From Nymphaea colorata (Eukaryota > Streptophyta > Magnoliopsida > Nymphaeales > Nymphaeaceae): 64,000 nt of DNA. Below, one piece after another: positions 1 to 64,000 of this stretch. The DNA is taken from assembly GCF_008831285.2 (NCBI RefSeq), contig NC_045141.1:18844848-18908847 (forward strand). Reading direction: 5' to 3'. The notes beneath the pieces are model-generated. The model was not told where the DNA came from and searched no databases. It was given only the letters and a program-made list of their open reading frames with translations. Position 1 is the first letter of the stretch. Each line of letters begins with the position of its first letter. The position numbers and the translations under genes are program-made.

Positions 1-674
1 TAAAACTAAACCCGAATCTGAATTCAACTGGATGTTTATATACATCCGAATTCGAATTCAATTGGATGTCATTTCTTAAATCCGGATTAGATTTGATTTT
101 TTTATCGAATATTAAACCTGTTTTTTATATACAATTTTTTTTGAAACATTTCCGTCAGATATCTAATTCAAATCAGATATATTTGACAACCCTATGTAAC
201 ATATGATCAAGAGCCCCGGTGGACCCAATTTGTTCCCCGGAGTTTTAGAATCATCCTTTGTTCAACAACTGGGCCTTGAGTCTCTTTACTTAGTGTCCCT
301 CAATAAAAAAGTTCTAGCTCTACTACTGCTGAAAAAAATTCAATTGCCTCCTATTGTTATGGGTTAAAGGAATAGTTCTCAAAAAATTTCAATTGTCTCC
401 TATTGTTATGGGCACGAATTGCTACACATTTCATCATACATCCAAGTAAATGAATGAAATTGATGTCATATCACCTATTTATTAAGTTGAAGCAATCCGG
501 TGACATAGTTCGGGAGCTATTGAGAAACACTAAATCTACAATAAAAATGCATAAATGAACATCATACTAACTGAACTTTGTTCCACAAAGCCTAAGCAAG
601 GAAGAAACCTTACAAAAGATGCAAAGTGGAGATCAAAGCAGTGGAGTGTATTCTTATTCTGATGATGATTAGCA
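1..674. other. 3' flank of SDR-A, no gene seen
   Basis: No convincing coding sequence. Bases 1-210 are AT-rich, with repeated gaattc/ggatgt words and a small palindrome (ggatgt...acatcc, about 30-50), which looks like a degraded MITE. Two imperfect direct copies of a stretch reading caattgcctcctattgttat lie at about 340 and 390. The part next to 674 should contain the 3' UTR of the minus-strand SDR gene; no clear polyadenylation signal was picked out. Confidence 0.4.
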
Positions 675-2078
675 TCATCCGTTCAATGGTTTTAGATGAG
701 ATCCAATGGTGAAACCCCCGTCGATCACAAGGTTATGGCCGCTGATGTACTTGGAATCATCACTGGCAAAGTACAAGGCGGCCTCTGCGACGTCCTCTGG
801 CTTAAGATTCATCCCTTTCAAGAACACATGCTTGTTGGTTTCAGTGTAGAACTGAGATTCATCGACACTGTTCCCTCCGGTGAACAGAGGAGTCAAGACT
901 GCATATGGGGACACGCAGTTGACTCTGATGCCAAACTCCCCCAGGTCCACCGCCATGCTCTTGCACAGGCCGGCAACCGCATGCTTCGACGTGCAGTAGG
1001 CGTGGCGCGATCGGCCGGCCTTCACGGAAGCCACGCTCGCCGTGAAAATTATGCTGCCTTGCCTCGCCGGAATCATGACCCTGGCGGCGTGCTTGGCTCC
1101 GAGGAAGCCACCGACCACGTTGACGCTCAAGACCCTCTCGAACATGGATTTCTCGATATCCGGCACGCTGGGGCACGACGGGCCAATGATGCCGGCGTTG
1201 TTGTACATGATGTCGAGCTTGCCGAACTTTGCGACGGTGCCATCGATGGCACCGGCCACGTCTTGTTCGATGGTGACATCGCAGTGGAAGTACATGGCGT
1301 CGTCACTGCCGTCGGAGCTCATTTCACGGCAGGCTTGCCGGCCAAGCTCGTCTTGGATATCGGCGATCACTACCTTGGCGCCGTGGCAATGGAACAACTT
1401 GGCAGTGGCCAGACCGATTCCGCTAGCTGCACCAGTTATAAGCGCTACTTTGCCTTTTAATCTGCAATCAGAGGGTTCATTTTTGAGTTCCATCGAGAGT
1501 TCAGTCATTTGTTCTATCAGATGATAAATTGCAGCTACTTTAAAAGTGTACTTGATCTGGTTTCTACTGTTCTTATTTTTAAATTTTAAAGTGAATTTCC
1601 AATTTTTTATCTTCAATTCACGTTCTTTACTAAAGAAAACAGTGAAATCTTCTTTGGGTACAAGAAATTTTTACACAAAATCTCTCATAAACTGATTTGT
1701 TTCGTCATGAAAGAAGTTGGCTACAATCACATTCACCCCATCTCTCTCTCTCTCTCTCTGTCTACAATGTAAAGAAAAAGAAGGGATATTTGGTGGAAGA
1801 TCTCAGAATTTCTGGAAATCTTGGCATGTTTTTTCTAGATATGTAGCATGATTGACAAGCAATCTGTTCTATTGTTTTCTATACCATTCTAGTTGAAACA
1901 GGGGGACCCCCATTTTTGGTAGGTGAGGCAAGCAACTGAAGATTAGTAAAAGAAACCAAACAAGAATAGAGAAACCAGTACATTGAAACACAGTTGGAAG
2001 CTTTATCTGAATCAGAGGAAGACCAACTCAAAAAATCTGCTACCTTTGTGCGACAGGATCGATTCGGGTGGTACTCAT
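675..2078 (-). CDS. SDR-A: short-chain dehydrogenase/reductase, SDR110C type (secoisolariciresinol dehydrogenase / xanthoxin dehydrogenase-like)
   Basis: Two exons: 2044-2078 (start codon 2076-2078) and 675-1461, separated by a 582-bp GT-AG phase-2 intron. The product is 273 aa, normal for the family. I preferred the spliced start because the long open frame upstream of 1461 runs through a good acceptor (ttgcag) and because the first exon gives MSTTRIDPVAQR, matching MSSSQLASVAQR of the paralog SDR-B, with the same 35-nt length. Visible motifs are the cofactor loop TGAASGIG (21-28), Asp46 after the second beta strand (predicts NAD(H) preference), NNAG (99-102), and the tetrad Asn126, Ser154, Tyr167 and Lys171. 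The family oxidises or reduces secondary alcohols and ketones of terpenoids, lignans or hormones; the substrate cannot be read from sequence. Probably cytosolic, as no targeting peptide is seen. It looks intact. The family call is firm, the substrate unknown. Confidence 0.9.
1741..1759. repeat. (TC)n microsatellite in SDR-A intron
   Basis: Nineteen bases of pure TC alternation inside the single intron of SDR-A. On the gene's own strand this is a GA tract. Confidence 0.9.
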
Positions 2079-2955
2079 CTCTAACAAGTGAGGAAGAATG
2101 AAATCCTTTTCCCTTTCTTCTTCTTCTTCTTTCTTCTACTGACATGCACATCGGGATACCACAGTAGCCTTCTACGGGCAATTAGAATATAATACCGTGG
2201 GGAGCCTAACTTCCTGCAGTAAAAATTGACGACAACCTTCAACCAGATCCAATTCATTTGTCCATATATCAGACATTTGCGGCAGTCCTTGTTGAGGTAA
2301 TCTTTTGACAAGTGGGAGAGCACTTTGATATAATTGTTAATTACCGGTAGTTTCTAATGACATTTCAATACAAACTCCTTTTTTCTTTTAATGGTGAAGC
2401 ACCAAATTCTTCCATTGACTTGCAATATGAAGAAATGCCTTCATAAGATGCAAACTTTCCACTTGTAAATTCAATCTGCATCACCTGTGATTAACAGATG
2501 CCGATGCAATCCAAGACCCTGAAAGCACGGGGAATTGGGGAGGAGAGGGCTTCAGGATTCATTTTCATATGGTAGGTTGTTAACCTCTTGCTCAGAGTCG
2601 TCGAATTTATATGATCATTGCCATGCATATTTGATGGTAGAGTTTGGTCTAAGCTCTAATCTAATTTACTACATCAGCACACACTAGGATAACAAACAAA
2701 AAAGAAATAAGTCAGCCTCAGCTGGCACATATCCGTATTCGTTGCCATATTACTGCCAATATTGATATCGACAACACTTTATTCGATTGGTTATCTGTCT
2801 GCAAACTGCCAATGCTGATATTGACAACATTGCATTCGATTCAAAGGTAGCGGCACATCGAAACAGTATAAGCGAGTAACCCTGGTTTGATTTTCATAAG
2901 CATCAACTCTTAAAGCATGACAGTGGTGGAGCGATACGTACTTGGTTGTAGTACC
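2079..2955. other. Upstream region of SDR-A
   Basis: This should hold the 5' UTR and promoter of the minus-strand SDR-A gene. A (CTT)-rich tract at about 2112-2136 would be a GA-rich 5' UTR on the gene strand. Weak AT-rich candidates for a TATA box lie near 2188 and 2326, but none stands out. A 53-bp tandem duplication starts at 2753 and 2806 (ctgccaat...attcgatt). No other gene is seen. Confidence 0.35.
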
Positions 2956-3203
2956 TGAGCATCCTGTCGGCCTGGTCCGGCTCGATAAGAGTCAGGCCTA
3001 GGTCAGCCAGATGCCTGAAACCCGGGCCCAGGTCCGATACCCGAACTCGGGCTATGCCCGGCCCCATTAAATTTAAAAATACATTATTAAATAAAATTAA
3101 TAAAAATTAAGAAAAAAATAAGTCCTCGAGCCTGCTTTTTCAGCCCGAGTCCGATCGGGCCGGATATCGGGTACTCGGGCCCGTTGCTCAGGCTTACTTG
3201 GTT
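2956..3203. mobile_element. MITE-like element, GC-rich arms around an AT-rich core
   Basis: Two GC-rich arms of imperfect inverted similarity flank about 60 bp of nearly pure A/T (about 3065-3120). The outer ends carry cctgagca and tgctcagg in opposite orientation (about 2956 and 3187). Both arms are full of words such as cccgggcccaggtccgatac and cgggtactcgggcccg. Non-coding. Similar GC-arm/AT-core blocks occur near 11.75, 20.87 and 58.95 kb. Boundaries are approximate and no target-site duplication was established. Confidence 0.5.
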
Positions 3204-5600
3204 GAGAGACATTCATAATGACATTTTATATGTATAAATATAAAAATTTAATGTTAAACAATATAAAATAAAGGTTTCATTTTTATTGAATTATGTGGGC
3301 CATTGCCCACACATACCCACATGTAACTTCGCCCCATAAGCATGGTGTATCTCTTGGTTTCAACTCTTTGCGCAAGCTAAAGCAAGGTGTATCTCAATCA
3401 TGCATGGCACCTAAATAATGCGCTTCTTGAGGGTTCACGTCCGGATCTTCCTTCGACTAATTAAAAGAACAGTGGTCTAAGTAAACAATCAAAGCTCAAG
3501 ATTAAGCAGATCGATCTATCTGCATTGGATTTACGTAAACCGTATATGAGTCCAAGATGGGCTGTTCTTATTCTCTAGTACAGAACTTTGATTTGTGGCC
3601 AAGAGAAAGCAGCGTTGGTAGCTAGATGACGAAGGTTGACAGCTAAAAAAAATTGACATTTCAAGGAAAAAAGTGTCATGTACACTGGTCCACCAGCCTA
3701 ACCAACAACTTTTTTTGCTTTTTCTAGCCTGTCAGATAAGCACCACTGTCATTGTTGACACCGATGCCGCTCAAGAAAACTTTAGAGAAACTTTAGAGTG
3801 GTAGGAATGAACCAGGAAACTTTAGAGAAGATCTTGAAACACAGCTAAAAAGATTGGCAATAGTAAATCCCATAAGCCTTTTTCACCAAAGTTTTAGGCC
3901 ATTATTTGAAAGCAACGGTGTGGCTGTTAACCTTAATAATTTACCATAATTAATATAATAAAGGGATCAAAATATTAATGATAAATTCATTAATTTGCAT
4001 TACTTTTCTTAACTATACCTGATAAAATTAACACGAGTAACTATATCAGCATACCTTAGCTTTTATTAGTATTTAAGATAATTATGTGCTGATCATTTTT
4101 TTTTTTAATTCAACCAAGGTTACAAAATAAAAACTGATCGTATTATTAAGGTTAGAGCAATCTGTAAATATCGGTATTCATCACAATGTGCTCGGAATAT
4201 GCTGCTGACAGTAAATGTCAGCAAAATCTTGATCCATCAATTCCACATATTTTTATGGTGGCTCATCTAAGTGCATCAATGAAGCGGGTGAGAGTATGTA
4301 CCCAAGTTGGGGGTCACCTAACTTTGTTGAATTCCACTGGACTCTAGCTTACCTGGGAATATTAGTACTCCAAGTGATGGTACTTGGGAGACCATGACCA
4401 TGACATTTTTGGAAGTCATGGCAATGAAAATGTACTTTCCCAACCTCTAATTTTAACACCTACTCTTGAATAATGCATGTTTAGGGATCCAAACTTATAC
4501 CCACAAAATTAAATTAATGTGAGTGAAGGACAATTATTTTTGTGCATTATTTGATGTTGGAACAGTTCAATCAGCAGAAAAATCACCAACTTGTGGCTAG
4601 GGGGCATACTTTGGCACGCCTACACATTATTTGGAGCAGGTCATATGGGAGGCCACAGGTCCAAGTCCATTCCTTTTAGAACCTATAGACCTCCCACCCC
4701 TTGGTGTTTTTTTTTTTTCCCTAATTTTTAACGTGAAAAAATCACACATTATTTGATCGCACTTTTATGGGCCTTTTGGTAATGTGAGCACCAACCAATA
4801 AACTGTTTCATGAGTTTGTTTTAAAGATTGAAATATATTCATGAAACACTATAACATAGTATTCCTGAAAGATTAGGGTAGATTGATAAAACAATTTGTT
4901 ATTGTTTTCATTGTCAATTTGACATTAGAAACACCATGTGAGCATTATATGAATAAATCCCGAAGATTGAGCAGATTTGTGGAACATTTGTTCAAGCGTT
5001 TTATGAATTTTTTCCGTAGTTAAGATAGATTTATAAAACATTCACACCGTGTTTATAATTTCCCTATTGAACAAAACATATACGATGTCATGTCCTGTCT
5101 ATCCTGTCATTAGTGTTTATATCCATGCTTGATGGTTTTAGGAACAAAATACTATGTTTTTTTGTCTAGCGTTTATTTTTGTCATTGTCTATCTTATCCG
5201 TTCTGTACATTGTTTGATTTGTGTTATATCCATTCTACACGTTCTGTTCAATATTTGCATTATAATTGTTCCTTTTGTCCATTTGTTTGATAATCAGACC
5301 ACTCTGTTTTGTTGGTTTCACTTGTTTGTCTAATGTTTTCACAATTAGAGACACCATACAAAATTTATGAGAAAAAATCATTCATCATTTCTAAGTTCAA
5401 AAGAAAACAGTATGTTATATCAATAATATTATAAAATTCATAACAAAAAACAGATAAATCACAATCAACACAATTAATAATCCGGTCAACTCAAAATACT
5501 ACATAGAATACAAATAAAGCAAAATTAACTTCATAACTTCGAACAAAAATATTATCAAGGTTAGATGTTCAGATGTTCAAGTAAACATTTTATCAAATAA
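3204..5600. other. AT-rich intergenic DNA
   Basis: No gene is supported; open frames are short and interrupted. About 3293-3335 contains a gggccattgcccacac motif shared with 22590-22620, so it is a piece of a dispersed repeat. The words accgatgccg and gtaaatgtcagc near 3760 and 4215 belong to a theme that also recurs around 10.87 and 14.58 kb. Confidence 0.4.
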
Positions 5601-6700
5601 CGATGGCAACAAAGAATATCAATGTTGGTTGATGTGCAGTGTGAGCACATTCCGGCGACACTCTTGCAAACCTGGGGAAATTAGTGAGATTCACCTCCTC
5701 TTACCCCCAAGATTGAATGTAGATGGAGTGAATAAGAACAATCTATTGGATTGTTCTAAAAGAAGGCAAAAATACCTCTGGAGAAGGACGGGACAATTAG
5801 CCATTGCCAAGTCGATTCAAACGACGCCAAAGCAAGCACAGGTCAAGATTCAAAATTTCCCCTGTTGAAACTTTCAATCTCTTAATCGGTTCAATCTGCT
5901 ATCTCACCGGCGATTCTATATCTTCTCTGATCGATAGAAAATAGATCTTCTCTGATTGATAAAAGATTTTGGGCAGTGCTCGATCGTCACCAGTCGACCC
6001 GACCGATTAAACTGGGGGTGAAAAGATAGGACGGACAAGCGAAGGGTTTTCAATCTTTTAGCTTTTTCCTTTTTCTTGTTTACTCAACAGATTTTGCGTG
6101 ATTGAGTTTTCCGGTACAGTGAAAGCAGAGTGGACAACAATGCCGTGAGGGTTCTTCACAGCAAGAACAACTCTCCGGTTGAATTTTCTCCGATGTGGTT
6201 CTTGGTTTATGACAAAAATCGCGTTGATGTTGCTTCTCCTTTTGGGTATCCACCGTTCCATCTATAAGTCTTGGTGCCAAGATGGACGTTGTCAGTGATC
6301 CTCGTCTCATCTTTGAGGCCACCATTGTTGCGGAAAGTGGAAGGGAGGGAGAGAAAGATATATCAGAAAAACATGTTCCTGGAGGGTCTGAAAATGAGTC
6401 TGCCCCTCTTCCAGTTCTTCTTTGGTGCTTCTTCCTCATCTTATCGCCAAATTGCTAAGCTTTTTATGCTTAGTTGTGCAGTGATGTGGGGAAAATCGGT
6501 GTGTTTGTCAACATATCATGCTAACACCCCCCTTCAACCCTGGTTACGTTAACGATGGGGAGTGAAAGTGGCTGTTTGAGAGCTTTGGCCAAAAGTTAAG
6601 CGGTGATTTGTGGAAAATGAAACTTTGGGCGGTAGTTTGTGATTCGGCCAAAATTGGGCTGTCATCTAAAATTTTCAATATAAAATTCCAAAAGGATTGA
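5601..6700. other. Unassigned block of higher GC, open frames on both strands
   Basis: A stretch less AT-rich than its flanks, with overlapping open frames on both strands (5629-5868 plus, 6080-6439 minus, 6271-6552 plus). No domain or family is recognisable in any of them and splice continuity could not be built. It may be a decayed gene or the non-coding part of a transposon. Function unknown. Confidence 0.25.
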
Positions 6701-6811
6701 ATAGGAAAATTAAACAGATCAACTTCACACTAAAAAATTACCAGTTTACTTTTCAGCAGGGCAGGAGACGAGCTAGGAATTTTTCTTTTAGAATGAGTGG
6801 AACAGTTCAGG

Positions 6812-6815
<4 letters not shown>

Positions 6816-6867
<52 letters not shown>
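6816..6867. repeat. (TA)26 microsatellite
   Basis: Fifty-two bases of uninterrupted TA alternation. A short Tyr-Ile-rich open frame crossing it is an artefact of the repeat. Confidence 0.97.
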
Positions 6868-6870
<3 letters not shown>

Positions 6871-7258
6871 CCCCATGTGCATAGCCATCTTTCAAAAGCT
6901 TTAAATTTTTTTTCTCTCTCTTCCTCTCTCTCTCCCTCTGCTTGATGGGTACTTTGTCATCCTAACTTGTCTCCTTTGAATGTAAGGGATGGCGTCAAGG
7001 GATGGAGTCAGGAATTTTTCATTGCAGGATCAAACTAGGGTTTTAAAATTTTTATAGGAATAAAATTTTTCAAATTAATACATATGTTAAAGTAAAATTT
7101 TCAAACTTTACATATAAATTTTTGAATTTTTGAAATCTGAGGAAAGGAGGTAACCAAGGCTCTTGCTGCCCCCTGACTCTCTCTCTCTCTCTGGCAAGCT
7201 AGGGATAGAGAGAGAGGGGTCCCTGCCATATTATATCTAAGAAACTAAATTAAACTCT
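6868..7258. other. Intergenic DNA with CT/GA tracts
   Basis: Nothing coding. CT-rich tracts lie near 6913-6940 and 7176-7193, with a GA tract at about 7207-7218. The ggagtcagg...ccccctgactc frame around 7000-7175 resembles the ends of the ggggcgga-type elements seen at 8.1 and 36.5 kb. Confidence 0.35.
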
Positions 7259-7825
7259 CATAGTGGTGCTACTATCTGCATGAGTATGCAAATGATTTAC
7301 ACACAATACAATAATTGTTTGGGATATGAATTCAAGAAGTTGGATTTACCGAAAATGAATCACATTCAATTGTTAATCAGATGCAAATATGCCATAACAT
7401 TTTTTCCTAGCAAATCGGTTATTTAACTGCCCAATTTTTTTAACATCAAAATCTAATATACAGGTAGAAATTCAGATACGTTTCTATCTTTTTGTTATTT
7501 GAGAATGAATTCCATTGCAAATCAAATTAGGCACTATTTGAATGGTCAAATATTGTTTTAGCAAAATCAAACGCAAATATGACCAGTGAGATCTCTACTT
7601 TGCTGAACGATGTGGTCTACCGACCACAGCTCATACTTCATAAACATCAGTCTACAGCCTATTTTCTTGAATTCAGTTTAAAATAACATTTTTTCATACG
7701 TTAAGGGCTGTTTCTCACCTAAATTTCATTGAATTGCATTAATACAAAGCAGCTAATCTTACCAACTAGTCTGTATCTTTTACATCAGTTCAACTGTGCC
7801 TGAACATGTGCACTACGTCAAATTG
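7259..7825. repeat. Dispersed ~550-bp repeat, copy 1
   Basis: Collinear with 13435-13945. Shared landmarks in order: tagtggtgc...tatctgcatgagtatg; aattcaag(a/t)agttggattta; a block around aacatcaaaatctaat and acaggtagaaattc; aattccattgcaaatcaaat; cattaatacaaagcagctaa; ctgaacatgtgca. Similarity is patchy with indels, so the copies are old. Non-coding, with no terminal repeats found. It may be a decayed transposon or duplicated SDR-cluster DNA. Confidence 0.65.
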
Positions 7826-8134
7826 CGCTTATAAATGGCTGCCGCACCTGTGTCGCACATGTGTCAATGCTAATGTTAGTGTTGGTGCTTCTTCCACACA
7901 ACACATCTACTTCGATCAGCCGAATTGGGTCAAAACTGACTATTTTAAATGTGCGCATAGCTAAACTATCTCTAACACAAAAACTTTATATGTAAATATA
8001 AGTAAATAAGGATACTAAACAGTCACATAGCTATATAACAAATCATTTATATACATATATATACATCATTGCTGCATTCACACCTATATATTTTTTAAAT
8101 GATCGCATCCACGCCCTCCACCCCCATGTTACAT

Positions 8135-8320
8135 ACAGGGGCGGAGGGGCGCGTAGGCCATGGCCCCATCCTGGCTAATGAAAAAAAAAATTACATTGAA
8201 AAAAATATAATTTTTCGCCATGTATTTTTTGGATTTGAATTCAATTTGGCCTTATCCAGATCCAGAGGTTGGACTGTCGGCCCTTCCTGAAAAAAATCCT
8301 GACTTCACTCCTGGTTACAT
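8135..8320 (+). mobile_element. MITE-like element of the ggggcgga family
   Basis: Begins near caggggcggaggggcg, followed by gccatggccccatcctggc, an A-rich stretch, tattttttggatttgaattc and a tail with cttcactcctggtt. The same order occurs at 36470-36604 and, inverted, at 11495-11700. Non-coding. The repeated start and order support an element; exact ends are not fixed. Confidence 0.55.
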
Positions 8321-9063
8321 AGCATGTGCATGATGCAGGAAAAGGACATGAGCATGCACATCAAGTTGAACTGGCACCTGCTTTATTGAGATGGACATGC
8401 AAAATCTTGTGGTAAAGGCAATGAAAGGGTATGAACCTTTTGTTATTTTTTTATTTCCAGTAGTTCATCTTTCACATCACTTTCTTGGTGCCAACTGAAC
8501 ACGTGAAGCATGCAAAGAAAGGGCATGAACAGTGAGTTTATTTGGCACCACCTTCCGAAATCCTGTGGTAACAACAGTAGAAGTTTATTTTTCACACATT
8601 GCCTATTTGTTCTTTCTTTTCCTTCAAAAGGATCGAAGGCAGAGTTGAGGTCAGATCTACCAGTCTATTCTAAGGCTGTCTCCAGAACAGCAGGAACAAA
8701 AGGGTCCTGTATGCTTGCTTTTTTTCTGGAACAAAGATAATTTCGTCTTTTGGTCGTCTCTCAGGAAGCTAAACTGGCAGTCATGCTTGTTCCTTGTTTG
8801 ATTCATTAAGCTGGAACACGGGTGGAGAAAGATCTCTGTGGCAACTCATCGTCTTTGCCCCAGCTGAGGCATGTTTAAGAGAGTTGCAGGGATGGATAAG
8901 AATCACTGTGGCAGCCTTTGCCTTCATTTTTGCACACCCAAAGATGTAATCTGAGTTTTCTGGTTAGCAAAAGGAAAAGAGGAACAGTAAAAACTTTTTT
9001 TGGTGGTTGAAAAAAAAAAAAGACATGGCTATGTTCTTGACAGAAATGATAATGTTTTTAACA
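8321..9063. other. Intergenic DNA
   Basis: No gene recognised. A 76-codon open frame at 8510-8740 has no recognisable domain. The words acatggctatgttcttg near 9023 recur at 14563. Confidence 0.3.
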
Positions 9064-9068
9064 TATAA

Positions 9069-9746
9069 TGTAATGACCTGACCCGACCCATTCTTAGGGT
9101 CGGGCTCCTGATCCGATGGATCCATACCCGTCCCCTAGCAATTTCTGTTTTGGCTCTAAAAAAGATAAGAACCAATACAGCCAAACACTTTAACAACCAT
9201 TTTTATAAATCTTTGAATGTTTCTCACAATCTTCAATATAGGACTATAAGACACACATGTTCACGCGTGTGGGACCTCAGGTATAAGTGTTGAATCATGC
9301 TTTGATACCAAAGTAATGACCCAACCCACTTTCACGTCAGGTTCAGACTCCTGGTCCAACGAATCCCAACTTTCATCCGAGTAATTTTGGTTCCAACTCT
9401 AAAAAGACAAGGAACCAGTCAAAAACATGATAACGAGTCACTTGTCAGATTGGCCGGACTGGCCCTAAATTGCCTCAAAAAGATGATAACGAGTCAAGGT
9501 TGGCCCATTTTGCCCCTAACTAGGCCCATCTCGCCCTGACTTGGCCTGAATCGCTTGATTTTGGTTATTTTAAAATTCAACCAAGTCGATGAGTCAACTC
9601 ATTGACTTGATGACCTCGTTATCTGCCGTTCGAGTTCGAGTTACGGGTTTGCGATTAGGACAATTAACCACTTTGACAACCTTCTTTATAAGCTTGTAAA
9701 GACTTTTTACAATCTTTAATATAATACTAAACTTTAGGGTGTTACA
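9069..9746 (-). mobile_element. TRIM-like non-autonomous LTR element with target-site duplication
   Basis: The element runs from tgtaatgacc to gggtgttaca and is flanked on both sides by tataa (9064-9068 and 9747-9751). Two related LTR-like parts can be aligned: about 9069-9240, and about 9312-9746 with extra sequence inserted at about 9430-9655. Between them, the complement of 9299-9310 reads TGGTATCAAAGC, one mismatch from the usual initiator-tRNA-Met primer site, so transcription orientation is minus. No coding capacity. The left LTR lacks its inner end compared with the related element at 52777-53172. Confidence 0.75.
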
Positions 9747-9977
9747 TATAATATATGTGTCACATCAAAATGCATCATTTGAGTAACTATAGGAGAATGG
9801 ATGAGCCACAATGTCCCAAACTTCCTGTTTAATCGTAAGATGAGCTGGGTGGTTGAAGAACCACAGTTGATCTATACTCCTTGGGATTGTAGGTGATCTC
9901 CACTCCAAGTCAGCCTAGGAGGTTAATAAATTGTGGCACTAAATGATGTCAATATCTCTACCGGTTGAGTGAAGAAG

Positions 9978-10135
9978 TGCTGGAAAGTAAGACGAATGTG
10001 CCCATTAGATCACAGATGCACCTCAAACATTATTCTATCTATTGTGGGCAAGCTGGGTTTAAGCAGAGAACTTCGAGGAAGTTGTACCTTTTCCTGGTGC
10101 TGCTTTTGCCTTACCACTTGTTCTCTTAAAAGCCA
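9978..10135. repeat. Fragment of SDR-type 3' flanking sequence
   Basis: A stretch running from gaatgtgcccattagatcac through acctcaaacatt, ttgtgggcaagctgggttt and gcagag is collinear with 14090-14225 and with 17450-17525 downstream of SDR-B. This marks it as a piece of duplicated SDR-cluster DNA without its coding part. Confidence 0.5.
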
Positions 10136-10159
10136 AAGACTTATGTTTCTCAATAACGT

Positions 10160-10530
10160 TAAGTTGCGTTTGTTTCGCCACATATTTGAGATTTAGGGTG
10201 ATATGAGATTCCTAAGATCCCAAGTCTATGGATTTAAAATCCAACCACTCCCCTTTTCCATCTGACCATAAATCTATTGTTTTTAACATGTAGCATGGAT
10301 TTCATGCAAAGTTGTGTTTGTTTCGCCACAGATTTGAGATTTAGGGCGACATGAATCTCATGTCTATGGATTTAAGATCGAACCACCCCCTTGTCCCATG
10401 TGACCTCAATTCTATTGTTTTTAATATGTAGCATGGATTTCATGCTATTGAGATCCTCAGTTTAAACAAACTGAAGATCTTTCAAAACACACCTTTTTAT
10501 GTAGCCTCGAATCTAAATGCAACCTAACTT
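10160..10530. mobile_element. MITE with internal tandem duplication
   Basis: Ends are related as inverted repeats: agttgcgtttgttt near 10161 and ctaaatgcaacct near 10515. Inside, a unit of about 145-150 bp is present twice in tandem (from gcgtttgtttcgccac... at about 10165 and gtgtttgtttcgccac... at about 10313), both ending with gtagcatggatttcatgc. Non-coding, hAT-style MITE by appearance. Confidence 0.6.
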
Positions 10531-11494
10531 CTTCTGATCAAACGCTGTTGAAAAAAAAAAAACCGACGAAAGCAAACTACAGTGCTAGTGAGTGATAAAT
10601 GATCAGTCGGCTTGGTCATTATTTAAGTTCCTATAGCCATAGTTGGTGAGCATGTGCAAACACCAAACCAATAATGTAAAAGCAACACTGCGTTGCTGGT
10701 TTCTTCTCAACATCGTTCCCCGAGTTCGACCCAGCACTCACTACTTAATAACTACCAAATAAATTATCTGGTGCGTGCAAGGTTTCAATTGGCACTACAC
10801 CGCAAAAATCTTGCTATATTGAGGCCAAGAAACTCATCATATTAACTTTTAACCCTAGTATTGCCAATGTCAGCATCGGTGTGACAATGGTTGGACATAA
10901 TTTTGGTATTCTCTTAATGTGTGGATTCAATAAGAGATTCATATTTGACTAGTAATTAGATGCAAATACGATACATCAAATATTAAAATTTTCTAACTTT
11001 GGTACATGTAAAATTTGGATATGATAATGTATTTTGGCCATTCAAATGTGAATCTGAATATTTTAATATTATTATACTAGCTTATGTTTGATTCAAACAT
11101 GACCTCTTGACACCCTTGTGGCGTATTGGCAGATACATATCTGTTTACAAACTTTTTTAATTTTTACATCTAAAAATTAATTTAAAAGTAATTGACAAGC
11201 AAAAATTATTGTTTTTAGTTTGTATTTGGTCCAATTTCGAGGTATATACAGTCAATAACATAAGCTGATGTGATCCAATATTGACAATTAATACTGCCAA
11301 TCTTGTTCACAATTAAGGCTCTTAATTTCAACCCCTTACCATGTGGATAGTGCTTGTTGGCATTTTCATTTGAAGTAAATTGTGGAAGAATTACAGAAAG
11401 ATAAGTTGATTCCAACTTCTGCATTTGGGGGATGCCACAATTGATTCAGCCAGCAGCTGGTAGGTAGCCAGTTGGTGTCATCAAATCAAGTGGT
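10531..11494. other. Intergenic DNA with repeat fragments
   Basis: No gene. About 10700-10760 carries a ccgagttcgacccagc word that resembles an inverted tRNA-type B box, possibly a SINE trace. About 10855-11060 shares short blocks (gccaatgtcagcatcggtg; taattagatgcaaata) with the dispersed repeat copies at 7.3 and 13.5 kb. Otherwise AT-rich and featureless. Confidence 0.35.
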
Positions 11495-11705
11495 ACGGAG
11501 CGAGAATCTTTTTCAGGGGTGGGGCAAACGGTCCATCGAACTTATCCGGGTAGGGCCAAACTAAACCCGAATCCAAAAAATACATTACACAACTAAAACT
11601 TTTAAATTTTAATTTTTCTTTTTCAATTAGCTGGGGTGGGCCCACGGCCTGAGCGAGACCCCTCCCTCCACCCCAGGTAGTAGGGAAATGATACCAAGGG
11701 GTTTT
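11495..11705 (-). mobile_element. MITE-like element of the ggggcgga family, inverted copy
   Basis: Read on the minus strand, this gives ggggtggagggaggggtc, then ccgtgggcccaccccagc, an A-rich stretch, tattttttggattcgggttt and cccacccctgaaaaag. That is the same order as at 8135-8320. Non-coding. Confidence 0.5.
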
Positions 11706-12160
11706 AAGCAAGGTTGAACATTGAGCCGAGTATCTGATGGGTACTCGGTCCTTGACTGAGGCTCAAGCCCTAAATTTGGGCATCAGGCCAGTCCCATAAT
11801 CGGGTCAGGTCAGACTAAGTTAGTCTAACAACTTATTCAAATCTTTATATATATATTGTGACAATCAGACTGGGCAATGGGCCGGGTTAGAGCTGCAGGC
11901 ATGAGCTATAGCTCGGCCTGAGCTGACATCCTATTGGGCTGGCCTGTCTCGATTGTAAGAAAAATAATATCAGAGATAAAAAGAAATATAGACAATGCAC
12001 TTAACGTGGTTTGGCTTCTTGCCATACAAGTTAGATTTTTCCATACAAGTATGCAGTTTAAAGTCACCCATAATTAAACATTGTTTATGGTGGTTACAAT
12101 CAGTTTCCCATTCCTTATAACTAAATCCACTTTCTTTTGAGTAGTCTCTTGTATTGCTGT
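11706..12160. other. Repeat-derived DNA: GC-arm element and copia-LTR-like trace
   Basis: About 11735-11955 is another GC-arm element (tactcggtcc, gggccgggtt, gctcggcctgagct) with a short AT core. About 11960-12060 has cacttaacgtggtttggc, a pattern frequent in plant copia LTRs. No gene. Confidence 0.35.
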
Positions 12161-12171
12161 CAATGTTGTAA

Positions 12172-12785
12172 AAGGCAATAAGGTGAGGCGAGAGGTTAAT
12201 TGAAACATAAGCTTTATGGACAAATTTGTGAATTATATAATATCTATAAAAATACTAACAAAACTGAAAAAAATGACTACAATACGAAGCATATCAATAA
12301 AGAACAATACACTACATATACAAACCACAATAATTTGTAAATCCAAAGACACAATGTCCTAACTTAATCAGTACAGCAAATGCTTGTGTAATTGGCCCAT
12401 AGCACTACCTATCCTAAAGAGTCAAAATGTTCTAATGAACTATTCAAACAGACAAAATCATAAGTTGTGCACTACCAACATTGTCAAACAAATAACCAAA
12501 ACTAGTTAAACCAATATTCAGAAGATAAAATCAACTAAGCATATTGAAATGTCTATATGTACAAAAATGACAAAAAGTAACAAATTTATGCAATTACATG
12601 AGATTTAACAAAGTTCAAATGTCTTTTGAAAGCAATTGGTCAATTGTATCTTCATCATTGGCATCTTCTTTAATAAAGAACAGCTCCTCTTCATTTGAGT
12701 CATTCATATATTGGATAGGCCTCTAGGCTTTACTTGCCTTCAAGCACGTTACAGTTCTCCTCAACATTTAGAATGAAATAAAAAA
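12172..12785 (-). mobile_element. Decayed hAT element, antisense 3' part
   Basis: The left end reads aatgttgtaaaaggcaata, resembling hAT termini and the start of the 39.25-kb element. Near the right end the minus strand carries an acidic reading frame (MNDSNEEELFFIKEDANDED..., from 12708 downward), like the acidic tails of hAT transposases. The stretch between is AT-rich and non-coding. No intact transposase and no target-site duplication identified. Confidence 0.4.
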
Positions 12786-13434
12786 ATCAAAAACCAACCT
12801 AATCTTTGCAAATCTTTGATATAATCATTCTAGCATAAACTTAATTTCTCCCTCTCTCTCGTTTTATAATAGGCAACTGAAGTATTTGGCTTCTCGCAAT
12901 TGAGCTGTCATTAATGGACTCCCCCATCTTATCCCTTTCTTGCTATATCGAATACCATTTTCTTTTGTCGAAATGCATCATTTAGTCTACACTTTGCTCC
13001 TTGTCCTGATCTAAAAAATTAACACAAACAGCATGACTCTGAAATATTTAGATCTACACCTTTCATAACAACCAGCATATATGAACATGATAAGCATAAG
13101 TTGATCAGCTCATGTTTTACATAGTCAAATGCATTCAACATTAGTAGAGCATGTGGGTCATGAGATTGTGACGTGCAAACATATGAATAAAATTCAAAAG
13201 TCCTTAATGTGAGCGCAAGAATAATTAAGAACATCTGATGAAGAGTAGCATGAACCCTTAATGTGAGTGCAAGAATGACACGCACGCCTGAGAAAGAAAT
13301 GGACAGTTCTAACTTCTAAACTTTGCAAGTCCCAGCACCGGCTATCTCCACACATACAGAGCAAGAACAAGAGAGAGGGCAGTCAGTCATATTATACCTA
13401 AAAAACGCACTGAATTCAACTGAGCTTAACCCTA
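12786..13434. other. Intergenic DNA, no gene seen
   Basis: A minus-strand open frame at 13019-13285 (88 codons) contains a repeated word (tccttaatgtgag / cccttaatgtgag at about 13201 and 13256) and no recognisable domain, so I do not call it a gene. Confidence 0.3.
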
Positions 13435-13945
13435 CTGGTGCCAGTATCAGCATGAGTATGTCAATGATTTAGACACACCCCAATAATTGATTGGGTTCTG
13501 AATTCGTGAATTCAAGTAGTTGGATTTATTGGGAAGAATCACATTTAATTAGTAATAAGATGCAAATATGGTATAAAAATTTTCTCAGCAAATCTGTTAT
13601 TTAAATATCTAATTTTTTAACATCAAAATCTAATGTACAGGTAGAAATTCAAATATGTACCTATTTTTTTGTTATTTACATACGAATTCCATTCCAAATC
13701 AAATTAAGCAATATTTGAATGGCCAAATATGGTTACAGCAAGATCAAATTCAAAGATGATCAGAGAGATCTCTTGTTTGCCCAACGATGTGGTCTGTGGC
13801 TCATAAACATCAGTCTACAACCTATTTTTTTTCTCAGCTAGAGTTATTTGAATCGCATTAATACAAAGCAGCTAAATCTACCAACTAGCCTGTTTGCATT
13901 ATTCATCTTTCACATCAATTCCACGGTGTCTGAACATGTGCAGCA
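13435..13945. repeat. Dispersed ~550-bp repeat, copy 2
   Basis: Collinear with 7259-7825: cagcatgagtatg, aattcaagtagttggattta, aacatcaaaatctaat, gtacaggtagaaattc, aattccattccaaatcaaat, cattaatacaaagcagctaa, gtctgaacatgtgca. This copy sits directly upstream of the promoter region of SDR-B. Non-coding. Confidence 0.65.
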
Positions 13946-14230
13946 AGTGAACAACTTTATGAAATATAAAATGCTAGCTTTCCACGTTGCTCAATGCTAA
14001 TATTGAATCTTAAGCGCTTCCCAAGGAAAACATCAATCTTATGACAATTAACATAAAAAAGAAAGAGCAGCTTTGTGAATTGCTATAGAGTATGACAAAT
14101 GTTTCCATCAGATCACAGATGAACCTCAAATCTTGTTTTTTCCTTTGTGGGTAACCTGAGTTTAGGCAGAGTTTGCTAGAAGGTATCTTATCAAGTGCTG
14201 CGTTTGCTTTTTTTTTTTTTTTTTTCTAAG
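13946..14230. repeat. Orphan copy of SDR 3' flanking DNA upstream of SDR-B
   Basis: About 13951-13985 (gaacaactttatgaaatata and following aaatgctagct) matches 17012-17045 downstream of SDR-B, and 14085-14225 (ttccatcagatcacagatg, acctcaaatcttg, ttgtgggtaacctgagttt) matches 17450-17525. The order is the same as downstream of SDR-B, so this looks like the tail of another SDR gene copy whose coding part is gone. A poly(T) run sits at about 14210-14225. Confidence 0.55.
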
Positions 14231-14783
14231 CAGAGTTTAAGGGCAATTCTTGGAGTTTTTCCAAAGTTTATATTCAGATAAGAGCCACCCTTCTATGATT
14301 TTTTCGAGCAAGCTGATGTAAAGGCAATATTTACCATATAGGGCCCCTGCCAATATGATGCACAGCCAATATATATCGGTCCATTGCCAATATGATACAG
14401 GGCCAATGCATGTGTACATTTTCTTTAAAATCAATTTAAAGTAAGTTTTAAGTTTCCAAAATTCTAAAGAATGAGGCAATATTTATATATGCCATACCAG
14501 TGATCAAACTGTTGATACCGATGTATACAACAATGCTTGTTACCCGAATGAAAATGCAATGGACATGGCTATGTTCTTGGGAGGCCAATGTCAGCATCGG
14601 TGGGTCAATGCTTTGATTGAATTTCACAGTTCAACAAGCAGCAGGTAGTGCCCTCCAATTTGATGTCATTTTGGTGGCTTCTGTTGGCCATTTCGACCAA
14701 AATTTCTAAACGAATATTAGTTGGAGACTGATTAACTGCATCCACAACCATTGGTTGGATGGGATAGGTGCGCACGTTTTATC

Positions 14784-14790
14784 TATAAAA
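14784..14790 (+). promoter_or_regulatory. TATA box of SDR-B
   Basis: TATAAAA lies 97 bp upstream of the SDR-B start codon. This would place transcription start near 14815 and leave a leader of about 70 nt. Predicted from position and match only. Confidence 0.7.
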
Positions 14791-14886
14791 AGCCATATGC
14801 ATTTGAACTTGGAGAAGCCAGGAACTTAAGAAGTGCAGAAGCAGCAACAACAGAAGAAGGGTTTCTGTTCCAAGTGATTCGATAGG

Positions 14887-16790
14887 ATGAGCAGCAGCCA
14901 ACTTGCTTCCGTTGCCCAAAGGTTTGTGGTTATTTCTCAGCTTTTCATTAGTTGGTACCTCTTTTTTTTATCCTTTAGTTTGCAACTTATTGTGCTGTTT
15001 CTTTATCTCAACTTTCCTTAACATTGTTCTGTTTTTGTTTTGGGAGGAGTTTTCCTTCTTGTTTGAACTAAAGTAGAGATGGACATGTGAAATTTCTTTT
15101 ATGCTTTTTTCTTTGGCTGGCTTCAAACTTCACAAAATCATGCACCTAGCAAAAAGGGGGCTCCCCTGTTTCCGGGTATTAAGGAGTACTTTGCGTGTAG
15201 ATAGCAGTTTCAGCAGCGTTCCATGTATAGGTCTCTGTTTCACAGTAAAACTATGACTGTCAAAAATCCTATATATGGAAGAAAGTTTGCTCCGAAAGAT
15301 TCTGTCTGTGGATTCAAAAAGGAAAATCCGAAAGTTTCACCAAGAATTCTTTAACTAATATGTTTCTAAACATCGCGGAAAAGGGCACATGATATTTTCA
15401 GCCAAAGAACGACGAATTTTGAAATCTGGTGTTCTAGCTTCTGCGGACACTAACAGGTTTCCTTCAAACATTACAATTTTCTCACAGTAAAATTGTACCT
15501 GTCAAGAATCCAATATATGGAAGAAAGTTGCTCAGAAAAATTCTGTCAATAGATCAAAAAGAAAAAACCGCTTCTTTAAAAAGTTTCACCAAGAATTCTT
15601 GAACTAATGTGTCCCTAAACATTATGGAAAGGGCCTATGATATTTCCAGCCAAGAAAACAGGGATTTTGAGAACCTAGTGTTCTAGCTTCTGCTCACACT
15701 GACAGGTTTCCATCATACATCGCTGCTTTCCTCAAAATTTCAGCCGCTATTAGCCATATGGGTGGCCTCACTGAAGATGGGAGCAAAGAGATCGTCCAAT
15801 AAAGCATGTAAATTGGTTAGAATATGGTTTTGAGTCCTGGTTTTAAATATATAACAAGAAGCTAGCAGAAGAACAATCTAGAGCATAGAAAACACAATGG
15901 CGGCTTCAAAATGCTAATAATGTGGGGATTGTTTCAAAATATTGGAGATATTTATGACTGGAATCTAGGCAACCCCAAACTGATAGACCGAGTTCCGTGT
16001 ATATACTTGAAGGCTAAAAGGGAAAGTAGCACTCATAACCGGCGCAGCTAACGGGATCGGCCTAGCTACAGCCAAGTTGTTCCATCGCCATGGCGCCAAG
16101 GTAGTGATCGCCGATATCCAGGACGAGCTGGGCGAGAAAGCCTACCATGAAATTAGCTCCAATGGCGGTGACGGTGCGATGTACGTCCATTGTGATGTCA
16201 CCAGTGAAGAAGACGTAGCCGGTGCCGTTGATGGCACTGTTGCCAAGTACGGCAAGCTCGATATCATGTACAACAACGCCGGCTACACCGGTCCGTCGAA
16301 CCCAAACGTGCCGGAGATTGACAAGACCCTATTCGAGAAGCTCTTGAGCGTCCACGTAGTTGGTGGCTTCCTTGGAGCCAAGCATGCCGCAAGGGTCATG
16401 ATTCCGGCGAGGCAGGGCAGCATAATCTTCACGGCAAGCGTGTGTTCCGTCTTAGGTGGCCTTGGCCTTCCGGCGTACTGCGCATCAAAGCATGCGATTG
16501 CGGGCTTGTGTAAGAGCATGGCCGTAGATCTTGGGCAGTTTGGGATCAGAGTCAATTGCATATCACCATATGCTGTGTTCACTCCTCTTATATCTGGATT
16601 CACAAATATGAATGAATCTGAGTTCTACAATGAAGCAAGCAAGCATGCCTTCCTGAAAGGGGTGAATCTTAAGCCGGAGGACGTAGCTGCAGCCGCACTG
16701 TACTTTGCAAGTGATGACTCCAAGTACACAAGTGGTCACAACCTTGTTCTGGATGCAGGTTTCACCATTGGTTTGAGAGGCAATTATTGA
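14887..16790 (+). CDS. SDR-B: short-chain dehydrogenase/reductase, SDR110C type, with Asn-to-His change in the catalytic tetrad
   Basis: Two exons: 14887-14921 and 16013-16790, with a 1091-bp GT-AG phase-2 intron. The split codon AG|G keeps the frame through QRLKGKVALITG. Product 270 aa, full length. Motifs in the same numbering as SDR-A: TGAANGIG (21-28), Asp46 (NAD(H) type), NNAG (99-102), Ser154, Tyr167, Lys171. The odd point is residue 126: SDR-A and the family have Asn (SVNVVGG), whereas this copy reads SVHVVGG, so the tetrad Asn is His. The frame is otherwise intact, and the TATA box and introns look normal. It may be active with altered catalysis, or a non-catalytic paralog. It is divergent from SDR-A 12.8 kb away. 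Family certain, substrate unknown. Confidence 0.92.
15239..15722 (+). repeat. Tandem duplication (~242 bp) inside the SDR-B intron
   Basis: Two successive copies start at about 15239 and 15481. Shared landmarks: cacagtaaaa, ctatatatggaagaaag / caatatatggaagaaag, agtttcaccaagaattctt, gtgttctagcttctgc, acaggtttcc. Divergence and small indels show that the duplication is not recent. Confidence 0.8.
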
Positions 16791-16796
16791 GGAAGT

Positions 16797-17345
16797 GGCC
16801 CTGTGAAAGGATATGGACTGTCATTTTTATTAGAACCCATGGAGAAGCACACAGTGAACAGCACCATCAGCATTGGATGAATAATGATGGATGCTTCAAT
16901 GCTTGTCATCTACCTTCTAGTTCTAGCCAAAGAAATAAATGGAAAGAGAGGAAACAGAAAAATGGTTTACTGTTTAGCTTGCAGAAGATGTTGGCTTCTG
17001 CAAGCACCAGGGAACAACTTTATGATATATAAAATGCTAACTTCGCGTTTTCAATTCAAGGAAGAACCCATGTGAAAAGATAATGGCTAATTTTTATTTG
17101 AACCTATGGCGAAGCACCCAATGAACAACATCATTGGATGAATAATGGCTGATGCCCTCAACTCATTTGGGTACGCAGAACGATGCTTGTTATCTATCTG
17201 TTACCCAAAGAAATAAATGGAATCAGAGAAAAAGGAAAAATAAACAGAAAATGGATTCGAATTCTGGTTTGTAGAAAGCGTTTGGCTTCCGTAAGCACCA
17301 GGCTGCAAGAAATTTTTGATACATAAAATGCTTGATAGCCATTTT
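16797..17345 (+). repeat. Tandem duplication (~270 bp) just downstream of SDR-B
   Basis: Unit 1 (about 16797-17060) and unit 2 (about 17067-17345) share, in order, tgtgaaaggata / tgtgaaaagata, gaagcac, ttggatgaataatg, atgcttgt, ccaaagaaataaatgga, ttggcttc, caccagg and atataaaatgct / acataaaatgct. The first unit begins right after the stop codon, so the duplication involves the 3' UTR. Confidence 0.8.
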
Positions 17346-18058
17346 GCTCAGAGCTAGTGGACAATCTTAAAGTGCATTTTAATGAAAAAATCGATCTTAC
17401 AACTAACTGCAGAGAGTAGAAACAGTTAATTTTACAATTGCTGTAATGTAAGATGAATGTATCCCTGTGACATGCACGGCACCTCAAATGTTGTTTCTCC
17501 TTTTGTGGTGTGTCGGGCTTTGACCATTGCCTAATAAAACGTGAAATAAAAAATATTTAAAAAAACACAAAAAGCAAACCGTCTTTTCTCATTTTTCCCC
17601 TTCTTTTATTTTTCATGTTCTTTTGTAGTTTTTAGTTACCATTTTTTTTCTTTACATTTTATTTTTAAGATTTTGGCCATCTTTTTTCTTCAATGATTAA
17701 TTGCTTTAAGATTTGTCTAAATTTTTCCCATAGAAAACAGCTTTGTCGTTTTATATCCATACAAAAACTCACTGTTTACGATATTGCTAGGTATAGTTTT
17801 GACAGCATTCTGTATTACTGAACTCTTAGAAGCGCTTGGATGCATACGCCGGCCACCAGAGTTGCTAACTATTGTCTTGCCGCTTTGTCCTCTCTGTTGC
17901 GAGATATCGGTATCACCGCGTTACCCCTGTGATTCTCCTGTCGCGTTGTGGCTGAAGCCTGTCTCCACCTTGCTTTCTCTCCTTCCTTACCTCACCACCC
18001 ACATTAGCTCCCCCTTTTGTGCTCTATTTTTTTTTACTTTTTAAATGCCATAAATGCC
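17346..18058. other. Downstream DNA of SDR-B
   Basis: About 17445-17525 is the third copy of the SDR 3' flank segment also found near 9990 and 14090. The rest is T-rich; an open frame at 17784-18044 has no recognised domain. Confidence 0.3.
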
Positions 18059-18059
18059 A

Positions 18060-18230
18060 ACATGTGATGTTTGTGTTATTAGTTTCTCATTTATTTTATT
18101 TTTTTCTTATTTTTAGTTTTTCTAAAATTTTTAAAAAATAACAATTTTTTTTTCAAGCTCACCATATTATATTCCAGAAAAACCTCGCCATTTAAAACTT
18201 AGACATTTGTGACTATCAACTACTAACTCA
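18060..18230 (+). mobile_element. Terminal fragment of a transposon family shared with the 47.6-kb hAT region
   Basis: gtgttattagtttctcattt, cttatttttag, ttttcaagctcaccatatta, ccagaaaaacctcgcc, tttaaa and atttgtgactatca occur in the same order and spacing as at 47585-47755 and, inverted, at 55745-55905. Non-coding. Confidence 0.6.
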
Positions 18231-18469
18231 TTAACTGTTAGTGGAGGATCTGGACGGCAAAGTTTTTACAAATATGGTCATTACTTTAGTGTTGCCGATA
18301 TTTGGTTACTTACCGACGTGACAACTCTCTACCGCGGATTTACCACTCTCTTTCCCCCAACCAAAAAACAAAATGCCAGTTTTACGGAAACTTGACTTTG
18401 TGAAAACTAAATACACACTGAAAAAGGAATGTTGAAGGCAAAACGATGTTTCTCCTCCAACAATGCCTT

Positions 18470-18706
18470 TTTTGGTTTGTTTGGATGGCTATAAAACAGA
18501 GTTCTTAGAAAAATGAGTTTTCCGAAAACACTGTTTATATTAGGGAGTGAAAAAACTACCGCCTCTAGTTGTTCATCTAAAAACCAGTTTTTGTTTGTCC
18601 ACCAAAGAAAAAAAATGCTTTTCAAAACTCATTAAAAAAAATCAGTTTTACAAAACCAAGTTTTCTAAATAAGCATTTTTTTCAATCTGCCATCCAAGCA
18701 CTGCCT
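18470..18706. mobile_element. Small MITE with inverted ends
   Basis: tttgtttggatggct at about 18475 and tgccatccaagcac at about 18690 are inverted ends. The inside is rich in aaaac/gtttt words (also partly inverted) and is non-coding. Confidence 0.55.
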
Positions 18707-18889
18707 GTGTTTTAATATTTTTAAGAAAATTAATTTTGTAACTGTTGTCATCAAACCTAAACCTAACAGGTTTCATGTACCAAACACTCCAACCGCCCTT
18801 TTTTTTTTTGGAGTACTTTTCCATTCCATTCTTACCATTAGAATTGACAGATATTGGATGTTGTGGTGTTGCATAATCACTATGCATAG

Positions 18890-19290
18890 GTAGAGGTGCC
18901 GATCTAATTGTCCTGCCATTTCAACCAGTCAAGCCAACTCGAGTTAAAACTCCATTCGAAGTCCACTCGTGAGTGAGTTTGAATCAAGATATGAACTCAT
19001 TTAGTTTAGGACTTGATTAAACTTGTGATAAGACTTCCTTTTTTATCACAAGTAAAAAATTACCCCGACTGTCTTCTCTTTGAAGCTGGGAACACGCATG
19101 TTTAGCATTCAAAACTGAATGTTTCATTATATGATAAAAATATGTTTTTCTTTTTATACATGACTCAGCTAAGCTCCAGCCAAACCTTGGCTCAAGCTTA
19201 GCTGAGCGAGCTCGATCTCTTTAAGCTCTAGCCGAGTCAAGCTCAAGTTAGCCATCGACTCAAACTCGACTCATGAACAGCCTTACACAT
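18890..19290. other. GC-arm repeat element (gagctc/ctcgag words)
   Basis: Arms with aagccaactcgagtt / ccactcgtgagtg on the left and gagcgagctcgatctc / gactcaaactcgactca on the right flank an AT-rich middle. It is similar in design to the element at 2956-3203. Non-coding. Confidence 0.4.
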
Positions 19291-20429
19291 AAACAAGGGA
19301 AACAGAAATAATGAAAACGATGAGTAGAAATTTGAGCCATAGTTTTATCTGATTAACAAATCGGACAAAAAACCAAGGTAGTGGGTCCGGACTGGCCTCA
19401 GTAGGGTTGGTCCCTGTTAATTTTTCGCACTGTTTAGGTTGAAAGCAAGAAGCTTTTTTCTTTTTTTCAAGTTCATGCTGACCTACTTGTACATACTGAA
19501 AAGGTATCTTACTCGTCTTTTTCATAAAGTGCTACAACTTAGACTTTTTAAAGTTATATTCATCAGATAAATTAACTTTCACAGTGACAATGAAGCCCTA
19601 TGTGATCTTCTAGCTTATTTTCAACGTTACTGTTAGTTTAGTGAAAGGTGTAAATGCATGAGTTATGTTTCACCCAAGAGGAGACCTATTTTCGCTCTGT
19701 CCGATCATGAACTATCTCCATTTATAGGGCTATGGAATTCGCCTGAAGTGCTGATTGGAAAACAATCCATTGTCAGATGTTTTGCTTTGAAGAACGTGGC
19801 TCTTCACAGCTTACTGGTAAGTATGATGCGCGAGAAATGATGGTACTTGTAAAAGAGAAAAAGTAGGCATTCCGGTCTCTATTTGTAGAGGAGAAGAAGT
19901 AGACATTAAAGACCTAGCAACTAAGATTCTTTTCCACGTAATTTCACTTAAGAAATGGATTCCAACCTTAATTTTGGTGGTAAGTTTAGCTATCTTTTAT
20001 CCATCTATTATCTATGAGAATAGTACTGACAATATCCGCACCAATATGTTCATAACTATTTACACCTAAGTCACATTGGTACTTCAATGAGATCCTTCAT
20101 AACCATGTTACTGCACCCATATCTAAAATGGCTACTTGAACATATTTAAGTATTTTTCTAGCATGAACTACTTAATTTTACTTGATTTTTTGTTAACTCA
20201 GTTTCCATTCTGGTTTTTAGAGTTATTGTACATTGATACATATAGTTTTTATTTATATCACTTGCTTATTTAAATGTTGCTTTCTAAAGTCATCATGTTT
20301 GTACCCGTATTTCTATACTCATACCCAAATCATACTTGTGCCCGCCCCCTTGCGACTTGATAAAGAAAACAGCATTGATCTATTAGCAATATCTGTAGAC
20401 ATGGTATGTATTTTTTTTGTGGCCAATGA
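19291..20429. other. Intergenic DNA with one exon-like frame
   Basis: The frame 19658-19840 reads like protein (contains FIGLWNSPEVLIGKQS) and reaches ALHSLL just before a good donor (gtaagt at about 19817), but no partner exon or family was recognised. The rest is AT-rich with no feature. Confidence 0.25.
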
Positions 20430-20690
20430 GATAATAAAATATCCAATTATCGTTAACGCTTGGATTCAGTACGTGTAAAATTATGGATATAGTTCTATAT
20501 TTCTGTTATTCGAGTACGATTCCATTACAAAAACAAATTAAACAATCTTTCGGTAGTCAAATATCGGTTATCCATATGCCTTATTCAAAATCTCTAGTTC
20601 ACTGAATAACATGGTCGATGGCACACGTTAGACTACAACCTATTATCTATTTACTTTATAGTTTAAAAAAATAACACAAAAAAATGTTTT
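20430..20690. repeat. Dispersed repeat, partial copy 3
   Basis: Shares tatttctgttattcgagta, cgattccatta, caaattaaacaatctttcg, gtcaaatatcggtta, ctctagttcactgaa, acctatta and agtttaaaa with the inner part of the copies at 7450-7700 and 13640-13830. More decayed than those. Confidence 0.5.
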
Positions 20691-22090
20691 TCTTTGTCGA
20701 CCAATATCATTTTGCCAACAAAGCAATACCACATGTACCTGGCTGGTAGGCAACTGGTATTGGTTATGGATGCTGCTCGACTTAGTTGTACCAATGGGCA
20801 AGGCCTAGGTGACATATATTATAGGTCCATCAATCGATGCTTTTCATAGAAATCCACTTCTACGTTGGGTGGTCTGGGCAACGGGCCAGGTATCCAAGGA
20901 TCACCTGGCTGGACGAAATTCGATTAATTTTTTATTATTTTTATTTAATAATAATATATAATTTATAATTAAAATATATTTTATATTCAAAAATTTATTT
21001 TATATTTAAAAATATTTTTATTTTAATGACTTCGGGTATCGGGCCAAGCCCAAGCAAAGGTTTCTACCATCTGAGATGCCCAGGTCTACTTACAATATAT
21101 GTCAGCTAATAAAAATTCATCCCCAAATATGACCTAATAGAAAATTAGAAATCCACCTATGCCTTGTGTAGGCTCCCTTAACATGTCACCTAAATCTCAC
21201 CCGTTTGTACAAATGGGTTAACTGGTACTAAGAACCACCGCCCACCACCAGCAAGATGGTATCTAATCGACAGAAAAAAAAATTGCGTGTTCATTATTTT
21301 AAACTGAAAAAGAAATAGAAAATAAGTTGTAAGACTTCAGCAGCAGCACTCGCAAGCCGATATCTCAACTTCGACTAGAAGCCAGCTGCTCAATTCTGCC
21401 TCTTTTTAGGTAAATATCACCATTTGTTAATAATAAATTTATTTTTATTTCCCACTTACGGCTATTATATTTAACATATTATGAGAACCTTCGTATCCAA
21501 GGTTTCTATTATAACCTTCTTTGGGCAAGGAGTCCCACTTCGCTCTCTAGCAATAGAACTCTCACCTAGTTGCTACTCTTGGATGGCACCTAGTTTCCAC
21601 CTGGCGAGTCGACGATAATTTTGTGGATCTGGCTTCAATTTTACAGTCTGGAAAGAATGTGCTTAGCTGCAGATTAGAGGTCGGATGGCGATTCTTAGTG
21701 CTAATAAGAAATGGAAGAACTGGTTTAATGGAGTTTGGAAATGGCCGCTACTGTAGTCATCAGAGTTGCAATAATTCTGTCATAGCCTTCTTATCTGATT
21801 ATGGCAATCTGATCAGTTAATCTCCAAAGCCGTTGGTGGGTCTCAATTAATGTGCAAACTCTGAAAGGGAGAATCCAAAGTCTAGGATTGTGATGATTCC
21901 GCAAATTATGATCTGCTAAGAAATTCCAGTATTGTTTTGTAATCCTCCCTTCTGGATGTTTTCTTGGAAGTTGTGTTTAGGTTCTAACGAAGGGGAGGGC
22001 CTTCCAGCCCTATTTTTGTGGGGAAATAAAAGGAACCCTAGACAAGTTTTCCGGATCATCAAACAACTTTTGTGTTGATTATGTTCTTAC
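20691..22090. other. Intergenic DNA with a GC-arm element
   Basis: About 20868-21070 is another GC-arm/AT-core element (tctgggcaacgggccag ... cgggtatcgggccaag). About 21340-22080 is less AT-rich, with an open frame at 21623-21820 but no recognisable domain. No gene called. Confidence 0.3.
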
Positions 22091-22167
22091 CTTTCCCCTT
22101 TTTCTTTTGGTGGTGGTGCTGCTGCTGTTGCTCCTGTTGGAGCTGCTGCGACGCCCATACGTTTCAC
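22091..22167 (-). other. Possible exon of an unknown minus-strand gene
   Basis: Flanked on the minus strand by a good acceptor (cctcaacag) and donor (AG|gtaaga). The 77 nt translate to an Ala/Pro-rich, then basic segment (VKRMGVAAAPTGATAAAPPP followed by KEKGER). No partner exon in matching phase was found. An Ala/Pro-rich frame can arise by chance from GCA/CCA repeats, so this is weak. Confidence 0.2.
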
Positions 22168-24331
22168 CTGTTGAGGTATATAATTAGGAGAGTAGAAGAA
22201 ACTATGAAGGGGAAAAGAAAAAAGTAGAAGCAGAAGAAAGTGAAAGGAAGCTATTAGGCCTAAGACTTTCTCAACTTTGCAAAAAAATTTTGAGGCAAGA
22301 AAACGAAAATGATTCTCCTTCTCCACGATTATATGAAACAAAAGGGAGACTGAACAAAATAATAATGGACACCACAATCTACCAACATTTACAACTCACC
22401 AACTCGTTTTGAAGGTTTCGACCTACCATCCTTCGCTTCCCCATCATGGAAGTCATAAATAATATGACAATATTTTTAGGGGTTTTTGGTTTTCTCTCTT
22501 TCATATTGGCGTAATTTGAGGCTCAGAACTCATTAACCATCCGTTTTTTTTTTTTTTCTTTTTACTTCAGACAGTAGCGGAGGCAGAGTGATGTGGGTCA
22601 TTGCCCACATCAGCCCACAGAAGTTTTTATAGCTACTTCCTTAACTTTTATTTATTTATATTCATGTGTTGCTTAAAGTCTAAAAGTTAAACTACAAGTG
22701 CTCCTTAGCTAGAAATTTCTTGCTCCACACTAGCTTCAAACCTGGGGAGAGAGAGCAATTCGTTTTATGAATAAAACCTAATTATCAATGAGGTGTAAAT
22801 AAAAAAAATTATTCATGATGAAGGTAGAAACCTTCTAACGTTGTTCAGCTGAGCCTTAACGTCCACGGTCCTGCTTATACCCTTTTAGATTTTTTTCCTG
22901 TCTGATATTAGATGCACGTCTCGCTAGAGAATGTGATTGTTAACATTTTACAAATTAAGAGATCGTCTCTCCCAAATGGTGGCTGATCTCAATGAACAGG
23001 AAGAGCATGCCAATCTACACCACTAGGCATATTGGTTACACTTGATTCTACTCGGGTACAAGTTTTGGAAACTCGCCTTCATCCTTGTCATGTTGTGTTG
23101 TTCTTACAAAACCAAGCCTTCCAGCCTTAACTAATCGGACCAGATTTAAGTAGTAGATCTTTCCTTGGATATTGGACTTTGATCTCTTTTTTATAGTTTT
23201 CTTTTTTCTATTGACAAATTAACTTCGTTTCAAATAGCTTATGATTTAGTATTTACATCTAAATGGGTTAAATCAGTTGAATGTTTAATCCATTTAAATG
23301 CAAAAAAACTTTCATTTCTAAGCCTACAGTTATCATCAGCGACAATGCAGTCCAGCCTCCAATTCTAAATTCATAATGCCACATGCAAGCAATAGAACCA
23401 TCAATGTAGATATCATACATATAACTAGGAACCATGTTCACATCTTCAGAATAGAAAAAAAGGAAAGAAAAGGCAATGATGCAAAGTACTCACTCCATTT
23501 TCAACTGCATCACGGCATCATAGAACTTTCCATTGTAGTTCTATTCCATGCTTGAGGTGATGAGATATTGATCCTGTTTCATTACTCTTTATCTGAAAGA
23601 GGGCTTCCAAGGGCGAGTGCTTTGTGAAATTAACAAGAGGGCTTTGTTCTGACTGACGTGACTTTAAGCAATTTGAACTTGCGATCCTCAAACGAAAAGC
23701 CAGGTCTGCGAGCAAGCCTACCAATGTGGACTACGCGAGCCCAAAAGCGAGGTGAGAATGATGGAAAATCCTTTAGAATTCAATTTTCTGCATTTTGTTC
23801 TCTTACAGATCAAACTAAAGTAGCCACCTTAAGAGACTCAAATAGATACTAAGCCCTCATGGCATCAAACACTTGCAAGTTTCAAACGAACCATAAAAAA
23901 TGGATACACATATAGCAGTTTACAATGTCTATCACTCGCACCTGGTAACAAAAGTGCAGCAGGAAACTATAGTACTTCTACTGCAAAATGATAAAAAACT
24001 CGGCAAGAAACAGAGCAAATATGAATAGTGTAAAAGAGAACGAAGAAGGAGCAGCATATTACTGGCATTGACATGCATATGCAGTATATTTTAGAATGTA
24101 AACAGAATGAAAACACAGACATGCAAATGCAGTCTATTTTAGCATGTAAACAGAATGAAAGCACTCAGCAATACAAGAACCTCCTGCTGCTTAGAAAGCC
24201 CTACTATCACTAGCATTATATCATGAACATAATAAAATCCAGAAGGGTGAAAAGTTGTTCACAAAACCTAGAAATAAGCTTCAATTGGACCTGCAGAAGC
24301 TCGCTAATTCAGATCCAGAATTTGGGGCACA
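22168..24331. other. Intergenic or intronic DNA with repeat traces
   Basis: About 22573-22625 (agtagcggaggcagag...gggtcattgcccacatcagc) belongs to a dispersed repeat also seen at 3293 and 58490. About 22840-22880 resembles a copia LTR start (aacgttgttcagctgagcct...gtccacggtc). About 24070-24165 contains two imperfect copies of a 57-58-bp unit (tgcagtatattttag/tgcagtctattttag). No gene established. Confidence 0.35.
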
Positions 24332-24336
24332 ACATC

Positions 24337-27300
24337 TGTAACGCTCATTGTTTTGGGCAGGTCGGGTCAGATCGGAACCCAGACCCGGACCCGAACCCTT
24401 GGCGTGAAAGAGCCCGACGCGAGGGCTCTTCTCCCTCGCCTTTCCCTCTTTTCTCTCATCTATCTCCTGGGTACTCACAGCCAGTGCAGAGAAGAAGAAG
24501 ACGGAGGTGGTGCAGGCGGTGGCTCGACCGGCAGCGGCGGAGGTGGTGACGGCAGCAGTGGAGGTGGTGACGGCAGCAGCGTGGGTAAGCTCTCCTCTGC
24601 TGCCCTATCTTCTCCCTCTCTCGTTATTTCTGCTGCCTTTCCCGTTTCCTCTTTTTCCCCTTTCGTCTGCTCTCCCTCGCATCTCTCTCTGCCCACGCTC
24701 ACTCTTTCTCTCGTCTCCTTCCCCTTTCTCATTCACGCTCACCTCACTGCTGGCCTTTTTCCCCTTTGACCGAACCCTCTCCCCTATCAGTCCCCCTCTG
24801 TTTTTCTCTCTCTCTCTCTCTACTCGACCTCCCTCTCTGTCCACGCTTCACGCTCTCTCCCCATTTTCTGCTTGTTTTTCTATTTTCTCCAATCGAGCAC
24901 TCTCTCTCACTGATTTTCACTATTTTATCACTGTTTGATCCGATTTCAGCTTGGGGATTTGTCCTCCCCCTCGTAACAGCGTTTAGAGAAGGCGAAGGCC
25001 TTGGTGGTGGCGGCATTGAAGGATTTTAGCCATTTGGGGACCACTTAGACTCGTGAGGTGGCTGCCGGGAGGATTACAACAGTTTAGACTTTCAAATTGG
25101 GGTGAGCAAGGAGAAATTGAACCTATTTTATGATATATTTTTCTTTGGAACTCGTATAATTATTGTTTGAGCATGCTAGAAGGTAGAATTGATAGTTAGG
25201 GAAGCATGCAAGCGATTTTGCTTTTGGGGAAAATGTGGGGTTATGATGGAGAAGCGATGATTCATGTGTTTGTTGATCTTTTAAGCATGATGAGTTGATT
25301 TTCGAAGTAATAGAGAAGCATGGTAGCGTTTATATGGCTGTGGGGAAGATTTAGGACGGTTTTGATGAGCGTGTAGCACACATTCTGGTGAACGGGTGCG
25401 TCTTGGAGTTAAACAGGGAAAGTGTACGTAAGTTGGTTGTGCCTTTGGAGTTGACGCCTTGATTAAGAAAAAGAAAGTTTGGAGAAAGGCGTTTGTGATA
25501 GATGGATTGATGGCTTTGAGTTTTGACTTTTGTTGGCACGGCTAGAAGTTGGGAAGTGGCCTATTAGAGGGCTTGTAGGTCGACACTACCCGTCGACACC
25601 CTCTTGAGGCGATGACACGTGCCTCAAGGATTTTGTTTTGTATTTGTTTGAATTGCTTAGGTATCTAGTAGGAATCTTATCATTTGTTTATGTTTGCAGG
25701 TATCCCGGGCACGTCCCGTCGACCTTGAGTTCGAAGCTCAAGGAGTTTTGAAGAGTTTTGTGAGCGCACCACATGTATGGCGACATTCCAGGCAAATCCC
25801 TGCTTGGGGCAAATGTGTGATTGTGTGCTCCTAGGATCAAGGGATCCTAGGATTGTGATGTTAATTGATTGACTGCTTTGTGAATGAGTATATGTATGTT
25901 GCTTATATGATATGAATGGGTTAGAAAGATTATTAGTCATTTGTTTTGAAAATGTTACGCATTGGCATGTGCATGCTAGAATTGATAGATGAGGCGGGGT
26001 ATCGAGTCGAGTGTCTCCTCGACCCCAATTGTGCATTAGAAAGCATTATAGAATGATAACTGCATAGGAGAGCTACGAGCCAACCGCAGATCGAGACTAC
26101 TCTCTGTGGATTGGCTAAGTTTTTCAAAGAGGTGATTGACGTGATTGATGTGAGGATTGATATGAATGTGTACGTTGTTGCATATGCATTGCCATGGGCA
26201 ACAATGCAAATGGATGAAATAGAGGGTAGTTGTACTCGTATTGTATGACGGCTAGCAATAACTGTTACTGTATGTATAGACCTCGTGTGGAGGCATTGGG
26301 AGGTGTAAGTGCACTCGTAGGGTGTATTAACCTCATGTGCTAGCCAGTCATCTTGTGAATGAGTAATGATAATGATAAAAAAGAAAACAAAAGGATAAGA
26401 GATGAGAGGCCAGTGGGATGTGGCTGTGTGTTTGGGAGACGTCCCGTTCTCGCCACTGGTCTCGCCTGTCAGAGCGCAGGCGGTGCAAGGCCCCAGGGTT
26501 CTGTTGTGTGTTGTGCTTGGAGCGTTGGACTCCTGCCTTCCCAACCTGGGTGTCCTAGGGAAGGCTGAGTATCTCACCTTGGACTTCACACATCCAGGGA
26601 TGAGTGCTCTACCGCTGCAGCGGGTGAAATGGATCCATACTGTTATGGGCCACCACGGGGGTTGTCTCTCGGCTGTAGGCCGCCCGCGGTGTGCATGTGC
26701 CTGTGTTGCACCCACAGGAACTGTTAATGCACTAAAGTTAATGAAAATGTAATGTGTTTGATAGAATGCATGTGACTGACGTATATGTGATTGATATGAA
26801 TGCAAGTGTTATGTTTAAGCATGCTTCGCATGTGACTGATGTTGTGTTAGTGTGGCCATCAAGTGGCTTTTACGTGTCGTACTCTGACACGACATGACGA
26901 TAGATGAGTTGATATTTGTTCTTTTATTTGAGCCTTACTTGAGAGAGTTTGACATTTTCCTAGCTTGTTGTCATACTGCGAAGGCTGAGCCTTCAGTTGT
27001 TTTCTTTTTCATGTTTTGGCGGACCCGGGGCAACAGGTTGAGCAGATGGCTTCACTCACGTCCTATTGGGGAGGTTTTGGGATTGTCGTTTGTAGTGTCG
27101 GCGCGTTATGTTTTGGTTTTATTGATGTCTTCTTTTTGTTAGGCATCAATGTTATGATTTTGGGGCATTTTGGTCATGCACATAGATGTGAATTTGTATG
27201 AAACAAAATGATTATATAAATGAAAGTTCGCCCCATTTTTTTGAATTGCTTGGCTCATCGTCTTTTTGAATTGTTAGGTAGTCACACCTCGATGCTTTAT

Positions 27301-27350
27301 GTTTAGAAAAAAAAAAAAGGGTTTGTGGGTTAAAAGGTCGGGGTGTGACA
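24337..27350 (+). mobile_element. Solo LTR, 3014 bp, probably Ty3/gypsy
   Basis: Starts TGTAACGC and ends GTGTGACA, flanked by the identical 5-bp target-site duplication acatc (24332-24336 and 27351-27355). No internal domain, protease/RT/integrase frame or second LTR is present, so it is a solo LTR left by recombination between two LTRs. Its length and higher GC fit the long LTRs of the Tekay/Del group, but that is inference. All long open frames in this interval (including 290 codons on the minus strand at 25933-26805) are non-coding LTR sequence. A CT tract lies at about 24806-24822 and an A-run at about 27306-27318. Confidence 0.9.
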
Positions 27351-27355
27351 ACATC

Positions 27356-28158
27356 AGCCAGAAATGTGTTACATACATGCACTATTGGCATTTAATGCAT
27401 ATCTAGCAATGGAAAAGTACATTCACGAAAGAAAGGTGAAAGTTATACCTCTTTTATATTCAACTTGGTGAACACCTCTTGCACAACATTGAAATTCTGG
27501 ATCATCATCAAAATTGACCTAAAAAAATTCCTACAAATAAAAGAAGAAACATAATGGATAAGAATCTCCACATCCAGCATAAAAAATAAACAACACAATT
27601 TACAAGCAAGGCCTACTTTGCGATTTCAAGAAAAGAAGCTTTTCGTGAGCAAGTGATTTTCCCTATCAATGAGGAAGAAAAGGGTGTGGAAGGAAGAAAG
27701 GAAAGTCAAAAAAGAAAAGTACCTCAGAGGCTTGCAACACCATTTAAGAACAACAACTGCTTGTGAGTCACAAATCAAGCACATTTAAAGAAAAGCCTAT
27801 TCAACCTTACCACATCCAATTAGATTTCCAAAATTGTAAAGAGAAATAAGACAGAAAGCCCTTAGTATAACACTGTGCCCTTCCTGCAGCCTTTATCTTA
27901 GCTCCCTGCAACCATTATTAATTAGAATAGAAAAAGAAAAGTAAACACAAACATAGAAGAGCAAAGTACCATCAACAAATTTTAGCCCCACACGTACCAA
28001 AAGAAGAACATTTGCATCTACATAATACCACCAGGCCACTGTGAACTGAATAGTGCTCTCCAAGTTTCATTGAGGAATGTCTTTCCGTGATTTTCAATCT
28101 CCTCATGCAATAAAGAGACATCATTTTGCCAGTGTCCTTATGAGGGTCTGACATCAGC
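27356..28158. other. Intergenic or intronic DNA
   Basis: No gene established. A minus-strand exon-like stretch at about 27449-27522 is bounded by an ag before it and gtataa after it and reads SILMMIQNFNVVQEVFTKLN, but no partner was found. AT-rich otherwise. Confidence 0.25.
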
Positions 28159-28336
28159 CGGCTGCCGAATGTGGCTGGATTTTTTTTTTCGTCTCGCAAA
28201 AAACCGTGATATAAGGTGCATCAGTGACCACAATTGCTCGGCCATGGTCTTTTAGGAACAAAATGCACCTTTCACGACAGTTTTTAGCGATACAAAGTAG
28301 AAACTAAAGACCATCAAGCCACATTCGGCTGTCTGA
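28158..28336. mobile_element. MITE with long inverted arms
   Basis: gctgccgaatgtggctgg at about 28160 and aagccacattcggctgtc at about 28317 are inverted. The inversion continues inward: cgcaaaaaaccgtgatata then aggtgca on the left against tgcacctttcacg then acagtttttagcg on the right, around a loop of about 45 bp. This stem-loop design is typical of non-autonomous DNA transposons; the gtgaaaggtgca-type arms resemble CACTA-related elements. Open frames on the minus strand here come from the element. Confidence 0.7.
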
Positions 28337-29509
28337 TTTCAATTTTTCTCTTTTTATACATATATAGAAGCGAATCCTGCCAATGTAGCTAATCAAATAC
28401 AACTTTTTGATAAAATACTAAAGTCTTCATCATTTATTTAGGTAAGATACCTTCTCTTCGAAAATTAATCTGAGGTTGCAAGATCCTTTCAGCCAAAATT
28501 GAGCTTGCATCTAAGAAGCCATGCGAGTACCTAAGCAAAAGATAGATTTTTTTTTTTTTACCAGGTAGAAAAAATGTAATTTCAAGTTTCCACAGAAGAT
28601 ATGAGAAAATTTACATCTCCAGAATACTGGTTAGAAAAAATCAACCCAAGAAACAAGGCAATTTTACCCACATCTCCATGTCTCCTCCATATATTCACCA
28701 AGTTACTGCCATATTTTTTTTGGCTTTGCTGCCATGCTCCTTTCTCAAACAAGTGATCTAACAGAACTATGATTAGCTTCCATGTCACTAATTCTTGTCT
28801 GAGTAATGCTCAGAGCCGTATCTCTTGGTGCCATATGAAAGCAAATCATAACCAAGAATATGAAAGCAAATCATAACCTAGAAAGTTGAAAACTTTTGAA
28901 CAAATTATAGAACAAGAGAAAAACAGCCGATGGATGAAATGGACCTGCAACGGGTAACAGCTTAGAAGGTAAAAATTCATTCTTTTGGATTTGCAACCAA
29001 AAGCCACACTAGGTGAAACATGACTGGATTATGCAAACAACTTTCCAAGCATCTACAGCAGTTTCATAAGTAGTGACTGAGAAGAGAAGGAAAGAGCCTT
29101 AACTTTCTTAGAAACCATTTAGCAACATAACTAATCTTTCATAGAAATTGCAGTTTCATTTAGCGTGTGCAACAAACCCTTTAAGCCACTACGTTTCACC
29201 TTAGTGGAAGTGGAAGAGTGAGGTCTCATAAGTGCTTCTAAAGATGGCACTCACAAGCATTAATCAATGTCCAGTAAGCATAACGATGTTTGGAAATCAT
29301 TAAGCAAATTAAAGATACAACCTTAAGTGCCCCTACTCATTCCTCAACGCTAGTTATTTTCCCTCAAACATTTCTAAAATTTGCAATAATTTACACATCA
29401 TTCTTGAGAATTCATACATGATCCTACTATTACAATATATATATAATCCAACCATTCCCAAGCTTCCTTCTTCTAACTATAACCGTGAAACATATTTTTT
29501 GCATTGTCA
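28337..29509. other. AT-rich DNA, no gene seen
   Basis: Both strands lack a frame with a recognisable domain. A near-duplicate word (tatgaaagcaaatcataacc) occurs twice at about 28835 and 28860. Confidence 0.3.
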
Positions 29510-29700
29510 CATACGTCTGGTACGGGTATCATACGGCAAGGAATTTCTCGGGTATAATACGGCAAAGTTGTATATCTCGGGAATATCTCAGGAAAATCTC
29601 GGCAAATTTTTTAAAAATTTAAAACATTTAATAAACCCCAAAAACTATAAAAAAATAAAAATTAATAAAAAAAATATGAAAAAAATGTGTATAATACGCG
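29510..29700 (-). mobile_element. Decayed transposon terminus (tctcgggtataatacgg family)
   Basis: tctcgggtataatacggc at about 29546 is the inverse of gccatattatacccgaga at 47687, and is followed by the same kind of A/T-rich tract. Several tcgg(gt)aatatctc words nearby are degenerate repeats. Non-coding. Confidence 0.45.
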
Positions 29701-29734
29701 TCTTATGTGACAATGATTTTTTTGGGCAAGAAAT

Positions 29735-30040
29735 ATGTGGGGCTATATTGATGGTACCAAAGAAGACCCTCAACTTACTCTTACAAAGAAAGTAGATGGA
29801 AAAGAGGTAGAATTGACTAAAAATGAGAAAGAAACTACTCGTAATGAACATAATAAGTGAAAAGCATGGAAATGTGAGCATCATAAAGCCATTTATTGGC
29901 TTCAAGCTGGAGTTGATTCAACAACTCAAGCACAAATATCAAATTTTCAACTAGGGTCAGAAGCAAGCAATTATCTAAAAGAAACCATTATATTGAAAGA
30001 TGATGGCCACAAAGCCAAGTTGAAAAAGAGTATTACCTAA
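29735..30040 (+). pseudogene. Ty1/copia gag fragment, broken
   Basis: Reads MWGYIDGTKEDP at the start and, further on, KAWKCEHHKAIYWLQAGVDS, the pattern of the N-terminal gag (UBN2-type) domain of copia elements. An in-frame TGA interrupts it at about 29858 and the frame ends at 30038-30040. No protease, integrase or RT follows; the tandem array begins about 70 bp downstream. A dead relic. Confidence 0.65.
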
Positions 30041-30109
30041 TCTAGCAAAGAGAAAGAACTATTAGAGAATACCATGGGGAGATCATGCTAAGAGAAAGAA
30101 CTATTAGAG

Positions 30110-33100
30110 AATACCTTATCTAATTCAAAAATTGTTCGATATCGATCTATCTGTGGGTTTAGATCAGTAGACTTACCTGATCCATAAATTGTTGGATTTT
30201 GATGTAGTTGCGGGCCTAAATCAATGGTCATATCAAATCCAAATATTGTTGGATTTGGATTAGGTTGTCGGTCCAAATTAATGGTCTTATACAAGATAGA
30301 AATTGTTGGATTTGGATATAGTAGTGGGTGTCGATCAGTAGTCTTATCTGATCCAAAACATGTTGAATTTGGATATGGTAGTGTGTTTAGATCAATGGTC
30401 TTATCTGATCCAAAAACTATTAGGTTTGTGTCCGGTTGTAGATAGATAACATCAATCTTATCTGATCCAATTATGGTAGTGTGTTTGGATCAATGATCTT
30501 ATCTAAGTCCGAAGTAGCTAGATTAGGATCTAATTTGGGTCGAGATCAGTGGCCTTATCTGATCTAAAAAAAATTGATTCAGATATCATTGTGCATATAT
30601 ATAGTGGTCATATCTAATCCACCCATTGTTTAATTTGGATCAAGTTGTCAATCTAGATCAATGGTCTTACCTGATCCAAAAATTGTTGGATTAATATATT
30701 GCAGTGAGTCTAAATCAATAGTCATATATGATCGTACATTGTTGAATTTTGATATGGTAGTGGGTCTCAATAAGAGGTCTTTTTTGAGCATCAGTAGTCT
30801 TATCTGATGCAAAAATTGTTGGATTTTGATTTGGTTGTAATATAGATCAGGAGTCTCATCTGATCCAAAAATTATTGGACTTCAATCTCGTTGTAGGCCA
30901 GCCAGTAGTCTTGTATAATCTAAAGATTCTTAGATTTAGATTTAGTTGTCGGTCAAAATCAACTGCCCTATCTGACCTAGAAACTATTGGATTTAGATTC
31001 GGTTGCGGGTATAGATCAATGGGGTTACCAAATTCAAAAATTGTTCGATATCGATCTATCTGTGGGTTTAGATCAGCAGTTATACTAGATCCACAAATTG
31101 TTGGATTTTGATGTAGTTGTGGGCCTAAATCAATGGTCATATCAAATCCAAATATTGTTCTAATTGGATTTGGTTGTCGGTCCAAAGTAGTGGTCTTACA
31201 TAAGATGGAAATTGTTGGATTTGGATATAATAGTGGGTGTCGATCAGTAGTCTTATCTGATCCAACATATGTTGACTTTAGATATAGTAGTGCGTTTAGA
31301 TCAGTGGTCTTATCTGAGCCAAAAACTATTAGACTTGTGTCCGGTTGTAGATAGAAATCAGCAGTCTTATCTGATCCAGTTATGGTAGTGTGTTTGGATC
31401 AATGGTCTTATTTAAGTCCGGAATAGCTAGATTTGAATCTAATTTTGGGTCGAGATCAGTGATCTTATAGATCTAAAAAAAATTAACTTAGATATGGTTG
31501 TACTTATATATAGTGGTCTTATCTAATCCAGCCATTGTTGAATTTGAATCACGTTGTCAGTTGACATCAATGGTCTTACTTGATCTAAAAATTGTTGGAT
31601 TAATATATTGTAGTGAGTCTAGATCAACACTCATATATGATCCGTAAATTGTTGAATTTTGATATGGTAGTGGATGTCAATGAGTGGTCTCTTCTGAGCA
31701 TCAGTAGTCTTATCTGAAGCAAAAATTGTTGGATTTTGATTTGGTTGTGATATAGATCAGGAGTCTTATTCGATCCAAAAATTATTGGACTTCAATCTCA
31801 TTGTAGGCCAGCCAGTAGTCTTGTATAATGTAAAGATTCTTAGATTTAGATTTAGTTGTCGGTCAAAATCAATTGCCTTATGTGACATGAAAACAATTGG
31901 ATTTAGATTCGGTTGTGGGTCTAGATCAATGGGCTTACATGATTCAAAAATTGTTCGATGTCGATCTATCCATGGGTTTAGATCAGTAGTCTTACTTCAT
32001 CCACAAACTGTTGGATTTTGATGTAGTTGTGGGCCTAAATCAATGGTCATATCAAATCCAAATATTGTTGTAATTGGATTTGGTTCTTGGTCCAAATTAG
32101 TGGTCTTACATAAGATGGAAATTGTTGGATTTGGATATAATAGTGGGTGTCAATCAATAGTCTTGTCTCATCAAAAATATGATGACTTTGGACATGCTAG
32201 TGTGTTCAATGGTTTTATCTGATCCAAAAACTATTAGACTTGTGTCTGGTTATAGATAGAAATCAGCAATTTTATCTGATCCAGTTATGGTAGCGTGTGT
32301 GGATCAATGGTCTTATCTAAGTCCGAAATAGCAAGATTTGGATCTAATTTTGGGTCGAGATCAGTGGTCTTATTGATCTAAAAAAAAATAACTCAAATAT
32401 GGTTGTGCTTATATATAGTGGTCTTATCTAATCCAGCCATTGTTGAAATTGGATCAAATTAACAGTCGAGATCAATGGTCTTACCTGATCCAAAAAATGT
32501 TGAATTAATATATTGTAGTAAGTCTAGATCAATAGTCATATATGATATGTAAATTGTTGAATTTTGATGGTAGTGGATCTCAATGAGTGATCTCTTCTGA
32601 GCATCAGTAGTCTTATCTGATGCAAAAATTGTTGGATTTTGATTTGGTTGTGATATAGAACAGGAGTCTTATTTGATCCAAAAATTATTGGACTTCAATC
32701 TCATTGTAGGCCAGCCACTAGTCTTGTATAATGTAAAGATTCTTAGATTTAGATTTAGTTGTCGGTCAGAATTAATTCCTTATGTGACCTGAAAACAATT
32801 GGATTTAGATTCGGCTGTGGGTCTAGATCAATGGCCTTACCTGATTCAAAAATTGTTCGATGTCGATATATCTGTGGGTTTAGATCAATAGTCTTACCTG
32901 ATCCACAAACTGTTGGATTTTGATGTAGTTGTGGGGCCTAAATCAATGGTCATATCAAATCCAAATATTGTTGTATTTGGATTTGGTTGTCGGTCCAAAT
33001 TAGTGGTGGATGGAAATTGTTGGATTTGGATATAGTAGTGGGTGTGGAACAGTAGTCTTATCTGATCCAAAATATGCTGAATTTGGATATGGTGGTGTGT

Positions 33101-36100
33101 TTAGATCAGTGGTCTTATCATATCCAAAAAACTATTATACTTGTGTCTGGTGGTTGGAGATAGAGATCAGCAGTCTTATCTGATCCAGTTATGGTAGTGT
33201 GTTTGGATCAATGGTCTTATCTAAGTCCGAAATAACTAGATTTGGATCTAATTTTGGGTCGAGATTAGTGGTCTTATCTGATCTAAAAAAAATTGACTCA
33301 GATATAGTTATGCATATATATAGTGGTCTTATCTAATCCAGCCATTGTTGAATTTGGATAGTGTTGTCAATCTAGATCAATGGTCTTACCTAATCCAAAA
33401 ATTGTTGGATTAATATATTGTAGTTAGTCTAGATCAATAGTCATATATGATCCGTAAATTGTTGAATTTGGATATGGTAGTGGATCTCAATGAGTGGTCT
33501 TTTTTTAGCATCAGTTGTCTTATCTAATGCAAAAATTGTTGGATTTAGATTTCGTTGCGATATAGATCAGGGGTCTTATCTGATCTAAAAACTATTGGAC
33601 TTCAATCTCGTTGTAGGCCAGCCAGTAGTCTTGTATAATCTAAAGATTCTAAGATTTAGATTTAGTTGTCGATCAGAATCAATTGTCTTATCTGACTTGA
33701 AAATTATTGGATTTAGATTTGGTTGTGGGTCTGGATCAATGGGCTTACATGATTCAAAAATTGTTCGATGTCGATCTATATGTGGGTTTAGATGAGTAGT
33801 CTTACCTGATCTACAAACTGTTGGATTTTGATGTAGTTGTGGGCCTAAATCAATGGTCATATCAAATCCAAATATTGTTGTAATTGGATTTGGTTGTCGG
33901 TCCAAATTAGTGGTCTTACATAAGATAGAAATTGTTGGATTTGGATATAATAGTGGGTGTCGATCAGTAGTCTTATCTGATCCAAAATATGTTCTTTGGA
34001 TATGGTAGTGTGTTTAGATCAGTGGTCTTATCTGACCCAAAAACTATTAGACTTGTGTCCGGTTGTAGATAGAGATCAGCAATCTTATCTGATCCAGTTA
34101 TGGTAGTGTGTTTAGATCAATGGTCTTATCTAAGTCTGAAATAGCTAGATTTAGATCTATTTTGGGTCGAGATGAGTGGTCTTATATGATCTAAAAAAAA
34201 TTGACTCAGATATGGTTGTGCATATATATTGTGGTCTTATCTAAGACAACCATTGTTCAATTTGGATCACGTTGTCAATATAGATCAATGGTCTTACCTA
34301 ATCAAAAAATTGTTGGATTAATATATTGTAGTGAGTCTAGATCAATGGTCATATATGGTCCATAAATTGTTGAATTTGGATATGATAGTAGATCTCAATG
34401 AGTGGTCTTTTCTGAGCATCAGTTGTCTTATCTGATGCAAAAATTCTTGGATTTTGATTTGGTTGTGATATACATCAGGAGTCTTATCTGATCCAAAAAT
34501 TATTGGACTTCAATCTCGTTCTCGGCCAGCCAGTAGTCTTGTATAATCTACATATTCTTAGATTTAGATTTAGTTGTCGGTCAGAATCAATTGTCTTATC
34601 TGACCTGAAAACTATTGGATTTAGATTCGGTATAGATCAATGGGCTTACCTGATTCAAAAATTGTTCGATATCGATCTATCTGTGGGTTTAGATCAGTAG
34701 TCTTACCTGATCCACAAATTGTTGGATTTTGATGTAGTTGTGGGCCTAAAGCAATTGTCATATCAAATCCAAATATTGTTGTATTTGGATTTGGTTGTTG
34801 GTCCAAATTAGTGGTCTTATATAAGATAGAAATTGTTGGATTTGGATATAGTAGTGGGTGTGGATCAGTAGTCTTACTTGATCCAAAATTTGTTGCATTT
34901 GGATATGGTAGTGCGTTTAGATCAGTGGTCATATACGAGTCTGAACTTACAGGATTTAGATCTAATTGTGAATCGAGATCAATGGTCTTATCTGATCCAA
35001 AACTATTAGATTTGTGTTTGATTGTAGATATAGATCAGTGGTCTTATCTAATCCAATTATTGTTGGATTTTGATCTAGTTGTGAGTTTGGGTAAATAGTC
35101 TTGTCTGGTCGATAAGTTGAGAGCTTAGGACATGGTAGTGAGCCTAAATTGGTAGTCTCATATGAACCGAAAATTGTTGAATCTAGATATGGTAGTAGGT
35201 CCCAATCATAAGTCTTATCTGGTCCAAAAATTGTCAGATTGGGATCTAGTAGTGAGTTTAGAATAGTAGTCTTATCAAACGCAAAAATTGTTGGATTTGG
35301 ATTTACTTATGGGTATATATCAGGAGTCTTATTTATTGGACTTCAAATTGGTTGTATCAACTGTGTTGTCTAATTTGAAAACTATTGAATTTAGATTCAG
35401 TTGTGGGTTTAGATCAATTGGCTTATCTGATTCAAAAATTGTTGAATATGGATATGGTAGTGGGTCCCGATCATGGGTCTTATCTAATTCAGAAATTGTT
35501 AGATTTGGATCTAGTCATAGGTTTAGAACAATGGTCTTATCTAACGCAAAACTTGTTGGATTTGGATTTGGTTGTAGGTGTACATTAGGAGTCTTATATA
35601 ATCTAGAAATTATTTGACTTTAAATTGGTTGTAGGCCAGCCAGCAGTCTTATATAATGTAAAGATTGATAGATTTAGACAGTCGTCTGTCGGAATCAATT
35701 GTCTTGTCTAATTTGAAAACTAGATTTAGATTCAGTTGTGGGTCTGGATCAATGAGCTTATCTGATTCAAAAACTATTGAATATGGATCTATTTGTAGGC
35801 ATAGACCAATGATCATATTTGATCCAAAAATTTGTTGGATTTGGATCTGGTTGTGGGCCTCAATCAGAGACGTTGTCAAATTTAGATATTGTTGGAGTTT
35901 GATATGTTAGTGAGTATAGATCAATAGTCTCATCTGATCCAAAGATTGTCGAATTTAGATATGGTAGTGTGTTTGGATCAGTGGTCTTATCTAAGTCTGA
36001 AATTGTTAGATTTGGATCTATTGTGGGTCAAGATCAGGGGTCTTATCTGATCAAGTTTTTGTTGGATATGGGTTTGGCTGTCAGTCTAGATCAATGGTCT

Positions 36101-36640
36101 TATCTGATCCAGTTTTTGTTGGATTTGGGTTTGGTTGTCAGTCAAGATCATTTGGTCTTATATGATCCAAATATTGATTGATTAAGATACGGTAGTGAGT
36201 CTAATCAACAGTCTTATCTAATCCAAAATTTGTTGAATCTAGATATGGTAGTGTGTCTTATCTCAGTCTGAATATTACTGGATTTGGATCTAACTATGGG
36301 TTCAGATCAATGGTCTTAATTTATACAAGATTGTTGGATTCATATATGGTCGTTGATATCTATTAGTGGTCTTAATGATCCAATTTTTGTTGGATTTGGA
36401 TCTTGTTGTCAGTCTAGATTAGTGGTCTTATCTAATCTAGAAATTGTTGGACTAGGATATAATAGTGAGCAGGGGCGAAGGGAGGGGGGGGGGCCTAGGC
36501 CATGGCCCCACCCTGGCCAATGAAAAAAAAAACTTTTACATTGAAAAAAAATATTATTTTTTAATCACTATATGTATTTTTTATATTTAAATTCAGTTTG
36601 GCCCATCAATAGCCTTATCTAATATTGAAATTGTTGAATC
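30110..36640. repeat. Satellite array: ~57-bp monomers in a ~907-bp higher-order repeat
   Basis: The monomer is about 57 bp, built on gatca(a/g)tggtcttatctgatc, then caaaaattgttggatttgg, then atatggtagtgggttta, with variants. About sixteen distinct monomers form a higher-order unit. The landmark ttcaatctc...taggccagccagtagtctt recurs at 30881, 31791, 32694, 33601 and 34509, spacings of 910, 903, 907 and 908 bp. The array enters in mid-unit at about 30110. After about 35.1 kb the order breaks down into irregular monomers. A MITE sits inside at about 36472-36604 and one monomer continues after it. Because 57 is a multiple of three, frames with repeating 19-residue peptides stay open on both strands; I treat these as by-products. 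Confidence 0.93.
36472..36604 (+). mobile_element. MITE of the ggggcgga family inserted in the satellite array
   Basis: An aggggcgaagggagg start, a run of about 10-12 G, gccatggccccaccctggcc, an A-rich stretch, tgtattttttatatttaaat and tcagtttggcc. A satellite monomer is interrupted before it and resumes after it (catcaatagccttatctaat). The element matches 8135-8320 in order. The poly-G run is unusual and could be mis-sequenced. Confidence 0.65.
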
Positions 36641-39250
36641 TAGTTGTAAAAAAACCAAATTCTCAAAGGTGGTGCTATATTTTAAAACAATTTTTTATCT
36701 AGTGAAAATTCTATCTACAGAACATCAGCTACAATTCCTCGACTACTTCAAAATTTGTCCTAAAAAGATACTAAGTTCTCTAAGAAAAATTGATATTAGC
36801 ATGCTAAAAATAATCAATTAAACAACCAAATTTGAAAATGAAACACAAATAGTATATTCTACTCTATTCCCACATGTCTAATCACTCCTTGCACTTTAAG
36901 CTCAATAATTCAACAATTCATGCCAGAAAAAGGCAATTTAAAACCACTAATCATATAAACACTAGGAAAATGAGGAAGACTAAGTTGAACCCTATGTTTA
37001 CTAACTACAAGATATAAAATCTCACACAAAGAAACAAATCAAAGGATTAAAGCAAGTAAAAATACTTACCTTTCCACCAGTTCCCTGCAAGACTAATGAG
37101 AAAGATACAAACTTCCTAAAAGAAAGTGATGAATACTAAATAATGTTGCAAATCTAATCTAAGAAACCCAACCAAAAATTGGTTTAAAAGTTCGAGATCA
37201 AGAAAAAAAAACATAATTTATGGAAGTGGTTTCATATTTTTAAACAATTTTTTAATCAATTGAAAATTCTGGCATAAAAAATGCTACTAGCATGTCAAAA
37301 ACAGAAATAAACACTTGATTAAACAAGCAAAACTCAAAAATCAAACACAAATAGCCTATTCGAACAGCCACAGCCACACCTACATTGGCACTTGTACCCA
37401 TACTGATGTGACACAGGTATCCAAGAAACATATTATATTACTCTTTTATATATTTTGCATCAATATTTTCTTTTGACTTACCTACATTGTTTGTTTTTTT
37501 GGCTGTAGTAGCAATTGGTTAGTTCTACTCCAAATGTCTTCTTTATTCAGTCTACCAATAAGGGACTGTTCTTCCCATATAGCATCTGTTCCGAGTCCAG
37601 TTTCTATGATCATGTAAGAAATATATTCAGGTTTTTATTCCCTATGGTGAATTTGACAGTGATAATTGAGACTTCAAATTGGTGATTGCAAGGCTATGAT
37701 TCCTTGCCATGTTTTTGCTCTTGTCAACAACAAGAGTACAATCCTAATTCTTTGCAAATTACAATACCATGGCTATATTTGGATTCTTAATAAAGATGGA
37801 CCCCACTTGAGGATAAACAAATCACAACTTTTATGCAAAGCAGCTATCTTTGAGGTACCCTTTTTCTAGTAAAACAAGAACTTTCCACTTAGTTATATCA
37901 GCCATCTAAACTTTCAGTGTTTTGACCTTCTTAGGAACTTGTAGAAACTAGAAGTAATCAAGATCATAAAGTTTCATGAAGATGGAAACAACAAGACTCT
38001 CACCATATGTTAGATGCATGTCTGTAGAAACTTCATAGTTTCCACATCCATGTTTTTTCCCTGATGAGATTTTGTCAATGAAACTTTTTTCTGACGCATA
38101 GGGACTTACCTTTTATGCATTTAGAATCTAGTTCTGTGATTGTAGAAAGGCCACTCTCCGGGTGAGATTTGCATCCAAGTGACATGTCCGATTGTATGGG
38201 TCCAGCAACATGCATGTGAGCTAGCAATTAACACATTTAAGCAACAAAATCAGCCTTACTCATTCTCAAATATTTTGTACATTTCATAAATAGTGCACAT
38301 GTAGAGCTTCCATCTTATCTACCATAACATTCATTACACATGTGACAGTTCAAACATATAATATCTTCAACTAGGGCCATAACGTTAACTATGCATGCAA
38401 ACGAGTTACAAATATACCATCTTTTGAGCTAGTTATATGTGCATTTCTTAGGAACACAAGCACATTCATGGACAATATCTTCAATAACATAAAAACAACT
38501 ATAAAGTCTTCCAATAAATTTCACCTTCATTTGCCTTTGAAAAAAAAAACACTCTAGAATGAAATCACCTCTGGGACATGAAGGCAGATAAGTTCATAGA
38601 TCTATCTCACTTGGTTACGATGGAAGCCAAAAAAGATTCACCGAGCATAAAAGCAAAGCAAAAGTCCAATATTCACATAACATGTGGTACATAAATAATG
38701 TGCTCATGCAACTAATTTCATCATGTGTCATATAGGCTATAGGTCAATAATCTCGCATCTTGAAACATTGCACCAAATTACCAGAAAATCCTATAGATAT
38801 AGCCTGCTAAGATTACATCTGATTGAATACACTAATCATTTATAAGAACATAGCTTTTGATTTTTCAACCAAGATGAAGAGAACAAGGTTCCCAATTCAG
38901 TACTTATGCAGATGGCAGACTGTTGTAAGTTTCATTTGGAAAAATTAGAAATATTACACCACCTCCTTTCATCAATTCCTACAGGACCAGCCCAGTCAAA
39001 GCACCACATCATATGCCACCAAATGGTGCTTTATCTCAGCCTTTTTGGGGTCTTAGGAAGATGGCCATCAAGGTATTCCTTATCAACTATTTCTTGCATA
39101 AGCTGTAGTCCTCGTGAGGTGGAAAATGATAAACAAATCTAAGTTACAGCAAATTATCAGTGTCGAAAACTGGCAATAATATCGAGACGAGTACATAAAA
39201 AAACATCAAAAGACAAGCAAGGAGAAATTTCAGTTCAGTGTAGCGTAGTG
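36641..39250. other. AT-rich intergenic DNA, no gene called
   Basis: Two loosely similar blocks (about 36650-36840 and 37190-37350) share ttttaaacaattttttatc/aatc, gaaaattct, atgctagcat-type words and aaatagcctattc/aaatagtatattc, indicating an old duplication. A plus-strand exon-like frame near 38948-39078 contains NITPPPFINSYRTSPVKAP and ends before a gt, but has no partner or known family. Confidence 0.3.
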
Positions 39251-39254
39251 TTTA

Positions 39255-39905
39255 AAGCAATGTTATAAAAGGCATAGCGTATCGCGTATCGGTCAGGCCG
39301 ACCTATACGCCGTATTGTAAAATTAATTTTTTAATTTCAAAAAATATTTAAAAATCAGAAAAAAATAGACAAAAATCTGAAAAAAATGAACAAAAAATCA
39401 GAAATGAAGAAAAATAAAAAATGTATTCAAATATAAAAAAAGATCATTTATGTGGAACATTCATGTGTATACTATCAACAACACATTCAAAAATAAGAAA
39501 TCAAATATTCAAATTAACATAATAAGCATCCATCACAATTTTAAACTTGAAAATTTTATAAAATTTTAGGACTGAGTCTTAAGACTTGGAGTTTTGGGAC
39601 TTAGATTACATCACAATTTTATAAGTTCAAACATACAGTTATCATCTTTCATGATTCAACGATGATATCTTCCAAATTGATGAATCCTCGGTTAATTTTT
39701 ATGAAAATAAGCCAAATCTCTCTCTCCTATGTCTATTGGAGCCTTTAAATACAAAAAGAGAGAGGGAGGAGTGTTTAAACTTTTAAAAAATAAGAAATTT
39801 TATGTTTTCTCCCGTATCGTACGATACGGAGGTGTATCGCCCGTATCGTACGATACGGGCGATACGCACGCGTATCGTGTATCGAACACGTATCCTATAG
39901 GTTTC
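39255..39905. mobile_element. DNA-transposon-like element with CGTATCG-rich palindromic ends
   Basis: The left end has aatgttataaaaggcatagc, then gtatcgcgtatcgg; the right end has a cluster of cgtatcgtacgatacg palindromes (about 39813-39900). The stretch between is AT-rich, with direct repeats of aatcagaaaaaaat-type words and no transposase. The left start resembles the hAT-type terminus at 12172. I call it a non-autonomous hAT-like element. Boundaries are approximate. Confidence 0.5.
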
Positions 39906-40658
39906 GTCGACCAACAGAAGTGTGTTATATCCATCATTTGCAGTCATTAAGAAGTAGACTCCGACAAAAGTCAAATTGACAATAAGCAGCCTGCCAGTCC
40001 GACCAACTATACTGCACCACCCAGATATGATCAATAAGTAGATTTATATATTTTTATATTAGTTTTTATACGAACCATCCATCTAAATTAAATCAAACAC
40101 TTATATTGATTATGATGGATCCAAGGTATGACGTACTTGTGTTTATACGTGAATTGTAGAATAATATTGTTGATTGTGGAGGCAAATGTATAAAAATGAA
40201 AGGATAAAAAAAGAGGGTCTTAAAAGAAGGGTATATTTATTTTATGGAAGGTATTTTTTGTTATTTTTTATTGAAAATAAATTGCAATTCGAGAGATTAT
40301 CTTAAAATTGAGTGCCTGTTTCTTGACTTTTAAAAATTAGACTTGCCCAAATATTAGACGGTTTTTTATATATTTTCATAAATTTGCTATGACAATCTAT
40401 TAAAATTACTTATACATGTTGAAATCCATTTGATACACCGGATCGTTTAGAAGAACGATATGGCTCCAGTATCAATACCCACAATATTGACCCAGAGACG
40501 GCAATCGCACCGACCAAGAACCGAACCTCGATATCGAATATTTGGATCAGATCAAGAAAGCAAGTTTGAACACCCAGTATTGGAACTTACGTACTGACCC
40601 GACCCGTTTAACTGGACGAATCAGATTTGATGGCGGTATTGCTCTCCTAGTCATCCTC
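39906..40658. other. Promoter-side intergenic DNA of the C2 gene
   Basis: No gene. AT-rich until about 40440, then balanced composition toward the C2 gene promoter. No specific regulatory motif beyond the TATA box could be supported. Confidence 0.3.
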
Positions 40659-40666
40659 TATAAATA
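40659..40666 (+). promoter_or_regulatory. TATA box of the C2 gene
   Basis: TATAAATA lies 104 bp upstream of the start codon, predicting transcription start near 40690 and a leader of about 70 nt. Confidence 0.75.
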
Positions 40667-40762
40667 CTCGGGAACGCCCGGATCCGTCGAGTTCTTGTGT
40701 TAGTTCCCACCGAGTCTTCGTCCTCCTTGACTTCTCGCCTGTCGGATTCTTCCCGATCCAAA

Positions 40763-41334
40763 ATGCCGATCGGCAAGCTCGAAGTCCTCCTCGTGGGAGC
40801 CAAGGGGTTGGAGAACACGGATTTCCTCTGTAAGGAAAAAATTTCTGTCGTCATTCTTCCTCTCTTGTTTTTTTTTCCTGATGGATCAAGATCCCGGCCC
40901 TCTGCTTGCAGATTGATTGTTCTCTGTTTTCCTTTCGATCTTTAGGCTTTAGCTTGTTGCTTTGACGTATTTTAAATGTTAACCTTGGTCTGCCTCTGTA
41001 GTTCTAAATCGGTTTCTGTAGTTCTAAACCTTGGTTTGCCTTTTTTCTGAAGAAAATGAGTTTTGACGGGCCTTTACGTGTTATGTGCATACGTGAGATC
41101 GATTGTCCTGCCTTTTTGTTATTGAATTTTTCTAATACCTGTAGATACCATCACAACTTTGTTCTGATTTCGTGTAGATTGTGGCAATGCGTGCCATTTA
41201 CTCGCTGATATTATTCTTTCTCCTGTTGTTTAACTGTTTTCTTTTTCCAAGATGGTTTTATTTGAGCGGTGTGGGAATTGGGATCTACCTATTCCTATAT
41301 GTGTAATGTGTGTGTGTGTGTGTTTATGCTCACG

Positions 41335-41368
<34 letters not shown>

Positions 41369-43321
41369 GCTCCAGTGACACCAGATTAATTGTTGAAATT
41401 GTACAGGTAACATGGATCCCTATGTGGTCATTACATGCCGTACACAGGAACAGAAAAGTAGTGTTGCGTCAGGTATATGTACAACTTTTCCACTCTTTCT
41501 GTTGGTTAAGCTACAATTTTCTCCTATTTATTGAGTAATGTTGTAATTCAAGGGTGTCAGCTTCTGAAAAGATAGGTGTAATCTCCTTGCAGTTATTGTT
41601 TCCTGCCGTAGGTCCAGGTTTATTATGATATTCATGTTAATTGTTTTTAACCAAGTTCATGTACATATTATAAATCCTTGAATAGAGTTGCACTAGGCTC
41701 ATGTTTCATGTGCATGTCTGTTGCTACATTGCAGGAAAAGGAACTGAACCAGAATGGAATGAGACATTTTTGTTCAACCTTTCTGAAGGAGTCTCTGAAA
41801 TTTCCCTTAAGATAATGGATAGTGACAATCTCTCTGATGATGACTTTGTTGGACAAGCCAGGTAAGGAATTATCATCATTCGTTGTCTTCAGTGGGTCAC
41901 CAATTCTTGAAGGCCAGTGACTTGTTGATTCTGAATCCCAGATGACCAAGGAAGAATTGTAGACTATTTCTATTATAGGGACTTGCATTTCTTCAGGCTT
42001 GCACGAAACTAGTGAATCGAAATTACCATTTTTTCCCCCCTAAATCTAGTGAACAAAATTCTCATTCTTTTAAATCTTTAAACAGAAAATACTGGTTGTC
42101 AATTGCTAAAAGGGCTCTAACTGAATATCTACTATCCAAATTAATCAGCGACCTTTTTATCCTTGTTAACTAGTTCAAAAGATCTTTCACAACTTCTGCC
42201 GCGCCACCGCCGTTATTTCTTTAAGTAGGGGATCACCTGTCTCTTGTTAATGTAAAGATAAGTGCACATGCAGTAGCAAGTCGAAGTAAATTGTGAATTG
42301 AATACTTCATAATCAAACTTGTGCTGGATTTTGTTTGTTGCAGCATCCCTTTGGAACCTTTATTCACTGAGGGAAGCCTTCCTCCGGCAGTTTATAATGT
42401 GGTCAAGGAACAAAGATACTGTGGAGAAATCAAAGTAGGACTGAACTTCATTCCAGAGGTAACTTTTCTACAGTTTTCTGTTAGGCTGGAGATCAATGAT
42501 CATGAATGTCTACTGAGAAATTTATCTCCTGCGCGAATGTTGAGGCTTTCAAATTAGGCAAATTTGCGGAAGCCACCTCTTGCCTCAAACTTGACTTACA
42601 GGCCGTGTGTTTGGTATGAGGAGGGAAAGGTACCTTTGTTAGATAATGTAATTGTGGTATCCCCCTCAGAAATCAAAATTCGTTTAATAGGAGTGCCTGA
42701 GATGGGTGGAATTGGGACGTTCAGTTCCCACACGTGTTTTGTCTTGGTGGACAAAACAGCGAAACTGCCTATTGTTTGATGAAATTAAGAACGAACAGGG
42801 TGTCCTGCGCCTTAGGTCCAAGTTATGATACGCGTTATTTCATGTCCCAAGAGCCAGTTTGTTAGGACCAATAGGGATTAGGATATAATTTCCATTCATA
42901 TTGTTGTTAGAAAAGCTCATTTATGCTTGCATATATAAGGACTATATGTAATTGAATTAAAATATGTAGTATATGGTATTGCGTTTGGTTCCCCTCGCTC
43001 AAGAAACCGACAATGCAGATGCGGCAGCCCAAATACCGCATCTTCGTGATATAGCTTTGCAGTAATGAGGGAAGGTTGACGCGACATGGATTATATAATC
43101 TTTGTCTGTAGCAAAGTAAACCTAAGAAATGCAAGCCCAAAAGGGTGCATCCGTCGAAACTTTTTGGTACTTAGTAACAAAATCAACTTAAAATATTAAA
43201 CCTGATTGTTTTCTGTCTCTGTCTTTGTCTCTCTCTCAACTTCTTGATGGTGCAGGAACCAAGATATACTGAAAGGTGTTTCGAGCAAGAGGACTTCGGC
43301 GGCTGGAAGGAATCATCATAA
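40763..43321 (+). CDS. Small single-C2-domain protein, elicitor-responsive protein 3-like
   Basis: Five exons: 40763-40829, 41407-41472, 41735-41861, 42344-42458 and 43256-43321. All introns are GT-AG and all junctions keep frame; the product is 146 aa. It starts MPIGKLEVLLVGAKGLENTD and is essentially one C2 domain. Calcium-binding Asp positions are complete: Asp20 and Asp26 in loop 1 (D-x5-D before PYV), and Asp73, Asp75 and Asp81 in loop 3 (MDSDNLSDDDFVG), so calcium-dependent phospholipid binding is expected. The family (rice ERG3 type) is linked to elicitor and membrane responses. There is no signal peptide or membrane segment. The C-terminus is acidic and aromatic (CFEQEDFGGWKESS). The last codons and stop lie inside the first copy of a tandem repeat that forms the following region. 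An in-frame run upstream begins with GTG and is not the start. Confidence 0.92.
41307..41365 (+). repeat. (TG)n and (AG)n microsatellites in C2 gene intron 1
   Basis: A TG tract at about 41307-41323 is followed after a short spacer by 29 bases of AG alternation at 41337-41365. Both lie in the first intron of the C2 gene. Confidence 0.9.
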
Positions 43322-43384
43322 AAGAACTGTACTACGCCAATTTTGGGTTTCTGAACGTTTGGAATGAACATTGTGTTGAATTAA

Positions 43385-43418
<34 letters not shown>

Positions 43419-43745
43419 ACATATGATCGATCTGATGGATATCGGGAAAGAGAGCTGAAGGAATCCTCATAAAAGAACTGTAGCATGCTAACTGTGGATT
43501 TTTGAACATTTGGAATGAACATTGTGTTGAATTTATCTCTCTCTCATCTGTTTTGTGCAAGTATAGATCGATCTGATGAGTATCGGAAAGATAGTTGAAG
43601 GAATCCTCGTAAAAGAACTGTAATATGCTAATCGTGGTTTCTGAGGAGTTGGAATAAAAGCCCAGGTTCTCTCTCTGTCTCCCAACATACGTATTCTTTT
43701 CCTCCAAGTATAGATCAATCTGATAGATACCGGGAAACAACGAAG
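43306..43745 (+). repeat. Three tandem copies of a 140-151-bp unit overlapping the C2 gene stop codon
   Basis: Units start at 43306, 43457 and 43597 with gaaggaatc(a/c)tc(a/g)taaaagaactgta, then atgct/cgccaat, (t/g)ttggaatgaacattgtgttg, a CT-rich tract (pure TC at 43389-43411), gatc(g/a)atctgat and ta(t/c)cgg(g)aaag. The first unit contains the end of the C2 coding sequence, so the unit seems to have arisen from the gene's last exon and 3' UTR. Copies 2 and 3 are non-coding. Confidence 0.85.
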
Positions 43746-44640
43746 TATGATCAATGATACTACATTCAAATGCCAACTTCAAACACAAGATACAGGTGAA
43801 AAATGCTTTATCATATGTATGCTTAGAAATCCTTTATTTTTTCTCTTTAGAAATTTCCAAAGAAATGTAAATGGTTTTGATATTGTTAAAACAGTTTAAC
43901 TTCTTTTACTATCAGAGACACACACTTTAACCTGTCACTAACCGAAGTTGCAAAGTTGCCAACTTTAAATGATTCCGATACGGATCAGCCGAGCTCATTA
44001 TGCACGTGTTTGAATGTGTGGACGAAGCGTCTCTTTGCAATACTTCGAGGCACTGGGATATCCGACGAAGAAGCCGGTGTCTTGCGGAGGGAACGTTGGA
44101 GATGGGTATCTGCCTGTCTGGCGACAACTTGTATGGGGTACCATAACAAAAACTCCGTCCCCAATTCGGAAAAGGTACGACTAAGATTGCCAAAATGGTT
44201 CGGCATAACCAAATTGAACCCTTTTCTTTTTGCAACTCAAACCATCCAGTTTAGTCTTTTCTCTGTGTATTTCTGTTTTTGTTTCCTCAAGGGCGGCTAA
44301 AAGCAAAGGGGGAACATGAACGTCTATGGGCTTTTCTTGCTTGAAAATCCTAGGTTAAATTCCGTTTCTCCCTATGTTATTTATGACGTTATAAAAGCAG
44401 AATTTGTGACTGTTATTGCTGATATTTCGTGGTAGCAGTAAAGTAAATTGCAATTAATTTTTTCCATCAGCTATCTCAAGTGTTGTTGCCAATATTGGAG
44501 AGTTTCACATAGCGCCCTAGTAGGCGTACCAACCTATTAAATAAATTTATACCTCATAGCATTATAGCAGTTGATTATTTATGTTGGTCTTCTGCTGTGG
44601 TTGAGACTTTAGAAGTATCTTCTCATAATTTTTATTTCGA
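43746..44640. other. Intergenic DNA with an unassigned open frame
   Basis: Between 43927 and 44300 both strands have open frames (114 codons plus, 102 codons minus) with balanced base composition, but neither shows a known domain. The plus frame contains GISDEEAGVLRRERWRWVSA. It could be an exon or a captured gene fragment. Not assigned. Confidence 0.25.
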
Positions 44641-44649
44641 ACGGTGGCG

Positions 44650-47600
44650 TTAACTGTAATTTTGGAAAGTTTTATATGGTAGTTTACTAGTTTGGGTAAA
44701 AAATGAATAAAACGTAAAACTTAAAAACATTTCCACGTTTCGAGTCTTCGACAAAGGTGGCGGACGAGCTTTTTTAGGGTATAGGGTTTTCAGCGTTGGG
44801 AACGTTAACGGCGGAGCAGACCGGCGTCTTTTTTTACGTCGAGTTGCAGCAACATTAAACCTCCGACGGACTGGTGCATTTCCCGGCACCGTGCCGACAG
44901 CTTTCCGGCACCGTGCAGACCTCCGACAGCTACATCCGACTACGCTCGCGTGCTCAGGTAGGATTTCCGTTTTGGTTTCTACTTTTTGTTTATGTCCGTT
45001 AGTTTCTAGTTTTTTGTTTTCAATCATTAATTTCAAGTTTTTGTTTTCTGTTAAGTTGCATATGTCTGTTAGTTTTCTACTTTATAGTTTATACTTTATA
45101 CCTCTTGTTTGAGTCGATTTGCATATGTGCATTAAAAAGTAGAAACTGTGTCGCTGTTAACTTTGTAGTTTGTACGTTTGTTACTTTGTTAGTATTTTTT
45201 TTTTTTTTTTACCTTTACGGTTTTACTTTATCATTTACATATGATTTTTTAAAGATGAAACGAGAGTCAGATTTTATTGCTTCAGGACCTCACGTGTTTG
45301 ATACTTGATAACTGCAGAAAATGCCTAGATTGAAGGATATATTTTGGTCACATGCAATTGAAAGTGATGAAGGGAGTTGACTTGCAAATTTTGTTCTGAG
45401 CATATACCAGAGGAATTGTACGATTTAACATTTAAGTATCATTTGGCTGGGATTCACGGGAACAATGTTGTCGCATGTCGTAACGTGCCTGAAAATATCA
45501 AGCAAATGGCAATCAAAGCTTGTAGAGTTATTGAGGACAGACCCGTGAAGAAGGGGAGAATGCAAAGTGGAAGTGGATCACATTTAAGTGTAGGTTCATC
45601 ATGTTCAGTTAACAATTTTTTTCGTGGAACTTCGTCTGAAGGAGGAACAGAACAGGACAAGGCCAAAAACAAACAATTTCAGGCATGATGAAGAAAGTGA
45701 AAAAGGATTTTGTAGATAAACTTCTTCTTAAAGCTATTGTGTTGAACAACTTACCTTTCAACTTACTTCGATCAGTGGATTTCAAGAATTTTGTTGTTGG
45801 TGCTACAAACTTTGGCCCACGATATATTTTTCCAAGCACTGAAATAACAAGAACGAAACTACTAGATGAAGCAAAGAAAGATGTTCTATTATACGTTGAT
45901 GAAATGAAGAAAACATGGACACAATATGGATGTACAATTATGTCTGGTATTTGGAAAGATACGATTAAAAACAGGTCCTATATAAACTTGTTTGTGAGCT
46001 CTCTAACAGGCACCATATTTTGGAAGGCAAGTCATGTTGAAAAAGGTCCTAAAAATGCAGAATTTATAGTTGACTTTTTATCTTCAACTATAGAAGAAAT
46101 TGGGGCAAACAATGTCCTACAGATTGTTACCGATAATGGAAGCAATTACAAAAAAGCAAAATATATTCTTGAAGGAAAATAACCAAACATTTTTGCTACG
46201 TCTTGTGCTGCTCATTGCATTGACTTAATGCTTAAAGACATTGATAGTTTAGAAGATGTGGCAAATATTATGTGCAAAGCAAGGCAGATTGTCAAGTTCA
46301 TATATAATAAGCAACAAGCTTTAGATATAATGAGAACTTATACAAAGGGAAAGGAGTTGAGGAGGCCTGGTGTGACTAGATTTGCCTCCCAATTTATTTG
46401 TTTGGATTCTATCTTAAAACGAGAAGAGGGCCTCAGGTTTATGGTTGCCTCCAATGAATGGAGACATGTAGAAGACATTGAAAAAAATGATGCAAAAGAA
46501 CTTACAAGCTTCGTTCAAAATGAAGATTTTTGGAGAAAGGGAAAAGAAATAATCAGGTTTGTTGAACCATTAGCGAGAGTACTAAAGATGGTAGATGGGG
46601 AAGGGGCCACAATGGGTTATTTATATGAAGCACTTGATAGAGCTAAAGAAGCTATCAAGAATGCAAGCAACGGCAGGAGAGAAAAATATATGCCATATTG
46701 GAATATAATTGATAAGAGATGGAATCGTAATTTGCATAGTCCCATACATGTCGCAGCAGCTTATCTAAATCCTCATTTGTTTTGGAATAAAATAGTAAAG
46801 ATGAATGAAGAAGTTTTGAAAGGTTTGAACTTAGTAACAAAAAATCTTCTTCATGAGGATTCTGCAGATATGGGTCTTGAATTGATCAAATATCACAACA
46901 GAAATCCTACATTACTTCGTGATGGGTTAGCCATGAGTGTTATTGACATTTATCATCCTCTCATCCACGTAAGTGTCTCACTTTTACTGAATTGTTGATG
47001 ATTGGTTAAATATTTTAATTACAAATTTACAACTGTATGATTCACAATTTTGTTTGTTTGTTCTTTAAATAATGTTAGTTGTTTGGTGGGAGATATTTGG
47101 ATCTTCTGTTCCTATTCTTCAAAGAGTAGCAATCAAAATTTTAAGCCAGCCATGCAGTGCATCAGCTTGCAAAAGAAATTGAAGTGCATTTGAAGCTGCT
47201 AATACGAAGAAGAGAAGCAATTTTTTACCATCTAGATTAACCGATTTGGTATTCATTAGAATGAATATGCATTTGCAAAGCATGGCTGCAGAAATAAAGA
47301 AGATAAATGCAAATCCAATCTATATTGACCATGTGAATCCATTTCCAGAAGCAGAAAATATAGAGGTTGGCTTGTCTTCAGATTTAGAAGAAGAAGATGA
47401 TGAAGAATGCAGACCAAGTAGAACAAATGAAGAAGATGACTCTACTTCATGGGGTGAAGATTAATGATGGATATGTTCTTTTTTTTTATTTAAGAATGAT
47501 TTAAATTGTGTTGCAAAGCCATGAGGGCTATAAACTTGATATTACTTATGCATTAGTTCGATTCTGATTCTGATTCTCGTTGTCTTATTAGTTTCTCATT

Positions 47601-47760
47601 TATTTTATTTTTTCCTAATTTTTAGGAATTTTTTAATATTTTTTATTTTTTTAAAATACCGTTTTTTTTCGTATTTTTCAAGCCCGCCATATTATACCCG
47701 AGAAAAACCTCGCCGTTTAAAGCTGCGAGATGTTATTTGTGACTATCAGTTGCACTAATA
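44650..47760 (+). mobile_element. hAT-superfamily DNA transposon, decayed, approximate extent
   Basis: The interval holds a leader of higher GC (44750-44960, ending in a good splice donor CAG|gtagg at about 44958), a transposase pseudogene (45321-47464) and an A/T-rich tail at 47580-47755. The tail is repeated elsewhere in the window at 18.1 kb (direct) and at 29.5 and 55.8 kb (inverted). The terminal inverted repeats and 8-bp target duplication expected of hAT elements were not located, so the ends are estimates. Confidence 0.55.
45321..47464 (+). pseudogene. hAT transposase pseudogene (BED zinc finger + DUF659 + hAT dimerisation region)
   Basis: Pieces in order: the N-terminal start (45321), then the BED-type finger CKFC...KYHLAGIHGNNVVAC in another frame from 45377; a DUF659-type block at 45685-46182 (LYVDEMKKTWTQYGCTIMSG, TDNGSNYKKA); the central RNase H-like region at 46183-46968 (SCAAHCIDLML ... 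GVTRFASQF); an intron with a canonical donor at 46969; and the dimerisation region at about 47081-47464 (WWEIFGSSVPILQRVAIKIL, CSASACKRN) with an acidic tail ending SWGED. Damage: frame changes near 45375 and 45684, in-frame TAA at 46180-46182, and TGA at 47180-47182 where the family has Trp (RNW to RN-stop). Not functional. Confidence 0.88.
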
Positions 47761-50250
47761 TCCTGGTGGGACCTTTGAAAGAAATGTGTTGATGCATATG
47801 TTTGAATAGTATGTTTGGAGATGTTTGGTCGCCTAGCTTGTGAAAATTTGATTTGCATAAAATACAGCTTGGGGTGCAGAGGAAGAAAATTAAACCTGTC
47901 ATATGAGGTTCACTGGCTTTGTATTTGCTATCCTTAGTGCTGTCACTAATGTTAGAGGTCAGTTTGGAGGAGTGATGATGATTAGATTCATAACTACTAA
48001 GTGTGACTCCACTGGTTGGCAAATGACTAGCAGATTACCTCAAAAGCTTGCCTTTGAAGACGGAGGTCACATACTTTGTTCAGAAAAGGCAAATGTGAGA
48101 TGCCATAGCTAAGAAATGCCATAATGAATAATGCTCTTCCCAAATGGCATGCTTCCAAAATGGGCAGTGTCACCCTTTTTCCAAGGGGAAGTTTGAGGAA
48201 TTACTCTCCAACGAATCCAATCATCGGTCAACTACAATCAGAAATTACAAATGCATACTTGTGTGAAATGGTTGCTGGCATCATCAGTCATCACATGAGG
48301 GCTTCAAACAGACTGAAGTCAAGATCAGAGGTTGTAAAAAGTTGCAGGTATCTTTTCACTCGCAATGTATAAAAAATAAGGTTTTGTATCAGTATTTGAT
48401 ACTATTTTTGGGATATACTAATGCTGCTATAGTGCAGCCACTTGTTTCATGAATTACTTGCAATTAAATTCCCTTCCTTCAAGTAATATGGTTTGGTGAC
48501 TTGACTCGCTTCTACTTATTAATTCATATACATTTCATATTCATAGATGTTATCTTTAGATGCAATGTGTCTTACATTCAGTTGATTGATTCTACACTTA
48601 TCTTTTACATCTTTCCATTGCTTCCTATCTGTTTCTTTTTCTGTTTCTCTTACGTTTTTAATCACTCAAAAGCTTATCCTGCTTCATGCTTTGTGCTACT
48701 TTTCAATATTCACTTTTCTGCTTGTGCTTCATGGTCTCTTTTTATGTATATTTCATGTTCTAATTATGGATAGAAGACTCTGTAAGGGTTGTTTAACTAG
48801 TAGTTTTACGTTTTGAAATTAGTTTTCTATTAACTCTACAAAACTTGTAAATTAATTATCTGTGTTTGCCCATATATTTCACATAAATTCCTGTTGAATG
48901 TTGAGAGCCTGCCTTACAAAGTGATGATCATGATCAGGGGGAAATTTTAAACCTCTTCCTCAAAGTTATTGTTTCTGATGATTTTTTAGAAGTGCACTGG
49001 CATGGAAATGTTGGTTGGGGATGTGTCATTTTTTCTGGCCAGAGGTAACTACCTGAAAATTTGCTTTTCAAGGTGGTGTTATCTGAAAATCTGCTTGCAA
49101 GGTGGTTCTGTTTGAAAATCTGCTTGACTTTGGCATGCCTTCGGTAAATTTCAAGAGTTGGAATTTCTTTTGGTTGAATAAAATAAATGATGATTTTCTT
49201 TTTTCTCTTGAAGTTGAATGCAGCATAGAGAAAATTCACAAACATGTAAGGAACGGGGTATACATAGCATTAAAAAAAAACACGATCAGTTGCCATTCCT
49301 TCTTCAAACCAAATGGTATTTGTGGTTGTTAAGAGCTACAACATGACAACGGTGATCCCATGCCCATCACTCAAATTCTTGTGCCTACTAATGTGCCACT
49401 GAATGTGATGTCCAGGTGTGCTAGCCATGGATCTGTTTTCTGACAATAATTCCTCTCCTGCTCATAAGTATGACCTGTAAATGCTCCTCGCAGCTGCAAA
49501 GACAACTGAAATGCTCAGAATGTCTTCTTAGTAGTGGTAATATTTGTGAAGGCTTTAGGGCATTTAGGAATACATCTGGTGGCACTGTTGTTTCAGAACT
49601 CGTGCATAAGAACTTAAGGTCAACTAATTTCTCTATCTATTGGATGGTGATTTTTACGGGCTTTTGTTTCTTTTTCGTTGATTACTGAAATGTTTGTTTA
49701 ATCTATTTGTTCATTTGTGTTCTTTTATACTCTAAATATATTTAAGTTTTCCAAAAATCTTTATTCCCTTTTTTCCTTTCACTTTTTCTTTTGACGGATC
49801 TGCATGTGTGACTAGAAAATCAGGAGACAGGGTGGATGTAAAAAAATTGGTGAGAACTTTAGTCATTCTATTGATGTACAACTTTACAGTAATAGCTACC
49901 CAAGGAGAGCAAGGTCCAAATTGGTTAATCATAAGTGCTTAGTGCCATCAAGTACAAAACCTTCAGAAAGATGATAATTGAGTAATAACTGCGTATTAAA
50001 TCCTCCAATGGGCGTTAAATCAATCATTTGGTCTCTTATACATGGGAAAGATTGTTTACTTTTATTTGATCATATAAGAACTCTATGAACATACAGTTCC
50101 AGAAAAACCCAAAATTCTGTTACTTGAAAAATAACCTGTAGTAGCTGCATACCTTTTTGTATGTTGATTATGTGTAATTTGTGGAAGGCACCACAATCAC
50201 TACCCAGTCCTTGTGATTTGCATAAGCTACTGAATGATTAGGCAGCTCTG
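47761..50250. other. Intergenic DNA with several exon-like frames, no gene assigned
   Basis: Open frames at 47903-48112 and 48124-48372 (the latter ending in a good donor, TTGCAG|gtatct) and a stretch at about 48939-49045 between cag and gtaact look exon-like, but no protein family is recognisable and no joined reading frame could be built. At about 49055-49125 a unit with gaaaatctgctt...aaggtggt occurs three times. The rest is AT-rich. Confidence 0.25.
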
Positions 50251-50493
50251 TCAGTTGTGAAGCGGGTTGGGGCCTCCTGGTACAAGCCTTTTCGAGACCT
50301 CGTATCTGCTGTTGGTGACCTCACTGCTAGATTGTGGAGCATGATGAGAATCTTTTAGCAGGACCATCGTTCTCCACTGGTCTCCGGCTTTACCAACTGC
50401 CAGTTTCCTGCAGGCGGTGTGATGGCTTGGCGCAAAACCAAGGAGAAGAATGAGCAGCAGCAAGCAGACAAAAGGAATCAGGCTGACTCTCAT
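50251..50493 (-). CDS. CLE: CLE family signalling-peptide precursor
   Basis: A single uninterrupted 80-codon frame. Residues 1-28 form a clear secretion signal (MRVS, then a long Leu/Ile run, then small residues and Cys). The middle is hydrophilic and variable. The last 12 residues are RLVPGGPNPLHN, ending exactly at the stop codon and preceded by a basic pair (SKR), which is the diagnostic CLE motif. The invariant features are present: Arg1, Pro4, Gly6, Pro7, Pro9, His11 and Asn12. Pro4 and Pro7 are the hydroxylation sites in the family. It is closest in pattern to RLVPSGPNPLHN-type peptides, with Gly in place of Ser at position 5. CLE peptides are secreted, processed and sensed by leucine-rich-repeat receptor kinases to control meristem or vascular cell fate; which process applies here is unknown. 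No paralog in the window. Confidence 0.93.
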   Translation of the reverse strand: MRVSLIPFVCLLLLILLLGFAPSHHTACRKLAVGKAGDQWRTMVLLKDSHHAPQSSSEVTNSRYEVSKRLVPGGPNPLHN

Positions 50494-50621
50494 GGTTTGG
50501 AAATGGAGGCTGTGGTTGAAGCCTGTTAGGAGCAGAACTCCTAGAATGGGATGATGGGAAATGGAAGCAAGGAATAAATGTTAGATGGGTTTCTATGATG
50601 AGGACAATGTAAGCTGTAATA

Positions 50622-50631
50622 CATATAAATA
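50622..50631 (-). promoter_or_regulatory. Possible TATA box of the CLE gene
   Basis: On the minus strand this reads as an A/T-rich TATTTATATG-type box about 130 bp upstream of the CLE start codon, giving a leader of roughly 100 nt. The same bases read TATAAATA on the plus strand, so orientation is ambiguous. Confidence 0.45.
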
Positions 50632-50693
50632 GACTCTGTTATGTTGACCTTGTTGTCCCCCTTCATATCCAAAGAAACACGCTTTGACTTTGC

Positions 50694-52776
50694 ATATTGT
50701 CAAGCGAAGCTTGCAGTAACAATAATATCAAAGAAAATCCTTTCTTACGTATCTGCAGGCTTTCCTTGACATGTTTCCCTGTTTCCGTTAAAAATAAGCA
50801 GCTTGTAACTGGGGATATGTCTGCAGAATAACAGGGAAATTTCCATTTAGTGGCCCACTGTTGGCTGTAATCCCAACAGAGGCCTCAATTCTTGAGAGTT
50901 TCCAATACTATGATTTTTCATCGGCAGCTGCTTATAAAGGGCTACTTTTAGTGTTTAAAAATTTCTTGGAACTGAGCAGTCTCCATTGAAAAAATTGAAA
51001 AACATAAAACAACCTTTAACTAAAGGCCCTTCTTTTACTGGTGTTAGCAAAAATGAGCTGGTATCGGGAAAATCGGAGAACACAAGAGGTTATGGAAAAG
51101 CTTGAAAACGGAAAAATCTTTTGGCAAGGTAATGGACATATTTCACAGACATTTATCTGTGTTTTTTGTCTCTCTCTGTCTGCATCATGTACAATCAACA
51201 AGTTTATGAGCTACTCTAAAATGCCAGCATATGCTGAGGCCGAGGCTATAATTGGTAGGGATGTACAAGTCCTTTTCCTTGCAGTATCAGTGACAGTAAC
51301 AAATGCCGTCATTCAATAATTTGAAGGATCATGATCTCAGAAGCTTCCCTTGCAAACTCAGAATCGATCTAGCAGCCATCCATGAAGATGGACGGTGCAC
51401 GAACCTGGTAGTGATTGCACGCCTTGTTAGGTGGACCATAGGCATAGAAACCACAACAACCGCTTGTGAATTACAGACCATGGCATTGATGGCCAGACGG
51501 GCCAAAGTTTTTTATTCATCTCATTAGGGATCTTGTTACATTTTTCCTTAGATCGGAAATTTATGATGTTGAAACTTCTTGTCTTTTCTTTTGTTTTTCA
51601 ATCTCAAGGTGGAAGACCTGCCAAACAAGAAAAATGTAAAAAATCTGAGGTGAAAGCCTTCTGAACTCCAATAACTTTTACCTTGTTGATTCCTTTCTCA
51701 TTTGATCTTGTGCTTAAATTGTTTCTTTAGCGAGTTTCTGTATTGTGATTAATAGCTGGCTTAAGACCTTCAAGTTGGAAGAGGTTGAGACTTGAGAGCC
51801 TGATATCTAGAATATACATTTCTTTTAAGTTTCTTGGTGTACAAGAGAGTGATGCCCATGGATTTGAGATCGAGTCACAAGGTAAATATATATTTCTTGA
51901 GCCGTACAAGCTTGAAGAAGTTTAAGATGATGTTTTCTATCTTTTTCTATATAAAATCATGCTACATTTATCTTTTCTTTTTCTTCCGTTCATCTTCTTT
52001 ACTGTATTTTTTTTCTTTTTTTTCCTGCGCATGCTTGGATTAGAATGTCAAAGCTTTGAATTTTGATTGGCAATTTCACTTTAAAAGAGTTTGAGTGGCA
52101 ATAAGACTCTATTTGGAAGCTCTCAAGAGAGAGATGTTGAATGGAGGATGAATTTTTATTTGGTTTTCATTGCTGCCCACGTACCTCATTTATCTCTCCA
52201 ACTATCTCAAGCATGGACCTTAGAGAGAGAAAATATAAATACGAATGGAGATGAGAGTGGAGGTGGGCAATTTTGAACCACATCCCGTAGTCTGTCTCCA
52301 CGTCCTATTTAAGTCTCCATCCTGACTGCAACTACAACTTTTCATCTCCATCTTAACTCCTGCTACCAAGCAGAAACAACAGGAAGAATTCTCCCAGCTT
52401 CCAATGATGGACCAACTTTTTGAGTTTCGTGTTCAACAACTGGGAGTTCAAAATAATGATGTTGTCCTCGTAAGGCATGATGGCGATTCGAGGTCACTCA
52501 GCTGGCGGTCTAGTTTATTAAGTATTCTTCTTCGTCTAGAAAGAAAATAGAACAAACAAAACGAGCAAACTTCATGATTATATTTACGCAATCGTCGTTG
52601 CCACAGTTGAGAAGTTGTCCGTTTGAAGGTGAATTGCCAAACCTTCCCACCGAAATTTTTGTTTCTTCTATCTCTTCTTCTTGACATGATAGTTCAAAAT
52701 TGTGGAAATCCAAGTAGAGACGGTTTATGTATTGAGCATAGCAGCCACGTTCTTCTTCAATTTTCTAAGGCCAATA
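50694..52776. other. Intergenic DNA, no gene assigned
   Basis: Open frames at 51041-51319, 51303-51527 and 52623-53042 show no domains I recognise; the last runs into the TRIM-like element. T-rich tracts lie near 51965-52025. Confidence 0.3.
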
Positions 52777-53172
52777 ATGTTACTTGGCAGATCTCAACCT
52801 GCCTGTTATTAGCAGCTTTTGTTAGAGCCCCAGAAAGGTTAGCGAGTAGGGGAACCAATCACTTAACAAGCTCTTTTTATAAGTCGCTTAAGATTCTTCA
52901 TAATATTAAATATAAGACTATATTCTTGGGGTATTACAATTTGCCTCCTCTTAAGACACACACATTCGCATGTGTCGGAGGATCTAACCGATTTCATTCC
53001 AAATGTCACGATCTGGTTTGCTGTATCCTAAACCCCTCCTAGCAGCTTCAGTTCCAGCTCTAAAAAAAAAAAACTAAGAACCAGAACAATCAATCGCATA
53101 ACAACTTCTTTTATAAGTTTTATAAGATTTTTTATAGTTTTAAATAAGAGACTAAACTTTTGAAGTGTTACA
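52777..53172 (-). mobile_element. Minimal TRIM-like LTR element, 396 bp, with target-site duplication
   Basis: Flanked by identical aataa (52772-52776 and 53173-53177). The left LTR is 52777-52938 (162 bp, tgttact...ggtattaca) and the right LTR is 53004-53172 (169 bp, tgtcacg...gtgttaca); they align loosely (tagcagctt, cttttataag, aagattttt, aataagag-type words). Only 65 bp lie between them. On the minus strand the inner edges read TGGAATGAAATCGG (a primer-site position, decayed) and AAGAGGAGGCAAA (a purine tract directly before the other LTR). The inside also carries acacacattcgcatgtgt, a short hairpin shared in altered form with the element at 9069-9746. Confidence 0.75.
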
Positions 53173-53177
53173 AATAA

Positions 53178-55734
53178 CCTTAGAGGTCATTTGATGGCAT
53201 GACATAGTTTTTCATAAGTATGGCAGTTCTCATAAGTGGGAATAGTATATCTTCAACTTGGTATCGCCCTTTAAGCCCACAAAAATCAAACTAACAACCG
53301 AACTTCACTGGCCCGCCCAGTTCCGTCATGCCCCTCACGAAAAGATTTGGCCTCCATCGAAGTAAGTATACAAACTTGAAATTTCACAATATATCCGAAA
53401 AAAGTTTCCGCGTTTATCAAACTGGGCCGAGATTGTACCTTCTTGGTGCATAATAACAAGATTAAGTCTTGGTTTTCAACTTTACATTCATCGACTCCTT
53501 TGCATTACATTGAAGGTATAAGTACAAAATTTTACAAAGATAAACCTTATACGATATTAACTAATCCTATATTAAACATTCAAATCAGGTAATATGTTTT
53601 AGGACATAACATATTTTTCTTAGCTTTTCTGGGCCACAAATATTAAATTTTCAAGAAGCTAGCGTTTGGAAAGATAAAAGTACAAACATTTACTGATCCG
53701 GATGCCAGAGAGTGGCACGGAATCTTGAATGAGGGTCCACGCGGAACCGTGTTTGAACAATCTCTAGGATCTCATGGGCCAATAGTTCTGCCGTTCTTTT
53801 TTCCCACAGTTGGAGGTCTGGCGTCATGTGGATCTGTTGGCTCTGAATCCACCCATGGAAAATGGAGACAGTTGCAGGAATAAATAAATGGGAAAATTTT
53901 GTCGAAGCTTGAAGCGTGTACCAGCAACTAATCGAATACGTGTTTGCAACGTTACAGGCCAACTTCTTCTTGTAAACTCGTTTAAAAATTCACTGTAGAA
54001 CTTATTTTAAATTATGTGATGCCGACTTCGGTTTAGAGTCTTAGACAAGTAAAAAACACATAAAATGAAATACCTGTATGTCATTTTTTTTAGTTTATGC
54101 GGAAGTTTCTTGTTTGGGCTGCACTTTTTGCTATAATCTCAAAGGAGGAACTCATGTTTCTAGTTTTTGGAATTAAGACTCACATTTGTTTAACAACTCT
54201 CTTAAAGAAGTTTCTAAAAACTGACGCAACCGATAAGTTTTTTCATTCCAAGTTTGATGGGTAGGAAATTTTTTTACAAATTTCAATTTTATTTCCAGTG
54301 CTACAGGATATTTCCTGCCCTAAAAGAAAAAAAGGAACCTAAAAAAAAATCTTATAAAATTAAGTGAAAATACCCTTATGATAAAATGCGTAAACAACCT
54401 GTATCATAATGATATTTTCAAACTCTAATCTGATGTTAATCCCACCATCAGAGAAAAATAGAGGTCCTCTCTTTATCCCTAAGGTCCAGAACTGCATAGG
54501 CACCGTACTATATCTAAACTCGAGTTTTTTAAAAATAAAAAAGCCGTCATGCCATTGTGGTAGTATCTTCAAAACAGGATGCAGCAAGATGTTTGTTGTT
54601 TCTTTTATACCTCTTCTTGTTTGTTTGCATGACATTTTTTATATGTTTAAAATTTATGTTACAAATTAGTTAGCATAAACAATAAAACCTACCAGGATTT
54701 TTCACTTTTTATTTGTACATTATTGAGATGAGAAGATGGTCAGCTTCTATTTTAAATAATAAATAATTGAAGGCTGCTTTAACGGCTTTTCTTTAGGGAA
54801 AAGAAATCCTTGTCACACACTCTTTGTTGTATTTTTATTAAGATAATTTTATAGATATTAAAACATTAAACAAATATAAGTGGTATACAAATAATTTTTC
54901 AACAAAGCATTATATAAGGTACTAAGATGCATATGCAAGTACACATCTTCAAAATATTGATGATATTTGTTACTTTGATGCCATTTTTCTTGTTCGTCAT
55001 GCTTTTTCAAATCAACAATAAGTACAGATCTTTGGGACTAGAAAGAAGGTACGCATTTTTTTTTTCTTTCAAAAGCTCAAGAATATACTTGAACAAACTT
55101 AAGAATAACTTAAACCTAGTTCAAATATGTAATTAATCATCAATAAAACTTAGGTTCAATTCAGAAAAATTACAAAAATTGATCCCTAGAATATGCTTCC
55201 AGACAAACAGTTGAATGTCTCCGGAAATTACCCTCAATTGTAATTATATATACTTACGTTTTATTAAAAGAATCTATCTAATATTATATTAACTCATAAA
55301 AACTGGGAACCTGATTTTTCTTCTATTAATGTCACGTTCGCTAGGCAAAGACACTCCGGTTTTTGTTCTCTAAAGAAAACGGTTAAAGAATAGAGTCAGC
55401 GGTTCTTCACGTTATAAACGTATTAATATATATTATTTTTCGGTCTAAATTATAGCGAAATAATTGAAGTGAATTCTTTTATGCTGAGGTTCGTGGTAAG
55501 TTGTCATTGCCCGTTAGAAAAGCATGGACCACGACCAATGCCGATCTCGGTAAAGGCCAACCTACTGTGCCTAACTCATGACCACATCGCCGCCACCTTC
55601 TCTAGAAAACCCATTGTTTAAAAAAATAAAATGAATAAATTACAAAAAATGCGTTCCTTTTTGGCAATTTCTATTTATATCATTGTTGTCAGTGTAGGTA
55701 TGAATAGTGAATTAATATGTAATTTGATATACAT
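53178..55734. other. AT-rich intergenic DNA, one unassigned open frame
   Basis: The minus-strand frame 53690-53962 (90 codons, containing KRTAELLAHEILEIVQTRFR) reads like protein, but I do not recognise the family and see no partner exon. It may be a retroelement piece. The rest is AT-rich with no feature. Confidence 0.3.
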
Positions 55735-55905
55735 AATCAAGTCGCATAATTCATAGTCACAAATAATGTATGAGAGTTTTAAATGGCAAAATTTTTCTTG
55801 GGTATAATATGATAGGCTTGAAAAAAATAAGATTTTTTAAAAAAATTTAAAAAACTAAAAATAAAGTAAATGAAAAAATAATAACACAAACATCAAAAGA
55901 TAAGT
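55735..55905 (-). mobile_element. Terminal fragment of the hAT-associated repeat, inverted copy
   Basis: Read on the minus strand: gtgttattattttttcattt, ttttcaagcctatcatatta, cccaagaaaaattttgcc, tttaaaact and atttgtgactatgaa, in the same order as at 18060-18230 and 47585-47755. Confidence 0.6.
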
Positions 55906-57050
55906 AGATTTGCAACAAATGAAAAATGAAAAATGAAAAAAAAAACTGTTTGACATTGTTTTTTCATTTTTCACATTAAAAAAACACATTTTTTAAGTTT
56001 TAAATGGCATTTCATTTTCTCACATTTTTTCACATTTCTTTCAAAAATAACGTGTTTTTTATCACTATGGTTCACATTGATTTGACGAATATTCCTAACT
56101 TATGTAGGCAGAGTAGCTTCACATTGTGTTAGAAAAAGTATAACAGGAAGAACAAATAATAGTGCACATGCTTCTATAAAATTAAATGATTTTATGTCTA
56201 TTAAAATTTCATTCAAAAATCAAAAGCCTATTTGTTTTTTTATACAACCTTATTTGTTTGCCAGCCATGTTTGAATGACACCCTAAAATAAGCAAAATGC
56301 GGTTTTAAGCATGTCAGGGTGATTGCCAATTAGTGTTATGGAAAACCCGTCTTTTAACTCGAGTGTTGCACTTACCACCGTTTACAGGTTAAAATAATAG
56401 CATCCTAAAGTACACCAACGACCATGAGATTTGAACCTCAAACCTCTTACCGCTTACCATAATAACTCAAGGTCGAGCATTATTGTTATTTGCCAAGTGT
56501 TGTCGTAATTTTTAATTCTGCTCAAATAAACTCACTCAAATGTCTAGTTGGGCTAACTTTAACATGCTTGATATCGACTTTAATCCAGCTTTTATTCACA
56601 TTGAATTAGTATACATCAATCTATATTTAATCCTTACATTTAGAAATAAACAAACCCTAGCGTGTAACATGAAAAATATTATATTTCAAAAACATTTTGA
56701 CAATTTAGATAAACAATTCCACAAACTTGTGTCCTTATTGATTTTCCAATAACATGCATGTCATGTAGAAAGAGATTGCTGTCATTTTCCCACTCTGGTG
56801 GTTCGTCTTTTCGCAATCTCCACAAACACAAAGCAACATATTTGACTAAACGGTAGCTTGTAGGCTTCGAACTCGTGACATTCCGTGCTCTTGGTGACTT
56901 TTTCGGGAACGGTTGCCCTTTCAAGAGACTTTGACAAATACATTCCCCACATCTTCTGGCAAGCTTTCAAACCGTCGGAATTTGAACAGGAACAAGTTGT
57001 AGATGTTGCTGGGCTTTGACAAATGATTAATTGGCTCAGCAATGCGAGGT
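55906..57050. other. AT-rich DNA with a possible SINE trace
   Basis: On the minus strand about 56390-56480 reads ggtaagcggtaagaggtttg followed by aggttcaaatctcatgg, which resembles a tRNA-derived A box and B box (GGTTCAAATC). It is too decayed to fold as a tRNA and is best seen as a SINE remnant. A second B-box-like word (gagttcgaagcc, minus) is at about 56864. No gene. Confidence 0.35.
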
Positions 57051-57540
57051 AGACTAGATAGAGAGTGATTTATTTGCCAAAGTTTGATCTCGAAAGTGAC
57101 TAGACAAAGAGTGATTTCCTATCAAAATTTGATTTCGAAATTCCATGAAAAGAAGGTTTAGCCAACATAAGGTGTTTGATTCTTATAAGAATAGTGGTGG
57201 TTTGGCTGGGAGAGTCATAATCTGTCAGTTTAATTTTTGTAGATGTTACTCATCTGAATTGCAAATGGTGGATATCTACAGGTTATTTTTGTAGATGTTA
57301 CTCATCTAAATTGCAAACGGTGGATATGTAATGCTTAATTGACGGGTTGAACTGCTTTTCCCAAAAATTTCTTTTCCGAGTGTACTGCTTGGAATATCTT
57401 CTCTCCATGTACAACTATGGAAAAAGTTGAAGTGCATAACTTTTCCCATACCATCAAAGAGTTTGAACTAAAAATTGGAATCATAGATTTCCCATACCAT
57501 CAAAGAGTTTGAACTAAAAATTGGAATCATAGATTTTCTT
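57051..57540. repeat. Cluster of three independent short tandem duplications
   Basis: (1) About 57052-57148: two units of about 47 bp (gactaga...gagtgattt...tttgat(c/t)tcgaaa). (2) About 57233-57336: two units of 52 bp (atttttgtagatgttactca...aaa(t/c)ggtggatat). (3) 57445-57536: two identical 46-bp units (cccataccatcaaagagttt ... catagattt). Unit 3 is a perfect copy and so recent; the others have diverged. Confidence 0.88.
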
Positions 57541-59630
57541 CTTCTTCTTTTTTTGTCGCGCTTGCTTGGCAGGTATTCGTGGTTCCAATTCCAAACCTAC
57601 TCTTCTCCTTAAACTTCTTTTAAGGAATGAAAAGTCATTTTGGTTTTTAAGGGCATGTCTGGAGGCTCTAACTCTACTTGATTCGAGCATGAGAGCCCTT
57701 TGGTGGGCACAAAAATTTCTTCCTAAGGGGTACTATTATTTTATGTGTAAAGAAAAAGGTAAAACAGAATAAAAGTACCACACTGTGTAAATAAAGCAAA
57801 TTTAGTAATCTGGCACATGCAAGTGCCCCACATCACTCACAACATGGCTCCGCCACTGCCAATGGCGAAAGTGATTTGATTGTGCCAAACAGCCTTCTCA
57901 TGTTCGGAAGGTTAGGCTAATCTTTGTGTCGGTGATCAAGAGGTTGTCTTGGTAAGCAAGGGAGAGGCGACCAATGGTTTTTCACTAAGGAGCACTTAGA
58001 AAATGGAGCCACGTATGGGCCGGACCTACCAAAAATATTTAATATAGATACGACAAGATGGTCGGGCAATGAACCTGCTCGAGGATAGGCGTCTTACCTT
58101 TTATTGCAATGAATGACTAAACAAGAGAAGCAAAATCAAAACCACAAAAGAATAGAGTAGGACCAACTAGGAGCATGAGAAAAGACCTGTTAGAAGATAG
58201 GCCAAGACACTACCGAATCTTTTAGAGCAAGCGAGTAATAAGAGATTGTTTAGGAACAATAACATTATGTCATTGTCACATGCATCATATTAAAAAATTA
58301 ATGAGATTATTAAGCATTTTAACATATGTTTCATGAATCTGTCTCAAATTTTTGAAGCAAATACATGAAACAGTAACATACAGTTACTTTTCCCAAACAG
58401 TGCCTAAAGTAAAAGAGCAGTCAGTGAGCAAATTTTGAATCAACTTGAATTTAAGTGGATGAAGCCTCATCCTTTAGACAGGGAAACAGTAGCGGAGCCA
58501 TATGTGGGCAACTGGTATGTGCACTTGATCGCACCAGCCCACAAAATTTGATGATTTTACATATTAGATGCCATCAACCATTTGCAACTTTATATTCATG
58601 GATGCTCCTATGAATCTTAAATTTGAATTCGAAATTTCTAGCTTCACCAATGAAAGATGGTCGTTCTGCTCCATTTGAACTAAAAATGTGCCTTCGTTGC
58701 CCTGAATTTCCTGCTCTTAGAATAGAGTATTGATAAATAAATCTGCACTTCCTAAAGTTGTCAAAATGACGTACTTGAACAACAGTCTGCAGTTTCCCTC
58801 GTCATGGAGAAAGAAATAAAGAACTTGATCTTCGGTAGCAGTACACGCGTGTTTTCTGATTGCATGCATCCACTAGATCGGATCAAAGATGTCCGCCTTA
58901 TTATGTTTTAAGGGTGGTGTCATCATTCACGTCAGCACCCCCCACAATTAAGCCTGTGCATCGGGCCGGGCACCTGTTATCGACCCGACTCGGGGGCCAA
59001 GTCTGGGTCTGAAAAAAAAGACATCGGGCTGACCTTTTACCCAGGCCTACCCACACAATACATAACCTGCTCTAGATCTGCTCTAGATCTAAAAGGTTTT
59101 GTGCATAAACTTGTGAATTAGCATTATTTAAGGTTCAATTCGATCCAATTTCTCTATCTCTCTCTTATAATTCAAACTCTTTCTTTACTACATTTTCTAT
59201 TTTCTACCTTAAAAAGGCCGCGTTCTAGGTAAATTTATCAAGATATTCTTTTATGGATCCATTGTGGATGTAAAGGGAGATCTGCTGACATTTTTAGCTT
59301 TCATCATTTCTTCATGTTTTGTAAGAATAGAACTAATTTAACTTATGAATCTCATTTAAGTCTTTTCAGTCAAATGTAATAAAAAAATTGGATTTAATTA
59401 TTAATCAACTGTGCCCATAAAGATCCGCGCATGTAAATCTGGAGTTTTATGTTCAATGAACTTCGGTTTCAATCTAAAAAACAAGTCCAAATAGGATTCA
59501 GTATAATGAGAATCCGATTCAGTATGGTTCGGTAAAAACGGAATTGAATCCGCAGCGGAACAGCTACGGTAGTGGCCTCCATGGTCCGGAGATTCCACAC
59601 ATCAGGAGCGTTGGTTGCAGAGAGAGAAAG
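57541..59630. other. Intergenic DNA with repeat fragments and 5' region of the Rossmann-fold gene
   Basis: About 57845-57860 (atggctccgccactgcc) and 58490-58600 (agtagcggagccatatgtgg ... cagcccacaaaat) look like the two inverted ends of a gcggagcca-type element. About 58950-59060 is a GC-rich block with gggccgggcacc and acccgactcgggggcc. No gene before 59631 and no clear TATA box upstream of it. Confidence 0.35.
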
Positions 59631-62600
59631 ATGAGTGAGGAGAGGAGGAAGGTGTTGGTGGTGGGGGGAACTGGCTACTTGGGCCAGCATCTGCTTCAAG
59701 AGCTCGCCGGAAAGCCGTATGACGTTGCTTTCACGTACCACAGTGCTACCAATGCTCCGGCGTCCCTCCTTCAGGCGCTGCTCCCCTCACCACCACGCGC
59801 CTTCAGGCTCGACCTCCAAACCGGCGAAGGACTCGACCTCATTGCCGACGCTTTGGGACCAGTAAGTTGCAGCTCGATTGAGTCCCTCCCCTCGCCTTCC
59901 AATTACTCGCCATTTTGTTGATCCGCGCCACCTGAATCTCATTCACTCCCGCCTCTCATGTCCCCACTGCCGACGCCCGTGCTCTGGCAATAGAGGCCAG
60001 CAACAAAATGGGCATCTTTTTACATGTTTCATGGATGATTTAACAGCAAGACCCACCAGTTAGTGGCGCAAGTTCAAGGATAACATGAAGATTACAGTGT
60101 GCTGGAAGCTATCTCTTTTTATGTCTCCCATTGTTTCTGTCGTTGCTGATGTGAAGTAATGTTGGTTTTCAGCCCCATGTAGTTGTCAATTGTGCGGCGA
60201 TTTCTGCTCCACGTGCTTGTGAAATGGACCCTGCGGTTGCTATGGCCACTAATGTTCCTTCCTCCCTTGTGAAGTGGTTGTCAAGCTTCAGTGATTTCAA
60301 GCCTCTTCTGATTCACTTATCAACTGATCAAGGTGAGATTGGCTTCATCTTAGATTTGAGACTATCGAGCCAAATGCTGATCAAACGTAGGGTTCAGGCT
60401 TCATTCGTTGGGCCTCATTAGGGATTGGTTATGATCTCATAGTCTGTAATCATTCTGTCATCTTTTTCCTGTCGTGGGTTACAAGTTGTCGCATGAAACA
60501 AGCATCACCAGGTTCAAAATTAATTCCCTACTTTCCTTTATTAATTTTCCATTAAATAAATGGAAAAATAGTCATGGAAACGAACAAGGGTGGCGGAAAC
60601 GATTTGGATCATGTCAACTTAGTAGTGTCAGTGTCATGTATGCGTGCGTCTATCTTGCTGTGTAACATATTTGTTTTCTTTTCCCTTTTTTTTAGGAGAA
60701 ATAGCATCTCTGTGAATAATAGTAGCACATAGCCATAAAGTTGGCCTGGTTATTCGCAACATTAAATCTTGTACGCATAATAAGCCATGCTTCCTATAAT
60801 TTTTTTTTTTTGGTTCTGAATGAGGATTTTTTTCCCTAAGGAGAGTACGTAGAAGGTGCATATAAACATTGAAAGCATGTTTCCACGCAAGGGGAATGGT
60901 TTCCTGTGTGATGGGAAATGGGTTCCTCTCCTCATCAAAAGCAGGCTGGATGCATTTATTGTAGGTTCTTTATAATTTTAGAGATTGTAGGTCTCTGATT
61001 TTGAAAATTGGCTCCCCTTGTGAAAGTAGACAATGCATGTGAATGAAGCTCAAGACTACTTGTTGCTCATATCCTGCTCTACTCTCTGTGCGTCAATGTT
61101 GTCCCTAGTCAGTGTTTAGCAAAGGAAAGTGCTGCTTTCATTTGTTTCTGATGTTGTTTCTTTATTTTAGATTGCTTGTGAATCATTTTGCGCTGGAATT
61201 TTTTTTTGTTATTTCTGTTCAAGGCCTATCATGGTCCTAACTGCTGGCAATCAACAGTTTATGAGGGTGTAAAATCCTTTTACAAAGAAGAGGATGATGC
61301 AATACCTGTAAATGTCTATGGAAAATCAAAATTGGCTGCAGAGTTATTTATCTCTTCAAATTATTCCAATTACGCAATTCTAAGAAGCAGTATAATTTAT
61401 GGCCAGCAATCTGTTTCACCCGTTAAGAAGTCTCTTCCTATCCAGGTGCATAACTGTTCCCCTATGTGCATTGCGTGTTGTATACATTTTCCTAGTGATG
61501 AGGGTACATATTCTTATTCTTAGAATTGAGACTGACAATTCAAAGTTCATGAAAAAAGTCTTTTTTTTTCCTCCTTGGTTGCTGATAAGTTGGGGAAGAC
61601 AATGAACGGTAAACTTATTTGATCTAGACTGTGACTAAAAAATGATGATCTCCATTTGGGATCTGTAGGCTGAGAATAAAGACAAAACATGTTTTGTAAC
61701 ACCCACGTGTGTGGAAGGACTTGGAAAATAGTCTTCTATCGAAGAGTTTGATAAATTTTCATTGTCATACCATCTTGTGTGTAAGACTTAAGCCTTGTAA
61801 CTCATGTGTGTGGAAGGACTTAAGAATAGTCATACACCAAAGAGTTGAAAAATCTTCAGGATTTATTTACCTGTGTGTCATTGGGTGCAGAGTCAAGCTT
61901 GTTACCGTAAAACTAGAAGCCTTCACAAATATCACCAATAAGAAGGCTTCACATAGATTTCACTCAAACTGGTTAATCACCAAAATATTGCCTAATCACT
62001 TACTAGTTACTCGTCATATTTAAAAGGGATATAGTAACACTCACAATGAGTAATAAAAGGCATTTATTACGTCCTTCATGGCATCAATGAGTGCATTACT
62101 AATGCAATGAGGAAAGCTCCTTATATCACATGAGGGCTGATATACCGTTGGAGTGCCCAACGGCTGGATGACTAGCCGTTGGGTACTCCCAACGGCTAGT
62201 TTTACATCAGGTGAAATATAAATAATGATTGCAATAAATCAAGGACATTATGCATGAAAAATATATATACATATAATATAATTGTGCATGCACACACATA
62301 CATATATACACAATCTACATTTTAACACTCCCTTGCTAATCAAACTTACAATATGACCACTGAAAGTTTGCCGAAGCAGAACATCAACAGGGTCCCATAG
62401 AGCTTTGGTAAAGAAAACCATATTTTGATGCTACATATGGACGATATACAAGAGTTTTTTAGAAGGCTTCTCTAACATATTGGGAATCTAGTTTTATATG
62501 TTTAGTCCATTCATGAAATGGTTGGTGGTTTCTAATGTGAATTTTCATATCATGGTGTAGAGACTTTAACCAGATAACCCCGAAGGCCGAAGTAGTGATG

Positions 62601-63619
62601 TCCATACTCTATATTCTGCCTTAGCAGATGATAGTGACTTTTTTTGGCTGCTTCTTTCATTAGTCAATGTCACCTAGAAAAACACAACTGTAGTTGCTTG
62701 TCTAGCATTTATATCTCCACAGTCCACCTCAATCAATATTTGTGTATGCAATCAAACATAAAGAAGGGGAAAGTGAGAGTTCCTTATTTGTTCTTCTTTC
62801 ATGTTTCAGTGGATTGATGGTGTCCTCTCTGAAGGCAAAGAGATCGAGTTTTTCCAGGATGAATTTCGCTGCCCAGTATATGTCAAGGATGTTGTTGATG
62901 TCATCTTAAGATTGATTAAGAAATCAATCTCAGGTATGAAAATTTGGAGTTTCATAGTATCTGACCTTTATTTATCATATTTGATGTATTCGAAGTATGG
63001 GACAATGACTGGTTTGGTTGATGTTTTTGAACTTTTTGGCTTCTTTTTCTTTTTCTTTTTTTTTTTGAATACACGGCCAGCTTACCCTGAATAACGTGTT
63101 GCTTGGGGCTACCTGAGTTCATTTCTGGAGACCAAGTTTACTCTTCTATGTATTTTCTTGATTATTTTAGCAACTCAAAACTGTGGAGCCTAGTACCTCA
63201 AGAAATATATCATATGTTACAATATTCATCTTAGACTAGAGGATCCCCTTACATGAAAATCGTATGCATAAGTACTTTACAAGGGATAGCAGAAATGGAT
63301 ATTTAAGATTTTGTTCACTGGTGAAGGTAGCCTTATTTAAACATATTGATCAGCATTGCATGCTGTTGCTCAGAAATCTCTCTAACCATTGGGAAAGATT
63401 ATTTGAAAGTTGATTCTCAAGTTTTGCATGCAATCCGTGATATGTTTATGCATGTGAATTAAGAATTACCTTTTTCCTCTTGCTACAGATGGTGAAGACA
63501 TGCAATTGCTTTTGAATGTTGGTGGGCCTGACAGAGTTTCTCGTGTGCAAATGGCAGAAGCTGTAGCTGCAATTAAGGGATATGATATGTCATTGATCAA
63601 GCCTGTGCCTGCAGCATCT
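59631..63619 (+). CDS. NAD(P)-binding Rossmann-fold protein, methionine adenosyltransferase 2 subunit beta / RmlD-like; 3' end outside window
   Basis: Five exons in the window: 59631-59861, 60173-60332, 61258-61445, 62810-62933 and 63489-63619 (donor at 63620, gtttgt). They give 278 residues in one continuous frame, and one or more exons must follow beyond 64000. Motifs: GGTGYLG nucleotide-binding loop (12-18) right after MSEERRKVLVV; VNCAAIS (82-88); LSTD (126-129); YGKSK active-site Tyr151/Lys155; LRSSIIYG after the following helix; then WIDGVLSEGKEIEFFQDEFR, which fits the RmlD substrate-binding family. In animals the relative MAT2B regulates S-adenosylmethionine synthesis, while RmlD reduces dTDP-4-keto-rhamnose; which role the plant protein has is not settled here. 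The start was chosen at 59631 because MSEERRK precedes the first strand directly. A frame running past 63619 ends after 16 non-homologous codons and is taken as intron. Confidence 0.88.
61690..62770 (-). mobile_element. Decayed Ty1/copia relic, antisense in intron 3 of the Rossmann-fold gene
   Basis: On the minus strand about 62440-62735 gives broken pieces in the order of the copia RNase H region: a Cys/Val-Phe-Leu-Gly-Asp piece, a KKQ..KK(V) piece, GVIWLKSLHHD and HEWTKHIKLDSQYVREAF, with stops and frame changes between. To the left, 61690-62340 looks LTR-like (tgtaacaccc start, gtgtgtggaaggactt twice) and includes a hairpin at 62145-62196 (ccgttgg...ccaacgg). Not functional; spliced out with the intron. 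Confidence 0.6.
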
Positions 63620-64000
63620 GTTTGTTTCCCCTTTTCTGATCAACCCATTCTACACATCTAGAATAACTGCTTAGCAAACTAGCAGCAGATGTTTTTCCAC
63701 TTGTATTATCTGGAACTGGATAACAAACAGAACATGTTTTTAATAGGAATGGCTTAAATAGAAAAAATATATGCTTATTATACTGCTTCAGGTTCTTGTT
63801 GTGTCTGGATATTGAAAAATAGTATAGCAGGATATTCATCTCAATTGGGTTTTGGACAACCTCATACTCTTGGAAATTTCAGATCTGTGCAAGGACTGTG
63901 AATTGGCTGTTGTCATATTGGCAACCACAGTTCCCATTCAATTTATAGAAAGAATGTGGAATTCCCCAACAATTGTTGATCAACAGTGTTTCTGAAAGTG
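63620..64000. other. Start of intron 5 of the Rossmann-fold gene
   Basis: From the donor at 63620 to the right edge there is no exon continuing the expected C-terminal part. The gene's end lies outside the window. Confidence 0.6.

Follow-up and report, generated by a model that had tools for sequence, protein, structure and literature searches.

Our analysis of a 64-kb stretch of DNA (hereafter, the window) revealed what is very probably a locus-scale minisatellite, or short satellite, that resides in gene-bearing DNA, preserves at least two higher-order generations and most likely has no sequence-specific function. The repeat consists of diverged 57-bp monomers arranged in a fixed order of 16, and this order is present in five full copies and a partial sixth. 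The array is an island of approximately 6.5 kb with unrelated sequence on both sides, and a probable C2-domain gene lies approximately 4 kb away.

Wraparound alignment to the 57-bp consensus monomer, TGTTGGATTTGGATCTAGTTGTGGGTCTAGATCAGTGGTCTTATCTGATCCAAAAAT, produced a single local alignment spanning positions 30115-36467 of the plus strand, which comprises 114 segments (the first and last of them partial) that are 79% identical to the consensus. The alignment score of 3035 compares with 14-21 for five shuffled versions of the array. When the window was scanned on both strands in 8-kb chunks (16 chunk-and-strand combinations), the two plus-strand chunks holding the array scored 995 and 2145, compared with 12-27 for the remaining 14, such that no chunk of the 64-kb window outside the array exceeded the background score. 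An ungapped self-comparison of positions 30110-36460, in which every lag up to 3700 was included, gave its strongest signal at a lag of 57, with 48% identity relative to a median of 28% across lags (sd 1.3%). The next strongest peaks occurred at lags of 114, 171, 909, 1810, 2718 and 3627, and no 19-bp sub-period was seen (identity of 0.284 at lag 19). Tandem Repeats Finder likewise reported rows with a period of 57 bp, as well as 56 and 114 bp, between positions 30153 and 36269. The tandem structure is agreed upon by Tandem Repeats Finder, self-comparison, self-BLAST and wraparound alignment, and the original prediction of a satellite with 57-bp monomers and a longer period near 907 bp is borne out.

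With 57-bp monomers, 114 segments and a length of 6.4 kb, the array falls within the bounds of a minisatellite or short satellite, for which monomers of 6-100 bp (PMC2820488) and arrays of 0.5-30 kb (PMC8122249) are given. Among the matches listed in the open-licence literature none appeared to describe this 57-bp repeat, which leaves uncontradicted the earlier suggestion that the family had not been described, and one scan of viral contigs for the monomer pattern returned no match. The region also displays strong strand asymmetry, as GC skew is 0.22-0.28 and AT skew is -0.09 to -0.14 across positions 30001-36000 when measured in 2-kb steps.

Five full higher-order units, each composed of 16 monomers, occupy the left part of the array on the plus strand: unit 1 at 30133-31041 (909 bp), unit 2 at 31042-31951 (910 bp), unit 3 at 31952-32853 (902 bp), unit 4 at 32854-33761 (908 bp) and unit 5 at 33762-34662 (901 bp). 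A partial sixth unit, comprising slots 1 to 5, extends from 34663 to approximately 34937; over 34663-34940, its identity to units 1-5 is 0.872-0.920. Slot 1 thus begins at 30133, 31042, 31952, 32854, 33762 and 34663, with spacings of 909, 910, 902, 908 and 901 bp. The two-level order that had been proposed, in which 57-bp monomers form about five units of approximately 16, is upheld both by the period peaks and by the alignment of the units. The periodicity of about 907 bp likewise stands, although the individual spacings had been given as 910, 903, 907 and 908 bp. Identity among the five full units ranges from 0.892 to 0.924 over all ten pairs, and each unit is 0.944-0.961 identical to the 911-bp unit consensus. 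By comparison, the consensus sequences of the 16 slots have a mean identity to one another of 0.71 and a maximum of 0.86. Units that are 89-92% alike, built from slots that are 71% alike on average, constitute a higher-order repeat.

Individual slots are also marked by their lengths. Slot 7 is short in all five units (45, 46, 46, 46 and 46 bp), which agrees with the prediction that one monomer in every unit is shortened, but not with the predicted length of about 40 bp. Slot 12 is long in all five (77, 77, 75, 77 and 74 bp) owing to an insertion of 17-20 bp. The relationships between units rest on 28 sites at which two units differ from the other three, and at 11 of these the neighboring units 2 and 3 share the minority state, compared with at most 4 for any other pair. 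This distribution agrees with the prediction of local duplication. Each unit additionally carries 20-34 sites unique to itself, as would be expected if homogenization had slowed or stopped.

To the right of the partial sixth unit, the array continues through positions 34938-36467 of the plus strand as a sequence that we interpret as an earlier generation of this higher-order repeat that has since been rearranged. When jumps are permitted, alignment to the unit consensus decomposes this part into ten blocks that are 0.75-0.87 identical to the consensus and that follow slot order internally: 7-12, 4-5, 12-13, 13-14, 15-16-1, 7-8, 12-13-14-15-16-1-2-3 (35534-35901), 11-12, 6-12 (35957-36253) and 7-11. 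In a jump-allowing test of slot order, the stretch 34948-36467 scored 748 relative to a mean of 672.7 for permuted orders (sd 15.5), the stretch 35534-36467 scored 486 relative to 426.7 (sd 10.0), and the stretch 34948-35533 scored 274 relative to 253.7 (sd 8.2; permuted maximum 272). None of 200 permutations was as high in any of the three cases. Unit 3, which served as a positive control and is itself part of the consensus, scored 786 relative to 622.2 for permuted orders. When jumps were disallowed, permutations scored as high in 3 of 60 cases for 34948-36467, 4 of 60 for 34948-35553 and 0 of 60 for 35554-36467, and thus slot order is weakest in the stretch adjoining unit 6.

The retention of slot order in these blocks suggests, most simply, that the 16-monomer order predates the expansion that yielded the five units. 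The right part had previously been called disordered, a description that does not simply hold given blocks that retain slot order at 75-87% identity and a permutation test in which 0 of 200 were as high. Of the two histories offered with that description, the first, in which a young expansion arose inside older monomeric sequence, is a poor match to the data, as the right part does not have a plainly monomeric structure. Moreover, the expansion is not very young, because the units lie 4-6% from their consensus and pairs of units differ by approximately 8-11%. A decaying satellite edge is the better fit of the two.

At the left junction (30048-30115, plus strand), the 26-bp stretch AAGAGAAAGAACTATTAGAGAATACC can be read in the sequence at 30048-30073 and again at 30090-30115, such that the two copies are 42 bp apart and the second adjoins the first monomer. 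At the right border, a monomer is interrupted by an insert at 36468-36603 (left end approximate; the match itself covers 36479-36603) that is related to sequences at 8137-8251 and, in inverted orientation, at 11544-11665. The three copies (36479-36603, 8137-8251 and 11544-11665) represent a short dispersed repeat that is G-rich at its start and A-rich in the middle. Beyond the insert, a last monomer remnant occupies 36604-36648 of the plus strand, where a scan of 36590-36700 gave a score of 18 ending at 36648, whereas 30 shuffles reached 13 at most. Two further repeats were observed in the flanking DNA. A 65-bp direct repeat lies just to the right of the array (36648-36712 and 37205-37270, 77% alike), and an inverted repeat based on CCGTATCGTACGATACGG, with 22-nt arms that are 95% complementary, occurs at 39808-39878. 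Motifs loosely resembling the latter seem, by eye, to recur near 29530-29600.

The surrounding DNA holds several genes and fragments of mobile elements. Two short-chain dehydrogenase genes, at 703-1467 on the minus strand (approximately 0.7-1.7 kb) and 16007-16771 on the plus strand (approximately 16.0-16.8 kb), lie in opposite orientation and share 80% DNA identity; a 249-bp unit in two tandem copies that are 80% alike (15240-15720) is found approximately 300 bp upstream of the second ORF. Closer to the array, a reading frame at approximately 42.3-42.5 kb matches structure 1wfj, annotated as a 'putative elicitor-responsive gene' (E=6e-11), and the sequence at approximately 40.76 kb is presumably the first exon of this elicitor-responsive-like gene, encoding a C2-like N-terminus for which no Pfam match was found. 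Ten ORF stretches around the array yielded no Pfam match. An ORF at 45.6-46.2 kb encodes a DUF659-type transposase (E=2.5e-29), and the similarity continues more weakly as far as 47.0 kb in a second DUF659-type ORF whose match is below the curated cut-off. Together these two ORFs, which are in the same frame and split by a stop codon, form a transposase remnant at 45640-46998 of the plus strand that we take to be hAT-like. Finally, an epimerase-type ORF starts at 59.5 kb. These sequences, together with a probable Copia-type fragment next to the array, suggest that the DNA is from a plant.

The anatomy of the array is compatible with a history in which a 57-bp array would have formed and its copies drifted apart, after which out-of-register exchange, by unequal crossing-over or by slippage repair, would have copied whole blocks of 16 monomers. 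Such block copying probably took place at least twice, with a later round giving rise to the five similar units. Afterwards the units would have acquired mutations independently with little homogenization, while mobile DNA inserted at the edge. We infer exchange from the arrangement of the repeats, and rolling-circle copying of the 16-mer would leave a similar trace. If the array has any effect, copy-number instability or local silencing would be the indirect route. The monomer count covers the 64-kb window, and a wider genomic family or a transcript of the array may exist and would be compatible with the data.

Most work on higher-order organization concerns centromeric arrays of megabase size, which are hard to assemble. 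We tentatively suggest that 16-monomer amplification, preserving the same order, could have occurred independently at least twice at this locus in the neighborhood of genes, and hence that kilobase-scale higher-order repeats might form and re-form in the absence of centromere drive or heterochromatin. If this is true, the locus would offer a compact and completely assembled example of how higher-order satellites originate. The presence of a later generation beside an older, rearranged one in a short intergenic array makes the steps directly readable, and it indicates that higher-order organization alone does not point to a centromere.

There is a small chance that tandem repeats inside an LTR retrotransposon instead gave rise to the array, by expanding and outlasting the element. 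Satellites are known to have arisen from short arrays inside LTR retrotransposons, and in a Lathyrus study, nine satellites are reported to derive from such arrays within elements identified as Ogre (PMC7004042). Furthermore, the sequence immediately to the left of the array (approximately 29726-30037) seems to hold a degenerate gag fragment of Copia type, where matches to Retrotran_gag_3 (E=0.0052) and Retrotran_gag_2 (E=0.055) both fall below the curated cut-offs. However, the gag piece has no similarity to the monomer above chance, as positions 29700-30113 gave a best score of 12, equal to the shuffled maximum of 12. Nor did any of the 16 repeat pairs detected outside the array constitute a direct pair close on both of its sides, in a search (BLAST E up to 1e-4, low-complexity filter on) that a short or AT-rich LTR could escape. 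One direct pair does span the array at a distance (18071-18218 and 47580-47748, 76% alike), but a third, inverted copy at 55747-55895 identifies this pair as part of a dispersed family, the second such family in the window, with copies of approximately 150-170 bp. The array resembles the Ogre-derived satellites in being short and adjoining retrotransposon sequence, whereas the Lathyrus arrays are placed inside Ty3/gypsy Ogre elements, downstream of gag-pol, and here a Copia-type gag piece occurs alone and outside the array (PMC7004042). LTRs and an ordered set of element domains were not found around the array, where the weak gag match on the left was the only such feature and the right flank was scanned in part. 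A crude scan for CACTA-type ends found CACTAC once in 26001-30120 and GTAGTG once in 36640-40700, and among the 25 of 169 inverted repeats listed for 26000-41000, one pair links the left flank to the right (27 nt, AT-rich, 74% complementary). An origin inside a transposon is thus not supported, given that the BLAST search detected no direct pair flanking the array closely and that the gag piece lacks monomer similarity.

We give considerably less credence to the array being a decayed protein-coding repeat, an idea raised by the correspondence of 57 bp to 19 codons and by a forward consensus frame (frame 2, counted from 0) that is open and reads LDLDLVVGLDQWSYLIQKL. Divergence by codon phase among 44 monomers is 0.135, 0.259 and 0.220, such that in the LDLDLVVGLDQWSYLIQKL frame position 2 is the least variable and position 3 the most, and this signal has p=0.023 by column permutation; a naive calculation that assumes independence of sites gives p=1.7e-9 for these monomers and p=0.036 when the five units are compared. 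Two other frames of the consensus, a second forward one and a reverse one, are likewise open, with 35 stops observed relative to 45.2 simulated (sd 5.5) and 34 relative to 50.6 (sd 6.0), and an open reverse frame of 180 amino acids is present at 30856-31398. When the consensus base is accounted for, however, the phase signal among the 44 monomers weakens to p=0.069, the three remaining sets that were tried give 0.056-0.18, and stops are not depleted in the frame that carries it (85 observed, 82 simulated). Reverse frames that contain stops in the consensus deviate even more strongly (153 relative to 205.5 simulated, and 212 relative to 175.4), which indicates that the stop simulation misses context effects. 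Slots of 52, 46, 56, 55 and 77 bp depart from 57 by amounts that are not multiples of three and disrupt the frame, as expected of non-coding DNA; with stops in every frame as well, no open frame maintained by multiple-of-three indels was found. No Pfam match at the curated cut-off was obtained for the two open forward consensus frames (four copies each) or for the long reverse ORFs compared (two of four), and weak matches of the consensus frames to RPN5_C, ROQ_II, PUF and DUF2514, all below curated cut-offs, were disbelieved. A coding origin is unlikely, although a weak codon-phase signal remains.

It is very unlikely that the monomer is a structured RNA or a protein-binding dyad that has been repeated on purpose. 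The consensus does carry the complementary pairs GATCTAG/CTAGATC and TTTGGATC/GATCCAAA, and it folds better than its shuffles (z of -3.3, -2.4, -3.0 and -4.4 for two registers per strand, with 0, 8, 2 and 0 of 200 shuffles as good), as does the whole of unit 2 (z of -2.4 on the plus strand, 0 of 20 shuffles as good; -2.1 on the minus strand, 1 of 20). Despite this favorable folding, compensatory stem changes are absent among the sequences compared (21 of the 44 monomers drawn from the slot consensus sequences and the right part), as 80.3% of cells are paired in one stem relative to 79.4% after shuffling and 75.0% relative to 75.4% in the other, and the window contains no Rfam match at the gathering threshold; a hairpin or RNA function is therefore not supported.

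An equally faint prospect is that the array is a relic of a satellite family from a centromere or pericentromere, or the edge of one, a reading suggested by its higher-order organization and its older, rearranged flank, which recall the edges of alpha-satellite arrays. The likeness to centromeric higher-order satellites noted in the original prediction holds for form but not for size or setting: the array spans only 6.4 kb, sits about 4 kb from the probable C2-domain gene and meets unrelated sequence at both borders, and the monomer score is at background elsewhere in the 64-kb window. The genes and mobile-element fragments in the window make a centromere unlikely, and on the basis of array size and surroundings this reading was set aside.

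The locus-scale minisatellite we favor can be compared with several known satellites. As in the alpha satellite of primates, diverged monomers occur in a fixed order, the block they form has been tandemly copied, and an older flank is present. Alpha satellite, however, is composed of 171-bp monomers in megabase arrays, whereas the monomers here are 57 bp, the array is 6.4 kb and a centromere role is unlikely. The complex repeat BvMSat07 of Beta vulgaris offers a parallel in which short monomers likewise form a larger complex unit; in its description, this unit is compared with the higher-order structure of satellites, and duplication together with replication slippage is given as its explanation, although it is built from 5-bp subrepeats rather than from 57-bp monomers in a 16-mer (PMC2820488). 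The FokI satellite of Vicia faba resembles the present repeat in monomer length (59/57 bp), and the two are set side by side by length and not by sequence. FokI differs in constituting 2.3% of the Vicia faba genome and in forming long-arm bands on five chromosomes (PMC5895790).
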